DNA from: Magnetococcales bacterium
Lineage (GTDB): Bacteria > Pseudomonadota > Magnetococcia > Magnetococcales > JADFWU01
Length of the DNA: 64,000 nt
Direction of reading: 5' to 3'
NCBI GenBank assembly: GCA_015234045.1
Contig: JADFWU010000003.1
Coordinates: 1-64,000 of the forward strand
Below the pieces are notes generated by a model. It did no database searches. It had not been told where the DNA came from and saw only the letters and a list, made by a program, of their open reading frames with translations. Made by a program: the position numbers and the translations under genes. Positions 1-64,000 of this stretch are shown here, one piece after another. Positions within the stretch are counted from its first letter, which is position 1, and each line of letters begins with the position of its first letter.

Positions 1-87
1 TTTGGAATTCTCAAAAAAAGGCGATTAGCAGCCGCACCGAAACGCACTATTGAGGAAGTAATTATGTTCAGTTCTGAGTTGGAATGA
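1..87 (+). CDS. C-terminal end of an unidentified protein (partial)
   Basis: Frame 1 is open from the window edge and ends at the TGA at 85-87, giving 28 residues ending in FSSELE. The tail is basic (KKRR, then PKR) and then acidic. The stop overlaps the next start as ATGA, so this looks like the first visible member of a tightly coupled run of small genes. The protein cannot be identified from so little. Confidence 0.45.
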   Translation, partial: FGILKKRRLAAAPKRTIEEVIMFSSELE

Positions 88-188
88 CTATAATTACGAC
101 TGAGAGCATTCTTCAAGGGTTTGATTCTATTAAATCACTTGTTGACTCGTCTTACTTTAAGGAGGAAGGCGTTTCTGAGGTGGGTTAA
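84..188 (+). CDS. 34-residue coupled micro-ORF, unknown
   Basis: The ATG at 84 overlaps the preceding TGA (ATGA) and the ORF ends at TAA 186-188, which overlaps the next ATG (TAATG). The 34-residue product starts MTIITTESILQGFDSI and has no recognisable domain, signal peptide or membrane segment. The case for it being real is the double stop/start overlap, which is typical of translational coupling, and the AAGGAGG at 159-165, although that lies about 23 nt from the next start. It could be spurious, or a degraded remnant of a longer gene. Confidence 0.35.
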   Translation: MTIITTESILQGFDSIKSLVDSSYFKEEGVSEVG

Positions 189-319
189 TGAAAGTAGATG
201 GAAAAGGGTTTGAAGCAGACTTGAATCAAGTGTTGGGGGAAGCATATCCTGATTTTGAAAAGAAACAGGATATATTCTGTTTCTTTAAATTTTATTTAGT
301 TGTGTTGTGGGGGTTATAG
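188..319 (+). CDS. 43-residue coupled micro-ORF with hydrophobic tail, unknown
   Basis: It starts at the ATG overlapping the previous stop and ends at TAG 317-319, which overlaps a GTG start for the next gene (TAGTG). The first 28 residues are charged (MKVDGKGFEADLNQVLGEAY and onward). The last 15 are hydrophobic (FFKFYLVVLWGL), suggesting a membrane-inserted C-terminus. No family was recognised. The three successive stop/start overlaps (84, 188, 319) argue for one transcript encoding several small products that act with the larger membrane protein downstream. Confidence 0.35.
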   Translation: MKVDGKGFEADLNQVLGEAYPDFEKKQDIFCFFKFYLVVLWGL

Positions 320-1308
320 TGTTTGTTGATTGTATTTATTGTTTTATAAAAGTGAATGTTCAGTCATTAACCATATGTTCAGTTCTTTCTATTTGCTTTA
401 TAACCATAAGCTCTGCCTATGCTGATGTTGTGCATGGGTCTTATACCTACACTCATGGTGACGGAGAATCAGTGGTTGAAGCTAAATCAACCGCAAAGGC
501 ATTGGCTATACACAATGCTGTTGAATCACACTCCATCTTTCTCGAAAGCATTGGAAAAGTGGAAAATGGTCTATTAAGGGAAGATATAATTCACGCAATA
601 TCTGGTGGTTTGGTCCATGATATACGTATCACTGAAGAAAATATCTTAGAAAATACTATTTTTATACGTGTAGAAGGCAATATTGATCCGACTGAAATGC
701 ATCAAACAATTACGGATCTCATCAATAAAAAATCACTTGCGCCAGAAGATATATCCTCTAATAAAAAAGATGATTTGGTTGTTTATCTACTTTCTGGGGG
801 AGTGCTGCTTGCTATTATTATGCTGATTTATACCAACAATAAAAATATTTCTGCCAGGAAACGAATTATAAAGAATAGTTCAGTGACAAGTCAGCCTGTA
901 ATAGAAAGTCGGTCACAAAATGTAACAAAAAATTATTCCAGTAAAGACTTTACAAAATACTTGTTCAATAAAAAAATATATGGAAAGGGACGGCTTGTCT
1001 TGGCAGTTATAAGTCAATATGTGAAAGAAAACCCAAATATTTCTCATGACTCTTTAAAGGGAATATTCTCAGATTCCATTCAAGCAAGCACAAATATGCA
1101 GTTCTCAGGTAAAGAGGATCAGGTAGTATTTAAGCGCTTGGAAAAGATCCATAGGGCATCATATAAATATTATTTTATGAAAGATTATGAATTAATTAGC
1201 CTCTGTGATTGCAAAATTGCAGTAAGCAGAGAGTGGAATCGAGAAAATATCCAAGTGTTTATTGAGGTTGCTAAAAAAAATGGATATGGAGCTAAGGTGG
1301 CTATTTAG
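319..1308 (+). CDS. Exported/membrane protein with FlgT/LPP20-like N-terminal domain
   Basis: 329 residues from the GTG at 319, which has GGGGG a few bases upstream and overlaps the previous stop; a later GTG at 352 is also possible. A hydrophobic signal segment ends at SSAYA-DV, a good signal-peptidase I site. The next ~100 residues have the composition of the small alpha/beta domain seen in FlgT/LPP20-type proteins (alanine-rich helix, then IRVEG strands); this comparison is from memory. One transmembrane helix follows at about residues 153-172 (VVYLLSGGVLLAIIMLIY). The remaining ~155 residues are cytoplasmic or periplasmic, lysine-rich, and include a GKGRLVLAVISQYVKENPN motif and a C-terminal section resembling small domains attached to some nucleases. 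The gene is clearly more AT-rich than genes after 1780, a sign of acquisition. Function unknown. Confidence 0.55.
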   Translation: MFVDCIYCFIKVNVQSLTICSVLSICFITISSAYADVVHGSYTYTHGDGESVVEAKSTAKALAIHNAVESHSIFLESIGKVENGLLREDIIHAISGGLVHDIRITEENILENTIFIRVEGNIDPTEMHQTITDLINKKSLAPEDISSNKKDDLVVYLLSGGVLLAIIMLIYTNNKNISARKRIIKNSSVTSQPVIESRSQNVTKNYSSKDFTKYLFNKKIYGKGRLVLAVISQYVKENPNISHDSLKGIFSDSIQASTNMQFSGKEDQVVFKRLEKIHRASYKYYFMKDYELISLCDCKIAVSREWNRENIQVFIEVAKKNGYGAKVAI

Positions 1309-1432
1309 TCAGCCGTTGGAGAAATAAGGGGAACACCTTACCGATTTTCCTTAGTTACCCATAACATTATTCATTAGACAATGGCTCTTCCGATCTTTCG
1401 GGTATGGATTGCACCATAAGGCGTGTTGATAT

Positions 1433-1612
1433 TCATTGTGGCACATCTGAAAACCTGACCAAGGCATCTTTTCCATGGTCCGTAATAGACCTATTCTTAT
1501 AGATAATCGCCAACCCTCTATCCATCAATACCTTGCCAACATCAACATCCTCTCTGTATCCCTTTTTGATCGTTTTAGTGCATATGCTGTCATTTGTGGC
1601 AAAATACGACCT
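1433..1612 (-). pseudogene. Gene remnant, possibly C-terminus of a staphylococcal-nuclease-like protein
   Basis: On the minus strand a 59-codon open stretch without a start codon ends at the stop at 1433-1435. It reads GYREDVDVGKVLMDRGLAII followed by YKNRS. The D(V)xxxLMxxGLAxxY pattern is reminiscent of the C-terminal part of thermonuclease (SNase) domains, but this is weak recall. The open frame is blocked upstream by TAG, so if it was ever a gene it is now 5'-truncated. The rest of the 1309-1780 gap is AT-rich; I see no other ORF or RNA in it, only the promoter region of the next gene. Confidence 0.25.
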
Positions 1613-1780
1613 CTAATTGGCCTATAGTTTGCCCTTATTAATGTATATCTCTCAAAATCGGACTGGTATGTATAATTATTAGGCATTTGTGGTGGGTGGG
1701 TAATGGTTGTGTAGGCTAATTATCAATCATGTTGTTTATTTTTTTTGCAGTTTGTAGCTTTTACACTCTGGTGAGCAATA

Positions 1781-4700
1781 ATGTTTGATCAAACACTGCT
1801 TGATGTTCTCTGGATAATCATCTCCGCTTTTCTGGTTCTGCTGATGCAGGCTGGATTTCTTTGCGTTGAGACAGGGCTGACTCGTTCCAAAAACAATATC
1901 AACGTTGCCATTAAAAACAGCATCGATTTCTCTATCTCCTTGATTGCTTTTTCGGTGATGGGCTATGCCGTGATGTTTGGCGAGTGGCTGCCCGGTTGGA
2001 TTGGACCTCTGGAACCAGTGGCTTGGAAACCGGAAGATCCTTTTTTTATGGCGTTTTTTCTGTTCCAAGCGCTATTTTGTTCGACAGCGGTCACCATTGT
2101 TTCCGGTATGGTCGCTGAACGGATTCGCTTTGGTGGTTACATCCTGTTTTCACTGATACTGGCCAGTTTGATCTATCCACTCATGGGGCATTGGGCCTGG
2201 AATGGTATTGATGGTGGTACAGGACAAGGCTGGTTGGCGGCGGCGGGTTTTGTGGATTGGGCTGGTTCAACGGTGGTTCACTCCACGGGTGGTTGGTTTG
2301 GATTGGCGTTGCTATTAATCATTGGTCCGCGCAAAGGGCGTTTTGGTCCCAATGGAGAAGTCAATGAAATCATAGGCTCTAATCTGCCTTTGACCGCTCT
2401 GGGTGTATTGATTCTCTGGTTTGGTTGGATCGGTTTTAACGGTGGTTCAACCTTGGCGCTGAACTACACCATCGTACCGGTGGTGGTGAATACCTGTATC
2501 GCTGCGGCAGCTGGTGGGCTTGGGGCATTGCTGGTCGATTGGCTCAAGAGTGGCAAAGCACATGTAATGCCCTCTTTAAATGGCATTTTGGCGGGACTTG
2601 TTTCAATCACTGCTGCGGCACATGCTGTGACACTTATGGAGGCGATTATAATAGGGGCTATGGGCGGGGCCATCGCCTATTTGGCTGATTTAGCCATGTT
2701 GCGTATGCGGATTGATGACTCGGTGGGTGCTTTCCCAGTGCATGTCATGGGTGGTGTTTGGGGAACATTGGCCGTTGCACTGTTTGGTGATCCAAATCTA
2801 TTGGGGACTGGCCTGAGTGCCTTTGATCAGTTTCTGGTGCAAGGAAAAGGTATTCTTGCCTGTTGGGTGATCGCCTTCTTGATTCCTTTTATTGTTTTAT
2901 TGATTCTAAAACCATGGACCCGGATAAGGGTTACCGATGAAGAGGAGCAAGTGGGCCTCAATGTCTCAGAACATGGTGCCCGCAGTGAGCTACACGATTT
3001 TTTTCTAGTGCTGTCAGAGCAAGAAATTACCGGTAATATGAGCCTGCGTGCGCCATCCAATCCTTTTACCGAGATCGGCCAGATTGGTGCAAAGTTCAAC
3101 AGTGTAATGGATGCTTTGGAACAGAGTGTTTCCAAAATCAATGCCATTGTCAGTCATTCGGCGGATGCGATTATCACGTTCAACGCCAGTGGTGGGGCTG
3201 TGCTTTCTCACAATCCGGCGGCCCAGAGCATGTTTGGTCTGCCGGGTGACAATCTGCATTCATTAAGCCTGGGTAAACTGGTTCCTGAGTTGGATAACGG
3301 TGGGTTCGCAACGGGCAAACGGTTGGAGACGCAAGGGCATCGTCTTGATAAAAAAAAAGTCCCATTGGAGGCAATGCTCGTAGAAGCACAGTATCAGAAG
3401 GAAAAAATCCTCATTGCCACCTTTCGAGACATTACCGAACGCAAAGAGGCGCACCGCCATCTGATAGAGTCTGAAGAGCGTTTTCGCAGTGTGTATGAAA
3501 ATGCGGCATTGGGTATGGCGCTGGTCAATGAAAATCTGGAAATCGTTGATGCCAATCCTGCTTTGTTGAGTATGTTGGGCCTGTCTTGGGATGAGGCATT
3601 TTCAGCCAATCTATGTGGTATTACGCATCCTGAAGACCTGGATACCATATCGGATCATGTGCGGAAAGTTCTTTCTGATTCGCAGAACCGCCACATCACA
3701 GAAGTGCGCTGTCTGTGTAAATCCCAGCTCATGATCTGGGCACGGCTTGCATTTTCCAAGTTTCATTTGGAAAAGAATATAGGGCCTTTGGCTATTGTCA
3801 TTGTTGAGGATATCACCAATCAGAAGCACGCTGAAAACGCGATTCGTCTTTCGGCATCAGTCTTTGAAAGCACAACCGAACCAATTGTCATTTTCAATGC
3901 TAACGGTCTCATTGAACAGGTTAATAAAGCGTTCAAAAAGGCATTTGAACTGCGGGATAGTGAAGTACGCGGACTGAAGATCCGTCATTTGCTTTCAGCC
4001 AGGTATCAGACTGATTTCTTTGATGAAGTAGAGGAAAAGCTGAGAACAGATCAAACATGGCAAGGTGAGATGATGGGCCGCCGCTCGGATCAAACCCTAA
4101 TGCCGCTGTGGGTCTCGCTCTCACTGGTGCATGATGCCAAGAAAAAACTTCAAAATCGTGTGGCTATTCTGACAGATCTATCTGAGCAAAAAGAGCGGGA
4201 AGAAACAATTTGGCGCCACGCCAATTTTGATACGTTGACCAAACTGCCCAATCGTCGTCTATTCCAGGACCGTCTGGATCAATCGTTAGGTCAAGCCAAA
4301 CGCACAGGCGCAAGGATTGGACTCTTTTTTATCGACCTGGATCGATTCAAACTGGTAAACGACACCATGGGCCATCAGGCGGGTGATGAGTTGCTACAAC
4401 GGGTAGCAGAGCGCATTAATCATACGGTGCGCTCAACCGATACAGTGGCGCGACTCGGTGGTGACGAGTTTACTGTGATTCTTCAAAATTTCAATAAAAG
4501 TACTGAGTTGAGCCAAATTGCCAGCAGTATTATCGAAGAGGTGGAAAAACCATTGATGCTTGAGGCTGGAGAGGCTTCTGTCTCTGCCAGCATCGGTATT
4601 GCTGCCTATCCTGTAGATGCTCAGGATACTCAGGAGTTGATTCGGTGTGCTGATTCGGCGCTTTATCAGGCCAAGGATGCTGGGCGCAACACCTATCAGT

Positions 4701-5512
4701 TCTTTACCGAAGAGCTCAATCAAGCCTTGATTGATCAAGTTAAGCTTGAAAAAAATCTGCGCCATGCCATCGAGAATAACGAATTGTTCATGCTCTATCA
4801 GCCACAGTTGGAAACACAAACAAGCTCTGCGCCATGCGCCGAAGCGCTGGTGCGTTGGCGCACGCCGGATGGTGGTATGATTTCGCCGGGGGATTTCATC
4901 CCGTTGGCGGAAGAGACCGGCCTGATTATTCCGTTGGGTTCCTATGTAATCCGTGCAGTATGTCGGGATATTCGTCAGTGGATGGATCAGGGGTACAGCG
5001 TGCCGCAAGTTGCCATCAATGCATCCGCCAAACAGTTTCATTATGAACAGGGATTGCCTAAGCTGATAGAAAATATTTGTAAAGAAGAACGGGTGCCGCT
5101 GAAATCCATTTCCATTGAGATTACCGAAAATAGCATCATGTCCAATGAGAAAGAGAGTCTGGATGTGCTGAATCAATTATCGGAAATGGGCGTTAGCATT
5201 TCGTTGGATGATTTTGGCACGGGTTATTCCAGCCTTTCACGTCTTAAACAACTGCCTATTGGTGTACTCAAGTTGGATCGCAGTTTTGTCGCTGGTATTC
5301 CAGAGTCACAGGAGAATACAGCCCTGGTTACAGCCATTGTGCAGATGGCGCATGCATTGGGATTAAGCGTAGTTGCTGAAGGTGTTGAGACTGAAACAGA
5401 GCTGGAGTATTTGCGCCAACTGGATTGTGAAAAGATACAAGGCTACCTGATTAGCCGCCCTGTTTCTGCAGAAGAGTGTATTCTATTTTGCAATGAATTC
5501 ACTTTAAATTGA
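1781..5512 (+). CDS. Ammonium transporter fused to PAS-GGDEF-EAL (Amt-type sensor for cyclic-di-GMP turnover)
   Basis: 1243 residues, ATG preceded by GGTGAG. Residues ~1-395 form an Amt/Rh ammonium channel (eleven hydrophobic spans; Amt motifs such as DWAGSTVVHSTGG and FGWIGFNGGS). A short HAMP-like linker (~400-450) leads to three PAS-type domains (~455-820). The GGDEF domain has an intact RLGGDEF near residue 893, with the RxxD product-inhibition site (RSTD) five residues before it. The EAL domain has EALVRW near 1021, LDDFGTG, KLDRS and EGVE. All catalytic signatures for making and breaking cyclic-di-GMP are present. The architecture implies that ammonium passage or availability at the membrane is reported directly to cyclic-di-GMP, bypassing P-II; this is inference. 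Unlike the amtB at 15380, no glnK lies beside it. Full length and intact, far longer than a plain Amt (~400-450). Confidence 0.9.
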   Translation: MFDQTLLDVLWIIISAFLVLLMQAGFLCVETGLTRSKNNINVAIKNSIDFSISLIAFSVMGYAVMFGEWLPGWIGPLEPVAWKPEDPFFMAFFLFQALFCSTAVTIVSGMVAERIRFGGYILFSLILASLIYPLMGHWAWNGIDGGTGQGWLAAAGFVDWAGSTVVHSTGGWFGLALLLIIGPRKGRFGPNGEVNEIIGSNLPLTALGVLILWFGWIGFNGGSTLALNYTIVPVVVNTCIAAAAGGLGALLVDWLKSGKAHVMPSLNGILAGLVSITAAAHAVTLMEAIIIGAMGGAIAYLADLAMLRMRIDDSVGAFPVHVMGGVWGTLAVALFGDPNLLGTGLSAFDQFLVQGKGILACWVIAFLIPFIVLLILKPWTRIRVTDEEEQVGLNVSEHGARSELHDFFLVLSEQEITGNMSLRAPSNPFTEIGQIGAKFNSVMDALEQSVSKINAIVSHSADAIITFNASGGAVLSHNPAAQSMFGLPGDNLHSLSLGKLVPELDNGGFATGKRLETQGHRLDKKKVPLEAMLVEAQYQKEKILIATFRDITERKEAHRHLIESEERFRSVYENAALGMALVNENLEIVDANPALLSMLGLSWDEAFSANLCGITHPEDLDTISDHVRKVLSDSQNRHITEVRCLCKSQLMIWARLAFSKFHLEKNIGPLAIVIVEDITNQKHAENAIRLSASVFESTTEPIVIFNANGLIEQVNKAFKKAFELRDSEVRGLKIRHLLSARYQTDFFDEVEEKLRTDQTWQGEMMGRRSDQTLMPLWVSLSLVHDAKKKLQNRVAILTDLSEQKEREETIWRHANFDTLTKLPNRRLFQDRLDQSLGQAKRTGARIGLFFIDLDRFKLVNDTMGHQAGDELLQRVAERINHTVRSTDTVARLGGDEFTVILQNFNKSTELSQIASSIIEEVEKPLMLEAGEASVSASIGIAAYPVDAQDTQELIRCADSALYQAKDAGRNTYQFFTEELNQALIDQVKLEKNLRHAIENNELFMLYQPQLETQTSSAPCAEALVRWRTPDGGMISPGDFIPLAEETGLIIPLGSYVIRAVCRDIRQWMDQGYSVPQVAINASAKQFHYEQGLPKLIENICKEERVPLKSISIEITENSIMSNEKESLDVLNQLSEMGVSISLDDFGTGYSSLSRLKQLPIGVLKLDRSFVAGIPESQENTALVTAIVQMAHALGLSVVAEGVETETELEYLRQLDCEKIQGYLISRPVSAEECILFCNEFTLN

Positions 5513-5515
5513 CAT

Positions 5516-5604
5516 TGTTTTATAGTTGTTTCGTCTAAAATATGAACAGTCAGCCGTTCCAGCCCTGGTGATATTTTTGCTCTGATGATCTGCTCCGCAT
5601 ATCA
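5516..5604. repeat. 89-bp dispersed repeat, copy 1
   Basis: This stretch, directly after the Amt-GGDEF-EAL gene, matches 12424-12512 with about 8 differences over 89 bp and no gaps (comparison by eye). It begins TGTTTTATAGT and ends GCATATCA, and includes AGCCCTGGTGAT. In this copy the sequence after the repeat changes to TTAGGAGTTACGCA, which matches the end of the hairpin-array element at 52369. Probably a non-coding mobile or REP/MITE-type element; no transposase is nearby. Confidence 0.7.
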
Positions 5605-5640
5605 CGTTAGGAGTTACGCATTTTCAAAGGTAGAAAATAA

Positions 5641-5669
5641 AAAAGGGCCGGATCATCTTCGGCCCTTTT
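5641..5669 (-). terminator. Rho-independent terminator between convergent genes
   Basis: Perfect 10-bp arms AAAAGGGCCG and CGGCCCTTTT enclose a 9-nt loop. On the minus strand the stem is followed by a long T-rich tract, so it best serves cheV; in the plus direction it ends in four Ts and may also stop read-through from the Amt fusion gene. Confidence 0.85.
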
Positions 5670-5718
5670 CATAAGGCAATAACGCCTTAGTATTACTGTA
5701 AAAATGTGAATATGGCAT

Positions 5719-6660
5719 CTATTCGCGAGAGTCGCGCACGATTCGTAACTGATTGATCACATCTTCCGCAACTTTGTCACTCTGGAACTTGGGAATAAAT
5801 CCATCTGCACCGACCTGATCCGCTTTAACGCGGTTGGATGGGTTGCTCATGGATGAGTGAAGTACCAGACGAATACCGCTGAGTTTGCTACTGCTTTTCA
5901 GCTTTCTGGTGAATGTAAAGCCATCCATACCGGGCATTTCGATATCAGAGATGATCAGGTCAAAGACTTTCTCATCATTTTTGATCATGGCTTTTAATAC
6001 ATCCAGACCTTTGAGCGCACTCTCAACCATGGTGTACTTCAGGCCAATCTTATCCAGCGTACTGCGTAGCAGCATACGCGCTGCGCGAGAGTCGTCCACC
6101 ACAAGCAGACGATATTCATCAAACGCTTCACTTTTCGCGGTAGCAATCAGCTCTTCAGGCACATAATCTTCAATACCAATGATATCGCCGAGTAGTTTTT
6201 CCACATCAAGAATCTGAATGGCCTCATCATTGACATCATAGGTCAAGGCTGTCAGATAGGCAGCATTGTGAAAATTTCCGGTAGGTGTCTTGATATCTTC
6301 CCAAGAGCGGTTCATCAGCTTATTGGGTTGACTGATCAGCAAACCCTGTGTTGTTCCACTGTATTCGCAGACAATTATGTAACTGACATCGTTTTTATAG
6401 TCTACAGGTTTAAGGCCAAGACCAATGCCGATATCAATGGCGGTAACCATGCTGTCGCGGAAATTAATTGCGCCGACAATGGCTTCGTGTGCTTGTGGAA
6501 CATGGGTAACGGTATCTGGTGTTTCAATGACCTCAATAATTTTAAAAACATTGATACCATACTGCTGAGAATCACTCAGATAGAAGGTGAGCATCTCCAT
6601 CTGATTGGTCAGTGCAAGATTGGTCCGTTGGGACACTTCATCCATTACGCTTTGTGACAT
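5719..6660 (-). CDS. cheV: Chemotaxis protein CheV (CheW-like domain plus receiver)
   Basis: 313 residues from the ATG at 6660, chosen because GGAGGGG lies 8 nt upstream; the frame also opens earlier at 6699. The N-terminal ~150 residues are a CheW-like coupling domain (FYLSDSQQYGINVFKIIEVI, then INFRDSMVTAIDIG). The C-terminal ~120 residues are a receiver domain with the acidic pocket LLVVDD, the phosphoacceptor Asp in SDIEMPGMDG (about residue 240) and the conserved Lys in FIPKF. CheV couples chemoreceptors to CheA and uses phosphorylation for adaptation. It stands alone, away from any che/fla operon visible here; cheD is 26 kb away. Confidence 0.9.
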   Translation of the reverse strand: MSQSVMDEVSQRTNLALTNQMEMLTFYLSDSQQYGINVFKIIEVIETPDTVTHVPQAHEAIVGAINFRDSMVTAIDIGIGLGLKPVDYKNDVSYIIVCEYSGTTQGLLISQPNKLMNRSWEDIKTPTGNFHNAAYLTALTYDVNDEAIQILDVEKLLGDIIGIEDYVPEELIATAKSEAFDEYRLLVVDDSRAARMLLRSTLDKIGLKYTMVESALKGLDVLKAMIKNDEKVFDLIISDIEMPGMDGFTFTRKLKSSSKLSGIRLVLHSSMSNPSNRVKADQVGADGFIPKFQSDKVAEDVINQLRIVRDSRE

Positions 6661-6737
6661 GATCTGCCCCTCCGAGAGCGTGTAGCTTGCTTTAGACAAA
6701 TTTAGCAGGGTCTGAGAAATAATCTCAATGGTGAAAT

Positions 6738-7505
6738 CTAGGGTGCATCCAAACCATTACGGATTGTCTGAACAGCGTCCCAGGCCTGATTCATATTCTG
6801 CCGATTGCCTTCCAAGTGAATGACCACGGCTCCTTGGCTATCACCAACACCACCAGCGGCCACTTGAGTTGCTTTTACATTAAAAAGTGTATGAAATGCT
6901 TCAATTTCGGTAACAACAGTTGCCGTTCCCGCCGGAATAGGCATCATACCCACCGGCATACCCATGACACGATCAACGCGCCCCTGACCCAGAAGAGAAA
7001 CAGCATGAAATACCGATGGTATCTGTTTTTGCAGGGAAATCGGTATAATTAACTGCCCGCCACGTGCCATCAGGAGTGTAAACGCTGCACCAATGGTGCC
7101 ACCAACCGGCGACCCCATTAAAACACCAACATTACCTCGTGAATCCAGCGCGTTCCCGCCTTTGATATAAATATCATTGGCTACGAACTTCTCTAGAACC
7201 GGACCCGGCCAACCTCTGGAAATAGCCCCATTATCAAAGATAATAGGGCCTTCCCCCCGCAGTTGAGGGTCGGTTTCACCCAGCAGGCCATGGTTAACCC
7301 AGCCCACGGCAAAGGTGTCTAGTCCTGGATCTTCATCAATCAAGGCATGTGCGACACAGCGCGTGGTAGAGCCACCAACAATGACCATATGGCCGTGCGA
7401 GAGTCGTTGCTGCACAGTTGGTAGAGCCGCAACAGCTTGACCAATCAGCTGGCAAGATTCTGAAGGACGTAGAACAACAACAGCAGTCTCTTTATTTTGA
7501 ATCAT
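6738..7505 (-). CDS. Conserved hypothetical protein, glycine-rich, probably cytoplasmic
   Basis: 255 residues from an ATG at 7505 with only a weak ribosome-binding site. I do not recognise a named family. The sequence is well ordered and strikingly rich in glycine turns (VIVGGSTTRCVAHAL, NDIYIKGGNALDSRGNVGVL, GSPVGGTIGAA, GMPVGMMPIP). It resembles a Rossmann-like or sugar-isomerase-like alpha/beta fold, with no signal peptide or membrane helix. The motif density suggests an enzyme with a phosphate-binding site, but no catalytic residues can be named. It lies between cheV and the redox operon, on the opposite strand to the latter, with about 200 bp of shared upstream region (7506-7707) from which both must be transcribed. 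Confidence 0.6.
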   Translation of the reverse strand: MIQNKETAVVVLRPSESCQLIGQAVAALPTVQQRLSHGHMVIVGGSTTRCVAHALIDEDPGLDTFAVGWVNHGLLGETDPQLRGEGPIIFDNGAISRGWPGPVLEKFVANDIYIKGGNALDSRGNVGVLMGSPVGGTIGAAFTLLMARGGQLIIPISLQKQIPSVFHAVSLLGQGRVDRVMGMPVGMMPIPAGTATVVTEIEAFHTLFNVKATQVAAGGVGDSQGAVVIHLEGNRQNMNQAWDAVQTIRNGLDAP

Positions 7506-7707
7506 AGCTTATTTAATTGGACTGGAACTTTTATTCCAGAACCTTCACAATGGTTTGTGATCCAGATTATTGAAAATCAGCCTATTTTGCTGTTTGTCGG
7601 GCAGATCGTCAATTACTTGTGGCACATTATTATTGAATTATTGCGTGAACACTACACAATAATGTCCTTAAGGTCCCATTTATCCATTGCTGAAAGGTGG
7701 TTACCAA

Positions 7708-8940
7708 ATGAAGCGACGTGATTTTATCAAATCCTCTGTAGCCTCATCCGCAGCGTTGGCAACGGCAGTAGTAACCGGTGGTTTGTCCGGGAAAGCCCAA
7801 GCAGCTGCAAGTAATAAGGCAATGATTCAACGTGTTACCCAGCTTGGTAACACGGATATGAAGATCAGTGACATATCCTTTGGTGCTGGTCGTCTTCCCT
7901 CGGCATCCATGATTTTGCGAGCCATTGATCGTGGTATTAATTATTTCGATACTGCACCAGATTATGGACCCAGTGAGGACTATATCGGTAAAGCGCTCAC
8001 CCGCTTTAAACAGCGGGACAAGATTTATATCGCCTCAAAATTTTGTCATCCCATTCCCTATTCAGCAGGCACCAGCCATCTGCAAACCAGCCATAATAAA
8101 GCGGATTATATCGCCTCGGTTGAGAATAGCTTGAAACGGATGGGCACTGACTATCTCGATGTGGTCTTTGTCCATGCCATGGGTGAGCTGGCTGATTATG
8201 ATGCAGAGCGCAGTCGATTATTGCATCCTGAAATGCTGGAAGCATTTGAATCACTGAAAAAATCAGGTAAAGCGCGTTATCTGGCGGTATCCTCTCATGG
8301 ACCGCATAATATGGAAAAATTGATGTTGGAGGCGGTACGCTCCGGTCATTACCATGTGATCATGCCGGCGTTTAACTTCATGAAGTTTCCCAAGGTGCCC
8401 GAACTGCTCAAAGAAGCCCGAAAAAAGGGAGTAGGCGTGGTTGCCATGAAAACCTTGGCTGGTGCTAAGGAAATGCCGGAAATCACAGAAAAAGGGCTCT
8501 CCTTTGAACATTCCGCCTTTAAATGGGTCCTGAAACATCCTGAAGTGGCTGGATTGGTGATCACCATCAAGACGGTGAAAGATCTGGATAACTATGTTCA
8601 AGCATCCGGTCAAGCCTTTGCCAAGGCAGACCAGAATATATTGGATCAGTATGCAGTGCGTTTCGGTAACAGTTATTGCCGTACTGGTTGTGGTGATTGT
8701 CAGGGCGCGTGTCCATCCGGTGTGGATGTGGCTACCATTCTACGCTATCAGATGTACTTTCAGGACTATGGTGATCAGAAACAGGCCATGCTTCAGTATG
8801 CACAGTTGAATAATGGTGCAAGTGCCTGTGATTCCTGCGATAGTACGCCTTGTGTGGCGGCGTGTGACTATGGTCTGCCTGTGGCCAGTAAGCTGATGGC
8901 GGCTCATCGGACATTGTCCTTTACCAATCCCGTTGTGTGA
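7708..8940 (+). CDS. Tat-exported aldo/keto reductase with C-terminal ferredoxin-like cysteine clusters
   Basis: 410 residues. The start at 7708 is set by AAAGGTGG just upstream and by the twin-arginine signal MKRRDFIKSS followed by an alanine-rich stretch ending AQAAA. Residues ~45-310 are an aldo/keto reductase barrel with the expected tetrad (DTAPDYG giving Asp and Tyr, Lys in IASKF, His in FVHAMG). The C-terminal ~90 residues hold two cysteine groups (CRTGCGDCQGAC and CDSCDSTPCVAAC) suited to two iron-sulfur clusters. It starts a four-gene operon with an exported Tat DUF362 protein and a membrane polyferredoxin. Likely a periplasmic or membrane-facing oxidoreductase that takes electrons from iron-sulfur partners rather than soluble NADPH; substrate unknown. 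Confidence 0.85.
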   Translation: MKRRDFIKSSVASSAALATAVVTGGLSGKAQAAASNKAMIQRVTQLGNTDMKISDISFGAGRLPSASMILRAIDRGINYFDTAPDYGPSEDYIGKALTRFKQRDKIYIASKFCHPIPYSAGTSHLQTSHNKADYIASVENSLKRMGTDYLDVVFVHAMGELADYDAERSRLLHPEMLEAFESLKKSGKARYLAVSSHGPHNMEKLMLEAVRSGHYHVIMPAFNFMKFPKVPELLKEARKKGVGVVAMKTLAGAKEMPEITEKGLSFEHSAFKWVLKHPEVAGLVITIKTVKDLDNYVQASGQAFAKADQNILDQYAVRFGNSYCRTGCGDCQGACPSGVDVATILRYQMYFQDYGDQKQAMLQYAQLNNGASACDSCDSTPCVAACDYGLPVASKLMAAHRTLSFTNPVV

Positions 8941-8980
8941 TCCGGTGAGCGAAGGAGTCAGCACGCCGCAGCCGCCTGCG

Positions 8981-9913
8981 ATGATTCGATTGGTACTGCT
9001 TTTACTGCTGCCTGTGATTGCCTGGATAATCTGGTTGGATGGTCAGCAATTACGCCCGGCTTTACTCGATTTTTCAAGGAGTAAAGGTGAGAATCTACAA
9101 AATCTGTTTCCAGCTGAATTGGATACATTACCGCGTATGGTTCAGATTCGGCGCTATCAATCAGATACGCTTTATGAATATATCAACGGCCATGCAGAGT
9201 TTTTCCTGTCTGCCGGTTTCCAACAATTGATCGTTGGCGAATATGGACGCAATGCAGGTGAACCGGCACTGGTGATTGATCTGTATGATATGGGCAAGCC
9301 GCTACACGCTTTCGGTGTGTTGATGGATGAAGCAGGAGAACAGGCGCAACCTGTTGATATTGGATCATTTGGTTTTCAAAGTGGCCAGGGCGTTAACTTT
9401 GTCCAAGGACGTTGGTTTATCAAACTGACGGCGTTTGAATCTGAGGATCGCCTGATTGAACGTGGTCGGATTGTGGCGAAACATATTGAGCAGCGTGAAC
9501 CTAAGGCGGAAAAACTTGAATTTGGTTTTCCTGATCTTGGTGAGGTATTGGTTACGCGATATGTTAAGGAAAGTTATCGAGGCTTAGATTTTCTCAATGG
9601 CGTACTTGAACGTACCTTTGAAACCGTATTTGGCAAGCTGGTTCTCTTTGTCATGCAGGATAAAGAAGATAAAATAGAAAGCATTAGTAAAGAAATACTC
9701 ACCTTTTTGATCAATGATGGTATGACGGTGAGCGAGCAGGCATTCATGGTCAATGAAAAACGCTATACCGTACAGATAATCGAAGATCCCTATGAAGGCG
9801 ATTGGTTCTTTATCACCATGGAAAATCGCTTGATCGGCGGGTTCCGAGCGTGGGATTCAGCCATGAAAATGCTATTGGAAAAAGGGTTGAAAAATGGCCA
9901 CAACCCGCCGTAA
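8981..9913 (+). CDS. Membrane-anchored DUF6599-like protein
   Basis: 310 residues from ATG 8981, which places a hydrophobic anchor right at the N-terminus (MIRLVLLLLLPVIAWIIWL). The frame is also open back to 8933 and a GTG at 8945 is possible. After the anchor the protein is soluble, with YEYINGHAEFFLSAGFQQL, a pattern I associate with DUF6599 proteins (usually written YMNGAAELY). It lies between two exported redox proteins: it follows the reductase by 40 nt and overlaps the DUF362 gene by 20 nt. It therefore probably acts outside the cytoplasmic membrane as an accessory or structural part of the same complex. No catalytic or cofactor motif seen. Confidence 0.65.
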   Translation: MIRLVLLLLLPVIAWIIWLDGQQLRPALLDFSRSKGENLQNLFPAELDTLPRMVQIRRYQSDTLYEYINGHAEFFLSAGFQQLIVGEYGRNAGEPALVIDLYDMGKPLHAFGVLMDEAGEQAQPVDIGSFGFQSGQGVNFVQGRWFIKLTAFESEDRLIERGRIVAKHIEQREPKAEKLEFGFPDLGEVLVTRYVKESYRGLDFLNGVLERTFETVFGKLVLFVMQDKEDKIESISKEILTFLINDGMTVSEQAFMVNEKRYTVQIIEDPYEGDWFFITMENRLIGGFRAWDSAMKMLLEKGLKNGHNPP

Positions 9914-10904
9914 AAAAAAGAGTAATCTCAAACAACCGATGCAAACCAGACGGCAGTTGCTCAAACATATTGCCGTCAATAGTGGTTTGGCTCTGGGTGT
10001 TGGCGGTGTGGCGTGGTGGCGTTGGTCACAAGATCCGGTTGTTGAGAAAATAACACCTGTTGCTGAATGGAAAAACTATCGGGTTGCACCATCCAATCAT
10101 TATCCTGTAATGGCGGTTATCCATGGTCAACAGGTGCCAGCCATGGTGCGCCAGGGTGTGGATAGTCTGGGCGGTATTACACGCTTTATCAATAAAGGCG
10201 ATCGGGTGTTGCTCAAACCCAATGTGGGTTGGGATCGCCAGCCGGAACAGGCCGCCAATACCGGACCAGAATTGGTCAACGCTGTGGCAACGCTATGCCG
10301 TGAAGCGGGAGCAGCTTCTGTTTGGGTGACGGATGTCTCGTTGAATGATCCGGCGCGCTGTTTTTCTCGCTCCGGGATCGAGAAAGCCGCAATAGAGGCG
10401 GGTGCTCAGGTGCGTTTACCGACTCATAATGATTTTGTAGATACCCAAATGGGCGGGCAACTGCTCAAAGTGTGGCCTGTGCCTCGGTTTTTCCATGAGG
10501 CGGATAAGGTGATCAATCTGCCGATTGTTAAACACCATTCCTTGTGTGGTTGTACGCTCTCTATGAAAAACTGGTATGGCGTGATCGGTGGCAAGCGCAA
10601 TCGATTACACCAATCCATTCATCAGTCCATTGTTGATTTGGCATCAGCAGTCCGTCCGACCATGACCATTATGGACGCTACGCGGGTGTTGAAGCGCAAC
10701 GGGCCGACCGGTGGTAGTTTGGCGGATGTCTCTTTTGAAGAGACCATTATTGTCAGTTTGGATGAAGTGGCTCTGGATGCCTATGCCCTGCGTTTTCTGG
10801 ATCTGCAACCGGACGCAGTGCCCTTTTTGGCCATGGCTGAAACTGCTGGATTGGGTGTTGTGGACTGGCGTTCATTGAATGTGGTTGAAAGGCAGGTGGG
10901 ATAG
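9894..10904 (+). CDS. Tat-signal DUF362 domain protein
   Basis: 336 residues. The ATG at 9894 overlaps the upstream gene; an in-frame ATG at 9939 (MQTRRQLLKHIA) is an alternative and would still keep the twin-arginine motif. The hydrophobic h-region is followed by a DUF362 domain: GDRVLLKPNVGWDR, VWVTDVS, INLPIVKHHSLCGCTLSMKN and a C-terminal DEVALDAYALRFL. DUF362 proteins are commonly found with ferredoxin domains and are thought to bind iron-sulfur clusters or metals, but the function is unknown. Here the domain carries its own export signal while the iron-sulfur clusters are supplied by the next gene, which starts 3 nt downstream. Confidence 0.8.
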   Translation: MATTRRKKKSNLKQPMQTRRQLLKHIAVNSGLALGVGGVAWWRWSQDPVVEKITPVAEWKNYRVAPSNHYPVMAVIHGQQVPAMVRQGVDSLGGITRFINKGDRVLLKPNVGWDRQPEQAANTGPELVNAVATLCREAGAASVWVTDVSLNDPARCFSRSGIEKAAIEAGAQVRLPTHNDFVDTQMGGQLLKVWPVPRFFHEADKVINLPIVKHHSLCGCTLSMKNWYGVIGGKRNRLHQSIHQSIVDLASAVRPTMTIMDATRVLKRNGPTGGSLADVSFEETIIVSLDEVALDAYALRFLDLQPDAVPFLAMAETAGLGVVDWRSLNVVERQVG

Positions 10905-10907
10905 GCT

Positions 10908-12407
10908 ATGCCCCGTTTGCGAACCATTCGACGAATTTATGCGGTTTTCTTTGTTTCGTTGTTCTTTGTGTTGATTTTTTTGAGTTCGTTTAAGAATCTC
11001 AAAGGCTACGATACCGACCTGTTTTTAGAATTGGATCCGCTCACCGCACTCACCACATTATTGAGTAGTGGTGTCTTATTCAAAGGGTTGGCACTGTCTC
11101 TGTTGATCATTGTCCCGACACTCTTTTTTGGCCGTTTTTTCTGCTCCTGGATCTGTCCACTTGGTATTATGAATCAGGGCTTGAGCCGGTTTTTTACCGG
11201 CTTACGTCTCTCGCAAAAACAGAATATAAATCAATATCGAACCATCTATCGTTTAAAGTACTATATTCTGACCATAATGGTCATTTTATCGGGCTTTGGT
11301 ATTCTACAAACAGGGCTATTTGATCCCATTGCCTTGATTACGCGCTCTGTGGTGGTTTCTCTGTTTCCAGCCCTTGGACAGAGCCATATTCCCATCAGTG
11401 ATAAAGCGATTTTTTTCCAGGGTGGTGTGTTTATCGCGCTGTTGTTTCTCGCTGTCATGTTGGCCAATCGGTTTATGACGCGGTATTGGTGTCGTGTGCT
11501 CTGTCCACTGGGTGCGCTATTGGGTTTGATGGCGTTGCGGGCACCGTTTCGCATCCGGCGTGATGTGGAAAAATGTACGGATTGTGGAAGATGTCTGCGT
11601 GATTGTCAGGGTGGTTGTGATCCAGATGGTGCGTTGCGGATTTCTGAATGCCATGTGTGCATGAACTGTGTTGAAGCGTGCCCGGATGGTGCGTTGCACT
11701 ATGGTGTTTCAAAGCCCGACAGCGCCTTACAACAGCCTTTGGATATCAATCGCCGCCGCGTGCTTGAGATCTCTGTTTCCGCAGGCATTTTTGCACCGAT
11801 GGCCCATAGTTCCATCACCCATGTCAGCCACCCGGATTCTAGAGTCATTCGTCCGCCGGGATCATTGCCAGAGGCTGATTTCCTTGGTCATTGCATCAAG
11901 TGTGCGGCCTGCATGAAAGTGTGTCCAACCAATGTTCTGCAACCAGCACTGTTTGAAAGCGGTTTGGAGGGGTTATGGACACCGATTCTGGTCAACCGTG
12001 TGGGTTATTGCGAGCATCACTGTGTGCTCTGTGGTCAGGTGTGTCCAACGGGTGCGATACGTCCGATTACCATTGATGAAAAAGTCGGTAAACCACCAAA
12101 ACAGGCACCAATTAAGCTAGGCACCGCTTTTTTTGATCGAGGGCGCTGTTTGCCTTGGGCTATGGATGTGCCCTGCATTGTTTGTGAAGAGGTGTGTCCT
12201 ACTACGCCCAAAGCGATTTGGTATCACAAGGTCGAGAAAGTCGGGCGGGATGGTCGTTTGATTGTATTAAAACAACCGGTTGTAGAGCCCTCACGCTGTA
12301 TTGGTTGTGGCATTTGTGAGAACAAGTGTCCGGTACAGGATAAAGCGGCCATCCGTGTCACATCTGTGGGCGAGAGCCGATCGAAGCAGAATAAGATGAT
12401 TTTATAA
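10908..12407 (+). CDS. Membrane polyferredoxin (NapH/NosR/CcoG-like) with multiple 4Fe-4S motifs
   Basis: 499 residues. The N-terminal ~220 residues contain about five membrane spans with the paired signatures FCSWICPLG (~78) and WCRVLCPLGAL (~194) of the NapH/NosR family. After that come cysteine clusters CTDCGRCLRDC (~222), CHVCMNCVEAC (~247), CIKCAACMKVC (~329), CEHHCVLCGQVC (~367), CIVCEEVC (~423) and CIGCGICENKC (~464). The last member of the operon, it most likely carries electrons from the quinone pool across the membrane to the exported reductase encoded by the first gene. It is longer than NapH (~290) and resembles ferredoxin-rich membrane proteins of anaerobes. Substrate and direction of flow are inferred, not shown. 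Confidence 0.85.
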   Translation: MPRLRTIRRIYAVFFVSLFFVLIFLSSFKNLKGYDTDLFLELDPLTALTTLLSSGVLFKGLALSLLIIVPTLFFGRFFCSWICPLGIMNQGLSRFFTGLRLSQKQNINQYRTIYRLKYYILTIMVILSGFGILQTGLFDPIALITRSVVVSLFPALGQSHIPISDKAIFFQGGVFIALLFLAVMLANRFMTRYWCRVLCPLGALLGLMALRAPFRIRRDVEKCTDCGRCLRDCQGGCDPDGALRISECHVCMNCVEACPDGALHYGVSKPDSALQQPLDINRRRVLEISVSAGIFAPMAHSSITHVSHPDSRVIRPPGSLPEADFLGHCIKCAACMKVCPTNVLQPALFESGLEGLWTPILVNRVGYCEHHCVLCGQVCPTGAIRPITIDEKVGKPPKQAPIKLGTAFFDRGRCLPWAMDVPCIVCEEVCPTTPKAIWYHKVEKVGRDGRLIVLKQPVVEPSRCIGCGICENKCPVQDKAAIRVTSVGESRSKQNKMIL

Positions 12408-12423
12408 TGATTTGATTGTTCTC

Positions 12424-12540
12424 TGTTTTATAGTGGTTTCGTCTAAAATTTGAATAGTCAGCCGTTTCAGCCCTGGTGATGTCTTTGCTCTGATGATCTG
12501 ATTCGCATATCAAAAGCGGCGCAAAAATATCACCAGGGCT
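12424..12540. repeat. 89-bp dispersed repeat, copy 2, with flanking inverted repeat
   Basis: 12424-12512 is the second copy of the repeat at 5516. Here it continues into a right half that closes a stem: AGCCCTGGTGAT (12469-12480) is a perfect inverted partner of ATCACCAGGGCT (12529-12540). Between the arms is AGCGGCGCAAAA, also found inside the hairpin-array element at 52487. The copy directly follows the polyferredoxin gene, just as copy 1 directly follows its gene. Confidence 0.7.
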
Positions 12541-12594
12541 TCAACTAAGGTTGTGATTCATTGTCTAACTTTCGGATCGAGATCACTATAATCC

Positions 12595-13614
12595 CTAATC
12601 CCAAAGCTCAATATCATCTGCCGCGTGTTCAATATTGGCGATGTTCCCATTGGCCACCAGGGCTTCAAATGAGCAGACTTGATTGCGTCCATTATTCTTA
12701 GCGAAATAGAGTGCTTTGTCGGATTTTTCCAATAGGACAGGCGGATAGTCCGATTCATTAACCATGACATATCCAATGGAAACAGTTACTTGATCGACTT
12801 GTGGAAATTTGTAGTTTTCCAAAGATTCCCGAAATCTTTCCAAGGCTGCATTGGCCTTTTCTTCATCGGCATCGACCAAAAGCGTAAGAAACTCTTCTCC
12901 ACCGAAACGATATATCCGATCATTATGCCGAAATACCTGTTCCATCAAACGCGCGAATAGAATGAGCACTTCATCGCCAATGGCATGCCCAAACACATCA
13001 TTGACCTTTTTGAAATGGTCAATATCAAAGATGGCCAGACAAGCCCCTTGGGCGGGCATGCGCTCGCCCTTTGGGTTGTGATTGCATTGATCCAGTACTG
13101 TTGAAATGGTTTCATCAAATGAGCGTCGGTTCAATAGACCGGTGAGTGGATCTTGATCCTTTGTCTTGAGCAACTCTTCCATATTGACAAAGATTTTGAG
13201 TGCAAAGGACAGGATATCTTTTTCTTCTTGTCCATAGTGATCTGTTTTGTGAAAAAAGATGCTGCGGACTTCCTGATCAACAATGATAGGAAAGACGGAC
13301 CGAGTGAGAGGTTGTTTATTATCAGGTGGAAAAGTGGTATGAGAACGTCGATTCAGGCAATTCATAATATCTGGAAATGTGCCTACCGCATGTTCTTTTC
13401 CAGTAGGATCCAGGGGCTCTACCAACAGAATTTTTTGGGCAACCAAGCCTGACTTTGGGTCAGTATGGCGCACTTTATGGACATCAAAAAAGGTCGATTC
13501 CTTAGCGCCAGTCAGTTTATTAATGGCCTGAATTGTCGCAGAGATCAAGTGATGGCGGTCTCTCTGTGCGGTCAGTTCTGACAGGTGTTGAATCAGTTCA
13601 GGATCCAGCATCAT
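12595..13614 (-). CDS. Diguanylate cyclase with N-terminal GAF-like sensor domain
   Basis: 339 residues. Residues ~1-165 look like a GAF-type regulatory domain (HHLISATIQAINKLTGAKEST). A GGDEF domain follows, with DPLTGLLNRRSFDE, FDIDHFKKVND and the active-site motif RFGGEEF near residue 237. The RxxD product-inhibition site (RHND) sits five residues before GGEEF, so activity is probably feedback-limited. No membrane helix, so the input is likely a cytoplasmic small molecule. Two adjacent ATG codons (13614 and 13611) are possible starts. The gene is convergent with the polyferredoxin gene and stands about 150 bp from the EAL gene on the same strand. Confidence 0.88.
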   Translation of the reverse strand: MMLDPELIQHLSELTAQRDRHHLISATIQAINKLTGAKESTFFDVHKVRHTDPKSGLVAQKILLVEPLDPTGKEHAVGTFPDIMNCLNRRSHTTFPPDNKQPLTRSVFPIIVDQEVRSIFFHKTDHYGQEEKDILSFALKIFVNMEELLKTKDQDPLTGLLNRRSFDETISTVLDQCNHNPKGERMPAQGACLAIFDIDHFKKVNDVFGHAIGDEVLILFARLMEQVFRHNDRIYRFGGEEFLTLLVDADEEKANAALERFRESLENYKFPQVDQVTVSIGYVMVNESDYPPVLLEKSDKALYFAKNNGRNQVCSFEALVANGNIANIEHAADDIELWD

Positions 13615-13764
13615 TGTATCCGATTATCTATTGTTCGGTCATATCTTTGAAATGCAAAGAGACAACCATATATTAATTCCCCCAAATACTATTGAAACAT
13701 ACAAACCAGTTCATGGAAAGAGTCGTTGACGATCTTCCTGAAGAATGGAGATGAGTGCGCTGGT

Positions 13765-15138
13765 TTATCTATTTTCAGGATAATTCCAAGGTCCGACCGA
13801 ACCGGTAATTAGATGCGTATTGCCGTGCCACTGGAGATCACAACAGAGCACGTATGTGAGATCATTGTAACGGATGGAGCGAGACAGGGTCACACAGGTT
13901 GCCGCATCAGGTAGTGAGAAATAAGGGCCGGAGATATGAATCTCGCCAGGTTGATTGATTGCACGACGATAATAATCACGCCGTGACCAGTCGGCTTTTT
14001 CCGCATTGGAAAGCGGCTGAAAACGGGGCGGTACATTGTCGATGACATCGGGTGCAGAAAGGTTATTGCCTATCTGACGACCATTTTCTGAAAGCAGAAA
14101 AAAGCGTTTGACATCGACATCTTTGAGCATTGGTGAGCAAGCATTTTGAAGATTGAAATGTTCTTGAAGCGCTTGTGTGCATGTCCAAAACTGGCCCACA
14201 TAGTCGGTGATTATCATGCGATCGCGTTGAGTTTGATCCATGGTTAGAAAGCGCATGTCACAGGATAGATCATGGAGCAGAGGCAGTTGTCCTGATTCTA
14301 TTTCATCTGGATTGATGGTAGGGCGAGAAAAAAAGAATCCCTGTACAAAATCCACATCCGAATCCATGGTTATATTGGCTTCTGTTTCGGTTTCAATGCC
14401 TTCCACCAGAACAAGACAGCCGGCTTCATGGATGAGATCCACCAAACTTGGGAAGATTCGACGCGCTGCCTTATTGTGGACCGCATTGGCGATAATGGAG
14501 CGGTCCAATTTTACGATATCCGGCTGAAGTCGCCAGATACGGTCAAAATTTGATTGGCCGGCACCGAAATCATCAACAGCCACCAGACAACCAGCGTGTT
14601 GATAGTGTTGAACGGCTTCAACCAGCAAGCCTTCATCCTTAATCTCTTTCTCCAAAATTTCAACAACCACACGATGTGGTGCAATGCCATACCGATCCAG
14701 CACTTCGGGTGTAAAGAATATACCGCTGTGCTTACCATCCAGCATGATATGGGGATTGATGTTGAGGAAAAGCCAACCCGGATTCAGATTGGTAGCGCCA
14801 AAATTGGCGACATGGATTGCGCGGCAGATGCGATCCAGTAGCAATGTTTCATTTTGTGCCGCAGCCAGTTCAAATAGAAAAGGGGGCGGTATGAATTCGT
14901 TATTTTTTTTTGCTCGTAACAATGCCTCAACACCGACCGGGCGTTCATGAGCGAGGCTGAAAATGGGTTGAAAGCCGGATTGGAGATGATAACCGCGATA
15001 GCTACCTGTGGTAAGATTTTCTCCTTGTGTAATATGGTTGGCAGCAATCAGTTGTTGCAAGGCAGAGAGTGTTGGCACCGGCGTTATTCCTGGTAACTCT
15101 GAGTCATTAATAGGTGTGTCTGACATTAATTTAAGCAT
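13765..15138 (-). CDS. EAL-domain phosphodiesterase with C-terminal Cache-like (YkuI_C-type) domain
   Basis: 457 residues from ATG 15138, which has GGAAAG just upstream; the frame also opens at a TTG at 15150. The EAL domain (~50-285) keeps the catalytic set: EALLRAK, LFLNINP, EILEKE, VDDFGAG, IVKLDRS and EGIETE. The C-terminal ~170 residues (RFFLLSENGRQIGNN, then HISGPYFSLPDAATCVTLSR) match the cytoplasmic Cache/PDC-like sensor fold attached to YkuI-type EAL proteins. The order EAL-then-sensor and the absence of GGDEF favour a dedicated cyclic-di-GMP phosphodiesterase regulated by a small ligand. It pairs naturally with the diguanylate cyclase downstream. Confidence 0.88.
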   Translation of the reverse strand: MLKLMSDTPINDSELPGITPVPTLSALQQLIAANHITQGENLTTGSYRGYHLQSGFQPIFSLAHERPVGVEALLRAKKNNEFIPPPFLFELAAAQNETLLLDRICRAIHVANFGATNLNPGWLFLNINPHIMLDGKHSGIFFTPEVLDRYGIAPHRVVVEILEKEIKDEGLLVEAVQHYQHAGCLVAVDDFGAGQSNFDRIWRLQPDIVKLDRSIIANAVHNKAARRIFPSLVDLIHEAGCLVLVEGIETETEANITMDSDVDFVQGFFFSRPTINPDEIESGQLPLLHDLSCDMRFLTMDQTQRDRMIITDYVGQFWTCTQALQEHFNLQNACSPMLKDVDVKRFFLLSENGRQIGNNLSAPDVIDNVPPRFQPLSNAEKADWSRRDYYRRAINQPGEIHISGPYFSLPDAATCVTLSRSIRYNDLTYVLCCDLQWHGNTHLITGSVGPWNYPENR

Positions 15139-15319
15139 GGCGCTTTCCAAATTGTTTCATGTATCGATAAGATTACAAGCTTTCCCTGTGGGAAAATCAA
15201 TAATAAAGAATAAGTAAAAAAATGGACCGGGACAGAGTCCCGATCCGAAAAGAGGGTGAAGCTACTGAATTAATTCTTTGTTATCCAATGTGTTAAGCGC
15301 GTTTTGTTTTTTTTGAAGC

Positions 15320-15351
15320 ATCCGTGAAACCCGGTTAAAGGTTTCACGGAT
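15320..15351. repeat. Small intergenic hairpin with CCGTGAAAC arms
   Basis: Perfect 12-bp inverted repeat ATCCGTGAAACC / GGTTTCACGGAT with an 8-nt loop, between the EAL gene and amtB. The T-rich tract lies on the wrong side for terminating amtB. Related hairpins with the same arm sequence occur at 25737 and 48085, so it looks like a small dispersed palindrome family. Confidence 0.6.
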
Positions 15352-15379
15352 TAAAGGGGCGCTTTACTCATTTGGAAAA

Positions 15380-16681
15380 CTAGTTGTTATAGCCACGTTC
15401 GCCGTGAAGAGCCAGGTCAAGACCCATGGTCTCTTCTTCTTCGTCAACCCGGAGTCCCATGATCGCATCCAGAACTTTCAAGATGATGAAGGAGACGATG
15501 GCACAGTAGACGATGGTGATGATCACGGATTGTGATTGAGCCCAAACCTGCGTAGCCATGGTTTTGCCATCGGCAAATCCGGCACCGCCGAGGCTGGGAG
15601 CAGCAAACACACCGGTGAGGATAGCGCCGACGATACCGCCGATACCATGTACACCGAACGCATCCAGAGAGTCATCGTAGCCCATTACCCGTTTGAGGGT
15701 TGTAGCACCGAGGAAACAGATTGCACCTGCTGCAACACCGATGGCGATAGCACCCATGGGGCCAACAAAGCCGGAAGCGGGGGTGATGGCAACCAATCCA
15801 CCAACAGCACCGGTTACGATACCCAAAGCGCTGGGTTTACCATGTTTCATCCACTCAATGAGCATCCAAACAACAGCGGAGGTGGCGGCGGCAAGCTGAG
15901 TAACCAGCATGGCCATACCAGCGGCACCATCAGCGGCCAACTCGGAACCAGCGTTGAATCCAAACCATCCGACCCACAGCATGCCAGTACCCATAACGGT
16001 CAGGGGTAGATTATGCGGAGGCATTGCAGTTGAGGGGAAGCCTTTACGTTTGCCAAGGACCAGAGCGGCAACCAAACCGGCAACACCAGCATTGATATGA
16101 ACAACCGTACCGCCAGCGAAGTCAAGCACACCATCAGCGCCCATGAAACCGCCGCCCCATACCCAGTGACAGACTGGCGCATAGACCAGGGTGACCCAGA
16201 GGATCATGAAGATCATCATGGCGGAGAACTTCATGCGTTCCGCAAAGGCACCAACGATCAGAGCCGGGGTGATGATAATAAAGGTCATCTGGAATGTAAG
16301 GAATACGGACTCAGGAATGGAACCGCTGAGTGAATCCACCGTGACTCCAGAGAGAAATGCTTTGCCCATACCACCGATATAAGCATTCATGGAGCCGCCA
16401 TCACCAAAGGCGAGGCTATATCCGTACACTGCCCATAGGATGCTCATGACAGCGGTGATGGTAAAGCATTGCATCAGAACGGACAGAACGTTCTTCGAAC
16501 GAACCATGCCCGCATAGAACAGGCTGAGACCAGGAATGGTCATAAACAGCACTAAAGCCGTTGCAACGATCATCCAGGCGGTATCACCAGAGTTGAGAGT
16601 ATCTTCGGCCATGGCCAACGATGGTAGAAGAAGGGATCCCGTAAAAGCCGAGGCTTTAAGAGAACGTTTACTGAATTTCAT
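15380..16681 (-). CDS. amtB: Ammonium transporter AmtB
   Basis: 433 residues with a strong Shine-Dalgarno (GAGGAGATCAAC before ATG). It begins with a cleavable-looking signal segment (LLLPSLAMAEDTLN), as in E. coli AmtB, followed by eleven hydrophobic spans. Diagnostic pieces: FYAGMVRSKNVLSVLMQ near the N-terminus, VYAPVCHWVWGGG, DFAGGTVVHINAG containing a pore histidine, FGVHGIGGIVGA with the second, and a C-terminal tail ending GLDLALHGERGY, the P-II docking region. It conducts ammonium across the inner membrane. Encoded 28 nt downstream of glnK, in the usual glnK-amtB operon order. Confidence 0.96.
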   Translation of the reverse strand: MKFSKRSLKASAFTGSLLLPSLAMAEDTLNSGDTAWMIVATALVLFMTIPGLSLFYAGMVRSKNVLSVLMQCFTITAVMSILWAVYGYSLAFGDGGSMNAYIGGMGKAFLSGVTVDSLSGSIPESVFLTFQMTFIIITPALIVGAFAERMKFSAMMIFMILWVTLVYAPVCHWVWGGGFMGADGVLDFAGGTVVHINAGVAGLVAALVLGKRKGFPSTAMPPHNLPLTVMGTGMLWVGWFGFNAGSELAADGAAGMAMLVTQLAAATSAVVWMLIEWMKHGKPSALGIVTGAVGGLVAITPASGFVGPMGAIAIGVAAGAICFLGATTLKRVMGYDDSLDAFGVHGIGGIVGAILTGVFAAPSLGGAGFADGKTMATQVWAQSQSVIITIVYCAIVSFIILKVLDAIMGLRVDEEEETMGLDLALHGERGYNN

Positions 16682-16709
16682 GTTGATCTCCTCTTGCTAT
16701 ATCGATGTC

Positions 16710-17132
<423 letters not shown>

Positions 17133-17163
17133 TCAATGAACTTGTTGGGTTCGCCTTATATAC

Positions 17164-17179
17164 AGCATATGGCGGACCA
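17164..17179 (-). promoter_or_regulatory. Candidate sigma-54 promoter of glnK-amtB
   Basis: Read on the minus strand this is TGGTCCGCCATATGCT. The invariant GG and GC are spaced by exactly ten bases, as in the -24/-12 consensus TGGCACG-N4-TTGCW, with three mismatches to that consensus. Transcription would begin near 17153, leaving a ~105-nt leader that includes a GCGGGA/TCCCGC hairpin (17103-17121). NtrC/sigma-54 control of glnK-amtB is well known; a clear NtrC site was not found. Confidence 0.45.
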
Positions 17180-17384
17180 AACTTTATAATTTGTTGATTG
17201 TAAAGATAATTATAAAAAGTTGATCAGGCTGCAACAGAAAACATGCACAATAATTAGTCATAATAATTAGTGTAGCTCTGTGACGAAAATGTGATTGCCT
17301 GTTTATTATGCATTTAATGTAAAAACGCATGGATTAGCACAGATTGTTTCACTTGAATATCCACAAGGGCACAGGAATTGTGAA

Positions 17385-20162
17385 ATGAGTATACAGCTTA
17401 GTCGATTGAAGTTATTGTCTTTATCATTCATTGCACTATTATTAGTCACATTGTGGCTCGTACCACTATTGCTTTCCAGTAGTTGGCTTGCTCAACAGGT
17501 TTCCACAACGCTGTCACACACACTTCAACGTTCGGTATCCATAGCCGGGTTGCAATTCAGTATCCTGCCCAGACCGGGTGTTGTGATCGAAGATGTGTCG
17601 GTAACCTGGACCGAGGAGAGTCCAGCCTTTGAGGTGAAAAAAGTTGAACTGTCACTTCACTGGATTGATCTCATTGGTTTTCCAATTACATTGACCGATA
17701 TTGTGATTGATGAATTGATACTGCCTTTGGAAAGTTTGGAACGTTTGGGAAGTGGTGAAGATGTTGCTGAGGTGCAAAAGGAAACCGAACAATTAGACGA
17801 TGAAGCAAATTCGGGCACACTGCCAGTTGCCATAGGTCACCTGCTTCTCAATCGTTTGGTGATCAGCCGAATTGATCAGCCTGATCTTGGTCCATACCAT
17901 TTGGATGCCCTGATGAGTGGACCCATCCAGCCCGAGCGGATCCGACTGTGGCAAGAGGGTGATGCACTGATTCTTTCTGCCAAAGGCAGTCAGGATGAGA
18001 CCGTTCAAGTGTCGCTTATTGCGGAGAGTTGGTCTGTACCATTGATGGCCTCACTGATGGTGGATCACCTTGATATCAAAGCTGTTTGGAATGGCGAAAA
18101 CATCACCTTGAACAGTGCTGATTTGAACATGTTGGATGCACAACTTGCCCTTTCTGGTGTTGTTGATGTGTTTGATCATCCCAAAATAGCCCTTGATCTT
18201 ATGTTGAAGGGACTGGACCTTGAAAAGGTCAATGCGCTTATTGATCAGGTTGTGCCGGGTCTGTCTGGTGAGGCTGGGTTTGAAGGGCGTATTCTTGCGG
18301 AAGCGGATGATTGGTCCGGTGTTGGTGATCGGTTGCGTTTGGTTGGGTTGCTTGGTGGACAGTCGTTGAATCTGGATAGGGTGTGGTTGGAAGAGCAGGG
18401 TTTGGTGTTGCATACTGACAACCAGAATAAGCCCACTTTGATCAACACTCTTCAAGCTGATATTGACGCAGGTATTTATGATGCTGTGCTGAAAACTGCG
18501 TCAATACATGCGTTGGACGCTACAACAGTATCAGCGTCCAATACTAAAATTTCCTGGAACAATGGTGTCAATGTGGCGGGTCAATTTCAGCTTATGCCGA
18601 CAATTCTGAATCGGATTGTTCCGCTATTGACCGGTCAAGCGGGGCTGGATGGTGTGGCTTCTGCAAAAGGTTCTTTTAAGGTCGATCAGCCAGGTGATGC
18701 TGCACCGCTAACATGGCAAAGTCAGATTAAGGGCACCGTAAATCAGGTATCATTAGATCCAGCAGCTAGTGAGGCACTCAATACTCAATTGGCTGGACCA
18801 TTAACTGTTGAAACCCTCACTGTTAGTGCCAATGTAAAGCCAGACGTAGTGCATATTGATCCATTGATCATCAAAATGATAGTGGCTCAACTTCATCCTG
18901 TCCGAGAAAAAACCACAGCCGCACCGGCAACGATTTCCATACCCGAATTGACATTTTCCGGGCTATTAACGCCGGAAAGTCTGACTCAATCCATACTGGA
19001 CCTCAAGCTGTTTGAGGGCACACTACAGCTTGATTCCAATCTAAATTGGCGTAATGCCTTGAAGGCTGATGCAAATTTAACAATGGACCACCTGAATCTT
19101 GCGCCGTTGAACGCTTTGTTAGCGACAGAAGCCTTAAAGGGATTGGTGTCCATGAGGGGCACCGGTAATTGGCAGGGAGATGCTGAGTTGTGGCAGCAGG
19201 GGCTGGATTGGAATGGATCTTTTGATCTGACTGGGCTTGAAATTCCTTCAGAGTTGGTAGCCAAAGCACCGGAGAAAAAAACAGACAAACCCGAGAAAAC
19301 CGGTGAATCACTGGTGCTGGAAAAAATCTCAATGGATAGCCAATTTGCAAATGCACACGCCACGTTAGAGCAGGTTGTTATTCATGGTTTGGATGGTAAC
19401 ATTTCAGGACAAGTCGTGGGTGATTGGACGGTCGAGCGTGATTGGGTGATCAACGGTGATTGGAAAGTGCAGGGCATACGTTTAGAGCCGCTGTTTCGCT
19501 TTCTCAATCAGGATGTGGTAACCGGTAAACTCTACTATACCGGTAGTGGCGGCTGGTCGGATAATAATCCATTAGCTCATGGCGATGTGTTGATCAAAGG
19601 CGGTGCGTTGCAAAAAGCGGATCTTCAAAAAGCAGCAACTGATTTTACCGGTCAAGGTGATTCCAAAGGACAAACCCTTTTTGATACACTTGCGCTTCAA
19701 CTGGATATGGCAAAGGGAAATCTCGCGCTCAAAAAGATGAAGCTAGACTCTAAATCACTTGAAGTTACCGGTGATATCAAACTGAAACAGATGAATAAAT
19801 TAAACGGAAGACTTGAGGTTGGAGTTAAAGGTGCCAGCGCATTGCTCGGTATTCCGGTCAAGGTGTCCGGTACGGTGGATTCACCGTTTGTGCGGCCTAC
19901 TGATGAGGTTTTGGCTGGTGGTTTGATCGGTTCTGTTCTGCTTGGTCCTGGTGTTGGGACGGCATTGGGTATGAAATTGGGCCAAGGGTTGCGGAGTATC
20001 GGGAAAGCGTTTTCCAGTGAGGAAAGTTCAAATAATGAGGCTGAAAAAGCCGCGCCTGAAATCTTGGAGAATGAAATCATTGCGGCTGAGACAGGAATCA
20101 ATGTACCTGATATCGTGCCTTATCCAACTGCAAATCCCTGGAAAATCATAAAAAAGCAGTAG
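17385..20162 (+). CDS. AsmA family protein
   Basis: 925 residues from ATG 17385, with AGGAATT about 8 nt upstream; the open frame extends back to 17295 without a convincing start. One N-terminal membrane helix (~9-31) is followed by an AsmA-type repeat-rich periplasmic region: SIAGLQFSILPRPGVVIEDVSV is the classic AsmA N-terminal signature, and the C-terminal ~250 residues contain the AsmA_2-like segment that ends in GGLIGSVLLGPGVGTALGMKLG. AsmA/TamB-like proteins are inner-membrane-anchored and thought to form bridges for phospholipid transport to the outer membrane. It stands upstream of the ZorA-like gene with a 113-bp gap, so co-transcription is possible but not required. Confidence 0.85.
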   Translation: MSIQLSRLKLLSLSFIALLLVTLWLVPLLLSSSWLAQQVSTTLSHTLQRSVSIAGLQFSILPRPGVVIEDVSVTWTEESPAFEVKKVELSLHWIDLIGFPITLTDIVIDELILPLESLERLGSGEDVAEVQKETEQLDDEANSGTLPVAIGHLLLNRLVISRIDQPDLGPYHLDALMSGPIQPERIRLWQEGDALILSAKGSQDETVQVSLIAESWSVPLMASLMVDHLDIKAVWNGENITLNSADLNMLDAQLALSGVVDVFDHPKIALDLMLKGLDLEKVNALIDQVVPGLSGEAGFEGRILAEADDWSGVGDRLRLVGLLGGQSLNLDRVWLEEQGLVLHTDNQNKPTLINTLQADIDAGIYDAVLKTASIHALDATTVSASNTKISWNNGVNVAGQFQLMPTILNRIVPLLTGQAGLDGVASAKGSFKVDQPGDAAPLTWQSQIKGTVNQVSLDPAASEALNTQLAGPLTVETLTVSANVKPDVVHIDPLIIKMIVAQLHPVREKTTAAPATISIPELTFSGLLTPESLTQSILDLKLFEGTLQLDSNLNWRNALKADANLTMDHLNLAPLNALLATEALKGLVSMRGTGNWQGDAELWQQGLDWNGSFDLTGLEIPSELVAKAPEKKTDKPEKTGESLVLEKISMDSQFANAHATLEQVVIHGLDGNISGQVVGDWTVERDWVINGDWKVQGIRLEPLFRFLNQDVVTGKLYYTGSGGWSDNNPLAHGDVLIKGGALQKADLQKAATDFTGQGDSKGQTLFDTLALQLDMAKGNLALKKMKLDSKSLEVTGDIKLKQMNKLNGRLEVGVKGASALLGIPVKVSGTVDSPFVRPTDEVLAGGLIGSVLLGPGVGTALGMKLGQGLRSIGKAFSSEESSNNEAEKAAPEILENEIIAAETGINVPDIVPYPTANPWKIIKKQ

Positions 20163-20275
20163 GATAGAGCGGCGAAACCTTGAATAAAAACCATATAAAC
20201 GGTTAAATTCATGGTGGCTTTTATGGGGGAATAGGGGTTTCCTCTTTGTATTTGTAATGACGGGAATCTGACTCA

Positions 20276-23200
20276 ATGGGATTGCTTGCCAGTTATCTGA
20301 TCACCGGCCTTTCTGCACTCTGGATCATCACTATTCTGGTGATTTCGTACTATAGCGGTCTGGCTGTTTTTTCCAATGTCGAAGGCTTTTTGGCAGCGCT
20401 TGCACTGCCTGATTTTCTTGCAACACCGCTGCAACATCAAGCAGAAGCGCCGATTATTCGGACGTTATCCGGTGTTGTTGGTGCGTTGGTCACCTTTTTT
20501 TTGCTGGGTTATGTGTTCCAGGCATTTCTGGATGCACTGCGGGTGACGTTGGTCCGCTATCTGCTCAGAAAAAATGAGCTGGATGATCGTTTTAAAAATC
20601 CTCAAGATCCCATCAGTGCGTTCAACTGGTGGTACTTTCCACGTTTCAGTCGCCTATGGCGTGACTTTGCTAAAACCGTCCATGTCCAGATCTACAATGA
20701 TGATTATGGTGACGCGCGTGTAAACTACCGTGCTACCGTACCGTGTGAGATGTTCTTCAACCGACAGACCTTGGTTGATGAGCCGATGCGGGTGGAGTTT
20801 TTCCGCCATCTTCCCGGTATTTTGACCGGTGCGGGTATCGTCTCAACCTTTGCCGGTATTCTTCTTGGTCTGACCGAATTTAATCCAACGGTCCAGCCGG
20901 ATCAGGTAACCATCCAGCTACACAATCTATTCACCGGTGTTTCAACTGCATTTGTGGCCTCGTTCATGGCCATTTTTACCGCTATTTTAGTGACCGTACT
21001 GGAAAAACTGGTACTGCATTGGCGGGCCTCTCAGATCAATAATCTGCAAAGCCAGATTGATTCACTGTTTCCTGGTGCGGTGGAATCGGAGTATTTGGCG
21101 GATTTGGTGCGCCAAGAAACGGTCGGTTCCAGCGGAGAGATGGATCATGCCACTGCTGTGGTTCTACCTCGTTTGGAAAAGTTTCTTGAGACAGATTTCA
21201 CCAAGGTAATCAAAGATGTTTCTGAACGTATGATGGTTGGTCAGGCTGAGCGCAATCGCCAGCTGGAGACCAGCTTTACCGTTGCGTTGAACACGATGAC
21301 TGAAGTGCTTTCTCAAAGTTTGGATCTCCATAAAAAACAAAGCCAAACCCTTTCCGGTGTCGAAACTGTTCTGACCCGACAGGATCATGAAGTCTCCAAT
21401 GCCCTGACAACATTGACCGACCAACTGAAATTGTTAACAGCTCAACAACAGCAGATGGGTGAACGACTGGCCTATACCAGTGATATGCTGGCAAGTAGTG
21501 AACAATCGGTTCAGTCTGGGGTGGAGATCCAATCTGGATTGAACCGGGATGATCATCTCGGTGCATTCCGATCCCTTGAAACACGAATGGAAAAACTCAA
21601 CACCACGTTGGAGTCGGTCTTTCTCCAGTTGGATGAGTCCTTGGGTCTGATGCACAAGGGTATTGAGAACGGTCAAAGCAGTATGCAAAACGAGTTGTCC
21701 CGTCATTTTGATGTATCAACACCGGCAGATGGAGAGCAACAGAGTCTGGATAATGTGGCGGGTAAATTGGGTCGCCTTATCCAACAGAATCAGAACTTAT
21801 CAACCAGTCTGGATACCATTCGTCAATCCATGGATCAGCAACATGAGAACCAACAACAGCGCGGTTCTCTGGATCAACAAGCCAATGAGGCGTTAGGCGC
21901 TATTTTAACGGCTCTGGAACGGTTGGGCACACTTCAAGAACACTCTGGCGATAGTTTGAAAGATGTCTCAGAGGCTTTGATTGCTCAACAACAGGAGCGT
22001 CAGCGTCTTGTGGATGTGTTGACTGAGCTTACCAGTGGTCAACAGCTAACCACTGATCAACTCAAACAGGCGCTTGTAGTGTTGGAAAAACAGAGCAATC
22101 TGCTCGCTAGTGGTGATGTTTGGGCTGAAAAAGCGGCCAATGGGTTGGCGGCTCTGCGTGAACTATTGGAAAAACAGCACCTGGTTACGCCGCCTGATTC
22201 TCATGAAATCCAACCTGTAGACACCGTGTTGGATGCGGTCCACGCTCATGGTGCCGCCATTGATCAGAAGGTTGCTGGACTTGAGCAGGTGATTCGCAGT
22301 CGGGCTGCGGTCTCAGATGAGCAGTTAGAGGCAATTCAAGAGCGTATCGGTGACCAGGAAAACAAGCTTGGTCAATCCACCGAGGATATCCGCAACGCGT
22401 TTGTAGAGCAGACTCAGGCTGGAAGCGCTCAACTCGAACAGATGATCCAGGGCATAAAAACGCAACAAGCGATGATGGAGAATAATCTTGTCCGTCTGGA
22501 ATCCGCGTTGAGTGAACAGCTTGGGTCAACGCATTCGTTGGTTGTGGAAAGTAGGGATGCTTTGGCACGGGATCTCAACCAGTTGGAAGAGGTTACCCAA
22601 CAAACCAATCAGAGCAGTGCAGACACGCATCAGATGATTCATGAGGTGCGACAAGCGCTGGATGGTCATGCAGAAAAACTCCATGAACGCGGTGAGAAAA
22701 ATGTGGCTTTGATGGTTGAAAACCGCCGCGCTATTGAAGATTTGGTGGGAGAAAATCGGAGTCATGGTCAATCGGTTGTCGAACAGTTGAGCGCACTGAA
22801 AGAGCCTGTTGATAAAGGTTTGGCTCAATTGATGACTGTGGCCGAGAAGAACGACCAGTGGCAGAAAAAAATGGTCGAGACCATGGATGAGCATGCATTA
22901 GCACTGCTCGAACAGTCTGATAAGAATAATACCGCCATAGCGTCTGTCTCTGAACAGGTGAGCGCTCAGGATGAAACCCTGGATAACGGCTTTGCCACTG
23001 TGCGTCAGGCACTGCATGTGGCTGAAGATGGTCGCCCTGAACTCGATCCTGAAGGCCTGAAAGCGTTGCGGGTCATGCCGGAGTGGCTTGCGGGTGTTCA
23101 ATCGGATCTGGATGCGCTTTCTGTGCGTGTGCTTAATGGCCTTGAAGGTGTTGAAGGCGTTGTACGCCGTGAAGGTCAGTTACTCGAAGAACAGCTACGG

Positions 23201-24154
23201 GCTCTGGTGACTGATCTGGATAGCGGTAACCGCGATCATAGACGCACTACCGCCAATACGTTGAAACAGAAGGTGGAGGGCATTGCCAGTCGTCAGGGTG
23301 ATCTTTCTCAACGTTTCGATGCGATCCAGACTGTTTTTCAAGAAAATATGGAACGCCTGGATCAAACACTTGAAGGCGCGACCCGTCAATTGTTGGACCG
23401 ATTGCTTGACCACGGTGAATTCCTTGTCAATCAAAGCGAAGAGGTGCAGACAAAGGCGCTCTCCAATCTGGAAGATCGTCTCAGTGGCGATATTTCCGCC
23501 ACACGCCGCTATCTTGAAGAGATGCGAGAGAGTCGCAGCAAGAGTGAAAAAGCGCGCCATCAGGAAGTGGTTGCCCGTCTTGATATCCAAGAAAATCAGA
23601 TCACAGAGCATATCAAGTCAATGCTGTTTAAGGGGATTCAAGACTCTTCTGATAAAGTGGCTGATCACCTCAAAGAGACCAGTGACAGCCAGAATAAACG
23701 TTCACAAGCCATCGCGGATATGTTGCTCTCCGCCATGGTCAATAAAGTGGAATCTACCTTTGGTAACCTGAATGATGATCTCAAAGGGTTGGCAGAGCGG
23801 TTCAGTGATGAGCAGAAAGGGGTACAGAAAGCCCTTGAAGCATGGGCTGAAAATCTGGCTCGTTCCAATCATCAAGAGGCTGAAATCTTGGCTCAACAGA
23901 TCCGCGATATTATGAACCAGACTGATCAGCGTCATGATGGTTTGGTGGATATGCTCTCTCAGGTGAGCAACAATTTGAGCAGTAATTTGGATCAGTTGAA
24001 AGACGGTATCATTACCCAAAGTGATGCGTCATCCGATAAGCTGGCGCGTCATATGGAAGATCTTGTAACCTCGTCCGGTCGTGAACAGGCGGTATTTATT
24101 GAAATGTTGGGTGAACGGCTCAATACGCTGCGTAAACGTCTCAAGGTTAAATAG
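20276..24154 (+). CDS. ZorA-like MotA/ExbB-type ion-channel subunit with a giant coiled-coil tail
   Basis: 1292 residues. Four membrane spans are visible: ~5-30, ~62-85, ~178-201 (LPGILTGAGIVSTFAGILLG) and ~217-245 (LFTGVSTAFVASFMAIFTAI). The last two with their short loop are the MotA/TolQ-type channel core, in the form typical of ZorA of the Zorya anti-phage system. From ~250 to the end the sequence is almost entirely predicted alpha helix, rich in Q, E, L, S, D and K with heptad character, about 1040 residues. That is far longer than the tail I recall for ZorA (total ~700). If continuous, such a tail could reach on the order of 100 nm or more into the cytoplasm. The ZorB-like partner is encoded at 26691. 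No cysteine-rich or enzymatic domain is seen in the tail. Function inferred: stator-like ion-driven motor transmitting a membrane signal along the tail. Confidence 0.75.
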   Translation: MGLLASYLITGLSALWIITILVISYYSGLAVFSNVEGFLAALALPDFLATPLQHQAEAPIIRTLSGVVGALVTFFLLGYVFQAFLDALRVTLVRYLLRKNELDDRFKNPQDPISAFNWWYFPRFSRLWRDFAKTVHVQIYNDDYGDARVNYRATVPCEMFFNRQTLVDEPMRVEFFRHLPGILTGAGIVSTFAGILLGLTEFNPTVQPDQVTIQLHNLFTGVSTAFVASFMAIFTAILVTVLEKLVLHWRASQINNLQSQIDSLFPGAVESEYLADLVRQETVGSSGEMDHATAVVLPRLEKFLETDFTKVIKDVSERMMVGQAERNRQLETSFTVALNTMTEVLSQSLDLHKKQSQTLSGVETVLTRQDHEVSNALTTLTDQLKLLTAQQQQMGERLAYTSDMLASSEQSVQSGVEIQSGLNRDDHLGAFRSLETRMEKLNTTLESVFLQLDESLGLMHKGIENGQSSMQNELSRHFDVSTPADGEQQSLDNVAGKLGRLIQQNQNLSTSLDTIRQSMDQQHENQQQRGSLDQQANEALGAILTALERLGTLQEHSGDSLKDVSEALIAQQQERQRLVDVLTELTSGQQLTTDQLKQALVVLEKQSNLLASGDVWAEKAANGLAALRELLEKQHLVTPPDSHEIQPVDTVLDAVHAHGAAIDQKVAGLEQVIRSRAAVSDEQLEAIQERIGDQENKLGQSTEDIRNAFVEQTQAGSAQLEQMIQGIKTQQAMMENNLVRLESALSEQLGSTHSLVVESRDALARDLNQLEEVTQQTNQSSADTHQMIHEVRQALDGHAEKLHERGEKNVALMVENRRAIEDLVGENRSHGQSVVEQLSALKEPVDKGLAQLMTVAEKNDQWQKKMVETMDEHALALLEQSDKNNTAIASVSEQVSAQDETLDNGFATVRQALHVAEDGRPELDPEGLKALRVMPEWLAGVQSDLDALSVRVLNGLEGVEGVVRREGQLLEEQLRALVTDLDSGNRDHRRTTANTLKQKVEGIASRQGDLSQRFDAIQTVFQENMERLDQTLEGATRQLLDRLLDHGEFLVNQSEEVQTKALSNLEDRLSGDISATRRYLEEMRESRSKSEKARHQEVVARLDIQENQITEHIKSMLFKGIQDSSDKVADHLKETSDSQNKRSQAIADMLLSAMVNKVESTFGNLNDDLKGLAERFSDEQKGVQKALEAWAENLARSNHQEAEILAQQIRDIMNQTDQRHDGLVDMLSQVSNNLSSNLDQLKDGIITQSDASSDKLARHMEDLVTSSGREQAVFIEMLGERLNTLRKRLKVK

Positions 24155-24165
24155 GGGCGTATTTT

Positions 24166-25695
24166 ATGGATAACAAACAAGATAGAGTCGTTCGACTTCG
24201 GCTGAATTCGGCCTCGTCAGGGCAGCCGTTACTGGACCATCCTTTGCTGAATAGTGTTAAAGGTAAAGCGTATAAAAATAGCTTTGCCATGGTGTTTTAT
24301 GATACACCCTCAGGTCACCTCTATCGGCGAGGTAATGTTTGGCTGCTCAATCGTAAGAATGATGATGATTGGCAACAGGCATTGGTGCCGGTAAACAGTT
24401 TGTTTCAATCTTCACGACGACCCATCGAAGCCAGTGTGAAAAAGGCTAAGAAGTCGGGGTCTGGCAAGAAAGGGAAAAAGGGTACTGTCGCTGGACCTCC
24501 CCGTGATGATATTGAACCGCTGTTTTCTCTTAACTTTACCCGTGTTCACCGTACGTTGGATCTGCCGGGTGCTGGTCTGATAGACTTTGCTGAAGATATC
24601 GGTACGCTGACCATCGGTGAACAGCGCAGCAGTTTTCATGAGTTGTTGCTCCAGGGTGCGCCCAAGGATGCAGACCGGATTAACCAGTTGGCATTGACGC
24701 TCTCTTTTGATCTCAATGGCCGACTGGCTTCCGGTTCATCCATGGCGCGGGGCTATGTACTGACCTTGCCTTCACGTCGGGTACTTCAGTTTCCCTCAGT
24801 TGAAAGTAATCCTAAAAAACAGAGTAGCGAAGATATCTTTATCCAACATGGCCATGCCATGCTTGATCAGCTGGAAACCATGCAACGGCCTGTGGAAATG
24901 GGCCAGGAACTGAGCGCAGGGCCCGCCGTGATGGGCTTGGGTCAAGCCATCCATCAGCTACGGACGCTGTTTATTCTTTATGCGCCTTTTACACCCTCCG
25001 GTGTTGGTCACCAGCTGGAAAAAGCCTTGATTGATCTCGAGGATCGAATGGCTTTGCCTTACGCTTGGGCTTGGTTTCACAGTCATGTTTTTGTTGATTT
25101 TGTTAACCGATTTCACGCCGATCGTCATTTAAACACCCTTCGTTCCCGGATCACTGAGCACCGCCAGACAGCGGTTGAGGATGTGTGTTCTGTTCTTTCA
25201 GAAATGGACTTTACCCGGTTGGTTCTCGGATTACGTAGTTGGCTTTCCTGTCGGCAATGGCGGGAAACATTGGATCAGGATCAGATTCATCAATTGACCA
25301 AACCGCCTGTGCGATGGCTTGGTGAAGTGCTCAAGCCTCTGGATGCCCAACTGATGGACCTTGGACGGCAGATGGGTGATAGAAATAGTGATCCCGCGCT
25401 TTTTCAGCGTTCTTTGAGCGTTGGTCACGCGTTGAGTTATGGGTCAAGTTGGATGATTGACCAGCCGGAGAAAAATAGCGCATTGAATCAGTTGCAGCAG
25501 CTGACCCAACAGCTTAAGCGTTTGGTTAATCTGCTCCGCGCTCAGGATTTGATTCACACCTTGTCAGCCGACCATCGTTGCGATACCGCTGATTTGTTGA
25601 CAGGATGGCTGGCATCCATGGAAAATAGCGCTCAACAGCGTTTGAGGCGGGTATGGCAACGCTATGAACGCCAGACTCTCTGGAATGGCAAATGA
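24166..25695 (+). CDS. Divergent CYTH-CHAD protein (putative polyphosphate-binding)
   Basis: 509 residues, ATG with AGGGGCG upstream, 11 nt after the ZorA-like gene. The N-terminal ~210 residues follow the CYTH order: HPLLNS, FYDTPSGHLYRRGNVWLLNR near 44-63, WQQAL, then DFAEDIGTLTIGEQ, FHELLLQGAPKD and ARGYVL. The hallmark ExExK at the N-terminus is not seen (RVVRLRLNS instead), so triphosphatase activity is doubtful. A Lys/Gly-rich insertion (KKAKKSGSGKKGKKG, ~91-107) interrupts the domain. From ~260 the protein looks like a CHAD domain: IHQLRTLF, helix-rich middle, LQQLTQQLKRLVNLLR and a terminal RRVWQRYERQTLW. CHAD domains bind polyphosphate. Embedded between ZorA- and ZorB-like genes, it may sense polyphosphate for the motor; that is inference. 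Confidence 0.65.
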   Translation: MDNKQDRVVRLRLNSASSGQPLLDHPLLNSVKGKAYKNSFAMVFYDTPSGHLYRRGNVWLLNRKNDDDWQQALVPVNSLFQSSRRPIEASVKKAKKSGSGKKGKKGTVAGPPRDDIEPLFSLNFTRVHRTLDLPGAGLIDFAEDIGTLTIGEQRSSFHELLLQGAPKDADRINQLALTLSFDLNGRLASGSSMARGYVLTLPSRRVLQFPSVESNPKKQSSEDIFIQHGHAMLDQLETMQRPVEMGQELSAGPAVMGLGQAIHQLRTLFILYAPFTPSGVGHQLEKALIDLEDRMALPYAWAWFHSHVFVDFVNRFHADRHLNTLRSRITEHRQTAVEDVCSVLSEMDFTRLVLGLRSWLSCRQWRETLDQDQIHQLTKPPVRWLGEVLKPLDAQLMDLGRQMGDRNSDPALFQRSLSVGHALSYGSSWMIDQPEKNSALNQLQQLTQQLKRLVNLLRAQDLIHTLSADHRCDTADLLTGWLASMENSAQQRLRRVWQRYERQTLWNGK

Positions 25696-25736
25696 TACTG
25701 TTTCTAACCATATGGCTGTGACGATACCCTCCTAAA

Positions 25737-25758
25737 ACTGTGAAGCAGGTTTCACGGT
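25737..25758. repeat. Small intergenic hairpin, CGTGAAA-family copy 2
   Basis: ACTGTGAA / TTCACGGT arms (one mismatch) around a 6-nt loop in the 94-bp gap between the CYTH-CHAD and HDOD genes. The right arm GGTTTCACGG matches that of the hairpin at 15320. It may reduce read-through within the operon, but has no T-run. Confidence 0.45.
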
Positions 25759-25789
25759 GAATCGTGATTGATCATTATAACGACCTGAT

Positions 25790-26683
25790 ATGAAATTAAA
25801 AAAAAGAATTCTAAAGAAGGCCAACGCATTGGCAAAGGATCTTTCGATTCCTTCTCGACCAACGGTAATGATGGCTTTCATGCGTCTTCAAAAGAGCTTT
25901 GCGCCTGATCCCAATGCATTGATTGAATTGATCGGTCAAGATCTGTTGATGACGGCTACGGTGCTCAGAGAGGCCAATACGGTTCAAATGGGTATCGGTC
26001 CAGCAGTGACATCCATTCGTGAAGCCGTGATGCTGCTTGGCTACCCAGAAGTGCGTGAACTGCTCACACAGCTGTTTCTGACCACCGATCTTGTCGGACG
26101 GGATGAACCTGTCCAAATGCTGAGAAAACGGGCAATCCGAACCGCTCAGGTTGCTTTTAAATTGACAAAAATGCTCCAAGAGACTGCTCCGGCTTTTGTG
26201 AGTGGTTATCTACCCAAAATCAGCCCGGAACAAGCCCATACCATGGGGCTTCTCCATGAATGGGGGGCCATTGCCCTGATGCGGGCAGTGCCTGAGTATG
26301 AAAAACTCTATTTTAAGTACGTCAGTAAGGGCAGTGCCGCTTTGTTGAACGTGGAAAGAAAAGATATTGGCATAACCCACTGTCAAATGGGTGCCTATTT
26401 GGCTGAACAGTGGCAGTTTCCAGACTGGTTTCAAGAGGTGATTTTGCTACACCATGAACCGGGTTACTATATTGCGCCCGGTCGAAAACTGGAGAATTTG
26501 GAACCCGCAGCGCGTCAAGGTATCTTGACCCTGGCTCAACGGGTTTGTGGATTGATCACCGATAAGGAATGGAAAAAAATAGGACCGGACGCGATGCGTT
26601 TTTTTGGGCTGGAGGAAAGCCAGTTCGACCAGTTGATGCAAACAGCGGCCAACGAGTCGTCACCGTCCGATCTGGTCAATTGA
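25790..26683 (+). CDS. HDOD domain protein
   Basis: 297 residues; the ATG at 25790 has no strong Shine-Dalgarno, so the start is moderately certain. Residues ~18-220 have HDOD character: IPSRPTVMMAFMRLQ, PDPNALIELIGQDLLMTATVLREANT (the usual HDOD opening), SIREAVMLLGYPEVREL, then MGLLHEWGAIALM and ILLHHEPG. The HD-type metal residues are only partly kept (LHEWG rather than HD), as is typical of HDOD proteins, which usually signal rather than hydrolyse. It sits 7 nt upstream of the ZorB-like gene and is therefore an integral member of this operon. HDOD proteins are often linked to chemotaxis, cyclic-di-GMP and stress signalling. Confidence 0.8.
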   Translation: MKLKKRILKKANALAKDLSIPSRPTVMMAFMRLQKSFAPDPNALIELIGQDLLMTATVLREANTVQMGIGPAVTSIREAVMLLGYPEVRELLTQLFLTTDLVGRDEPVQMLRKRAIRTAQVAFKLTKMLQETAPAFVSGYLPKISPEQAHTMGLLHEWGAIALMRAVPEYEKLYFKYVSKGSAALLNVERKDIGITHCQMGAYLAEQWQFPDWFQEVILLHHEPGYYIAPGRKLENLEPAARQGILTLAQRVCGLITDKEWKKIGPDAMRFFGLEESQFDQLMQTAANESSPSDLVN

Positions 26684-26690
26684 GGTCACT

Positions 26691-27737
26691 ATGGCCCGTT
26701 TTTTAGCACGTCGTCAAAGAGCCGAAGAGACCGCAGATAGTCCGTTTTGGATCAGCTTTGCCGATCTTATGACGGCGTTGGTGATGCTGTTTCTGGTGGT
26801 GATGAGTATCTCCATGGTGGCCATAGCATCTCGCTCCATGGTGGAGAAAAAAGCACGTAGCACCGAGATTTCTACCGTGTTGGATACGCTTAATCAACAG
26901 GTTGAGGCGGAAGGGCTTCAGGGGTTGGATATCAACCGTGCCAATCATACCATCAGTTTTGGTATGAAGGCGAATTTTGCCCATAATAGTTTTTTCCTCA
27001 GTGAGGAAGCCAAGGAGAAGCTCCAGGCGTTTGTACCGTTACTGCTTGAAGTACACAATAAAGCCGAAGGTAAACGGTGGCTCAAACGTATCCATATTGA
27101 AGGGTATACCGATGAAACAGGAACGTACCTTTATAATGTGAATATGAGTCTTAACCGGGCTATGGCGGTTGTCTGTACTTTGCTCAGTGCGGATCTTCCG
27201 CCTGAAAAACATAAGCAGCTCAGAGAGTTATTGATCATCGACGGGGCATCGACCACCAGTGTAAAAGATAATCCTGATGACAGCCGTCGGGTAGAGATTC
27301 GTTTAGAGTTTCGCCAACTGGGTGAAGAAGAGTTGAATAAAGCGGCGGTGGATATGCCGTTGGGTCACTGTGCCATTCCGACAAGCCCGGAACAGGTGAC
27401 CACAGGATGGTATGAGAAAAAAGGCCGTAAGCCCTCTCAAGCCATGCTGAAAAAGGCTCAAAAGATGATTCAACAGCAGAATAATAAGCCCATTGAACAA
27501 CCGGTACAAAAGCAGATAAAATCAGCTGCGAAAGAGGCTCCGAAGCCGTTGGTTCCGCTGAACGTTAAAAAACAACAGACAGATACGCTAAAAACTGAAT
27601 CAGTGCCTGTTGTATCAATTCCGGTCAGGCTGCCTGAAGTGCCTATTCCTTCTCCACTGCCTGTGCCAGATCAACGTTCAATTAATAGTTTGATGGACCA
27701 GGAAACTTCATTGGAAGAAAAACTGTCCAATGAGTGA
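26691..27737 (+). CDS. ZorB-like MotB/OmpA-type stator protein
   Basis: 348 residues, ATG with GAGG upstream. A short cytoplasmic N-terminus leads to a single membrane helix, ISFADLMTALVMLFLVVMSI (~21-40); Asp25 takes the place of the proton-carrying Asp of MotB (Asp32 in E. coli) and of ZorB. The periplasmic part holds an OmpA-like peptidoglycan-binding domain (IEGYTDETGTYLYNVNMSLN, then RA, from ~134) with the expected Asp and Arg. From ~235 onward the protein is a Pro/Lys/Gln-rich, probably disordered extension of ~110 residues, which standard ZorB lacks as far as I recall. Together with the ZorA-like protein this makes a complete 5:2-type stator unit. No ZorC, ZorD or ZorE gene is in the neighbourhood. 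Confidence 0.8.
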   Translation: MARFLARRQRAEETADSPFWISFADLMTALVMLFLVVMSISMVAIASRSMVEKKARSTEISTVLDTLNQQVEAEGLQGLDINRANHTISFGMKANFAHNSFFLSEEAKEKLQAFVPLLLEVHNKAEGKRWLKRIHIEGYTDETGTYLYNVNMSLNRAMAVVCTLLSADLPPEKHKQLRELLIIDGASTTSVKDNPDDSRRVEIRLEFRQLGEEELNKAAVDMPLGHCAIPTSPEQVTTGWYEKKGRKPSQAMLKKAQKMIQQQNNKPIEQPVQKQIKSAAKEAPKPLVPLNVKKQQTDTLKTESVPVVSIPVRLPEVPIPSPLPVPDQRSINSLMDQETSLEEKLSNE

Positions 27738-27789
27738 CTTGAGTAAACGTCAAAGATGATCAAACTCACCCTCAGTTGAGAGAACGCGC

Positions 27790-28056
27790 ATGTCTGCTGG
27801 AAAAACAATGAAGTGTCCGATTTGTGGCGGTCGTCCGGCACGAATCTATAAGTGCACTGTATGTGGTGAAGTACGTTGTGGTCAGGACAAGTGTATTGGC
27901 AGTCTATCCACCTATCGAGGTTGGGCAAGTGCGGGTACACAGTGCCGCGCGTGTGGCAAAGGGCGTTATGCGTCCATGGATTTTGTTGGACGTGAAATGG
28001 ATGAATTTTTGCGTGACTATAAACCCAATAAGCGCATAGAAGTTGAAAATCCCTAA
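27790..28056 (+). CDS. Small zinc-ribbon protein
   Basis: 88 residues. Four cysteine knuckles are visible (CPICGG, CTVCGEVRCG, a lone Cys in DKCIGS, and CRACGKGRY), enough for two zinc sites. No membrane helix, signal or enzymatic motif. It follows the ZorB-like gene by 52 nt on the same strand and could be the last gene of that cluster; a small metal-binding adaptor is plausible. The start at 27790 is chosen over an internal ATG at 27808 because it is the first ATG after a purine-rich stretch, though neither has a strong Shine-Dalgarno. Confidence 0.65.
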   Translation: MSAGKTMKCPICGGRPARIYKCTVCGEVRCGQDKCIGSLSTYRGWASAGTQCRACGKGRYASMDFVGREMDEFLRDYKPNKRIEVENP

Positions 28057-28207
28057 CAGATATGAAGGGCTTCGAACTGTTAGATCGTTGTGCTATTTAT
28101 CATGTTTGATCCAGAAATAGCCAAATAAGTTTTCATATTAATGTGTCTTGGGAGAGTTTTAGAGTTTGTTATGGACCTCTGTTTTTGGGTTTTTAGCAAG
28201 GCTCAAA

Positions 28208-28216
28208 GGGGGGGGG
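28208..28216 (+). repeat. G9 homopolymer at a start codon
   Basis: Nine consecutive G residues immediately precede the ATG at 28217 and include its Shine-Dalgarno. An upstream ATG at 28171 in another reading frame runs through the tract and stops soon after it, so a change in tract length would fuse or uncouple that leader. Homopolymers of this length at starts are classic sites of slipped-strand phase variation. Confidence 0.6.
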
Positions 28217-29065
28217 ATGGAAAGTTGGTTGCTTACAAATGAAGCATCGGTGCGTATTGGTGTTTTTATCGGCTTGTTTGTGTTGGTTGCTCTGATAGAG
28301 TATCTGTTTCCTCGGCGTGTTTTGACAGCGCATCGTGTTGGGCGCTGGTTTAGTAATATCTCTATAGTTGTTTTGAGTAATGTTTTAGCGCGTTTTATAA
28401 TGCCTATCACAACGATGGCCATGGCTTATCTATGCCAGCAGAATGGGTGGGGGATACTGAATACCGTTAGTTTGCCTCATTGGTTAGAGATTGTATTGGC
28501 TGTTGTGGTATTTGATTTAGCGATTTATTTGCAGCATTTGATGTTTCATGCAGTACCCATTTTATGGCGTTTGCACATGGTTCATCATGCTGATCCAGAT
28601 GTTGATGTTACAACAGGAACGCGTTTCCATCCCATTGAAATCATTCTTTCATTATTTATCAAGTTGGTGATGATCTATTTGCTGGGTCCACCTTTGGTTG
28701 CCGTGCTGGCCTTTGAGATTATTCTCAATGCGTTGGCCATGTTCAACCATGGCAATATTGCACTGCCGCTGTGGCTGGATCGTCTGTTGCGTCTGTTATT
28801 GGTGACACCGGACGTTCATCGTGTCCATCACTCTATTTTGGCTGAGGAGACTAACAGCAACTTTGGTTTCAATCTCTCAATATGGGATAGACTCTTTGGG
28901 ACGTACTGTGCACAGCCAAAACTTGGACATCGGAAAGTCGTCCTGGGGGTGACCAAAATCAAAGGGGCTGAGAGTGTTAATTTGCTTTCGCTATTGTTGA
29001 TACCATTTCGTAGCAATCCGGGCAGTTATGCCATTAATCGCCGCTGGTCGGATGATGAATCGTAG
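28217..29065 (+). CDS. Sterol desaturase / fatty acid hydroxylase family membrane protein
   Basis: 282 residues from ATG 28217. Three or four hydrophobic spans (~12-30, ~45-70, ~85-110, ~150-175) surround the eight-histidine di-iron pattern: HLMFH, LHMVHHAD, FHPIE, NHGN and DVHRVHHS. This is the fatty-acid-hydroxylase superfamily, whose members oxidise or desaturate acyl chains, sterols, carotenoids or alkylglycerols in the membrane. The exact substrate cannot be told from sequence. The start sits directly behind a G9 tract (28208-28216), which may make expression switchable. The stop codon marks the edge of a truncated Rpn gene. Confidence 0.88.
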   Translation: MESWLLTNEASVRIGVFIGLFVLVALIEYLFPRRVLTAHRVGRWFSNISIVVLSNVLARFIMPITTMAMAYLCQQNGWGILNTVSLPHWLEIVLAVVVFDLAIYLQHLMFHAVPILWRLHMVHHADPDVDVTTGTRFHPIEIILSLFIKLVMIYLLGPPLVAVLAFEIILNALAMFNHGNIALPLWLDRLLRLLLVTPDVHRVHHSILAEETNSNFGFNLSIWDRLFGTYCAQPKLGHRKVVLGVTKIKGAESVNLLSLLLIPFRSNPGSYAINRRWSDDES

Positions 29066-29686
29066 ATTTCACCAACGTTTTCAGCATTGGTTGATGCTGA
29101 AGAATCATGGCGACCCTATTTGCTGGATTTCGTTTTCTCCGTATTGGACTTGGGCCGTATTGAGGATACGGATCTGTCTCGTGATGACCGGCTGCGTGGT
29201 GGGTTTCTAGCATTGAAATGGGTGTTCCAGTCAGGTCTATCATCAGAAATCGTAGCATCCATTGGTCGTGCATTGCACGAAGATACAGAACTGGCTCAAC
29301 GTGCGTTACAGTATCTGGTTCAGACATGTGAGGATTTTGATATGAGCAGCATTCGGGCATTTTCTGAAGAAGCTTTTCCTGGTGAAGCGGATCAGTATGC
29401 TTCCCAGTTTGCCAGGGAGATGATTGCGAAGGGTGAAGAACAGGGTCTCCGAAAAGGCCGTCAAGAAGGCCGTCAAGAAGGCCGTCAAGAAGGCCGTCAA
29501 GAAGGCCGTCAAGAAGGCCGTCAAGAAGGTGAGACTGCCCTGCTCCTTTGCCAACTGCAACAACGCTTTGGCAAACTACCTGATTGGGCTATGGATAAAC
29601 TGAACACCGCAGATCAAAAAACACTGGAAAATTGGGGGATTAGAATTCTCGATGCAGGGGATTTGGAAGCGGTGTTTTCGGATTGA
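29066..29686 (+). pseudogene. 5'-truncated Rpn/YhgA-type PD-(D/E)XK nuclease family gene
   Basis: The frame is open from directly after the desaturase stop (29065) to 29686, about 206 residues. It corresponds to the C-terminal part of Rpn-family recombination-promoting nucleases: a helical region with SWRPYLLDFVFSVLDL and FAREMIAKGEEQGLRKGRQEG, ending in a short QQRFGKLPDWAMDKL segment. Typical family members are ~300 residues with the nuclease core at the N-terminus; that core is missing here. A TTG at 29087 is the only near-N-terminal start, with no ribosome-binding site. The junction with the stop codon of the previous gene suggests deletion or insertion at that point. A short protein could still be made but would lack nuclease activity. 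Confidence 0.7.
29456..29527 (+). repeat. Six perfect 12-bp tandem repeats (GRQE)6
   Basis: The unit GGCCGTCAAGAA is repeated six times without change, encoding six GRQE units in frame in the Rpn remnant. The repeat number can change without frameshifting. Perfect identity implies recent expansion. It is not a CRISPR: there are no spacers. Confidence 0.9.
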
Positions 29687-29800
29687 ATTGTCATTCATTT
29701 CAAAAAAATTGATTGATTGACCAAGAAAATGTCAAGCTTTGAGCAGGCGCTTTCTTTAGAAGGTTGGTGGATGCGGCGTTTTGGAGAAGATCCAATATGG

Positions 29801-29841
29801 AACAAACAGGATGAATAGATCTGTCTATCATCCTGTTTGTT
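29801..29841. terminator. Long hairpin between convergent genes
   Basis: AACAAACAGGATGA (29801-29814) is perfectly complementary to TCATCCTGTTTGTT (29828-29841), with additional pairing inside the loop. It lies between the Rpn remnant and the PAS-GGDEF-EAL gene, which converge. T-tracts on both strands are short, so this could be a terminator or a small palindromic element. Confidence 0.5.
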
Positions 29842-29872
29842 AAGTTAATTAAGGTCAAGTCCATTCTAGTCT

Positions 29873-29916
29873 TGTTAAGCGTACTGGTCAGCTCCTGTTA
29901 AGCGTACCAATCAGCT
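29873..29916. repeat. Two 21-bp direct repeats at a stop codon
   Basis: TGTTAAGCGTACTGGTCAGCT (29873-29893, first copy) recurs at 29896-29916 with three substitutions. The second copy contains the TGA stop of the PAS-GGDEF-EAL gene (29911-29913). This may be a duplication of the gene end or a target-site-like scar. Confidence 0.5.
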
Positions 29917-31608
29917 TTCCTGTACATCGGCTTTTTCCAGCATTTGTTCAAACTCCTCTTCAGAGAGCGGGCGGCCAAAAAAGTAACCTTGGGCCATTTC
30001 GCATCCGCGTTCTTGTAGGAACTTGCCTTGCGCTTCTGACTCAACACCCTCACCAATGACGGTGCGTTTGAAGTTTTGCGCCAAATTGATGATGGACTCA
30101 ACCAGGATTACCGTGTCTGTTTCGGTCAATACTTCAGGAACAAAGGCTCGGTCGATTTTGACACCACTGACAGGCAGCTTTTTCAGCACACTGAGTGAGG
30201 ATTGACCGGTACCAAAATCATCCAACCAGAGTCTGACACCCAATTTAGCTAGATGATTGAGCATCATCATCGCTTTGGGTTCATCTTCTGTCAGAATGGT
30301 TTCGGTGATTTCCAGCACCAGATTTTCCGGAGGCAGTCCAGAGCGCTCCAAAATAGCAGGAATCAGCGTATCCGTGGTCAGGTCACGGCATCGGGTGCAG
30401 GATAGGTTCATAGAGATAAACAGATCCGATGCGTTAAATTTATGACGCCATCTTTCAGTAACTTTACAGGCCTGTTCCAACGCTTTTTCAGTCAATACGC
30501 CCAGAATTCCAGTCTCTTCAGCGACCGGCACAAACAGTTCTGGAGAGACGAACCCATGACCAGGACGGTCCCAACGGATATAGCCTTCAGCCCCATGAAT
30601 ACGGCGTGTATCAAGATCAACAATAGGTTGATAGTGGATAATGAGCTCATCGTTATGGATGGCCTTATGGAGATCTTTTTCCAGCTGCATGCGTTCTTTG
30701 GCTTCAGCATGCATATCCGGCGTAAAGAATCGGTAGGCATTTCGACCTTCAGTTTTTGCACGATACATGGCGCTATCGGCATTCTTCATTAAATCATCAA
30801 GATTGCCTGCATCGTCAGGAAAAACTGTGACACCAACCGAGCCAGAGATAAATGCTTCCTGGCCTTCCAGATAAAACGCTTTAGCCAGTTGACGCACAAT
30901 CTCACCGGCTACGCGTTCAGCATAGGGTCCTTTGGCCATATCGGGCAGAATGACGGTAAACTCATCGCCAGCCAGACGGGCAACAGTATCAGATTCACGG
31001 TGACAACCAAGCAGTCTGCGTGCAACCTCTTTAAGGAGTTCATCACCGGCGCTGTGACCGAGGTTGTCATTAACCCATTTAAACCGGTCAAGATCGATAA
31101 ACATCAGCGCAACACGACTATCAGTACGTTTTGCGCGGATCAATTCATGGTTCAGCTTTTCCATGAACAGTGTTCTATTGGGAAGTCCGGTCAGGGCATC
31201 ATAGTTTGCTTGTTTACGGATTTTTTCATCGGCAGCTTTGCGGGCGCTCAAATCACGTAACACCGTGATAAAAGCATAATCTCCTTGCCAATCGTCAAGA
31301 CGGGCAGAGTAAATTTCAACGTGAGTTATGACTTCTCGATCAACATGGATTAGTTCAATTTCCTGCGGAATTGGCAGTTCATCCCCCACCTGTTTTATAC
31401 GATTAACATCCTGCCAAGTGGGTATGAAACGGGCCTGGACCCATCGTTTTACCGGTTGGCCCACCATTTCAGATGGATTGCTCAGACCAACCAGTTGTGC
31501 AATGGCTGGGTTGGCATAAAGCACAAGATCATCCCGATGAACAATAAGGCCATCAGGCAGTGTAGAAATCAATTTTTCCAGTTGATTGGTCACTGTAGGC
31601 GAACCCAT
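29911..31608 (-). CDS. PAS-GGDEF-EAL protein with EGY variant of the EAL motif
   Basis: 565 residues, ATG behind GAGGAAA. One PAS domain (~8-120), a GGDEF domain and an EAL domain. The cyclase motif is RLAGDEF (AGDEF instead of GGDEF), with the RxxD site (RESD) five residues before it. The EAL signature reads AEGYIRW near 340: the metal-binding Glu is kept, but Ala-Leu are replaced by Gly-Tyr. The rest of the phosphodiesterase set is present (ISMNLS, LEITET, LDDFGTG, VKIDRAF, GEGVES). It is therefore probably active as a phosphodiesterase, with uncertain cyclase activity. No membrane helix, so the PAS signal is cytoplasmic. Confidence 0.88.
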   Translation of the reverse strand: MGSPTVTNQLEKLISTLPDGLIVHRDDLVLYANPAIAQLVGLSNPSEMVGQPVKRWVQARFIPTWQDVNRIKQVGDELPIPQEIELIHVDREVITHVEIYSARLDDWQGDYAFITVLRDLSARKAADEKIRKQANYDALTGLPNRTLFMEKLNHELIRAKRTDSRVALMFIDLDRFKWVNDNLGHSAGDELLKEVARRLLGCHRESDTVARLAGDEFTVILPDMAKGPYAERVAGEIVRQLAKAFYLEGQEAFISGSVGVTVFPDDAGNLDDLMKNADSAMYRAKTEGRNAYRFFTPDMHAEAKERMQLEKDLHKAIHNDELIIHYQPIVDLDTRRIHGAEGYIRWDRPGHGFVSPELFVPVAEETGILGVLTEKALEQACKVTERWRHKFNASDLFISMNLSCTRCRDLTTDTLIPAILERSGLPPENLVLEITETILTEDEPKAMMMLNHLAKLGVRLWLDDFGTGQSSLSVLKKLPVSGVKIDRAFVPEVLTETDTVILVESIINLAQNFKRTVIGEGVESEAQGKFLQERGCEMAQGYFFGRPLSEEEFEQMLEKADVQES

Positions 31609-31825
31609 TAAATTTCCTCGTTACTCTGCTTCTATCCAAAGGCTATGTCTTTAGAGGTGTATTATGTACTATTATGTGCAATCTTGCACCTATTCAAGTG
31701 CGCGTTCATATTCATGATGTTTGGATAAAAAGCATCCATGGTGTCACGTTTTGATTGGTTTTTTTTTGTAATAGGGTAGAATGCAATATGCGTGCTACTT
31801 TTGATTGTTTCAGGATATCTTCACA

Positions 31826-32188
31826 ATGACTTTGGCAATTCTTTCTTTGGTATTTGCTGTTGTATTGATTTTTGTGCCCTTTGTCGGTGGTCAATTTACC
31901 TTTATTCCTGCACTGATGGCCGCGTTTTCGTCTATGCAGGCTTCTGTGTCGCCGCGTAGCATTCTTTTTGGTGCAGCAGCGGTATTTGTGAATTTGATCA
32001 ATCTTGCCGTTTTATCACCCTTGGTTTTGTGGGGAGCAAAATCAGGTATTTATCATGGCGAGTACAAAGCGGTTATTGTTGCTGTCGGTTTGGTATTGGT
32101 CCAGGTTGGCGCAGGTGTGGTTCTGTTATTAGGATACCGCCGCTTGAAAGTCTCTAAAAATAAGGGGCAAAATATCTCAGAGGTCTAA
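31826..32188 (+). CDS. Small three-helix membrane protein, unknown
   Basis: 120 residues from ATG 31826 (AGGA about 10 nt upstream; a TTG at 31805 is an alternative). Three hydrophobic spans: residues ~4-24, ~43-67 and ~82-104, with a basic cytoplasmic tail (YRRLKVSKNKGQ). No family recognised and no conserved polar residues in the membrane. It shares strand and proximity with the next gene but is separated by 139 bp with inverted repeats, so the two may not form an operon. Confidence 0.6.
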   Translation: MTLAILSLVFAVVLIFVPFVGGQFTFIPALMAAFSSMQASVSPRSILFGAAAVFVNLINLAVLSPLVLWGAKSGIYHGEYKAVIVAVGLVLVQVGAGVVLLLGYRRLKVSKNKGQNISEV

Positions 32189-32236
32189 GGCATAAGGTGC
32201 TTTGAGAGACTCTTTTTTTGCTTTTTTCCAAGTAAT

Positions 32237-32300
32237 TCCAATTGAGAAAGCGTACACTCAATTGAGATTGAATTTTGTTTAACCTGCTGTGCTATAGCAG
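32237..32300. other. Two inverted repeats in the leader of the DUF3592 gene
   Basis: CAATTGAG / CTCAATTG (8-bp perfect arms starting at 32238) and CCTGCT / AGCAGG (starting at about 32282, followed by ATTTT) lie in the 139-bp gap. The first could be an operator, the second a weak terminator or leader hairpin. Confidence 0.4.
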
Positions 32301-32327
32301 GATTTTACAGGGAGTTATCAATAAGGA

Positions 32328-32810
32328 ATGGGACGGCCTTTATTCCACGCAGTCAATACGATGATCCTTTTGTTGGGACTCTCTTGTTTGGTGATTGGCG
32401 GTTATCCGTTCAAGAAATCGCAGGACAGCGAGGCGTGGACCAGTGCGTTTGGCACGATTACCGAATCCTCTCTCATTGCTGGGCAAACACTGAGCTCATT
32501 CGTTACTCTGACGCATCATGTTAATATAGGATATCAGTACTATACGCCTGATTATAAAAAACATATTGGTAGTCGTGTTGAGTTCGGAATCGGCTCGAAG
32601 GTGTTTTTTATGGAGAGCTATGCCAAGCGATTGGTTGATCGTTATCCGCTCGGCAATGAGGTGCGCCTTTACTACAATCCAAGCTATCCAGATGAAGCGG
32701 TATTAGAGCGCTCACCCTCTATGGGAAGTAGTCTTATCTGGCTGATGTTAGGATTTATATTTACAATTGCCAGCTTTTTGCTACGGTTCAGTCATCCCTA
32801 TAATGAATAG
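32328..32810 (+). CDS. DUF3592-type membrane protein
   Basis: 160 residues. An N-terminal membrane helix (~8-24), a soluble beta-rich middle part and a C-terminal membrane helix (~136-155). The middle section (WTSAFGTITESSL, then VNIGYQYYTPDYKK, YPLGNEVRLYYNPSYPDEAVLE) follows the DUF3592 pattern of a strand-rich extracytoplasmic domain ending in VxVYYNPxxPxxAVLE. The function of the family is unknown. A perfect 10-bp inverted repeat (TTCAGTCATC / GATGACTGAA, 32787-32821) brackets the stop codon and may act as a 3' hairpin. Confidence 0.75.
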   Translation: MGRPLFHAVNTMILLLGLSCLVIGGYPFKKSQDSEAWTSAFGTITESSLIAGQTLSSFVTLTHHVNIGYQYYTPDYKKHIGSRVEFGIGSKVFFMESYAKRLVDRYPLGNEVRLYYNPSYPDEAVLERSPSMGSSLIWLMLGFIFTIASFLLRFSHPYNE

Positions 32811-32821
32811 AGATGACTGAA
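32787..32821. terminator. Hairpin bracketing a stop codon
   Basis: Arms TTCAGTCATC (32787-32796) and GATGACTGAA (32812-32821) are perfectly complementary. The TAG stop of the DUF3592 gene lies in the loop. There is no T-run after it, so it may stabilise the transcript end rather than terminate. Confidence 0.45.
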
Positions 32822-32884
32822 CGAGACTGATAAGAAGCTGTTTAGAAATTTATTTCGTAGAACAACAAAAATTACGTGTTGTTT

Positions 32885-33358
32885 TTACTGCGGTTTTGCT
32901 TTTTTCATCAGAATACTGCCGTCAATGGTATTGAACAGAATTTTACGGCTGGCGTTTCCGCCAACATCATTGGCAACGACAGGAATTCTCAGTTCTGCCA
33001 ATACATCCCGCGCCGCTTGAATATTCCGCTCACCCACATTCAATAGACCACTGGAGTTCTGGATAACAGCACCTCCGCCGAAGACTTTGGCTTTGAGGTT
33101 TCTGCGCTGACAGCCTATAAACTCCATTTTTTCTGTCAGTTTGGTGATGGCGATATTACCGAACTTAGGAGATGGCAATCCATCACCATTCCATAGAGGC
33201 AGTTTGAAATGATTCATGCCACCGTATTTAGTGGTGGAATCATACAGACATACAGCAATACAGGATCCAAGCACCGTAGTAATACGAAACTCACCCGCTT
33301 CGGCGAACAGTTGCCCTGGCAAAAGAAAGGGCTGTTTGGGATCTCTCCCTATAGCCAT
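32885..33358 (-). CDS. cheD: Chemoreceptor glutamine deamidase CheD
   Basis: 157 residues, the usual CheD size. The catalytic triad spacing of the family is preserved: Thr27 in RITTVL, Cys33 in LGSCIAVCLYD and His50 in GGMNHFKLP (in Thermotoga CheD these are Thr21, Cys27 and His44, with the same spacing). KVFGGGAVI and ERNIQAARDVL are also typical. CheD deamidates receptor glutamines and works with CheC/CheY in adaptation. It is encoded 3 nt after the stop of an atypical histidine kinase and so is co-transcribed with it, rather than with a che operon. Confidence 0.93.
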   Translation of the reverse strand: MAIGRDPKQPFLLPGQLFAEAGEFRITTVLGSCIAVCLYDSTTKYGGMNHFKLPLWNGDGLPSPKFGNIAITKLTEKMEFIGCQRRNLKAKVFGGGAVIQNSSGLLNVGERNIQAARDVLAELRIPVVANDVGGNASRKILFNTIDGSILMKKAKPQ

Positions 33359-33361
33359 AAT

Positions 33362-34258
33362 TCAGAAGGCCTCAACCTGGTCATCGTCAAAGAAAAATTC
33401 ATTACCATCTACCGCGAATGCATCTGCTTCAATATCCATTTCTGTTTCAGGAATAGAGATGGTAAATGTACATCCCTTTTCCGGTGAGCAGTCCACGGTA
33501 ACGCTACCTTCCAGAAGATCAACAATAGCCTTGGTAATACTCAGGCCCAGGCCATGTCCTTTATGCGTTTTGGTGGTGCCGCTTTCACCTTGTCTGAAGC
33601 GATCGAAGATTTTATCCATATCTTCAGGGTGGATGCCACAGCCGGTGTCAGTCACAGAGACGCTGAGGTGGTTATCAACAAGCTCGGCAAGAATATCAAT
33701 AGAGCCTTCGGGTCTGTTGAATTCCAGGGCATTGGAGAAAAGATTGGCAATCAGGAGTTGCAACTTGGGCGAATCGGTTTTGAAATTCAGCGGGGCTTCA
33801 GGAGCATCTGGGGCAATATTGACAGTGAGTTGTTTCTCATCCGTCTGATGTTTGAAGGAATCAGCTACATCTCTGATCACTGTCATGACATCGGTATTGG
33901 ATATTTGCATATCCGCTTCACCGGATTCAAGATCAGCGGCGGCAAAAATATTCCGAAGTTGAAAATCCAGACTGAAGGCTTCTGCGTGGATCATGTTTGC
34001 CACAGGAACGACCATCTCTTCAGGAATACCCGAGATGAGCTGTGCGGTCAGACCTAAAATTGAGGTCAGCGGGTTATTGATCTCATTTTTCATATGAGAC
34101 ACAAAGTTACTTTTGACCTGCTCAGAGGATTCAAGCTTCTTATTGACCGCTTCCAGCTTGCGAGTCATCACTTTGAGATCAAAAAGCGTTTGTTTGGTAT
34201 GATCAAAACGCTTTTTCAGCTCTTCGATCAGTTCATCATCGGACAATCGATTGCTCAT
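33362..34258 (-). CDS. Soluble sensor-kinase-like protein lacking the phosphoacceptor histidine
   Basis: 298 residues, ATG behind CAGGAGATAAAAT. An N-terminal coiled coil (~5-50) leads directly into the dimerisation/H-box region, which reads NFVSHMKNEINNPLTSILG. At the position of the phosphorylated His of HisKA (normally MSHE) stands Asn58 (MKNE). The ATPase domain is intact (NLFSNALEF N-box, DTGCGIHPEDMDKIFDRF, GHGLGLSITKAIVDLLEG). No membrane helix or sensor domain. Either a catalytically altered scaffold or a member of the KNEINNPL-type subfamily, which may phosphorylate elsewhere or act as a phosphatase. Coupled to cheD, hence probably linked to chemotaxis. Confidence 0.85.
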   Translation of the reverse strand: MSNRLSDDELIEELKKRFDHTKQTLFDLKVMTRKLEAVNKKLESSEQVKSNFVSHMKNEINNPLTSILGLTAQLISGIPEEMVVPVANMIHAEAFSLDFQLRNIFAAADLESGEADMQISNTDVMTVIRDVADSFKHQTDEKQLTVNIAPDAPEAPLNFKTDSPKLQLLIANLFSNALEFNRPEGSIDILAELVDNHLSVSVTDTGCGIHPEDMDKIFDRFRQGESGTTKTHKGHGLGLSITKAIVDLLEGSVTVDCSPEKGCTFTISIPETEMDIEADAFAVDGNEFFFDDDQVEAF

Positions 34259-34436
34259 ATTTTATCTCCTGGTTGATTCAGCCCGTTGAATTCTACTCCA
34301 TTAACAAAACAGTGACCATGGAAAAAGGCTCACGGGCAATCACTATTCATTGATATTCAAATTTATACACAGGACGCTCATACTTTCTTCTTTAAGAGTT
34401 AAGGCGTTGTCGGTTGAAACAGGCATAAAAATGTGG

Positions 34437-34736
34437 TTATGGAAACACTTTTTTAAATGGTTTAACAGTGACATTGGCATAAACACCAGCAGTTACATAA
34501 GGATCAGCATCTGCCCAGGTTTGTGCGTGTTGGAGAGTGTCAAACAGCGCCACTACCAAAGATCCGCTGAAACCAGCTTCACCGGGATCTTCAGAATCAA
34601 TAGCGGGTAGTGGGCCTGCAATGAGAAGGCGGTTTTCATCATCCAATTTTTTCAATCTGGCCAGGTGATCAGGGCGTGCTTTTAGGCGTTTTTGCAGGCT
34701 ATTTTCAACATCTTGGCTGATTATGGCGTAGTACAT
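34437..34736 (-). CDS. YciI family protein
   Basis: 99 residues. The sequence [20 protein letters not shown], then [18 protein letters not shown] and [20 protein letters not shown] matches the YciI fold, a small ferredoxin-like domain with a conserved His-Asp pair of unknown chemical role. Monocistronic, with no obvious partner. Confidence 0.9.
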
Positions 34737-34838
34737 GGTGTATTGGCTTTCTCGGTCAATGGTGTTGTGCTGGTGGATTGTGCTAGTCTATGCAGTTTAA
34801 ACATACATCAAACTTGACTCAATTATAGCGGTTTTTCG

Positions 34839-35952
34839 ATGGAAGAGAACGTTCAAAAAGTCTACAACATCATTCAGGAGAAACTAGTTCTTCTGAGGGG
34901 GCATCTTTGACTACGAAAATGGCAAGCGCCGTTTGGATGAGTTGTATGCCCTGAGTGAAGATCCCGATTTATGGGCTGATGCTGACCGTGCCAAAACCGT
35001 GATGCAGGAGCGCACACGCTTGGAGAAGACGATCTCAGAATGGGAGAGTCTGAACCAGGAAGCGGGTGATGCTTATGATCTTTACGAAATGGCGCTGGAA
35101 GAGGAAGACGACTCGGTAAAGGATGAGGTAATTCAACAATTCAATGACTTGGAAGCACGTCTTGAAGCGTTGGAATTACGGCGCATGCTTTCTGGTGAAG
35201 CGGATGCCAATAACTGCTTTATCGAGATCCATCCAGGCGCTGGTGGCACCGAGTCTCAGGACTGGGCTGAAATGCTTCTGCGTATGTATCAGCGCTGGTG
35301 TGATGCTCATGGTTACAAGTATGAGATGGTGGATTATCAGGCCGGAGACGAGGCGGGTATCAAATCCGTTACTGTCTATGTCGAAGGGGATATGGCCTAT
35401 GGCTATTTGAAGACGGAAGGCGGTGTACACCGTTTGGTGCGTATCAGTCCTTTTGACTCTTCTGCCCGGCGGCATACCTCATTTACATCGGTCTATGTTT
35501 ATCCAGAAGTGGATGATACCATTGAGGTTGAGATCAATGATAAGGATATCCGCGTTGATACGTTCCGTGCCTCTGGTGCGGGTGGTCAGCATGTTAATAA
35601 AACCAGCTCTGCGATTCGCATAACCCATCATCCTACAAATATTGTTGTTCAGTGTCAGAATGGACGTTCACAGCATCGCAATAGAGAAGAAGCCATGGCG
35701 ATGTTGAAGGCGCGTCTGTATCAATTGGAGCTGGATAAGCGCAACGATGAAGCGCAAGCGGGTCATGATGCCAAGTCGGATATCGCTTGGGGTCATCAAA
35801 TCCGCTCCTATGTGCTGCATCCCTATCAAATGGTTAAAGATCTTCGCACCAGTGTGGAATCGGGTAATACTGAAGCGGTGTTAAACGGTGACCTTGACAA
35901 GTTTATCCGTGCGGCTCTGTCCCAACGCATCGGAATAGAACAGGAATCATAA
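34839..35952 (+). CDS. prfB: Peptide chain release factor 2, expressed by programmed +1 frameshift
   Basis: The ATG at 34839 opens a 23-codon frame that stops at an in-frame TGA (34908-34910). Reading continues in the +1 frame to the stop at 35950-35952, giving 370 residues. The shift site is the classic AGGGGG, three bases, CTT TGA C. RF2 identity is confirmed by the SPF recognition tripeptide (ISPFDSS) and the catalytic GGQ (GAGGQHVNKTS). RF2 ends translation at UGA and UAA, and its own scarcity promotes the frameshift, giving autoregulation. Followed 5 nt later by lysS, as in many proteobacteria. Confidence 0.97.
34896..34911 (+). promoter_or_regulatory. prfB +1 programmed frameshift signal
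   Basis: Internal Shine-Dalgarno-like AGGGGG (34896-34901), three-base spacer, slippery CTT, then the UGA stop and C. This is the canonical arrangement for RF2 autoregulation. Confidence 0.96.
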
Positions 35953-35957
35953 ATAGA

Positions 35958-37451
35958 ATGAGTAGTCAGGAAGAGAATCGGCAGGTCACAGTACGAAAAG
36001 AGAAGCTCGTCGCAATTCGGGAGCAAGGTGTTAATCCTTATCCAAATGATTTCAAACCAAAGCATCCCATTTCCGAGGTTTTGGATCAATACCGTGATCA
36101 GGAAGATGTTGAGGTCTTGAAAGCGGCTGAAATTCAGATTGCCGGGCGTGTGATGTTGTTGCGTAACTTCGGAAAATTGACCTTTTGCCATATCCAGGAT
36201 GAAAGATCCCGGATGCAAATTGCCGTCATGCGCGATGAAGTGGGTGCTGATCTGTATAGGACGGTTTTTCGCAAGGTTGAAGTGGGTGATATTCTCGGTG
36301 TGTCTGGTCATCTTTTCCGTACCAAGACCAATGAGTTAACCGTTAGAGTGCAACAGTTTAAATTACTGGCGAAATCGGTACGTCCTCTGCCTGAGAAATT
36401 CCATGGTCTGGAAGATCTAGAGACGCGCTATCGTCAGCGTTATTTGGACCTGATCGTCAATCAAGATGTCCGTACGTTGTTCCGCACGCGCTCCAAGGTG
36501 ATTCGCCTGATTCGCAACTACATGGAGGATCACGGCTTTCTGGAAGTGGAAACGCCGATGATGCATCCGATTCCCGGTGGTGCCACAGCACGTCCCTTTG
36601 CCACGCATCACAATGCATTGGATCGTGAGCTGTTTTTGCGTATTGCACCGGAGCTTTATCTCAAGCGATTGATTGTCGGTGGTTTTGAGCGGGTTTTTGA
36701 GATCAACCGCAACTTCCGCAATGAAGGGCTTTCGGTTCGACATAATCCTGAATTTACCATGATGGAGTTCTATCAGGCATATGCGGATTACAATGATCTG
36801 ATGGACTTCACGGAAGCGCTGATGGGCCATGTCGTGGAAGAGATCCACGGTAAAATGGTGGTTACACATCAAGGCAATGAGATTGATTTTTCCAAAGGAT
36901 GGCCGCGTTTGACCATGCAAGAAGCATTGGTGAAACATGCAGGAACCGATGCGGATAAAATGACCGATCGTGCCTACCTGGAAGAGCTGGTAAAAAAACA
37001 GGGCTTAGAGCCGGATTCGACTTGGGATGATGGTAAATTGACCTTGGAGCTCTTTGAAGTATTGGTTGAAGAAAAGCTCATACAGCCCACATTTATCATT
37101 GATTATCCGATATCTGTTTCACCGCTTTCACGGCGTTCTGATAGTCGGCCTGATGTGGCGGAGCGGTTTGAGTTGTTCATTAATGGTTGGGAGATTGCCA
37201 ACGCTTTTTCCGAGTTGAATGATCCTGCTGATCAAGCGGATCGGTTCAGCAAGCAGGTAGAGGCCAAAGAGGCTGGTGATGATGAGGCCATGCACTTTGA
37301 TGAAGATTATATCCGTGCCTTGGAATTTGGCATGCCGCCCACTGGTGGTGAAGGTATTGGTATTGATCGGTTTGTGATGTTATTGACCGATTCCAGTGCG
37401 ATTCGAGAAGTGTTGCTGTTTCCTCAAATGCGTCCAGAAAGCAAAGGATAG
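35958..37451 (+). CDS. lysS: Lysyl-tRNA synthetase, class II
   Basis: 497 residues, normal for LysS. An N-terminal OB-fold anticodon-binding domain (~60-150) precedes the class II catalytic core: motif 2 in FEINRNFRNEGLSVRHNPEF and motif 3 in GGEGIGIDRFVMLLT. Charges tRNA-Lys with lysine. Second gene of the prfB-lysS pair, starting 5 nt after prfB; the lolCD genes follow after 6 nt, so all four may be one transcript. Confidence 0.96.
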   Translation: MSSQEENRQVTVRKEKLVAIREQGVNPYPNDFKPKHPISEVLDQYRDQEDVEVLKAAEIQIAGRVMLLRNFGKLTFCHIQDERSRMQIAVMRDEVGADLYRTVFRKVEVGDILGVSGHLFRTKTNELTVRVQQFKLLAKSVRPLPEKFHGLEDLETRYRQRYLDLIVNQDVRTLFRTRSKVIRLIRNYMEDHGFLEVETPMMHPIPGGATARPFATHHNALDRELFLRIAPELYLKRLIVGGFERVFEINRNFRNEGLSVRHNPEFTMMEFYQAYADYNDLMDFTEALMGHVVEEIHGKMVVTHQGNEIDFSKGWPRLTMQEALVKHAGTDADKMTDRAYLEELVKKQGLEPDSTWDDGKLTLELFEVLVEEKLIQPTFIIDYPISVSPLSRRSDSRPDVAERFELFINGWEIANAFSELNDPADQADRFSKQVEAKEAGDDEAMHFDEDYIRALEFGMPPTGGEGIGIDRFVMLLTDSSAIREVLLFPQMRPESKG

Positions 37452-37457
37452 CGTTTT

Positions 37458-38705
37458 ATGCTGTCGCATCGCTATGAGTGGATGATCGGGGTGCGTTATC
37501 TGCGTGCCAAGCGGTCTCAACGGTTCATCAGTGTGATTACCGGGCTTTCCATCGGTGGCATTGCGTTGGGTGTCGCGGCGTTGATTGTTGTATTGGCGGT
37601 GATGACCGGCTTTAAGGAAGAACTGCAAAAACAGATTCTGGGTGTGACCAGCCATATTGTGGTTCAAGGCTACGGTGGGAAGTTGACCAACCATGAGCTT
37701 GCTATCCATAAAATTGAGAAAATTTCAGGCGTTGTGGGTGTTGGTCCAACGGTGATCAAGCAAGTCTTGCTCAGTGCGCGGGGCAATGCGGTTGGTGTGA
37801 TGTTGCGCGGTATTGATCCAAAACGGGATGTGTCCAATCTGGTCAATATCCTGGAAGAAGGTGGTATAGAGTCGCTTGATGAACTAAATGGATTTGGTAT
37901 CGTCCTGGGCGTTCATTTGGCTGCACAGTTGGGCGTTTATCCGGGTGACCATGTCACTGTTATGGCACCGAAAGGGTCGGTAACTGTAATGGGTACCATG
38001 CCGCGTGTGCGCCGTTTCAAGGTGCTTTCTCTGTTTGATTCTGGCATGTATGAGTATGATAACACGTTGGCGTATGTAAATATCCAAGATGCTCAGACAT
38101 TGTTTCGGCTCAATGATATGATCACCACCATCGAGGTGTTGACCGATAATCCTGATAACGCATCGTCGATCCGACAAACCATGGATACCACGTTGAATCA
38201 GCGCTATTGGATTCGTGATTGGATGCAGATGAACCATAATTTTTTCCAAGCATTGAAGCTTGAAAAGGCCACCATGTTTGTCATCCTGATGTTGGTGGTA
38301 TTGGTGGCGGCATTCAACATCATTTCCAGCCTGATTATGGTGGTGATGGAGAAGGGCAAGGATATCGCGATTCTAAAAACCATGGGTGCCGGTGCCGGTG
38401 GTGTTATGGCGATATTTTTAATCAATGGCAGTGTGATTGGTATTTTGGGCACCTGCTCCGGTGTTGGTTTGGGGCTGTTGTTGGCCTTTAATCTGGAATC
38501 GACATTGCTGTTTATTGAAAATCTGTTTGGTATTCAGATTTTATCGGGTCAAGTCTACTTCATCGATCATCTGCCTTCCGTGGTCTATCCCTCTGATGTG
38601 GTTTGGATTACCTGTATCAGTCTTTTGATCAGTGTGTTGGCGACAATTTATCCTGCGTGGCGTGCGTCACGGGTCGATCCAGTGGAGGCGTTGCGCTATG
38701 AGTAA
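37458..38705 (+). CDS. lolC: Lipoprotein-releasing ABC transporter permease LolC/LolE
   Basis: 415 residues, AAAGGA upstream. Topology is typical: one N-terminal membrane helix (~22-48, ISVITGLSIGGIALGVAALI), a large periplasmic domain, then three C-terminal helices (~275-300, ~320-345, ~375-400). Diagnostic pieces: RFISVIT near the start, KATMFVILMLVVLVAAFNII, ILKTMGA and SIYPAWRA-like [20 protein letters not shown] at the end. Removes outer-membrane lipoproteins from the inner membrane with LolD. Only one permease gene is present, so it probably forms a homodimer (LolF-type arrangement). Confidence 0.93.
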   Translation: MLSHRYEWMIGVRYLRAKRSQRFISVITGLSIGGIALGVAALIVVLAVMTGFKEELQKQILGVTSHIVVQGYGGKLTNHELAIHKIEKISGVVGVGPTVIKQVLLSARGNAVGVMLRGIDPKRDVSNLVNILEEGGIESLDELNGFGIVLGVHLAAQLGVYPGDHVTVMAPKGSVTVMGTMPRVRRFKVLSLFDSGMYEYDNTLAYVNIQDAQTLFRLNDMITTIEVLTDNPDNASSIRQTMDTTLNQRYWIRDWMQMNHNFFQALKLEKATMFVILMLVVLVAAFNIISSLIMVVMEKGKDIAILKTMGAGAGGVMAIFLINGSVIGILGTCSGVGLGLLLAFNLESTLLFIENLFGIQILSGQVYFIDHLPSVVYPSDVVWITCISLLISVLATIYPAWRASRVDPVEALRYE

Positions 38706-39387
38706 TACGTCAATTCTGGTGGCCAAGGGCTTAAAGAAGATCTTTAAAGCACCACAGGAAGAGCTTGAAGTGCTTAAAGGAATTGATCTGACACTGCACG
38801 CCGGTGAGATGGTGGCATTGCTGGGTGTGTCCGGTGCGGGTAAGAGTACCTTAATCCAAATTCTAGGCGGTCTGGATCGTCCCAGTGAAGGCACAGTAGA
38901 AATCAACGGTCAGAACCTGTACAGCGTTTCAGAGCGCGTCCGAGCCCGGTTACGCAATCAGCATATTGGTTTTGTCTATCAGTATCACCGGCTGTTACCG
39001 GAATTTAACGCTCTTGAAAATGTGATGATGCCGCTACTCATTGGCCGTAAAGCACTAAAAGAGGCCCGAAGCCGAGCTGAAGCGGGTTTAGAAGAGGTTG
39101 GACTCACACATCGCTTGACCCACAAGCCAGGCCAGCTGTCCGGCGGTGAACAACAGCGTGTGGCATTGGCCAGAGCATTGGTCAGCAACCCAAAACTACT
39201 GCTTGCGGACGAGCCCACCGGTAATCTTGACCATCACACCACAATGACGGTATTTGATCTGCTACGAGATATCGGCCACCGCCGACAAATGACCTGCTTG
39301 ATGGTGACCCATAATCCAGAGTTGGCCAATGCATCGGATAGGAAAATCTATCTGGATGACGGAATGCTTGCAGTTGGGCTTGATTAA
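38698..39387 (+). CDS. lolD: Lipoprotein-releasing ABC transporter ATPase LolD
   Basis: 229 residues. The ATG at 38698 overlaps the end of lolC (TATGAGTAA), indicating translational coupling; the open frame extends further upstream but within lolC. ATPase motifs: Walker [10 protein letters not shown], signature LSGGEQQR, Walker [13 protein letters not shown] and the switch His in MVTHNPEL. Energises lipoprotein release by LolC. Confidence 0.95.
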
Positions 39388-39492
39388 GTGGATGATTGGC
39401 TTGTTTATGGGGCAGACAGCACAGCTTATTTATTGCGATTATTAATTAAAACTCTAGTATGGTGTTTTTAGTCAAAAATTTACAATAGACGA

Positions 39493-39768
39493 TTACACTA
39501 TTTTTCTTGATGTGTGAAAGAGTCGGATAATTGAAATAGACGATGGGGAAACAGCATACAAAAGTATGTAAGAACTCTTTTTTATAACGAGTTCTCTGTA
39601 ACCATTTTTGTTTGTTGGACGCCCGGCATTTGGGAAGTTTTCAAGCATTTTAACAGCTTGTTTTATTCGTGAAAGAATCTGTAATGCAGCATGTGGATTA
39701 TCTTGACTAATATAGTCCATTTCATGCGTTAAATTATCTAGTGCTTCTGGTAGCCACTCAATCTTCAT
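39493..39768 (-). CDS. RelE/ParE-type toxin
   Basis: 91 residues, beginning MKIEWLPEALDNLTHEMDYI and containing PNAGRPTNKNGYRELVI and YAVSPSSISIIRLFHTSRK, all standard for the ParE/RelE fold. Members either cleave mRNA on the ribosome (RelE) or poison gyrase (ParE); the sequence favours ParE but does not prove it. Its start overlaps the antitoxin end by 11 nt, the usual antitoxin-first order. Confidence 0.9.
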   Translation of the reverse strand: MKIEWLPEALDNLTHEMDYISQDNPHAALQILSRIKQAVKMLENFPNAGRPTNKNGYRELVIKKSSYILLYAVSPSSISIIRLFHTSRKIV

Positions 39769-40015
39769 GTTTTCTAATTCGTTCTTTTATGAGTGATTCC
39801 AGACGAGTAAAGGTCATTTCAACCTCTTGGGGAGTAGCAAAAACGCCTCGCTTATGAGCCGCAATCGCTTTCTCTGTTTCAACGTCTTTCCAGGCATCAA
39901 AGGTACTCTGATCTTTCAGGGCGTTAGACAAAATATCGGTGATAAATTGATTAGGATCTGGAAGCTTGGCAATAGCGTTCCCAAGTTCATCAGGGATTTG
40001 CACCGTCAACTCCAT
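39758..40015 (-). CDS. Antitoxin of the ParE-type pair
   Basis: 85 residues from ATG 40015, chosen because GAGGA lies about 8 nt upstream; the frame also opens at 40063. MELTVQIPDELGNAIAKL resembles a ribbon-helix-helix or similar DNA-binding N-terminus, and the helical, charged C-terminus (MTFTRLESLIKERIRKHED) would wrap the toxin. The antitoxin should repress its own operon. The region upstream (40016-40236) contains no gene. Confidence 0.8.
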   Translation of the reverse strand: MELTVQIPDELGNAIAKLPDPNQFITDILSNALKDQSTFDAWKDVETEKAIAAHKRGVFATPQEVEMTFTRLESLIKERIRKHED

Positions 40016-40236
40016 AGCAGACTTCCTCTCGTAATGATCAACACTCTCGAATGTATGACGCATATCAACCCAATAAGTCTACCCAAATTTGCATTACTTT
40101 TGCAAACAAAGACTACCCAGTTTATGACGGGAGTAGGCAGTTTCTCTTGAGGCTGGTCTTTAGACTATCTTATTGATTTATAAGTAAAAATTATAAATTT
40201 ATTATCTTGAACTCAGATTTAGAAAAGCATTTATAT

Positions 40237-40596
40237 TCAAAAATAGTGCGGACAAAGAATCAACCCCCAAATGGCAACAGTCGCCACAAGAGAAACAAAA
40301 ACAGCCGCAGAACCAAGATCTTTAGCGCGTCCGGCCAATGGGTGGTGTTCTTCACTGCACCGATCAACAGCGGCCTCTATAGCAGAGTTGACCAGTTCTA
40401 GGGAGAGGACGAGAAGTAGGGATGCTAATAGCACTGCCCGTTCTACGCCTGTTTCGCCCAGCCATATGGCGGATGGAATGAGTACAATACCTGCTATGCA
40501 CTCTTGTCGAAACGCCATCTCATTGCGCCATGCGGCCTTGAGACCAGCCAATGACCAACCGAATGCTTTAAAAAAATGTTCAATTCCTGGGTGCAT
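40237..40596 (-). CDS. dgkA: Diacylglycerol kinase
   Basis: 119 residues from ATG 40596; the frame also opens at TTG 40656, but 119-122 residues is the usual DgkA size. Signatures: NEMAFRQE, three membrane spans, SLELVNSAIEAAVDR and AKDLGSAAVFVSL. Phosphorylates diacylglycerol in the inner membrane. It follows eptA by 26 nt, and EptA generates diacylglycerol when it takes phosphoethanolamine from phosphatidylethanolamine, so the two form a recycling unit. Confidence 0.95.
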   Translation of the reverse strand: MHPGIEHFFKAFGWSLAGLKAAWRNEMAFRQECIAGIVLIPSAIWLGETGVERAVLLASLLLVLSLELVNSAIEAAVDRCSEEHHPLAGRAKDLGSAAVFVSLVATVAIWGLILCPHYF

Positions 40597-40622
40597 GCGC
40601 GTTAACTCTGACTGTTTGATTG

Positions 40623-42347
40623 TTATTGAGGATTCGATTTGTCGCGCTTTCGGCAAGTGGCGGTAAAGTCCAGTTCCGTTTGACGTGCAGTTGTTTGGAC
40701 ATTCATTAGACCAAGGACCGAATGGAATAGATGGTCATGAGAATGTGGCTTTTCTTTTAATCGATCTATACAGGCTGAATCCAATCCCTGAATGGCGCTG
40801 AATGATTTAGAAAGCCATAGATACAGTGGTACATGGGTTTGTTCTTTAGGTGCAATGGAATAGGGCAGGCCGTGCAGATAGATATTGTTTTCGCCCAAAG
40901 ATTCACCATGATCGGAGACATATAAAAGCGCCGCATGATTGCGTTCCTGTCGTGCTTTGAGCAGTGTTAGTACCCTGCCTATTACATGGTCGGTGTAGAG
41001 CAGTGTGTTGTCATAGGTGTTGATTATAGACTGCCGTTCACATCCGGTGATGTCGGCTTTATCACAGGTGGGTGTGAAGCGGCGGAATGTGTCGGGATAG
41101 CGTTTATAATAGGCTGGGCCGTGGCTGCCTTTCAGATGTAATACAAGTACGAGCGGTTCGGTTCCTTGGTCTAGTATTTCTTCGATTCCATCCAGTAAAA
41201 CTTCATCTATACAACCATCTTCGCCACAATATTCAGATGTTTCATGCTTTGTCATGTTTTCGTATTTGATTCTATTGCATGTTCCTTTGCAGCCTGAGTT
41301 GTTATTGCGCCAAACGACCTGTGCGCCCGCTTGAGCCAATACGTCAAGAAGGCCTTCGCTATAGCGGGAAGGGCTATATTTTTCACGGCCTTCTGGAGAA
41401 AACATGCACGGTAGTGAAATTGCTGTTGCCGTTCCGCAAGAAGAGACGTTTGAAAAATATATACCGCCGCCTTGCTCCAAGTTCGGACTGGTTGGGCGGG
41501 AGTAGCCTTGAATAGAATAGTTTGCAGCGCGGGCTGTCTCTCCAACAATCATGATAAAAACGATACGCTTTCCATCATTAATCGATTGATTTTTTATGAA
41601 AATTGCATCTTGTCCTACTTTTCGGATCGGCTTTTTTGTCGTTTTGAAGTGTGTCCGCTTCAGGTAGCTGGATGTGGCATAGATGGCATTGATCGGCGTG
41701 ACCATATGGCGCACATGGCGATTATTACGAAAGAATACCGAATAGTGTGGAAATTGGAGAAATATGATTACCGCAATCAATACAAGGCTGGTCAAAAACA
41801 CCACGCCCTGACGTTTGATTTCTTGCGGAACCGTTTGAAAACGAATACGAATACGCAGAATCAACCAAATAGGAATTGCAGCACCTACGATCAGATGAAT
41901 GATTAAACGCAGAGTGATAAGGTCTGAAAATTCAGCGACATCGGTTTCAAATACATTGCGGATCATCTCCCGATCAATCATTACCCCAAACACGGATATA
42001 AAATAGTTCGCACTGGCGGTGATCAGGATTAAAATAATGGAGATTGGCTTTAATAAAAAAGACCAGCTCAACAAAGTGAGCACGGCATTCATTGCAAAAA
42101 AGATACAGAGAAACAGCGTGATGAGAAATATCCAATCACTGTTTCCATCAATGGATGTAAGACGCTGAACTTCCAGCCACATGGGACGATTGTAGAAGCT
42201 CAAAAACACCAGGGAGAGCAGGGCGGTGAAATATGTTGGCGTGGCGATGCGTTCAAAAACGGAGTAAAGCAATGAAACTCTGGAAGAATGGACCGTTTTT
42301 GTCTTTTCGGAACTATTATGCTTAGAGCTGGAATTGTTCAAAATCAA
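40623..42347 (-). CDS. eptA: Phosphoethanolamine transferase (EptA family)
   Basis: 574 residues. Five N-terminal membrane spans (~35-215) and a periplasmic sulfatase-like catalytic domain: nucleophile Thr in IVGETARAANYS, Zn ligands in YVSDHGESLGE and HVPLYLW, and conserved cysteines (SSCGTATAISLPC, SGCKGTC, CGEDGCID). Adds phosphoethanolamine to lipid A, reducing negative surface charge. No in-frame ATG lies near the N-terminus; the start given is a TTG, so the first few residues are uncertain. A perfect CAACTATC / GATAGTTG inverted repeat lies 20 bp upstream (42367-42387). Confidence 0.93.
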   Translation of the reverse strand: MILNNSSSKHNSSEKTKTVHSSRVSLLYSVFERIATPTYFTALLSLVFLSFYNRPMWLEVQRLTSIDGNSDWIFLITLFLCIFFAMNAVLTLLSWSFLLKPISIILILITASANYFISVFGVMIDREMIRNVFETDVAEFSDLITLRLIIHLIVGAAIPIWLILRIRIRFQTVPQEIKRQGVVFLTSLVLIAVIIFLQFPHYSVFFRNNRHVRHMVTPINAIYATSSYLKRTHFKTTKKPIRKVGQDAIFIKNQSINDGKRIVFIMIVGETARAANYSIQGYSRPTSPNLEQGGGIYFSNVSSCGTATAISLPCMFSPEGREKYSPSRYSEGLLDVLAQAGAQVVWRNNNSGCKGTCNRIKYENMTKHETSEYCGEDGCIDEVLLDGIEEILDQGTEPLVLVLHLKGSHGPAYYKRYPDTFRRFTPTCDKADITGCERQSIINTYDNTLLYTDHVIGRVLTLLKARQERNHAALLYVSDHGESLGENNIYLHGLPYSIAPKEQTHVPLYLWLSKSFSAIQGLDSACIDRLKEKPHSHDHLFHSVLGLMNVQTTARQTELDFTATCRKRDKSNPQ

Positions 42348-42366
42348 GGCAAACGTATCCCTTTTC

Positions 42367-42387
42367 CAACTATCATTTCGATAGTTG
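42367..42387. promoter_or_regulatory. Inverted repeat just upstream of eptA
   Basis: CAACTATC and GATAGTTG, perfect 8-bp arms with a 5-nt spacer, located 20-40 bp before the presumed eptA start. Position and symmetry suit an operator for a two-component regulator of lipid A modification, but no consensus can be named. Confidence 0.4.
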
Positions 42388-42462
42388 TCTGATTTTAAAT
42401 ATAATTTGATTAAGTGCTAACGGACCCCGAGTCATGAATGATAGATTCGATCTTATGTGATT

Positions 42463-42735
42463 TCAAGCGAGATACTTTGTCATGTCCTTCAATTCTTCTA
42501 AAAGCTGTTTCACATCAGCATCTTCTTTGGATAGGCCATCATGAATACAGTGCTCTATATGGTCCATGACAAAGGCACGTTTGGCATTGTTCAGGGCGTT
42601 TGTTACAGCGTGGAACTGTTGTGCGACATCAGGGCAAGGGCGATTGGATTCGATCATCTCAATTACTCGATTAAGATGACCAGAGGCCCGTTTCAGGCGT
42701 TTTACAATCGCTTCATGGCTTGAGTGTGTGGACAC
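42463..42735 (-). CDS. CsoR/RcnR-family metal-sensing repressor, probably nickel/cobalt
   Basis: 90 residues, all helical. Metal-ligand pattern: Cys34, His59 and Cys63 (MDHIEHC), plus N-terminal His4/His7. The Cys-His-Cys trio is shared by CsoR and InrS; an additional N-terminal histidine is a nickel-sensor trait (InrS, RcnR). Located 13 nt after the rcnA-like exporter gene and in the same direction, so it is co-transcribed with it. The presumed operator is at 43636. Best read as an InrS/RcnR-type repressor released by nickel or cobalt. Confidence 0.88.
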   Translation of the reverse strand: MSTHSSHEAIVKRLKRASGHLNRVIEMIESNRPCPDVAQQFHAVTNALNNAKRAFVMDHIEHCIHDGLSKEDADVKQLLEELKDMTKYLA

Positions 42736-42748
42736 GCGAAAACCCTTA

Positions 42749-43582
42749 TCAATGTGCCAAATGGGACAGACCAGAGTGTATCATGATACTACCAAGAATA
42801 ATAATCACGCCACTGGTAAGAAATGGTGTATAGCGTGCAATCCTATCCAAACCACCCAAGCGGTTGCTGGCATGCTGAACGCCCCAAGCGGCAATTACAC
42901 CAACACCAACCAGCGTAACCGCCAAACCAACACTAAATGCGCCAACCGTAGCCATACCCAACCAAAAATGATCCAACTGAAGACAGATGATCAACACGGT
43001 AACCGATGCAGGACAAGGAATAAGACCGCCGCTGAGACCGAATAGTACCACCTGACTGGTAGAGGCTTTGCGGTCAGCAAATTGTGTTTTAATTTCCAAG
43101 GCATGAGCGCGTTGATGGGCATCTTGATAGGCATCATCGTCTAAATCCATCTCGTCATCAACAGCATGATGATGGTGATGTCCTTCTGCTTCGTCATGGT
43201 GATGATGGTGTCCTTGTTCATGGGCTTGAGAGGCGCGAAAGTCCATCCAACCACGCCACAACATCCACAAGGCAACCACGATAACGATGCCACCTGAAAC
43301 CATCATAAAGTAGGGTTCAGTATCTTCAGCAATCAATTCATCACCCCAAGCCATGCCAGCAATAGCCAGAATCCAGACAATCGCAGTATGAGAAGCCGCA
43401 GCGGACAGCCCCAACAATACCGCCTGAGGAATGGTGCCCTTAATGGCAATAATAAACGCCGCCATCATGGTTTTGGAGTGTCCTGGTTCCAATCCATGCA
43501 GCGCACCCAGTAACACCGCAGAAGGTAAAAACCACCATGCGTTGGCAGCACCGTGTTGTAAAAGCTCTGAAAAGGATTCCAT
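42749..43582 (-). CDS. rcnA: Nickel/cobalt efflux protein (RcnA-like)
   Basis: 277 residues, six hydrophobic spans. N-terminal LHGLEPGHSK is the RcnA/NiCoT signature, and GLIPCPASVTVLIIC is a second. A cytoplasmic His/Asp-rich loop (HEQGHHHHHDEAEGHHHHH, ~140-160) is the metal-binding hallmark of RcnA. Exports Ni(II) and Co(II). Forms an operon with the repressor gene downstream; a good operator palindrome stands 54 bp upstream. Confidence 0.93.
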   Translation of the reverse strand: MESFSELLQHGAANAWWFLPSAVLLGALHGLEPGHSKTMMAAFIIAIKGTIPQAVLLGLSAAASHTAIVWILAIAGMAWGDELIAEDTEPYFMMVSGGIVIVVALWMLWRGWMDFRASQAHEQGHHHHHDEAEGHHHHHAVDDEMDLDDDAYQDAHQRAHALEIKTQFADRKASTSQVVLFGLSGGLIPCPASVTVLIICLQLDHFWLGMATVGAFSVGLAVTLVGVGVIAAWGVQHASNRLGGLDRIARYTPFLTSGVIIILGSIMIHSGLSHLAH

Positions 43583-43635
43583 GATCCGTTTTTCCCCTGA
43601 AAAAATCTCACCAGAAATGAGGTGACAATGATTTG

Positions 43636-43659
43636 TATCCTATCCTCCTCCATAGGATA
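43636..43659 (-). promoter_or_regulatory. Probable operator of the nickel/cobalt efflux operon
   Basis: On the minus strand: perfect arms TATCCTA and TAGGATA around a G-rich centre containing GGAGGAGG. CsoR/RcnR-family repressors bind AT-rich inverted repeats flanking a G-tract, which this matches. Located 54-77 bp before the exporter start. Confidence 0.65.
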
Positions 43660-43728
43660 TGTATAGAAATAATTCCCTTCCATTGCACGCTATGAAAATG
43701 TATTGGCTTTATGGATTAATATGAGAGA

Positions 43729-44109
43729 TTAATTGTCTTTGTCTTCAACTATTTCCATGCGTTCAGCGTCAGCCAATCGAACACGGCGACCATCCAAAGC
43801 GGTAAAGGTTCGTCCATGCACATCCCCTTTGTGGGCTTGGTAGGTTATGGTTCTGCCGGTTTCGATGTGGATCACTCGGATCACCACTTCTTTTTGGTTA
43901 TCTGCCCAGTTACGATAGATAAACAGCCCGGTCATAAAGGTAGACAGTGCCAAAACGGCCAGCAAAATCGGCGTGTGAGAGCGTTTTTTTATCGGTGTAG
44001 ATTGCCGCGCTACCGCTTTGACACCACTCTCTTCCTCTTGACCATGGGAGCGTCCCAAAAGATAGATGATGCCTATTACGATGGCTGGCAGAAGAATTTT
44101 ATAGATCAT
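43729..44109 (-). CDS. Two-helix membrane protein, unknown
   Basis: 126 residues. Membrane helix 1 at ~2-19 (IYKILLPAIVIGIIYLL), a basic loop, helix 2 at ~47-66 (PILLAVLALSTFMTGLFIY), then a soluble ~60-residue domain with ITYQAHKGDVHGRTFTALDG. No family recognised. Short intergenic spaces on both sides and opposite orientation to the next operon suggest a single-gene unit. Confidence 0.6.
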   Translation of the reverse strand: MIYKILLPAIVIGIIYLLGRSHGQEEESGVKAVARQSTPIKKRSHTPILLAVLALSTFMTGLFIYRNWADNQKEVVIRVIHIETGRTITYQAHKGDVHGRTFTALDGRRVRLADAERMEIVEDKDN

Positions 44110-44224
44110 AGAGTTTTGCGTCTTGGCCGAGTTGGGATATTATATGTGCATTAGAGTGTCTAACCGTTAGTATACCACCATTAGCATTGGTTGAAATGTA
44201 GGATCAAGCAAGGGAGAAACCGCA

Positions 44225-44677
44225 TTGAAAGCCAAAGATATCATGACACGGGATATGGTTACCGTTAATCAAGACACGCCGGTTCGGCAGGTTATTGCCA
44301 TGTTGACTCAGAACAGAATCAGCGGCATGCCGGTTTTGGATGATGAAGAGTGTCTGCTCGGTATTGTGACTGAAAAAGATCTGGTCGATACGGCTAAGGA
44401 GCTGCATCTGCCAATTATTATCAATATTCTTGATGCCATTGTGCCAGTGGTCGGTGAGCGCCAATATGAAGAGGATTTGCGTAAAATGACCGCCGTAAAG
44501 GTGGTTGATGTTATGACCGCCAATCCGGTGACTGTGGATGCTGATACGGATATGCGTAAAGTCGCAACCATACTCAGTGAACAGGTATCATTTCTACCAG
44601 TAGTGGAAAATAATGAACTGGTTGGTGTGATCACAAAACAGGATGTTTTAAAAGGTATGCTTGCTGAAGATGTATGA
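44225..44677 (+). CDS. CBS-domain pair protein
   Basis: 150 residues from a TTG start with AGGGAG 8 nt upstream. Two CBS motifs: MKAKDIMTRDMVTVNQDTPV...ISGMPVLD and VVDVMTANPVTVDADTDM...SFLPVVEN, each ending in a G(I/V)(V/I)T(E/K)xD signature. CBS pairs bind adenosine nucleotides and act as energy sensors. The stop overlaps the tsaE start (ATGTATGA), so it heads the tsaE-amgK-murU operon. Confidence 0.9.
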   Translation: MKAKDIMTRDMVTVNQDTPVRQVIAMLTQNRISGMPVLDDEECLLGIVTEKDLVDTAKELHLPIIINILDAIVPVVGERQYEEDLRKMTAVKVVDVMTANPVTVDADTDMRKVATILSEQVSFLPVVENNELVGVITKQDVLKGMLAEDV

Positions 44678-45170
44678 AATCATTGAGAATGGTATAGGTA
44701 CGCTATCGCGTTCTGAGCAGGACACCATTGTGTTTGCCAAAACATTTGCACGATTTTTGCTTGATGGTGCCACAGTGGTTCTGGATGGTGATTTAGGGGC
44801 CGGTAAAACAGTCTTTGCCCGAGGCATTGTACATGGCTTGGGCGTGCAAACCGACTATGTAACCAGCCCAACCTTTACGTTGATGAATCCCTATGAGCAG
44901 GGACGATTACCGGTTTATCACTTTGATCTCTATAGATTGGGAGATCCTGATGAATTGGATGCCATCGGCGCGGAGGAATTTCTGGATGGATCAGGTGTCG
45001 CGCTTGTGGAGTGGGCCGAGCGCGGTGAGGATCGTATTCCAGAGGATCGATTGACGGTCTCTCTCAGCCATCATGATGATGATCCAACCATTCGGACGAT
45101 AGCGTTAACCGCCAATGGCAGCCTATCCCGGAAAATTCTTGATGCATTCCTCAAGCACAACACTGAATAA
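44670..45170 (+). CDS. tsaE: tRNA threonylcarbamoyladenosine biosynthesis ATPase TsaE
   Basis: 166 residues from ATG 44670. Walker A GDLGAGKT, VTSPTFTLMNPYEQGR and HFDLYRLGDPDEL identify TsaE, the ATPase that works with TsaD/TsaB in the t6A37 modification of tRNA. It overlaps the genes on both sides (8 nt with the CBS gene, 29 nt with amgK). The frame extends a few codons further upstream, to a TTG at 44661. Confidence 0.95.
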   Translation: MYEIIENGIGTLSRSEQDTIVFAKTFARFLLDGATVVLDGDLGAGKTVFARGIVHGLGVQTDYVTSPTFTLMNPYEQGRLPVYHFDLYRLGDPDELDAIGAEEFLDGSGVALVEWAERGEDRIPEDRLTVSLSHHDDDPTIRTIALTANGSLSRKILDAFLKHNTE

Positions 45171-46179
45171 ACAGGCCCAGCATGTGCTGGACCAATGGAT
45201 TAATGGACCATGGCAGGCCACACAGGTGGCTGGTGATGCCTCTTTTCGGAGTTATTACCGAATCCATACCGAGCAGGGCACCCGTATTCTAATGGATGCA
45301 CCGCCGGATAAAGAGGATTCCAGGCCATTTCTCGATATCGGTCATTTTCTCAAAAACAATGGCGTTCAAACACCTGCGATTCTGCAAGAAGATCTGGCAA
45401 CCGGTCATCTGTTGTTGGAGGATTTTGGTGATATCACCTTCCTGACCGCTTTGGAGCAAGGTGCAGACGCTGAAACCCTCTATAAACAAGCCATAGAGGC
45501 GTTGATTACCATCCAAAGAACGCCGCAAGACGGCTCTTGCATGGCGCATCAACGTCCTTTTGACCAGGCATTATTGCGTACAGAGTTGGCGTTGTTTACA
45601 GATTGGTTCATTGAAGGGATCATTGGAACGCCGATTTCCAAGCAGGATAGAGCCGCGTTTGATGCGGTGTTTCAAACCGTTATTGATACGGTACTCAAAC
45701 AACCGGTGGTGCTGGTGCATCGGGATTATCATAGCCGCAATCTGATGCTTCATGATGGCCAAGTAGGCATCATTGATTTCCAGGATGCGGTGATGGGTCC
45801 GGTCACTTATGACTTGGCTTCCCTGCTTCGGGACTGCTACGTGGCTTGGGATCAGCCTTTTCGAGATAAAATGATGTCCTGTTGGCAAGCACAGCTGCCT
45901 GCTGAGATCGGATATGCGCCGGAGAGTCCAGAAGCTTTTCAACGAGATTTCGATTTCATGGCCCTTCAACGAAATCTCAAAGCAATCGGTATCTTTGGCC
46001 GACTCTCCATACGTGATGGCAAACATGGTTATCTGGAAGATATTCCACGTACCATGAGCTATGTGCGCGAGGTTTTGCCTAACTATCCAGAACTCAAAGA
46101 ACTCAACGCACTGGTTATAAAATATGTGCCAGAGGATTTTATTCCACTACCGGTTCCTGCCAAGGATCACAAGCAATGA
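45142..46179 (+). CDS. amgK: Cell-wall sugar kinase AmgK (aminoglycoside-phosphotransferase fold)
   Basis: 345 residues from ATG 45142 (GGAAA about 9 nt upstream; an earlier in-frame ATG at 45115 lies deeper inside tsaE). APH-fold kinase: SFRSYYRI, LLLEDFGD, catalytic VHRDYHSRNLM and Mg-binding IIDFQDA. AmgK phosphorylates N-acetylmuramic acid and N-acetylglucosamine at C1 in the peptidoglycan recycling route that bypasses de novo synthesis. Adjacent murU (4-nt overlap) supports this assignment. Confidence 0.9.
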   Translation: MHSSSTTLNKQAQHVLDQWINGPWQATQVAGDASFRSYYRIHTEQGTRILMDAPPDKEDSRPFLDIGHFLKNNGVQTPAILQEDLATGHLLLEDFGDITFLTALEQGADAETLYKQAIEALITIQRTPQDGSCMAHQRPFDQALLRTELALFTDWFIEGIIGTPISKQDRAAFDAVFQTVIDTVLKQPVVLVHRDYHSRNLMLHDGQVGIIDFQDAVMGPVTYDLASLLRDCYVAWDQPFRDKMMSCWQAQLPAEIGYAPESPEAFQRDFDFMALQRNLKAIGIFGRLSIRDGKHGYLEDIPRTMSYVREVLPNYPELKELNALVIKYVPEDFIPLPVPAKDHKQ

Positions 46180-46877
46180 AAGCGATGATTCTGGCCGCAG
46201 GACGCGGACGCCGTTTGGCGCATTTGACCAATAAAATACCCAAACCCATGGTATCGGTTGCTGGAAAGCCGGTGATTGATCACACCATGGATCGTCTCAC
46301 CGATATGGGTATTGATCAGATTGTCATCAATGTTCATCATTTGGGCGAGAAGTTGCAATCCCATCTCGGTAATGGACAACGCTGGAACGCCTCGATTCAC
46401 TGGTCTCAAGAGAATATCTTATTGGAAACAGGTGGTGGTGTCTGTAACGCACTGCCGTTGCTGGGCGATGAGCCGTTTGTGGTGATCAATGGCGATATTT
46501 TATGGGATTTTGCTTTGGAGCCTCTGATTCAGAGTTTTGATCCAGCGCGCATGGATGCCTTATTGGCTCTGGTGGATAATCCTGTGGATGTGAAGGGTGA
46601 CTTTGTTGTCGATGAGCACGGCCGTCTTCAACGCGGGCAGGGTTTGGATAGTTTCACCTATACCGGTGTACAGATTATCAATCCCAAAGCATTGCGTGAA
46701 TTTGCTATCGAACCGTTCTCTTTGAATCGTTTATACGATGTGGCCATGAAGTCTCGACGATTGTTCGGAAAACCGATATCCGGTCACTGGTTTGATATGG
46801 GCACGCCAGAGCGTCTCGCACGGGCTGAGTCGATATGGAATAGGCTTTGTTGCAATTCAAAGGGTGATCAGGTATGA
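46176..46877 (+). CDS. murU: N-acetylmuramate-1-phosphate uridylyltransferase MurU
   Basis: 233 residues. Nucleotidyltransferase signature LAAGRGRRLAHLTNKIPKPM with the uridyl-binding loop, GKPVIDHTMDRL, VVINGDILWD (metal Asp) and DMGTPERL near the end. Makes UDP-MurNAc from MurNAc-1-phosphate supplied by AmgK. Overlaps amgK by 4 nt (ATGA). Confidence 0.92.
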   Translation: MKAMILAAGRGRRLAHLTNKIPKPMVSVAGKPVIDHTMDRLTDMGIDQIVINVHHLGEKLQSHLGNGQRWNASIHWSQENILLETGGGVCNALPLLGDEPFVVINGDILWDFALEPLIQSFDPARMDALLALVDNPVDVKGDFVVDEHGRLQRGQGLDSFTYTGVQIINPKALREFAIEPFSLNRLYDVAMKSRRLFGKPISGHWFDMGTPERLARAESIWNRLCCNSKGDQV

Positions 46878-47077
46878 AAAAAACCGTATACTGATCAACT
46901 CCATCTTTTGACCTGGGCGCTGTTTTTCGCCACAATGGCAATCAACGCGGTTTTAGGTTAGTGTTAAACAGCGTGTTGCGTTTGTTTATTGTTGATGGAT
47001 GGGAAAGAGGTTTCTTTCTCTATCGTTATGATATAAACGGTTTTTTTTAGGCAGTTAACGTCAGGAAGGTGCAGTCC

Positions 47078-47728
47078 ATGGATTTTGCCACCGCGCGTAC
47101 CAATATGGTCAAATCCCAATTGGTTCCCAATGGAATCAATGATGATACGATCCTTGGCTCTTTTAATCAGGTAGCCCGGGAGCAGTTTATTAATGACCAG
47201 TTCCGGGATTTTTCCTATTCAGACTATCCTATCCCGGTTGCTGAAGGAAAACGCCGTCAACTTAAGCCACTTCAGATGGCTTGGATGATTCAGGCCCTGA
47301 AAGTTACCGCAGGTGATCGAGTGCTTGTGATCGGTGCTGGTACGGGCTATGAAGCTGCTGTGCTTGAAAAAATGGGTGCCGAAGTTCATGCGTTGGAAAA
47401 TGATGCCGCCCTTATTGAAAACGGAAAAAAAGCGACTGATGGACTGAATATCACCTGGCATTCCGGTAAACTGGATGAAGGTGTGGCCGATGTTGCGCCT
47501 TTTGATGCAATTCTGTTTTGTGGTGCTGTCGGGCAGGTTCCGGCAAAAGCCGTTGGACAGATGGCTAAAACCGGTCGATTGATGGTCATTACTGGTGAGA
47601 AAGACGCACCGGTAATGAGCGCAGTGCGGATGGAAGGCGTATCCGGTGCGGATCATCCTGAGTCAATGTTCGAGACTGTTGCTGATTTTCTGCCAGGGCT
47701 TGAGCCACCGGAACGGTTTGTGCTCTGA
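47078..47728 (+). CDS. Protein-L-isoaspartate O-methyltransferase family protein
   Basis: 216 residues, ATG behind AGGAAGG. N-terminal MDFATARTNMVKSQLVPNGI and the SAM-binding motif VLVIGAGTGYEAAVLEKMG are those of the PCMT-like family found next to tolC in many alphaproteobacteria. The fold is PCMT, but members of this subfamily often lack the repair activity, so the substrate is open. No tolC is adjacent here; a strong terminator follows at 47763. Confidence 0.88.
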   Translation: MDFATARTNMVKSQLVPNGINDDTILGSFNQVAREQFINDQFRDFSYSDYPIPVAEGKRRQLKPLQMAWMIQALKVTAGDRVLVIGAGTGYEAAVLEKMGAEVHALENDAALIENGKKATDGLNITWHSGKLDEGVADVAPFDAILFCGAVGQVPAKAVGQMAKTGRLMVITGEKDAPVMSAVRMEGVSGADHPESMFETVADFLPGLEPPERFVL

Positions 47729-47762
47729 TCTGATAGAGTTTGAATAGTACATTGCATGAGTG

Positions 47763-47793
47763 AAATGGACGCTGATTGTTTCAGCGTCCATTT
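47763..47793 (+). terminator. Rho-independent terminator
   Basis: Perfect 13-bp arms AAATGGACGCTGA / TCAGCGTCCATTT with a 5-nt loop, followed by a T. Ends the methyltransferase transcript. Confidence 0.85.
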
Positions 47794-47911
47794 TGCAACA
47801 TTTGGGCTTTGTCTCAGTACAGTTCAAACTCAGGTGTCTGTTTATTAGCTATTTGATGAATGCCTTATAAACAGTCTATTTTTGAATTTCCAATGGTGAG
47901 GAGAAACCACC

Positions 47912-48070
47912 ATGAATCGGATTGAAGCTGCTTCAAGCGGTTACCGCAGTGTTATTGGCGGTACATCGACTGGTTGGATTGTCGTCATTCTGATGCTGGT
48001 GATTGCCTTTTTCCTAGGTGGTTATCTGGTCATGCGTGCGATGGAACGCAACCGTAAGAATCGACTCTAA
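47912..48070 (+). CDS. 52-residue single-pass membrane protein, unknown
   Basis: ATG 47912 behind a clear Shine-Dalgarno (GGTGAGGAGAAACC), ending TAA 48068-48070. Product: a short soluble N-terminus, one membrane helix (STGWIVVILMLVIAFFLGGY) and a basic cytoplasmic tail (MERNRKNRL), by the positive-inside rule N-out/C-in. Well placed between two terminator-like hairpins as an independent gene. No family recognised. Confidence 0.7.
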   Translation: MNRIEAASSGYRSVIGGTSTGWIVVILMLVIAFFLGGYLVMRAMERNRKNRL

Positions 48071-48084
48071 TCATCCCTGCATGT

Positions 48085-48111
48085 CGTGAAATCGCAATCT
48101 GGCGTTTCACG
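48085..48111. repeat. Small intergenic hairpin, CGTGAAA-family copy 3
   Basis: CGTGAAA (48085-48091) and TTTCACG (48105-48111) form a 7-bp stem just after the small membrane-protein gene and 27 bp before lysC. It shares its arm sequence with the hairpins at 15320 and 25737. Confidence 0.5.
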
Positions 48112-48138
48112 GAAACTCATTTAAACTGGAATACGTTC

Positions 48139-49377
48139 GTGGCTCTTATCGTCCAGAAGTTTGGCGGTACATCCGTCGGTAGTGTTGAACGCATCAAAAA
48201 TGTTGCCTCTCAGGCCATTGCAGAGCATAAAAAAGGCAATCAGGTGATTGTGACAGTCTCTGCCATGTCCGGTGAAACCAACCGTTTGGTGGCACTGACA
48301 GAAGGTGTTGCCGGCTATATGCAGAAGCGGGAATATGATGTTGTCGTTTCCGCTGGTGAACAGGTCTCTATCGGCTTGTTGTCGATGGCTATCAAATCCA
48401 TGGGTACGCCTGCAAAGTCCTATTTGGGTTGGCAAGTGCGTTTTCTTACTGATAGCTCTTTCACTAAAGCACGCATTCGGAACGTTGAGAGCGAACGGAT
48501 TCAAAAGGATCTTGATGCTGGTCACATCGTTGTGGTTGCTGGTTTTCAAGGTATTGATAGTGAAGGAAATATTACCACTCTTGGTCGTGGTGGTTCCGAC
48601 ACCTCAGCGGTGGCCCTGGCTGCTGCTCTTAAAGCGGATCGCTGCGATATCTTTACTGATGTGGATGGTGTCTATACAACTGATCCGCGAATTGTATCAA
48701 AGGCAACGCGCCTTGAACAGATCAGCTACGATGAGATGCTCGAAATGGCTTCTCTCGGCTCCAAAGTGCTTCAAACGCGCTCAGTAGAGTTGGCTAAGAA
48801 ATATTCAGTGCCCGTGCGGGTTCTTTCTTCAATGGAAGAAGGCGGTGGTACTCTTTTGACAAAGGAAAGCAAAGAGATGGAACATGTCATGGTTTCAGGT
48901 CTCGCCCATAACAAGGACGAGGCAAAAATTACTATTCAAGGTGTACCAGACACACCGGGAATCGTGGCAACTATCTTTGGTGCGCTGGCTGATGCCAATG
49001 TCAATGTGGATATGATTTTGCAAAATGTCTCCGCCCGTGGCGAGACGGATGTGACTTTTACCGTGCCTTCGAGCGATTATAAAGAAGCCATGGATGTGCT
49101 GATCGGACCGATGAATCAGGTGAAAGCCAAGAGTATCAAGGGCAATCCTGATATTGCCAAGGTTTCAGCCATTGGGGTTGGTATGCGCTCACACTCTGGT
49201 GTGGCTCAACGGATGTTTAAAGCCCTGGCTGATGAAGGTATCAATATCCAAATGATCTCCACCTCTGAGATCAAGGTTTCTGTGGTTATTGACCAGAAAT
49301 ATACAGAACTGGCTCTTCGCGTTCTGCATGATGCTTTTGAGTTGGATAAGGATATTGGTGATCGGGTGTACAGCTGA
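48139..49377 (+). CDS. lysC: Aspartate kinase
   Basis: 412 residues, GTG start with a GGA upstream. N-terminal kinase domain with KFGGTSVG and GRGGSDTSAVALA; C-terminal pair of ACT domains (from ~265, ITIQGVPDTPGIVATIFGAL and VGMRSHSGVAQRMF). Catalyses the first step from aspartate to lysine, threonine and methionine. The single-enzyme form with two ACT domains is usually feedback-inhibited by lysine and threonine. Followed by cimA on the same strand after 134 bp. Confidence 0.96.
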   Translation: MALIVQKFGGTSVGSVERIKNVASQAIAEHKKGNQVIVTVSAMSGETNRLVALTEGVAGYMQKREYDVVVSAGEQVSIGLLSMAIKSMGTPAKSYLGWQVRFLTDSSFTKARIRNVESERIQKDLDAGHIVVVAGFQGIDSEGNITTLGRGGSDTSAVALAAALKADRCDIFTDVDGVYTTDPRIVSKATRLEQISYDEMLEMASLGSKVLQTRSVELAKKYSVPVRVLSSMEEGGGTLLTKESKEMEHVMVSGLAHNKDEAKITIQGVPDTPGIVATIFGALADANVNVDMILQNVSARGETDVTFTVPSSDYKEAMDVLIGPMNQVKAKSIKGNPDIAKVSAIGVGMRSHSGVAQRMFKALADEGINIQMISTSEIKVSVVIDQKYTELALRVLHDAFELDKDIGDRVYS

Positions 49378-49408
49378 TCATCAACCTGCTTTTAAAAAAG
49401 CGCTTTTA

Positions 49409-49472
49409 GAGCCTGTTTTGATGCATATGCAGGCTCCTATCGAATGCCCGCATTGGTTTGGCCGATGCGGGC
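49409..49472 (+). other. Two consecutive hairpins between lysC and cimA
   Basis: GAGCCTG / CAGGCTC (49409-49436) and GCCCGCAT / ATGCGGGC (49446-49472), both perfect, fill the 134-bp gap. Neither is followed by a T-run. Such a pair in front of an amino-acid biosynthesis gene could act as an attenuator, though no leader peptide was identified. Confidence 0.4.
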
Positions 49473-49511
49473 TTAATCACACCGTCTTCACGGCGGTTCC
49501 GGTATCCTCCC

Positions 49512-51128
49512 ATGTCTTCTGACACAGCAAAACTTGAAATTTTTGATACCACACTCCGTGATGGTTCACAGAGTGAAGACGTGCTTTTTTCCGCCCGAGA
49601 TAAGCTGAATATTGCCCAAAAATTGGATGATTTTGGCATTGATTTTATCGAAGGTGGTTGGCCTGGTGCTAATCCAAAGGATGTTGAATTCTTTGAAAAA
49701 GCACGTAAAATTCAATTTAAAAACAGTATGCTCACTGCATTCGGTTCAACGCGGCGGGCAGGCTTTACTGTTGAGAAAGATCCTACGCTTCAGGCTCTGA
49801 TTAAGGCTGAAACACGGGCGATTACCATTTTTGGTAAAACCTGGGATCTGCATGTTACAAAGGCGTTGGGTATTACCCTTTCCGAAAATCTTGAATTGAT
49901 CTATGACTCTGTTCGTTATCTGAAGCGGTTTGTGGATGTGGTTGTCTATGATGCCGAGCACTTTTTTGATGGCTATCGCGCCAATCCTGAATATGCGCTT
50001 CAAACCTTGAAGGCCGCTGCCGAAGGGGATGCTGATTGTCTGACACTGTGTGATACCAATGGTGGTCGGTTGGTTGCTGATGTAACTGAAATAACTAAGA
50101 AAGCGGTTGAGATTGGTAAGCCGGTTGGTATCCACTGTCACAACGATTCCGGTCTGGCGGTTGCCAATACATTGGCCGCAGTTGATGCAGGTGCTGTGCA
50201 TATCCAAGGCACTATCAATGGTATTGGTGAGCGGTGTGGTAATGCGGATCTTGTGACAGTATTGCCCAATTTGGCGTTGAAAATGGATCGTCGCTTTAAA
50301 TCAGCGGATAGTCTCAGTCAATTGACGCGCCTAAGTCGGTATGTTGATGAGATGCTCAATCGACTGCCGCGAAAAAATCAGCCGTTTGTCGGTTTGTCTG
50401 CCTTTGCTCATAAAGGCGGCATTCATGTCTCTGCGGTGCGAAAAGATTCCAAAACCTATGAACATGTCTCACCTGGTTCTGTTGGAAATCGTCAACGAGT
50501 GTTGGTGTCTGAACAATCCGGGAAAAGCAATCTGATCTACAAGTGTGAAGAGATTGGTATGAAGGATGTGGACCCAAGTGATCCACGTCTACAAACATTG
50601 CTTAAACAGATTAAGCGACTGGAGCATGAAGGTTACCAGTTCGACGGTGCGGAAGCTTCCTTTGAACTGCGTGCCAGACGGGCTTTGGGGCAAGTGCCGG
50701 AGTATTTTCAGCTTCAAGGATTCCGGGTGCTGGATCAGCGTCGGATTCTGGAAGATGGTATCACGCGCGTGCTTGAGTCCGAGGGTACGGTCAAAGTAAG
50801 AGTTGGCAGTCAGCTTGAGCATAATGCAGCGGAAGGCAACGGGCCGCTCAATGCCTTGGATACCGCCTTGCGTAAGGCGTTGACCCGATTCTATCCACAG
50901 TTACATGGAATGAAGTTGATCGACTTCAAAGTGCGTATTCTGAGCCGTGGTGGTACGGGCTCGGTTGTCCGAGTATTGATTGAGTCTCGTGACGATAAAG
51001 GCAGGCGTTGGGGCACGGTTGGTGTGTCTGAGAATATAATAGCCGCCTCTTATGAGGCGTTGGTAGATGCGGTCAATTTCAAGCTGTTTAAAGATGGCGT
51101 GCAAGCGCCGCAACATGTTAAATCGTAA
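49512..51128 (+). CDS. cimA: Citramalate synthase
   Basis: 538 residues from ATG 49512 (MSSDTAKLEIFDTTLRDGSQ). The DTTLRDGSQ start and GWPGANPKDVEFF identify the citramalate-synthase branch of the isopropylmalate-synthase family; HCHNDSGLAVANTLAAVDAG is a catalytic/metal motif. The C-terminal LeuA-type regulatory domain is present (~385-530). CimA condenses pyruvate and acetyl-CoA to (R)-citramalate, giving a threonine-independent route to isoleucine. Next to lysC and upstream of glnB. Confidence 0.93.
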   Translation: MSSDTAKLEIFDTTLRDGSQSEDVLFSARDKLNIAQKLDDFGIDFIEGGWPGANPKDVEFFEKARKIQFKNSMLTAFGSTRRAGFTVEKDPTLQALIKAETRAITIFGKTWDLHVTKALGITLSENLELIYDSVRYLKRFVDVVVYDAEHFFDGYRANPEYALQTLKAAAEGDADCLTLCDTNGGRLVADVTEITKKAVEIGKPVGIHCHNDSGLAVANTLAAVDAGAVHIQGTINGIGERCGNADLVTVLPNLALKMDRRFKSADSLSQLTRLSRYVDEMLNRLPRKNQPFVGLSAFAHKGGIHVSAVRKDSKTYEHVSPGSVGNRQRVLVSEQSGKSNLIYKCEEIGMKDVDPSDPRLQTLLKQIKRLEHEGYQFDGAEASFELRARRALGQVPEYFQLQGFRVLDQRRILEDGITRVLESEGTVKVRVGSQLEHNAAEGNGPLNALDTALRKALTRFYPQLHGMKLIDFKVRILSRGGTGSVVRVLIESRDDKGRRWGTVGVSENIIAASYEALVDAVNFKLFKDGVQAPQHVKS

Positions 51129-51202
51129 ATAGTCCGCTGATCTTTCATGATCAGAGGTGTTAAGGGCGCTCTATCTCCTTTATATGTGCGTTAGGGTTGT
51201 GA

Positions 51203-51574
<372 letters not shown>

Positions 51575-51617
51575 ACGGATTTTATAGTCAGAGTTTTTAC
51601 TCTGAGTTGCATGAAGA

Positions 51618-51644
51618 AGGGGTCTGTGATGGGCCTCTTTTTTT
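51618..51644 (+). terminator. Rho-independent terminator after glnB
   Basis: AGGGGTC / GGCCTCT arms (with G-T wobble) around a 7-nt loop, followed by seven Ts. Confidence 0.8.
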
Positions 51645-51823
51645 ATCTGAATAATTGTCAATCATTATATGGCGGATTTAGTGTTTGTAGAATTTTAATC
51701 GATTGCGTCAATTTATGTTTGACGATTATATTTATAAAAAACAGCATATTACGATGTTGTGCGGAAAGATTAGAGAAACAGTATACTAACCGCTTCAAAC
51801 AGCATTTTTTTCAAGGAGTGACC

Positions 51824-52366
51824 ATGGCCATTTATTCTTTTGACGGTATTGTTCCGAGTATTGATCCAACCGCGTTCGTTCACCCCGATGCTGTAATCAT
51901 TGGTGATGTGCATATTGGTCCAGGTGCTTCTATATGGCCAAATGTGACGATTCGAGGCGATGTCAATAAGATCCGAATCGGCGCACAAACCAATGTTCAG
52001 GATGGCAGCGTTCTGCATGTCAGTCGGCCCACTGAAAAGAATCCTGAAGGCACACCGTTGATCATCGGTGATCGCGTTACTATCGCCCACTCTGTGACGC
52101 TACATGCGTGTCGTATTGAAGAGGGTTGCATGATTGGGATGTCATCCACTGTGATGGATAGAGTGGTTGTAGGCGCGTTTTGTCTTGTGGCTGCGGGAAG
52201 TCTGGTGCCGCCGGGTAAGGTGATGACTGAGAGGAGTTTGTGGATGGGATGGCCTGCCAAGTTTAAACGAACGATGGATCAGAAACAGATTGATGGAGTG
52301 TTGGCGACCAATGCCAATTATGTTCAGTTGGCCAAGAAGCATCAAGCGGGATTGGATGTTTTGTAG
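51824..52366 (+). CDS. Gamma-class carbonic anhydrase family protein (YrdA-like)
   Basis: 180 residues from ATG 51824, chosen because CAAGGAG lies just upstream; an in-frame start far upstream (51611) would overlap the terminator. Left-handed beta-helix hexapeptide repeats (VIIGDVHIGPGASIWPNVTI) with the three zinc-ligand histidines in VLHVS and IAHSVTLHAC. Members either hydrate CO2 or bind other metals; whether this one is active is unknown. Confidence 0.9.
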   Translation: MAIYSFDGIVPSIDPTAFVHPDAVIIGDVHIGPGASIWPNVTIRGDVNKIRIGAQTNVQDGSVLHVSRPTEKNPEGTPLIIGDRVTIAHSVTLHACRIEEGCMIGMSSTVMDRVVVGAFCLVAAGSLVPPGKVMTERSLWMGWPAKFKRTMDQKQIDGVLATNANYVQLAKKHQAGLDVL

Positions 52367-52371
52367 TTTAG

Positions 52372-52525
52372 GAGTTACGCAGTTGACTGCGTCAGCCCCG
52401 CGTGGCCCAAAAGGCCACACAATTAATAGGCTGCGTAGCAGCCGTCCCAGCCCAAAGGGCTGGCATGCCGAAGGCATAGCCGCGAAGCGGCGCAAAACAC
52501 AGACAGGCCACCAACTGCGTAACTC
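52372..52525. mobile_element. Non-coding element: five-hairpin array inside 14-bp terminal inverted repeats
   Basis: Termini GAGTTACGCAGTTG (52372-52385) and CAACTGCGTAACTC (52512-52525) are perfectly inverted. Inside are five separate perfect hairpins in a row: GTGGCC/GGCCAC (52402-52418), GGCTGC/GCAGCC (52429-52443), CCAGCCC/GGGCTGG (52447-52463), ATGCC/GGCAT (52465-52477) and GCCGC/GCGGC (52479-52491), mostly with 3-nt GAA-, GTA- or AAA-type loops. No ORF. Starts 5 bp after a stop codon. Half-matches occur at 5609-5620 and 12514-12525. Either a MITE or a REP/BIME-like cluster. Confidence 0.75.
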
Positions 52526-52538
52526 ATAATTCTATCAA

Positions 52539-52578
52539 TTTATAGCTTGAAAGGGCGTTTTCCCTCTCAAGCTATAAA
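52539..52578. terminator. Bidirectional hairpin between convergent genes
   Basis: TTTATAGCTTGA / TCAAGCTATAAA, 12-bp perfect arms, with a second AAGGG/CCCTC pairing inside the loop. Lies between the gamma-carbonic anhydrase gene and the SPOR lipoprotein gene. Confidence 0.65.
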
Positions 52579-52602
52579 TGGAGATGTATACAAAATATTC
52601 AG

Positions 52603-54312
52603 CTAAAAACCACCAACCGGTGCCACAGTTGCGCTCATTCTGTTCCGATTCATAAACGAATGCATGGCATTTACGGCAGAATCCTTGCTGGAAAATGGTC
52701 CTAACCGTACCAACCACCACATCCGATTCTTGGTATCCAAGCGGCCAAAAATGTAGGGATCATATCCACGACGTTTTAGCATTGAGAGCGTTTTTTCGGC
52801 ATTTTTTGGGTCTAAATGAGCACCGACCTGAACTTCATACTCAGTCTCCATCGGCGGAATGACAGAGGAAAGCGGTACAGCTGCACGAAAAGTTGGCTGA
52901 CTCTGAACACTCGGTTGCATAGGTTCTATTCTCCTTGGTGCTACACGTGGTACTGGATACGCTTTTTGAACGCTTTTTCGCTGAGGAAGCGCAACCAAAA
53001 ATGCTGACATCCGTTCACGATTCATAAATTGAACTCGGATCGATTCAGCCTGCTCCCGGTTGTCATGACGACTGATACGCACGGAATGAAAGCGGCGTCC
53101 ATCCGGCATGGTGACATCTACAATGTACGGGCGATAACCGCGTTTTTTGAGCTCTGTCACTTTTTCTTGGGCGTACTCCATGTTCTGGCAAGACTCGACA
53201 GCAACATCAAAATAACTTGTCGGGCCTTTCCGTGGATCATTGTGGTTTATATTTTTTGCACGTTTTGTTGGAGCCTGAGTTGTTTGTGCCCGAGCTGTTT
53301 GTGCCTGTTGCGCTATGGGGCGTGCTGGTCTTTGATAACGTTTGGGCGGTACCTCTGGAGGCTTGATAGCCACCACTGCTTTTTGGCTGACTGTTGGTGT
53401 TTTAATAACTGGGCCGTTAAAACGTCCTTTACGCGATAATGGTGGTATGGATGGGAGCGGAATTGTTGCCAACATTTGAAGCGCAGGTGTCAAGGTCGTT
53501 TTAGCTGTTGCTGTGGTTGGCGTATTGGGTGGTGTTGCGTGGTACGCTTGTGGTGGTGTTTGAGTAGAGTTGTGGACCTCTGTGGTCCTTTTGGTTTGGG
53601 CTGGTTCTGCAATGGGTAAAGGTTGGTCAATTTCTGGCATTTCGCCACGGGCAAACCCCATGTGCAAACGCTCATGGCTGCGCCATAAGTGGTTGATCAC
53701 CTTGCCTACGGCTCTGTTTACCGCATCGGCAAGCCCCTCTTTGCTGGTCATGGCAAAATGGGTGATCCAAGTCATCTGCGGTTCTGGTGGACGGTATACT
53801 TCCAAGGTTAAATAGCCGGTTTCGCCAATCTCAACGGCTCCGGTAAGCACATAGGATACGCCCATTTTATGCAGAATATGAGCCCCTTTTTCCGATCTTG
53901 GATCGGGTAAATTGGTTGCCTCTGTCTCTGCTGATAATGGACCGATGGAAAGCATCTCTGATCGGCCTAATGCCATGGTTTGGTTGAGTAGTGTTTGGTG
54001 AATCTGTTGTTCAACCGCAGCCGGTTCAGAAAAGAGGTGGCCACCCTGAAAAGGCATGATCCAAACCCGTGTACCCTCGACTGGTAGCAAGCGAGGCACA
54101 GCATCTTCAGCATCACCCGTAGAAGCAATAGAAGGGATCACTGTGGGTACCGTGATTGCCTGGACATCCTGTGTCTTGTTCGGCTCAGATGCACAACTGG
54201 CCACCAACAGACCGGTGCTCATGGCAGCCATAAGGATCAGACGCCGATTGGGCATATATTTGAACAACCGTTTCATTGAAACGATAACTTTATTTACTTG
54301 ATTACTGGACAT
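52603..54312 (-). CDS. Lipoprotein with two SPOR domains
   Basis: 569 residues from ATG 54312 (GAGAG just upstream; other Met codons at 54276 and 54252 are possible). A lipobox ending in LVASC (Cys ~40) predicts an outer- or inner-membrane lipoprotein. Residues ~70-220 form a curli-assembly/CsgG-like or TolB-like N-domain (TRVWIMPFQGGHLFSEPAAV, YVLTGAVEIGETGY). A long Thr/Pro/Gln-rich linker follows, then two SPOR repeats (~370-450 and ~490-565), which bind denuded peptidoglycan glycan at division septa. Probably involved in envelope or division. Convergent to the carbonic anhydrase gene and 14 nt downstream of mutS on the same strand. Confidence 0.78.
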   Translation of the reverse strand: MSSNQVNKVIVSMKRLFKYMPNRRLILMAAMSTGLLVASCASEPNKTQDVQAITVPTVIPSIASTGDAEDAVPRLLPVEGTRVWIMPFQGGHLFSEPAAVEQQIHQTLLNQTMALGRSEMLSIGPLSAETEATNLPDPRSEKGAHILHKMGVSYVLTGAVEIGETGYLTLEVYRPPEPQMTWITHFAMTSKEGLADAVNRAVGKVINHLWRSHERLHMGFARGEMPEIDQPLPIAEPAQTKRTTEVHNSTQTPPQAYHATPPNTPTTATAKTTLTPALQMLATIPLPSIPPLSRKGRFNGPVIKTPTVSQKAVVAIKPPEVPPKRYQRPARPIAQQAQTARAQTTQAPTKRAKNINHNDPRKGPTSYFDVAVESCQNMEYAQEKVTELKKRGYRPYIVDVTMPDGRRFHSVRISRHDNREQAESIRVQFMNRERMSAFLVALPQRKSVQKAYPVPRVAPRRIEPMQPSVQSQPTFRAAVPLSSVIPPMETEYEVQVGAHLDPKNAEKTLSMLKRRGYDPYIFGRLDTKNRMWWLVRLGPFSSKDSAVNAMHSFMNRNRMSATVAPVGGF

Positions 54313-54325
54313 CGCTCTCAATCCA

Positions 54326-56974
54326 CTATGCCTTGACCATCTCTTTCAGACGAAACAGTGTTTCTAACGCCTGACGTGGGGTTAGGTCATTGGGTTCAAT
54401 GGCCTTAATCTCATCAACAACTGGTTCTGGCTCTGGGTCCAAAAACAGACTGTATTGCTCATGCTCTTGATATGTTCCTCCACCACGGCCCGAGATTTTA
54501 AAGTTCATGCTTTCCATCTCGCGCAGTACCTCATTGGCGCGCTCAGTCACAGAGCGCGGCAAACCCGCTAGTTTAGCCACATGAATGCCGTAGGAGCGAT
54601 TAGCAGCTCCAGGAACAATAGCATGTAAAAACAGTATCTTATCTTTCCATTCCTTCACATCTACTGTATAATTCACAACGCCATCCAATATTTTAGATAG
54701 ATCCGTCATTTCGTGATAATGGGTAGCAAATAAGGTGCGGGAACGACATTTATCATGGATATGTTCAGCAACCGCCCATGCGATGGATAGGCCGTCAAAC
54801 GTTGCCGTTCCTCGACCAATTTCATCCAGGATGACCAGTGATTGATGTGTGGCATGGTTCAGAATATGTGCTGTTTCAGTCATTTCAACCATAAAGGTGG
54901 ACCGACCACCAGCCAGATCATCCGCCGCACCAACGCGGGTAAAAATACGATCAACCAACCCGATTTCCGCACGTGTTGCCGGTACAAAAGAACCGACATG
55001 CGCCATTAAAGCGATCAACGCCACTTGTCGCATATAGGTGGATTTTCCCGACATGTTTGGACCGGTTAACAGAATGAGTCGCTCTTTTTCACTATCAACT
55101 TGCGCGTCATTGGGTACAAAATCTTCGTCAATAAATGCCTCTACAACAGGATGGCGACCCTGAACAATGGACATGCCGGTACCCTCATTTAAATCAGGGC
55201 AGCAATAGTCACGGCTTTCGGCTGAATGGGCAAAAGAACAGAGCACATCAAGCGTTGCCAACGCTTGAGCGGTTTGTTGTAATCCAGCCGCATGTTTGGC
55301 AACCTCTTCAATAAGCTCTTGAAAAAGTGTTTGTTCCAAGGTGACCAGCTGCTCTTCTGCATGTAGAACCTTTTCTTCAAGTTCCTTTAATTCGTCAGTA
55401 ACAAAGCGCACCGAATTGGTCATGGTTTGCTTTTGAATATAGTGTTTGGGCACCTTGCGTAAATTGGCTTTGGTGACATCAAATGAGTAGCCGTAACTGC
55501 GGTGAAAGCGGATTTTTAACGCGGTAATACCGGTTTTCTGCCGCTCCTGCATCTCCATTTTAGCCATGTAACTTTTGCCATCCCGAGATAATATACGGGC
55601 CTGGTCCAATGCCGGATCGTAGCCGTCACGGATGGTAGGTGCATCTCGAAGTTGGATCGGTAATTCATCCGCCAATGATTGCTCAAGGCGATGGCACAGT
55701 GTGTCATGTCCTTGCAGGCTCTCACTAAGAACAGCTAATAGTGATGCCAATGTGTCATCACTATTTTCCCCGTTCTGTAGGCTTTTTTGAATCAACGGCA
55801 ATGTCTGTAAAGTAGCTCGTAAGCCACCTAGGTCACGCGGTGTTGCACGGCGTAAGGCAACACGACTGACCAATCGTTCAACATCGTGTAGAGCGCGAAA
55901 ACTGGCGCGAATATCCTGACGACTTTCTGGATGCATCAAGAGCCAATTCACCGCTTTTTGACGGGTCTCAATCGGTTGTAGTTGGCGTAATGGTGCGTTG
56001 AGCCATTGAGTCAGAAGTCGTCCGCCCATGGCAGTCACCGTTTCATCCATCACATCCAATAAACTGCCGGTGCGTTTGCCATCCTTGAGGCTGACATTCA
56101 ATTCAAGGTTGCGGCGTGCATCAGGATCAAGAATCAGGTATTGATCCGAATAGGTGCGCGTTAAACCGGTGACATGTCCCAAAGCCCCTTTCTGAGTCTC
56201 TTGGCAATAGGTGAGCAGGGCACCTGCTGCTGATTGGCAGGCCGGAGAATCACCAATGCCATACCCATCTAAATTTGAGACATCAAAGTGGTCCATTAAA
56301 GTGCGTGTTGCCTGATCAGGAATAAACGACCACTCACCACGCAGTGAAAAGCGCTTGCGCCAGGGATCTAAAATAGACGGCGCTTGCCATTCATCCGGTA
56401 ATATCAGTTCTGCGGGATCAAGTTTGGATAATTCAACGCCCACCTGATCCCAAGAGTGTAATACAGCGGTCTGAAACTGACCTGTGGAAAGATCAATGGC
56501 TGCCAGCCCGGTTTCAACACCCGGTCCAGCCGCTTTTCGACCCCTTTTATTGCCGGATAGATGAACTTTTTCCGGCGCAATAGCCACAAGAAAATTGTTC
56601 GATCTGGCTTGTAAAAGGCCATCTTCGGTTAGCGTACCAGCGGTAACAATGCGCTGAACCTCACGCTTTAATAAGCCTTTGGTTTGTCCTGGCGTTTCAA
56701 CTTGCTCACAGATCGCAACCTTATACCCAGCGTTGACCATGCGTGAAAGATAGGTTTGCAACGCACTGGCCGGAACGCCCGCCATGGGGATCGGTTCCCC
56801 TTGTGACTTGCTACGGCTGGTGAGTGCAATTTCCAGTACTTGTGCTGCAATTTTGGCATCTTCATAGAACAGTTCATAGAAATCGCCCATTCGATAAAAG
56901 AGCAATATTCCAGGATGTTCTGCCTTCATAGCCAAATACTGAGCCATGGCTGGTGTATGTTTTTTTCCGCCCAT
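54326..56974 (-). CDS. mutS: DNA mismatch repair protein MutS
   Basis: 882 residues, full length. The mismatch-reading Phe-x-Glu is in GDFYELF near residue 34; the ATPase has Walker [15 protein letters not shown], a [12 protein letters not shown] Walker B/signature and the FATHYHEM helix. Recognises base mismatches and small loops and recruits MutL. Followed 13 nt later by the SPOR lipoprotein gene, so both may be on one transcript. Confidence 0.97.
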
Positions 56975-57485
56975 ATTAAGCGTGTCTCTGCATTAGAAGA
57001 TGGAGTCCCAGTCATCCCATAATGCAAGTATGGTGCACATGTATTTAACGTGTTGTTTTTAAGGTTTGTTTTGATTTGTTGATGCGTGGAGTGTCAACAA
57101 TTCGACAGGGTCGGTATGTGACATGAATGGACTGAAAATATTTCTCAGGTTACGTGGAAAATTTGACAATAATGCCATTTTATTTCGTTATAAAATGATG
57201 TTTACTACGTAAGGGAAAATGAGGAATGATGTCTGTCTCCGGTGATTCGCTTGTTATTATTAGCAATAAACCAAAATGGTCCATTTTTAATTTCAAGAGG
57301 CATTTTTTTGGCTGGAAAATGATACGCTTATCCGATTAACGCTGATCAAGTGATGTGCAATCAAAAGGATGAAAAATATTGGTCTGCTTCATGCTTTTGG
57401 TCTGCTTTATGCTTATTGCCATTATGTGTAACAAAAGGACCAGAATAATTCAGCTCATCATGAGCTTGTGAAGGAGATATGGATA
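56975..57485. other. 511-bp AT-rich intergenic region with tandem duplication
   Basis: Separates divergently transcribed mutS and a small HTH-like gene. It holds a TTGACA (57163-57168) with a loosely placed TATAAA, and an 18-bp tandem pair TGGTCTGCTTCATGCTTT / TGGTCTGCTTTATGCTTA (57380-57415) with two mismatches. No ORF over 40 codons and no RNA gene seen. Confidence 0.4.
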
Positions 57486-57842
57486 ATGGCTACAATGCAC
57501 TTTCAAAATTCTATGGAACAGACTAGCCTTTATGGTGATGGTCTGACATCAGATTCTTATATTCAACATCTGCGCAGCCGCTTTAAGAAAAGACCCAAGG
57601 CAAAAGCAGAATATAAAATGCCGCTACGGAAATCACAGGTACCGAGCAATCCATTGCAAAAACTGTGTGAACGACTCTATGGTTTTGGCATGATGCCTAA
57701 GGTCTATATTCGTGCATTGGCGCGGGATCTAAATACCCAGGAAAGTATGGTTGCTCAATGGTGGAATGCGGGCAATGGTTTTCTACCTCAAGCCGCTATT
57801 GATCTGTTAGACAATATCCAGTATCAACGCAGGCGGCGTTAG
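57486..57842 (+). CDS. Small basic protein with HTH-like C-terminal half, unknown
   Basis: 118 residues from ATG 57486, with AAGGAG 9 nt upstream; the frame also starts at GTG 57468. The N-terminal half is basic and disordered (RSRFKKRPKAKAEYK). The C-terminal half, PKVYIRALARDLNTQESMVA then QWWNAGNGFLPQAAIDLL, has the look of a helix-turn-helix of the XRE type (LA..L....V..W..G....P..AIDLL). A DNA-binding role is possible. The gene ends inside the first unit of a 29-bp tandem repeat. Confidence 0.55.
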   Translation: MATMHFQNSMEQTSLYGDGLTSDSYIQHLRSRFKKRPKAKAEYKMPLRKSQVPSNPLQKLCERLYGFGMMPKVYIRALARDLNTQESMVAQWWNAGNGFLPQAAIDLLDNIQYQRRRR

Positions 57843-57895
57843 GGATCCAATATCAACGCAGACGGCGTTAGGGATCCAGTATCAACGCAGACGGC
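57819..57895 (+). repeat. 29-bp tandem repeat duplicating a gene end
   Basis: Two and two-thirds 29-bp units starting at 57819, 57848 and 57877. The first contains the last codons and TAG stop of the HTH-like gene; each later copy would also encode QYQRR-type residues and a stop. Identity between units is about 93%. Confidence 0.75.
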
Positions 57896-57960
57896 TTAGA
57901 TGTTCGGAAAATATTAACCGTTCCAGTCGCGCAGGAAATTGGATTGTCCGCAAGGCTCAG

Positions 57961-57993
57961 AAAGGGTGCGTGCTATATTCCACGTGACCCTTT
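57961..57993. terminator. Hairpin between convergent genes
   Basis: AAAGGGTGCGTG and CACGTGACCCTTT pair along most of their length, with one asymmetric mismatch, around a short loop. Between the HTH-like gene and the IspD-like gene. A terminator function is plausible; T-runs are short. Confidence 0.45.
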
Positions 57994-58068
57994 CAGGAGA
58001 GAAGTGAACTGACCGATAGAACAGTCACCTTTATTAAATCTGAAAAGTATAGCGACTACTTCAACAAC

Positions 58069-58713
58069 CTATGTCAATATGTGTTGTGCTATCTGCCAGT
58101 CAAGTTCCGTAGTGATCTTTATATTGGATTCACTACCCGCTACCATGGTGGTGCGTCGTTTTGCGGCGTGTAGTAGCTCTACAGTAGATTGAAACGCCCA
58201 ATTTCTCTCTTTTGCTAATTCATAAATTTCTAATAAATTATCACGGCGATACGCCTGAGGGGTCTGAACGCTAAATGTATTTTTACTCGGGGTAAGATGT
58301 TCGATTACCGTTGGATCAGAGGTTATGATATTGGGAACTGAAGCGGGCAAACACGGAATGGATGCACCGTATTTGGGAACTGTTTTCAATAATTGCTCAA
58401 TAATCTGAGGAGAAGTAAACGCCCTGGCGGCATCGAAAATCACCACATAAGAAGCTTCTGTGTGTTCAAGCAGTCGTTTCAGACTTTGTTGTCTGTTCGA
58501 ACCACCAGCAATAATAGTACACCAGGGTAATAAATTTTTACTCTTCTCAATATGTTCTGGTTGAACGGCAATGGCTATGTTTTGCACAAATGGGCGGGCC
58601 AGAATGGCAACCCGCTCGACAAGTGTTTGTCCTTTAAGTTCTAAAAACGCCTTTGGCCCGCGACCCAGACGTTTTCCAACTCCGGCAGCGAGGATAAGGC
58701 CGTCAACCTTCAT
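58069..58713 (-). CDS. IspD/TarI-type cytidylyltransferase
   Basis: 214 residues from ATG 58713, overlapping the end of the LicD-like gene by 11 nt. Nucleotidyltransferase start ILAAGVGKRLGRGPKAFLEL, FDAARAFTS (canonical IspD has HDAARP), FSVQTPQAYRR and NIKITTELD. The family includes MEP-pathway IspD and CDP-ribitol pyrophosphorylase (TarI; human ISPD/CRPPA). Because it is tied to a LicD/fukutin-like transferase, CDP-ribitol or CDP-choline-like precursor synthesis is at least as likely as isoprenoid synthesis. Confidence 0.75.
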   Translation of the reverse strand: MKVDGLILAAGVGKRLGRGPKAFLELKGQTLVERVAILARPFVQNIAIAVQPEHIEKSKNLLPWCTIIAGGSNRQQSLKRLLEHTEASYVVIFDAARAFTSPQIIEQLLKTVPKYGASIPCLPASVPNIITSDPTVIEHLTPSKNTFSVQTPQAYRRDNLLEIYELAKERNWAFQSTVELLHAAKRRTTMVAGSESNIKITTELDWQIAQHILT

Positions 58714-60079
58714 GATGTTCAAGCTTTCTTTTTAACCAAACCGTGATGTCTTGAATAGTGCTGTCTTCACGCAACGCAAGGAGTTGTTCACAGTAGCGTA
58801 TTGCACGACTCCATTCACAATTTTTCATCCGGCTGAATAGTTTATGACAGCCAAAACACCAGCGCCCTCGGCGTGATTCTGGCGTTTGACATTGGCTTGA
58901 TAAAATTGTATCAAATCCCGGATCTGGATGTTTCCAGTTTTCTCCATAATAGTCGGTGAAATATCTATCCGTGTCATCTGGAATGAGCCAATTGCGGCCA
59001 TACCACGAAAACTGTTTCAAGTTAAAGCGTTTTGGTTTGCTGGTAATACGTAGTGGCGTGTTAAAACCACATATAAAATTGTTCTTATTGGGTTGGTGAA
59101 AAAACAGGTCTAATGCCAAACCGGTTGTATAGCGTAATGGGATATAGATCTCTCTGTCCTGTTTCGAATGATATGCTGCACGATAATCTTCAAACAGACC
59201 ATCATGACAGAGTGAGTGCACCACTAATTCGCGATCAGTCTCCCAAAGAAAACCAATGTCCAAATCCTTATCATACGGCATAGTGTCACCATCCCGTACG
59301 ATACCCAGCAAAGTGCCACTGGAGAGAAAAAAGGGAATCTGAGCTTTCTCCAATCGTTCGTGGGCATCAAACAGTACCTGTCTGGCAAATTGGGATGAAA
59401 ATGAGGGGACTGTTTGGTTTGGCGAATAACATGGATTGGAATCCAATTGAGCGCACAACAGCGTCAGGGATTTTCTAAGACTGGCATCTCCTGCATCAAA
59501 ATCACCACAAGCCGCCAGAGATAAACCAAGATTCAGATGATATTTACAGTTGTTTGGAGATCTGATCAGAGCCAGTTTCAATACCTCTGACGATTCTTTG
59601 AATCGGCTCTGTTTAAAGAGAACCAATCCAAGAGTATTGCATGCTTCGTGATATTTTGGGTCAATGTGCAATGCTTGGCGACAGAGGGCTTCTGATTGTT
59701 CAAGATGGCCAAGATCTTTTAAAATTAAAGCGAGATTGGCTTGTGCGCTGATGAAACCAGGTTGAAGAGATACCGATTTTCGGCACTGCTTTTCAGCCTC
59801 TATCAGATCGCCTTGTTCTAATAAAAGTGCGCCAAAATTATTATAAACCTCCGCGTCATGAGGCAGTAACATCACAGCTTTGCGTATGGCCGTTAAAGAA
59901 TCATCCAACTTTCCCTGTTGTTGTAGTGCAACAGAAAGTGCTTTCCAACCAAATCCAAAATAAGGATGCTGGGCCGTCATAGTGCGTGCAAGAGTCTCTG
60001 TTTCGGCAAAACGACTCTGCTCGAACATGCCGACCAGATAATTGATATCATGTGCAGATGGCGTAGAATTCGATGCCAT
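58703..60079 (-). CDS. TPR protein with LicD/fukutin-like transferase domain
   Basis: 458 residues. Residues ~10-215 are five to six TPR-like helical repeats (PHDAEVYNNFGALLLEQGD, LQPGFISAQANLALILKDLG, IDPKYHEACNTLGLVLF). The C-terminal half contains the LicD/FKTN signature LSSGTLLGIVRDGDTMPYDK followed by DLDIGF, the G-LLG-x-R-x-G...(P)xDxDxD pattern of phosphosugar/choline transferases. It ends in a cysteine-containing tail (RWCFGCHKLF). Likely transfers a CDP-activated phospho-alcohol to a glycan. Overlaps the cytidylyltransferase gene, which would supply the donor. Confidence 0.75.
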   Translation of the reverse strand: MASNSTPSAHDINYLVGMFEQSRFAETETLARTMTAQHPYFGFGWKALSVALQQQGKLDDSLTAIRKAVMLLPHDAEVYNNFGALLLEQGDLIEAEKQCRKSVSLQPGFISAQANLALILKDLGHLEQSEALCRQALHIDPKYHEACNTLGLVLFKQSRFKESSEVLKLALIRSPNNCKYHLNLGLSLAACGDFDAGDASLRKSLTLLCAQLDSNPCYSPNQTVPSFSSQFARQVLFDAHERLEKAQIPFFLSSGTLLGIVRDGDTMPYDKDLDIGFLWETDRELVVHSLCHDGLFEDYRAAYHSKQDREIYIPLRYTTGLALDLFFHQPNKNNFICGFNTPLRITSKPKRFNLKQFSWYGRNWLIPDDTDRYFTDYYGENWKHPDPGFDTILSSQCQTPESRRGRWCFGCHKLFSRMKNCEWSRAIRYCEQLLALREDSTIQDITVWLKRKLEHHEG

Positions 60080-60116
60080 TCTTTATCTCATTTTGATTCA
60101 AAATGACCATATTGAG

Positions 60117-60165
60117 GAAGCCTGAATCTGTGACCCTAAGATGAGTTCAACATGATTCAGGCTTC
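60117..60165. other. Intergenic inverted repeat
   Basis: GAAGCCTGAATC (60117-60128) and GATTCAGGCTTC (60154-60165), perfect 12-bp arms. Lies downstream of the DUF302 gene and upstream of the TPR-LicD gene; could terminate the former, but no T-run follows. Confidence 0.45.
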
Positions 60166-60225
60166 ATCTCTATCATTTCAAGTACAGGCTGCAATTTGAA
60201 GCAAAAATGGGTATAAATTCATGCA

Positions 60226-60618
60226 TTACTTCAATACATCCAGCGCTGCTTGAATATGTTTGGTAACCTGATTGGCGACCGTAGTCACACCCGCATTATT
60301 AACCACAGATTCCATCATATTTGGATTCAGAGCTGCTACTTCTACACTGCCGTTTTCGTCTTCACGCACAACAACATTGCAAGGTAGAAGGGTGCTGATA
60401 TTCTTTTCCGCGCTCAACGCCTGATGGGCAAATTTAGGGTTGCAGGCACCAAGGATTACACTTCTGGGATAGTCGATATCCAGCTTTTTCTTAAATGTCG
60501 CAGAGAGGTCAATTTCGGTCAGGACACCAAATCCCTGTGTCATTAGGGCGGCTTTGACGGCTTCAATTGTAGCATCGAAATCGGTACTGACTGTCTTGAT
60601 CAGGGCATAGTTACTCAT
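60226..60618 (-). CDS. DUF302 domain protein
   Basis: 130 residues. Conserved pieces TQGFGVLTEIDLSATFKKKL, VILGACNPKFAHQAL and LLPCNVVVRED identify DUF302. Family members are small cytoplasmic proteins near redox or metal-stress genes; biochemical function is unknown. Its neighbours here are a thioredoxin gene and the hybrid-cluster protein gene on the same strand. Confidence 0.92.
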   Translation of the reverse strand: MSNYALIKTVSTDFDATIEAVKAALMTQGFGVLTEIDLSATFKKKLDIDYPRSVILGACNPKFAHQALSAEKNISTLLPCNVVVREDENGSVEVAALNPNMMESVVNNAGVTTVANQVTKHIQAALDVLK

Positions 60619-60670
60619 GCGTTAAGCTCCGGGTAGCCATGTGTAGGGGAGATAGATAGCTCAGATAATA

Positions 60671-60699
60671 TAGAGTGACCTATTCATCAAATCACTCTA
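60671..60699 (-). terminator. Hairpin downstream of the thioredoxin gene
   Basis: TAGAGTGA / TCACTCTA perfect 8-bp arms around a 13-nt loop, followed on the minus strand by an AT-rich tract. Lies before the DUF302 gene. Confidence 0.5.
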
Positions 60700-60712
60700 T
60701 TTCAAGTGCCTA

Positions 60713-60852
60713 GGCCCTGTTGACATTCACCATCTTTCGGCCCCTGGCGGCGTTAAATCCGCCTCAAAATGCTCACGTACTACAAGTACGCTCCGCTTTT
60801 TCGTTGGATTTGCCTTGCCAGGAACCGAAATCTGGCGAATGTCAACACGCCC
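60713..60852. repeat. 140-bp imperfect palindrome
   Basis: The outer ends GGCCCTGTTGACATTC (60713-60728) and GAATGTCAACACGCCC (60837-60852) are near-perfect inverted copies. Inner segments (TTTCGGCCCCTGGC with GCCAGGAACCGAAA) also pair, and the centre is ACGTACTACAAGTACG. The whole would fold into one long hairpin. The right end touches the stop codon of the thioredoxin gene. No ORF. A MITE or REP-type element, different from those at 5516, 12424 and 52372. Confidence 0.75.
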
Positions 60853-61205
60853 TAATGTCGAAATTTCTTTTTGGACTCTTTGAGCAGGGTTTTTAAGTGC
60901 CCATGAGAATAGATGCCTGCACGCCGATGGACAATGGCGTTGTTGCGAACGACAACCAATGTCGGCACACCTTGTACATCGAATTGTTGGGTGATTGTCG
61001 GGTATTTTGCGACATCAATAATCAACACATGAACATCATCACTGTTTTTTTTATACCATTTTTTCAGACTCTTATAGAGGTTTTTGCACGGTGCGCACCA
61101 CTCAGAGGTAAAAGTCATAAAGACAAACTTACTTGCGGAAGTGCGTAGTAGAGTTTCCCTGAGGCGCTCTTCTGGATTAACCATGTCATGTGGAAATTGA
61201 CTCAT
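60852..61205 (-). CDS. Thioredoxin family protein
   Basis: 117 residues from ATG 61205 (AAGGA about 10 nt upstream; the frame also opens at TTG 61232). Active site SEWCAPCKNLYKSL, then VAKYPTITQQFDVQGVPTLV with the cis-proline. No export signal, so probably cytoplasmic. The stop overlaps a 140-bp palindrome. It precedes DUF302 on the same strand and follows the hybrid-cluster gene across a strong terminator, so it must have its own promoter in 61206-61351. Confidence 0.9.
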   Translation of the reverse strand: MSQFPHDMVNPEERLRETLLRTSASKFVFMTFTSEWCAPCKNLYKSLKKWYKKNSDDVHVLIIDVAKYPTITQQFDVQGVPTLVVVRNNAIVHRRAGIYSHGHLKTLLKESKKKFRH

Positions 61206-61351
61206 TTCTATATTTTCCTTTTGGTTAATCAAAGACTGAAAATAACAGCTTGATACCCTGAAGAATCAAAAGACTATCAGTTATTTCTCTGTTTGAATAG
61301 AATTTTCTTCGAAAAAAAATGATACCCTTTATATATTAATAAGTTCAACAC

Positions 61352-61381
61352 AAAAAAGCACCCATTTCCGGGTGCTTTTTT
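61352..61381 (-). terminator. Rho-independent terminator of hcp
   Basis: GCACCC / GGGTGC stem extended by A6/T6 flanks, loop of 6 nt. T-run present on both strands, so it can work in either direction; positioned 30 nt after the hcp stop. Confidence 0.9.
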
Positions 61382-61411
61382 GTGATTTGTCGATAGATTA
61401 TAAAAGGGCGA

Positions 61412-62752
61412 TCAGGCCGCTTTTTCAATCAATAGCTTAGCCAGATCTTCTTTGGCGGTGGAGGTAAGATTTAGATTAAAGGTCTGTACCAAAAAGTCCA
61501 ATATTGCACTGTTGACGAACTGTGGTGCATTGGGACCAATGTAGATATTTTGGATACCCAGGCTAAACAGTGCCAGCAGAATGATGACCGCTTTTTGTTC
61601 CATCCAAGAGAGTACGATGGAGATGGGCAGGTCATTGACCGGTACATCCAAAGCATTGCTGATTGCCAGTGCGATATGCACAGCACCGTTGCTATCGTTG
61701 CATTGTCCCAGGTCCAAATAACGTGGAATTTCAGTGCCTGGAACAGTGCCGAAGTCGATGTCATTGAAACGGAACTTGCCACAACTGGATGTCACGATCA
61801 CACAATCATCGGGCAGGCTTTCTGCCATTTCACGATAATACTCACCACCGCTACCTGGTGAATCACAACCCGCGATAACAAAGAACTGGCGAATCTGACC
61901 TTTATTGACCGCATCCAGTACTTGAGGAGCCAGAGTCAGGATGGTTTTATAGTGGTGGCCAGTGACGATGGTTGCATTGCTGTCAAATCCTGTCACATCA
62001 GGGCATTTGAGTGCATGTTCGATTACGCCTGAAAAATCATCCCCTTCAATAGTTTTAATGCCGGTCATACCCACTACTTTATAGCCGTACATACGGTCTT
62101 GATAGGTGCTGTTTTTTTTAGGTGGTGCAATGCAATTGGTATTGACGATGGCAACGCCGGGCCATTTTTCAAACAGTGTGGTCTGATCATACCAAGCACC
62201 ACCGATATTGCCTTTCAGGTGGCTATATTTTTTCAGTTCAGGATAACCATGGGCAGGCAACATCTCGGAGTGGGTGTAGATATTGATGCCTTTTCCATCG
62301 GTGGCTTCCAGCAGTTTGGCCAGCATATCCAGATTGTGACCGGAGACCAGGATGCCTTTGCCTTCTGCACTGTTCTGCGAAACCGTGACCGGTGTGGGAA
62401 TACCCATTGCACCGGTGTGTGCTTCACTGAGCAAATCCATTACTTCAACACCGGCTGAACCAATTTTCATCAGCTGGGCGATATGCTGATCAAAGTTGAA
62501 GTTAACGTTGGTCATGGTGAAATAGAGAGTTTCAGAAATCACATCGTCAACGGATTGCGTATCCGCATTCAATTCACGTGCGTGTTCACGGTAGGCAGCC
62601 AAACCTTTGAGGCCGAACACCATGATATCTTGAAGGCGTGCCAGATTTTCATCTTTGCCACAGGTGCCGAGTGTTTGACTCTTTGAGCCACAGCCTTCAG
62701 GAGCGCTCATGGCGCATTGGTAGCAAAACATATTTTGTTCGTTGTTACTCAT
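61412..62752 (-). CDS. hcp: Hybrid-cluster protein (Hcp), short class III-like form
   Basis: 446 residues from ATG 62752, with GAGAGG 7 nt upstream. N-terminal cysteine cluster MFCYQC...GCG...LGTCGK binds the [4Fe-4S] cluster (spacing CxxC, then C, then C). The hybrid-cluster ligands are visible as His/Glu and Cys in NTNCIAPPK, AGCDSPGSGG, SSCGKFRFN and LDLGQCND. Length is ~100 shorter than class I/II enzymes (~550), with the central helical segment reduced, as in class III. Hcp reduces nitric oxide or hydroxylamine under anoxic conditions. No hcr reductase gene is adjacent. A perfect FNR-type box lies 237 bp upstream. Confidence 0.93.
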   Translation of the reverse strand: MSNNEQNMFCYQCAMSAPEGCGSKSQTLGTCGKDENLARLQDIMVFGLKGLAAYREHARELNADTQSVDDVISETLYFTMTNVNFNFDQHIAQLMKIGSAGVEVMDLLSEAHTGAMGIPTPVTVSQNSAEGKGILVSGHNLDMLAKLLEATDGKGINIYTHSEMLPAHGYPELKKYSHLKGNIGGAWYDQTTLFEKWPGVAIVNTNCIAPPKKNSTYQDRMYGYKVVGMTGIKTIEGDDFSGVIEHALKCPDVTGFDSNATIVTGHHYKTILTLAPQVLDAVNKGQIRQFFVIAGCDSPGSGGEYYREMAESLPDDCVIVTSSCGKFRFNDIDFGTVPGTEIPRYLDLGQCNDSNGAVHIALAISNALDVPVNDLPISIVLSWMEQKAVIILLALFSLGIQNIYIGPNAPQFVNSAILDFLVQTFNLNLTSTAKEDLAKLLIEKAA

Positions 62753-62988
62753 TGATAATCCTCTCATTGAAATCGGCTAATGATTCACCGATTGGGGGGC
62801 TGGTTAACTGTATAGTCACACCGTGAATTGCTGCTTGAAGGGATTCGCGGTGACTCATTGGATTGTTACCCTGTTTTTGTTGATGTGATGTAGACTGAGT
62901 AACGCTGAAAACGTACTATTATCCGGTCATTGATAACGTCGTTTAGCGAAAGTGGTGTGGAGAGTAGCGGCTTGTCCAGAACAATGAA

Positions 62989-63002
62989 TTGATTTGGATC
63001 AA
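62989..63002. promoter_or_regulatory. FNR/ANR-type operator
   Basis: TTGATTTGGATCAA, identical to the TTGAT-N4-ATCAA consensus. Lies in the shared upstream region of hcp (minus) and the NHL-repeat gene (plus). Spacing leaves room for a -41.5 type activator site for either; hcp is a classical FNR target. Confidence 0.7.
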
Positions 63003-63040
63003 GTTGTCATAAAGAAATATGTTTGAAGGAGAAATGGAGA

Positions 63041-64000
63041 ATGGACTCTTTGGGATCGGCTCAAGAAATCAATATTCCCAATCTAACGTGGTTTAATGTC
63101 TCTGATCCGCCGTGTTTGGATCGTTTGTCAGGTCATCTGGTTATTTTGAATTTTTGGAACTACAGTTCCATGACCAGTCTACATCTTCAGAATGAGTTAA
63201 AACGCATCGAACGGCGTTATCCTGATGAGGTCATCGTAATCAGCGTTCATTCACCCCGATTTTTGGTGGATAAGCGTGAGAAAAATCTCCGCGCTGCACT
63301 TGAACGCTATAGTATTACCTTTCCAGTAGCACAGGATGAGAATCTTGTTCTTTGGGAGCGTTACGGGATTAAGGATTGGCCTACGGTGGTAGTGATTTCA
63401 CCAAAGGGTGAGATACTATTCAAAGAGCTATGCGGGACTGATATCTCTGGATTGGACAAACGTATTCATACGTTTTTACAAGAAGCGAAAGCCCGTGGTG
63501 AGATGAGTTCTGAAAAACTCACGCTTTCTGCAACGGCAAAACCACCGGGCAATCTTTCTTATCCTACTCGAATCAAAGAGATGCCCTGTTTTACCAGCAA
63601 TCAAAAACGCTGGGCATTGGCAGATTCCGGGAATCATCAGATCGTAGTATTTGATGACGATGCTGATGAGATGGCACGATTTGGCTCAGGTCAAATCGGA
63701 ATGACCGATGGTGTGAAAGGTGTCGCCCGCTTTAATCAGCCTCAGGGATTGATTTGTTCTTCGCAAGAGATACTGGTTGCAGACACATTTAACCACGCCA
63801 TTCGCCGCATTGATCTCACCAAGGATGAAGTGTCAACCTTGGCTGGTAATGGACATTCAGGCAATGTTTTTCATCAGCAGGAGTCAACATCCCGTGCCAT
63901 GCTGGCCTCGGTGACCGATTTGGAACGTCTGGGAGATCGGGTCTTTTTCAGCAATGCCGGAACCCATCAAATCTGTGCATTGGATCTTGATTCCATGGAG
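63041..64000 (+). CDS. Thioredoxin-like/NHL-repeat protein (NHLRC2-like), partial at window end
   Basis: Open from ATG 63041 (AAGGAG 9 nt upstream) to the window edge, 320 residues so far. Residues ~1-150 have a thioredoxin-like fold (GHLVILNFWNYSSM, VIVISVHSPRF, YGIKDWPTVVVISPKGE); the CxxC redox pair is missing at WNYSSM. From ~175 NHL-type beta-propeller repeats follow (WALADSGNHQIVVFD, FNQPQGLICSSQEILVADTF, NHAIRRID). The combination is that of NHLRC2. Human NHLRC2 keeps a CCxNC motif, whereas the cysteines are lost here. Likely a binding or scaffold protein. Cofactor and partner unknown. Confidence 0.8.
   Translation, partial: MDSLGSAQEINIPNLTWFNVSDPPCLDRLSGHLVILNFWNYSSMTSLHLQNELKRIERRYPDEVIVISVHSPRFLVDKREKNLRAALERYSITFPVAQDENLVLWERYGIKDWPTVVVISPKGEILFKELCGTDISGLDKRIHTFLQEAKARGEMSSEKLTLSATAKPPGNLSYPTRIKEMPCFTSNQKRWALADSGNHQIVVFDDDADEMARFGSGQIGMTDGVKGVARFNQPQGLICSSQEILVADTFNHAIRRIDLTKDEVSTLAGNGHSGNVFHQQESTSRAMLASVTDLERLGDRVFFSNAGTHQICALDLDSME

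What the first reader, a model, noticed from the sequence alone, without database searches (positions are those of the whole stretch)
20276..28056. A ZorAB-like ion-driven motor with a CYTH-CHAD protein, an HDOD protein and a zinc ribbon: candidate new system
Seen: one strand, short gaps, five genes. The first has a MotA/ZorA-type membrane core with a ~1040-residue coiled-coil tail. The fourth has a MotB/ZorB membrane Asp25 helix and an OmpA-like peptidoglycan-binding domain with a disordered extension. Between them lie a CYTH-CHAD protein and an HDOD protein; a small zinc ribbon follows. Known: Zorya defence systems pair ZorAB with ZorC/ZorD or ZorE nucleases/helicases; CHAD domains bind polyphosphate. 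Inference: a stator-like complex whose output may be a polyphosphate- or nucleotide-linked response instead of DNA attack, for phage defence or envelope-stress sensing. No ZorC, ZorD or ZorE is present.
Basis: partly seen in the sequence, partly recalled or inferred. Interest (0 to 1): 0.88.

Follow-up and report, generated by a model that had tools for sequence, protein, structure and literature searches.

The report
Zorya-like membrane motor without nucleases
Magnetotactic cocci and their relatives carry an inherited set of genes for an ion-driven membrane motor related to the Zorya phage-defence motor, but its partners are signalling- and scaffold-type proteins instead of DNA-cutting ones, so the motor was probably put to another use.

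Summary
The five genes are real, at the stated coordinates, in a Magnetococcales genome. The ZorA- and ZorB-like proteins are true relatives of type I Zorya motor subunits and keep the ion-path and peptidoglycan-binding residues, but score far below the curated Zorya cut-offs, form their own 100/100 clade, and have no ZorC, ZorD or ZorE beside them. Homologous operons occur in 9 of 14 families of the order (31 of 48 genomes); none was found outside it. An HDOD orthologue accompanies the motor in 31 of 31 genomes, even where it has moved elsewhere in the genome; CYTH-CHAD in 25 of 31; a zinc ribbon closes the operon in 7. The CYTH-CHAD protein has the full YgiF architecture, but its triphosphate-site residues and the polyphosphate motif HxxRxxxR are gone (0 of 23; 9 of 9 CHAD-only paralogues keep it), so the polyphosphate reading is not supported. 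Family-level inheritance, no defence genes nearby, and coexistence with real Zorya I in three genomes argue against ordinary phage defence. Best reading: a lineage-specific ion motor with a long cytoplasmic tail that signals through HDOD and a pseudoenzyme adaptor. Anatomy and linkage are shown; function is inferred. New variant of a known kind.

The parts
20276..24154 (+). ZorA-like motor subunit, 1292 aa: membrane core (about residues 60-285) plus a cytoplasmic tail of about 1000 residues
   Evidence: PADLOC ZorA1 E 1.9e-69; PDB ZorA 8QYD/8QYY E 1.5e-36 to 2e-34; T191 and S229 (equal to T147/S184 of solved E. coli ZorA) in 25 of 25 system sequences
20453..21130 (+). ZorA-like conserved core (residues 60-285) with ion-path Thr191 and Ser229
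   Evidence: 44-59% identity to orthologues in residues 1-290
23555..24151 (+). conserved tail tip of the ZorA-like protein (residues 1094-1292)
   Evidence: tip keeps 22-35% identity while the middle differs greatly in length (whole proteins 770-2862 aa)
24166..25695 (+). CYTH-CHAD protein, 509 aa, predicted pseudoenzyme/adaptor
   Evidence: PDB YgiF 5A60 profile E 7e-17; AlphaFold pLDDT 83; Foldseek top hit 5A60 E 6.7e-14; VIA-align Z 23.3 over 397 residues; active-site and polyP residues lost
24178..24765 (+). degenerate CYTH (triphosphate tunnel) domain, residues 5-200
24796..25692 (+). CHAD domain, residues 211-509, without the HxxRxxxR motif
   Evidence: VIA-align Z 27.0 to 6QV5; motif 0 of 23 operon CHADs, 9 of 9 CHAD-only paralogues
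25790..26683 (+). HDOD protein, 297 aa
   Evidence: Pfam HDOD E 2.1e-34; orthologue in 31 of 31 motor-bearing genomes
26691..27737 (+). ZorB-like subunit, 348 aa: membrane helix with Asp25, OmpA-like peptidoglycan-binding domain, low-complexity C-terminal extension that most orthologues lack
   Evidence: D25, Y148, N149, R156 invariant and equal to D26, Y151, N152, R159 of solved E. coli ZorB (alignment)
26763..26765 (+). codon of the ion-path Asp25 of the ZorB-like protein
27790..28056 (+). small zinc-ribbon protein, 88 aa, eight invariant Cys
   Evidence: adjacent to the zorB-like gene in 7 genomes at 144-153 bits; alignment A4
28166..29065 (+). fatty-acid-hydroxylase-superfamily membrane protein; possible sixth gene
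   Evidence: Pfam FA_hydroxylase E 2.4e-29; also follows the zinc ribbon in two f11 genomes, L043 and L052

Best explanation
A lineage-specific, vertically inherited ion-driven rotary motor of the ZorAB type, put to a use other than DNA attack. ZorA-like (five copies) and ZorB-like (two copies) form an inner-membrane motor; ZorB-like grips the cell wall through its OmpA domain, and ion flow past Asp25/Thr191/Ser229 turns or strains the complex. The motion, or a change of state in the envelope, is carried about 150 nm into the cytoplasm by the bundled ZorA tail. The conserved tail tip hands it to soluble partners: HDOD as the obligate signalling or protein-recruiting partner, CYTH-CHAD as a catalytically dead scaffold, and in some lineages the zinc ribbon as a further adaptor. 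Shown: anatomy, retained motor residues, co-conservation, loss of the CYTH site residues and of the polyphosphate motif, distribution, separate clade. Inferred: 5:2 stoichiometry (by homology), tail-tip docking, direction of signalling, and envelope sensing/housekeeping as the role.
For: Motor residues kept: D25 and the peptidoglycan-binding Y148/N149/R156 invariant in 18 ZorB-like proteins; T191 and S229 in 25 of 25 ZorA-like proteins. Own clade, support 100/100, families monophyletic. HDOD orthologue in 31 of 31 genomes with the motor and in 1 of 17 without it (that one 57% complete), Fisher p 8e-12, including genomes where HDOD is unlinked. hdod-zorB separated from zorA-chad in four g17 genomes, all four genes kept. 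CYTH-CHAD in 25 of 31, in 0 of 17 without the motor. Presence needs only 3 changes on an RpoB tree of 28 genomes. Conserved tail tip beyond a tail of very variable length. No known defence genes next to it.
Against: No experiment or expression data. The role in sensing rests on domain types (HDOD) only; HDOD has no defined ligand here. Tail-tip docking was not modelled (monomer prediction only). Family f8 does without CYTH-CHAD, so it is not essential to the core. Genomes are related, so the Fisher p overstates independence; many are incomplete MAGs. Absence outside the order rests on an exact-pattern scan plus 398 sampled genomes of the phylum.
Confidence: 0.5

Rival explanations
1. A new Zorya subtype: the motor senses phage entry at the envelope and the HDOD/CYTH-CHAD/zinc-ribbon proteins act as non-nuclease effectors or regulators.
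For: Nearest known relatives are the ZorA1/ZorB1 defence proteins; long ZorA tail and intact peptidoglycan-binding site, both needed for Zorya defence (PMC11890865).
Against: Families as clades and family-wise presence instead of patchy spread; no known defence genes flanking; no nuclease or helicase in the operon; canonical Zorya I coexists in G003, G022 and G029.
Confidence: 0.22
2. A motor for cell-surface motility, positioning of large inclusions or envelope upkeep in magnetotactic cocci, with HDOD and CYTH-CHAD as regulators of the motor (signal inwards to the motor instead of outwards from it).
For: Related 5:2 motors drive gliding and envelope work (PMC9389320, PMC12505986); presence in most families of the order; very long tails (up to 2862 aa) could reach deep into the cell.
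Against: Flagellin genes occur in all 48 genomes whether or not the motor is present, so it does not track flagellation; no magnetosome or cell-division genes seen in the operon.
Confidence: 0.2
3. A polyphosphate-linked response: the CHAD domain docks the motor to polyphosphate granules or polyP activates it.
For: CYTH-CHAD architecture of YgiF; magnetotactic cocci store large polyphosphate inclusions (PMC8786505).
Against: HxxRxxxR absent in 23 of 23 operon CHADs, present in 9 of 9 CHAD-only paralogues of the same order; tunnel residues equal to YgiF R56, K69, E160 replaced. Family f8 has the motor without the gene.
Confidence: 0.06
4. Chance neighbours: ordinary unrelated genes beside a ZorAB-like pair.
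For: Some lineages lack one gene (f8 CYTH-CHAD; g7 HDOD in the operon).
Against: Same order of genes in families f1, f2, f4, f7, f10, f11, f12; HDOD kept in 31 of 31 genomes even when unlinked.
Confidence: 0.02

Closest known systems
Zorya type I (ZorA1-ZorB1-ZorC-ZorD), E. coli structures 8QYD/8QYY, Shewanella 8VVN
   Same: ZorA core and ZorB homologous over the membrane and peptidoglycan-binding parts; ion-path Thr/Ser/Asp and peptidoglycan-binding residues kept; long cytoplasmic ZorA tail.
   Different: Own clade; scores 126 against cut-off 750 (ZorA1) and 188 against 400 (ZorB1); no ZorC/ZorD; HDOD, pseudo-CYTH-CHAD and zinc ribbon instead; inherited by family.
Zorya types II and III (ZorE; ZorF/ZorG)
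   Same: ZorA/ZorB motor core, weaker match (ZorA2 E 1.9e-11, ZorB2 E 1.7e-18).
   Different: No ZorE, ZorF or ZorG model hits any of the five proteins.
E. coli YgiF inorganic triphosphatase (CYTH-CHAD, 5A60)
   Same: Domain order and fold over the whole length, Z 23.3 over 397 residues.
   Different: R56, K69, E160 equivalents mostly read T/L, Q and V/L; the ExExK strand reads R-[LFM]-[RD].
CHAD phosins (polyphosphate granule proteins)
   Same: CHAD fold, Z 27.0 to 6QV5.
   Different: Polyphosphate motif HxxRxxxR absent.
Second ZorAB-like operon of the same order (ZorA-like, ZorB-like, EH_Signature-Hpt protein; G000 contig C20)
   Same: Long-tailed ZorA-like plus ZorB-like in the same genome, without ZorD, with a signalling domain (Hpt) in a partner.
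   Different: Other ZorA/ZorB subfamilies and a ZorC-like partner; 16 of 48 genomes.
Flagellar MotAB, TolQR, ExbBD
   Same: Same superfamily of ion-driven 5:2 motors.
   Different: PF01618 does not match the ZorA-like protein, in the genome-wide search or in Pfam.

Membership tests
Zorya type I defence system | ZorA and ZorB homologues with ion-path and peptidoglycan-binding residues | tested here: met
Zorya type I defence system | ZorA1/ZorB1 above NCBIfam equivalog cut-offs | tested here: not met
   126 against 750 bits; 187.7 against 400 bits
Zorya type I defence system | ZorC and ZorD encoded beside zorAB | tested here: not met
   Five gene products have no ZorC/ZorD match; control Zorya I loci of the same order do; scanned neighbours have none
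Zorya type I defence system | patchy, horizontally spread distribution | tested here: not met
   clades equal families; 3 changes on the RpoB tree
Zorya (any type) | protection against phages | not testable with these tools
   needs plaque assays
Zorya type II / III | ZorE, or ZorF and ZorG | tested here: not met
   no PADLOC match among the five proteins
Flagellar stator / Tol / Ton | MotA_ExbB (PF01618) proton-channel domain in subunit A | tested here: not met
YgiF-type inorganic triphosphatase | CYTH plus CHAD architecture | tested here: met
YgiF-type inorganic triphosphatase | catalytic residues E4/E6, R56, K69, E160 | tested here: not met
   R56, K69, E160 columns by profile alignment; first strand by inspection, without a sequence alignment there
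polyphosphate-binding CHAD | H-x2-R-x3-R motif lining the pore | tested here: not met
   0 of 23 operon proteins, 9 of 9 paralogues
HDOD | HDOD domain over the Pfam cut-off | tested here: met
   119.2 bits against 22.9

The most novel reading that the evidence does not exclude
A non-defence rotary motor of the ZorAB type that turns envelope state into a cytoplasmic signal through an obligate HDOD partner and a dead CYTH-CHAD adaptor: an ion-driven motor used as a sensor-transmitter, old in Magnetococcales, showing that the Zorya motor is only one offshoot of a wider family of long-tailed motors.
Probability: 0.35. Interest if true: 0.85.

Novelty: new variant of a known kind. Interest (0 to 1): 0.68.

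Why it matters
ZorAB motors are known from phage defence. A relative inherited through most families of a bacterial order, with intact motor residues but without nucleases, would show that such long-tailed motors do ordinary cell work too, and gives a natural comparison for an open question in Zorya: what the tail transmits and to whom. The tail varies from about 500 to 2600 residues while its tip stays conserved, and the HDOD partner follows the motor even when unlinked, so the output side can be tested directly. A relative with the genome size of the cultivated Magnetococcus marinus MC-1 holds the full operon.

Tried and rejected
Polyphosphate role: rejected as the leading reading by residue loss with paralogues as control; net charge of the CHAD domains did not separate the two groups clearly. 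PPK1 (PF02503) is absent from all 48 genomes, so it gives no correlation. Flagellin is universal, so the motor does not track flagellation. Zinc-ribbon fold search: only weak RING-like hits, best E 0.18, no conclusion. Zinc-ribbon paralogues elsewhere in the genomes lie beside varied housekeeping genes, no hint of function. HDOD genes near another MotA/OmpA-like pair in G008 and G009: no operon. First RpoB tree contained three antisense ORFs and was replaced. Literature: no paper in the held library names ZorA, ZorB and CHAD together, or Zorya with Magnetococcales; the Nature 2025 Zorya structure paper was not held.
Full report
Observation. The five ORFs stand at the stated coordinates on one strand, with gaps of 11, 94, 7 and 52 bases. 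Family searches give ZorA (PADLOC ZorA1 E 1.9e-69), CHAD (E 6.6e-6), HDOD (E 2.1e-34), ZorB1 (E 2.3e-68) with MotB_plug and OmpA domains, and an unassigned small protein with eight Cys. The general MotA_ExbB model finds three other loci in the genome but not this one.

Where it is. The single-contig relative in the same order has 4,719,581 bases, the size I remember for Magnetococcus marinus MC-1, and homologous contigs in the public collection are titled Magnetococcales. One 4-kb contig (L092) labelled Deltaproteobacteria falls within the system clade and may be misbinned (inference).

Conserved system. Homologues of the CYTH-CHAD protein in related genomes lie between zorA-like and zorB-like genes, with HDOD in many. 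Order-wide searches of 48 genomes find a ZorB orthologue (above 290 bits; 218 plus 171 in two pieces in G038) in 31, a full-length CYTH-CHAD in 25 and an HDOD orthologue in 32, taken as 250 bits or more or lying in the operon (MC-1-like G010, 188 bits). All 31 with the motor have HDOD; of 17 without, one does (G047, 57% complete); three f5 genomes have a weaker unlinked HDOD (196-218 bits). Six motor genomes lack a CYTH-CHAD hit: four f8 genomes with zorA-hdod-zorB side by side, and two with truncated contigs. In genus g7 HDOD sits elsewhere, single copy; in four g17 genomes hdod-zorB lies apart from zorA-chad. The zinc ribbon adjoins zorB at high score in seven genomes. Fisher tests: motor with HDOD p 8e-12, with CYTH-CHAD p 2e-8; the genomes are not independent, so these are only descriptive.

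Not Zorya proper. A scan of GTDB genomes with the ZorB alignment returned, outside the order, ZorB relatives of at most 41% identity; most have ZorC and/or ZorD next to them and none has CHAD beside it, nor HDOD apart from one weak distant hit of 29 bits in L151. Of 398 genomes of the phylum, five outside the order have a ZorB match at E 1e-20 or better, at most 230 bits, against 290 or more for nearly all system members. Seven genomes of the order hold canonical Zorya I (zorA-zorB-zorC-zorD, one without a called zorD), three of them together with this system. The ZorB tree separates the system (30 rows) from Zorya at 100/100 and recovers every family or genus with several genomes as one group. 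On an RpoB tree of 28 genomes, presence needs three changes.

Motor residues. Aligned with solved E. coli ZorA and ZorB, Thr191/Ser229 correspond to T147/S184 and Asp25 to D26; peptidoglycan-site residues Y148, N149, R156 correspond to Y151, N152, R159. They are invariant in the sets examined. That the peptidoglycan-binding domain, the ZorA tail and ion flow are needed in Zorya is published (PMC11890865). Which E. coli residues are functional is partly from memory, as the Nature paper was not held.

Tail. Whole ZorA-like proteins range from 770 to 2862 aa; residues 1-290 are 44-59% identical to the window protein, the last 200 are 22-35% identical, and the middle differs mainly in length. At 0.15 nm per helical residue the window tail would be about 150 nm if fully helical (inference).

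CYTH-CHAD. Profile search finds YgiF and CHAD structures. The AlphaFold model (pLDDT 83) has full-length YgiF as top Foldseek hit and Z 23.3 over 397 residues. YgiF needs E6, R56 and E160, with K69 in substrate binding (PMC4641920). The matching columns read mostly T/L, Q/G/A and V/L; the first strand has an invariant Arg and no ExExK. CHAD polyphosphate binding uses H-x2-R-x3-R (PMC6537752): absent from that helix in all 23 operon proteins (the one string match, in L036, lies elsewhere), present in nine of nine CHAD-only paralogues.

Function. Shown: the parts and their co-conservation. By homology: a 5:2 ion-driven motor anchored to the wall. Inferred: tail-tip docking, HDOD as signalling partner, CYTH-CHAD as scaffold, envelope sensing. 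A second long-tailed ZorAB-like operon of the same order has a partner with an Hpt domain, which fits the idea that such motors feed signalling, but is no proof. Defence remains possible at about 0.2.

Noticed in passing
G000 contig C20, L225:6227-11976 (not in the window): Second ZorAB-like operon in the same genome: ZorA-like 1154 aa, ZorB-like 310 aa and an EH_Signature protein (ZorC-like) with a C-terminal Hpt domain, no ZorD. ZorB orthologues above 500 bits in 16 of 48 genomes.
   Followed up: partly
L064-L070: Canonical Zorya I loci in seven genomes of the order, used here as controls.
   Followed up: yes
L092: A 4-kb contig labelled Deltaproteobacteria carries CHAD-HDOD-zorB of this system; possibly misbinned.
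   Followed up: partly
L139, L144, L153: Short ZorA-like (339-354 aa) and ZorB-like pairs in Limnobacter and a Burkholderiales MAG without a ZorC/ZorD match nearby.
   Followed up: no
L163-L178: Paralogous zinc-ribbon proteins (66-123 bits) elsewhere in the genomes, beside varied genes.
   Followed up: partly
all 48 genomes of the order: No PPK1 (PF02503) match in any genome although CHAD-only proteins are common.
   Followed up: no
window 1781-5512: Long ORF that reads as an ammonium-transporter-like N-terminus followed by PAS, GGDEF and EAL-like sequence; judged by eye only.
   Followed up: no
window 29087-29686: ORF with a run of EGRQ-type repeats, resembling Rpn/PD-(D/E)XK transposase-like proteins; judged by eye only.
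   Followed up: no
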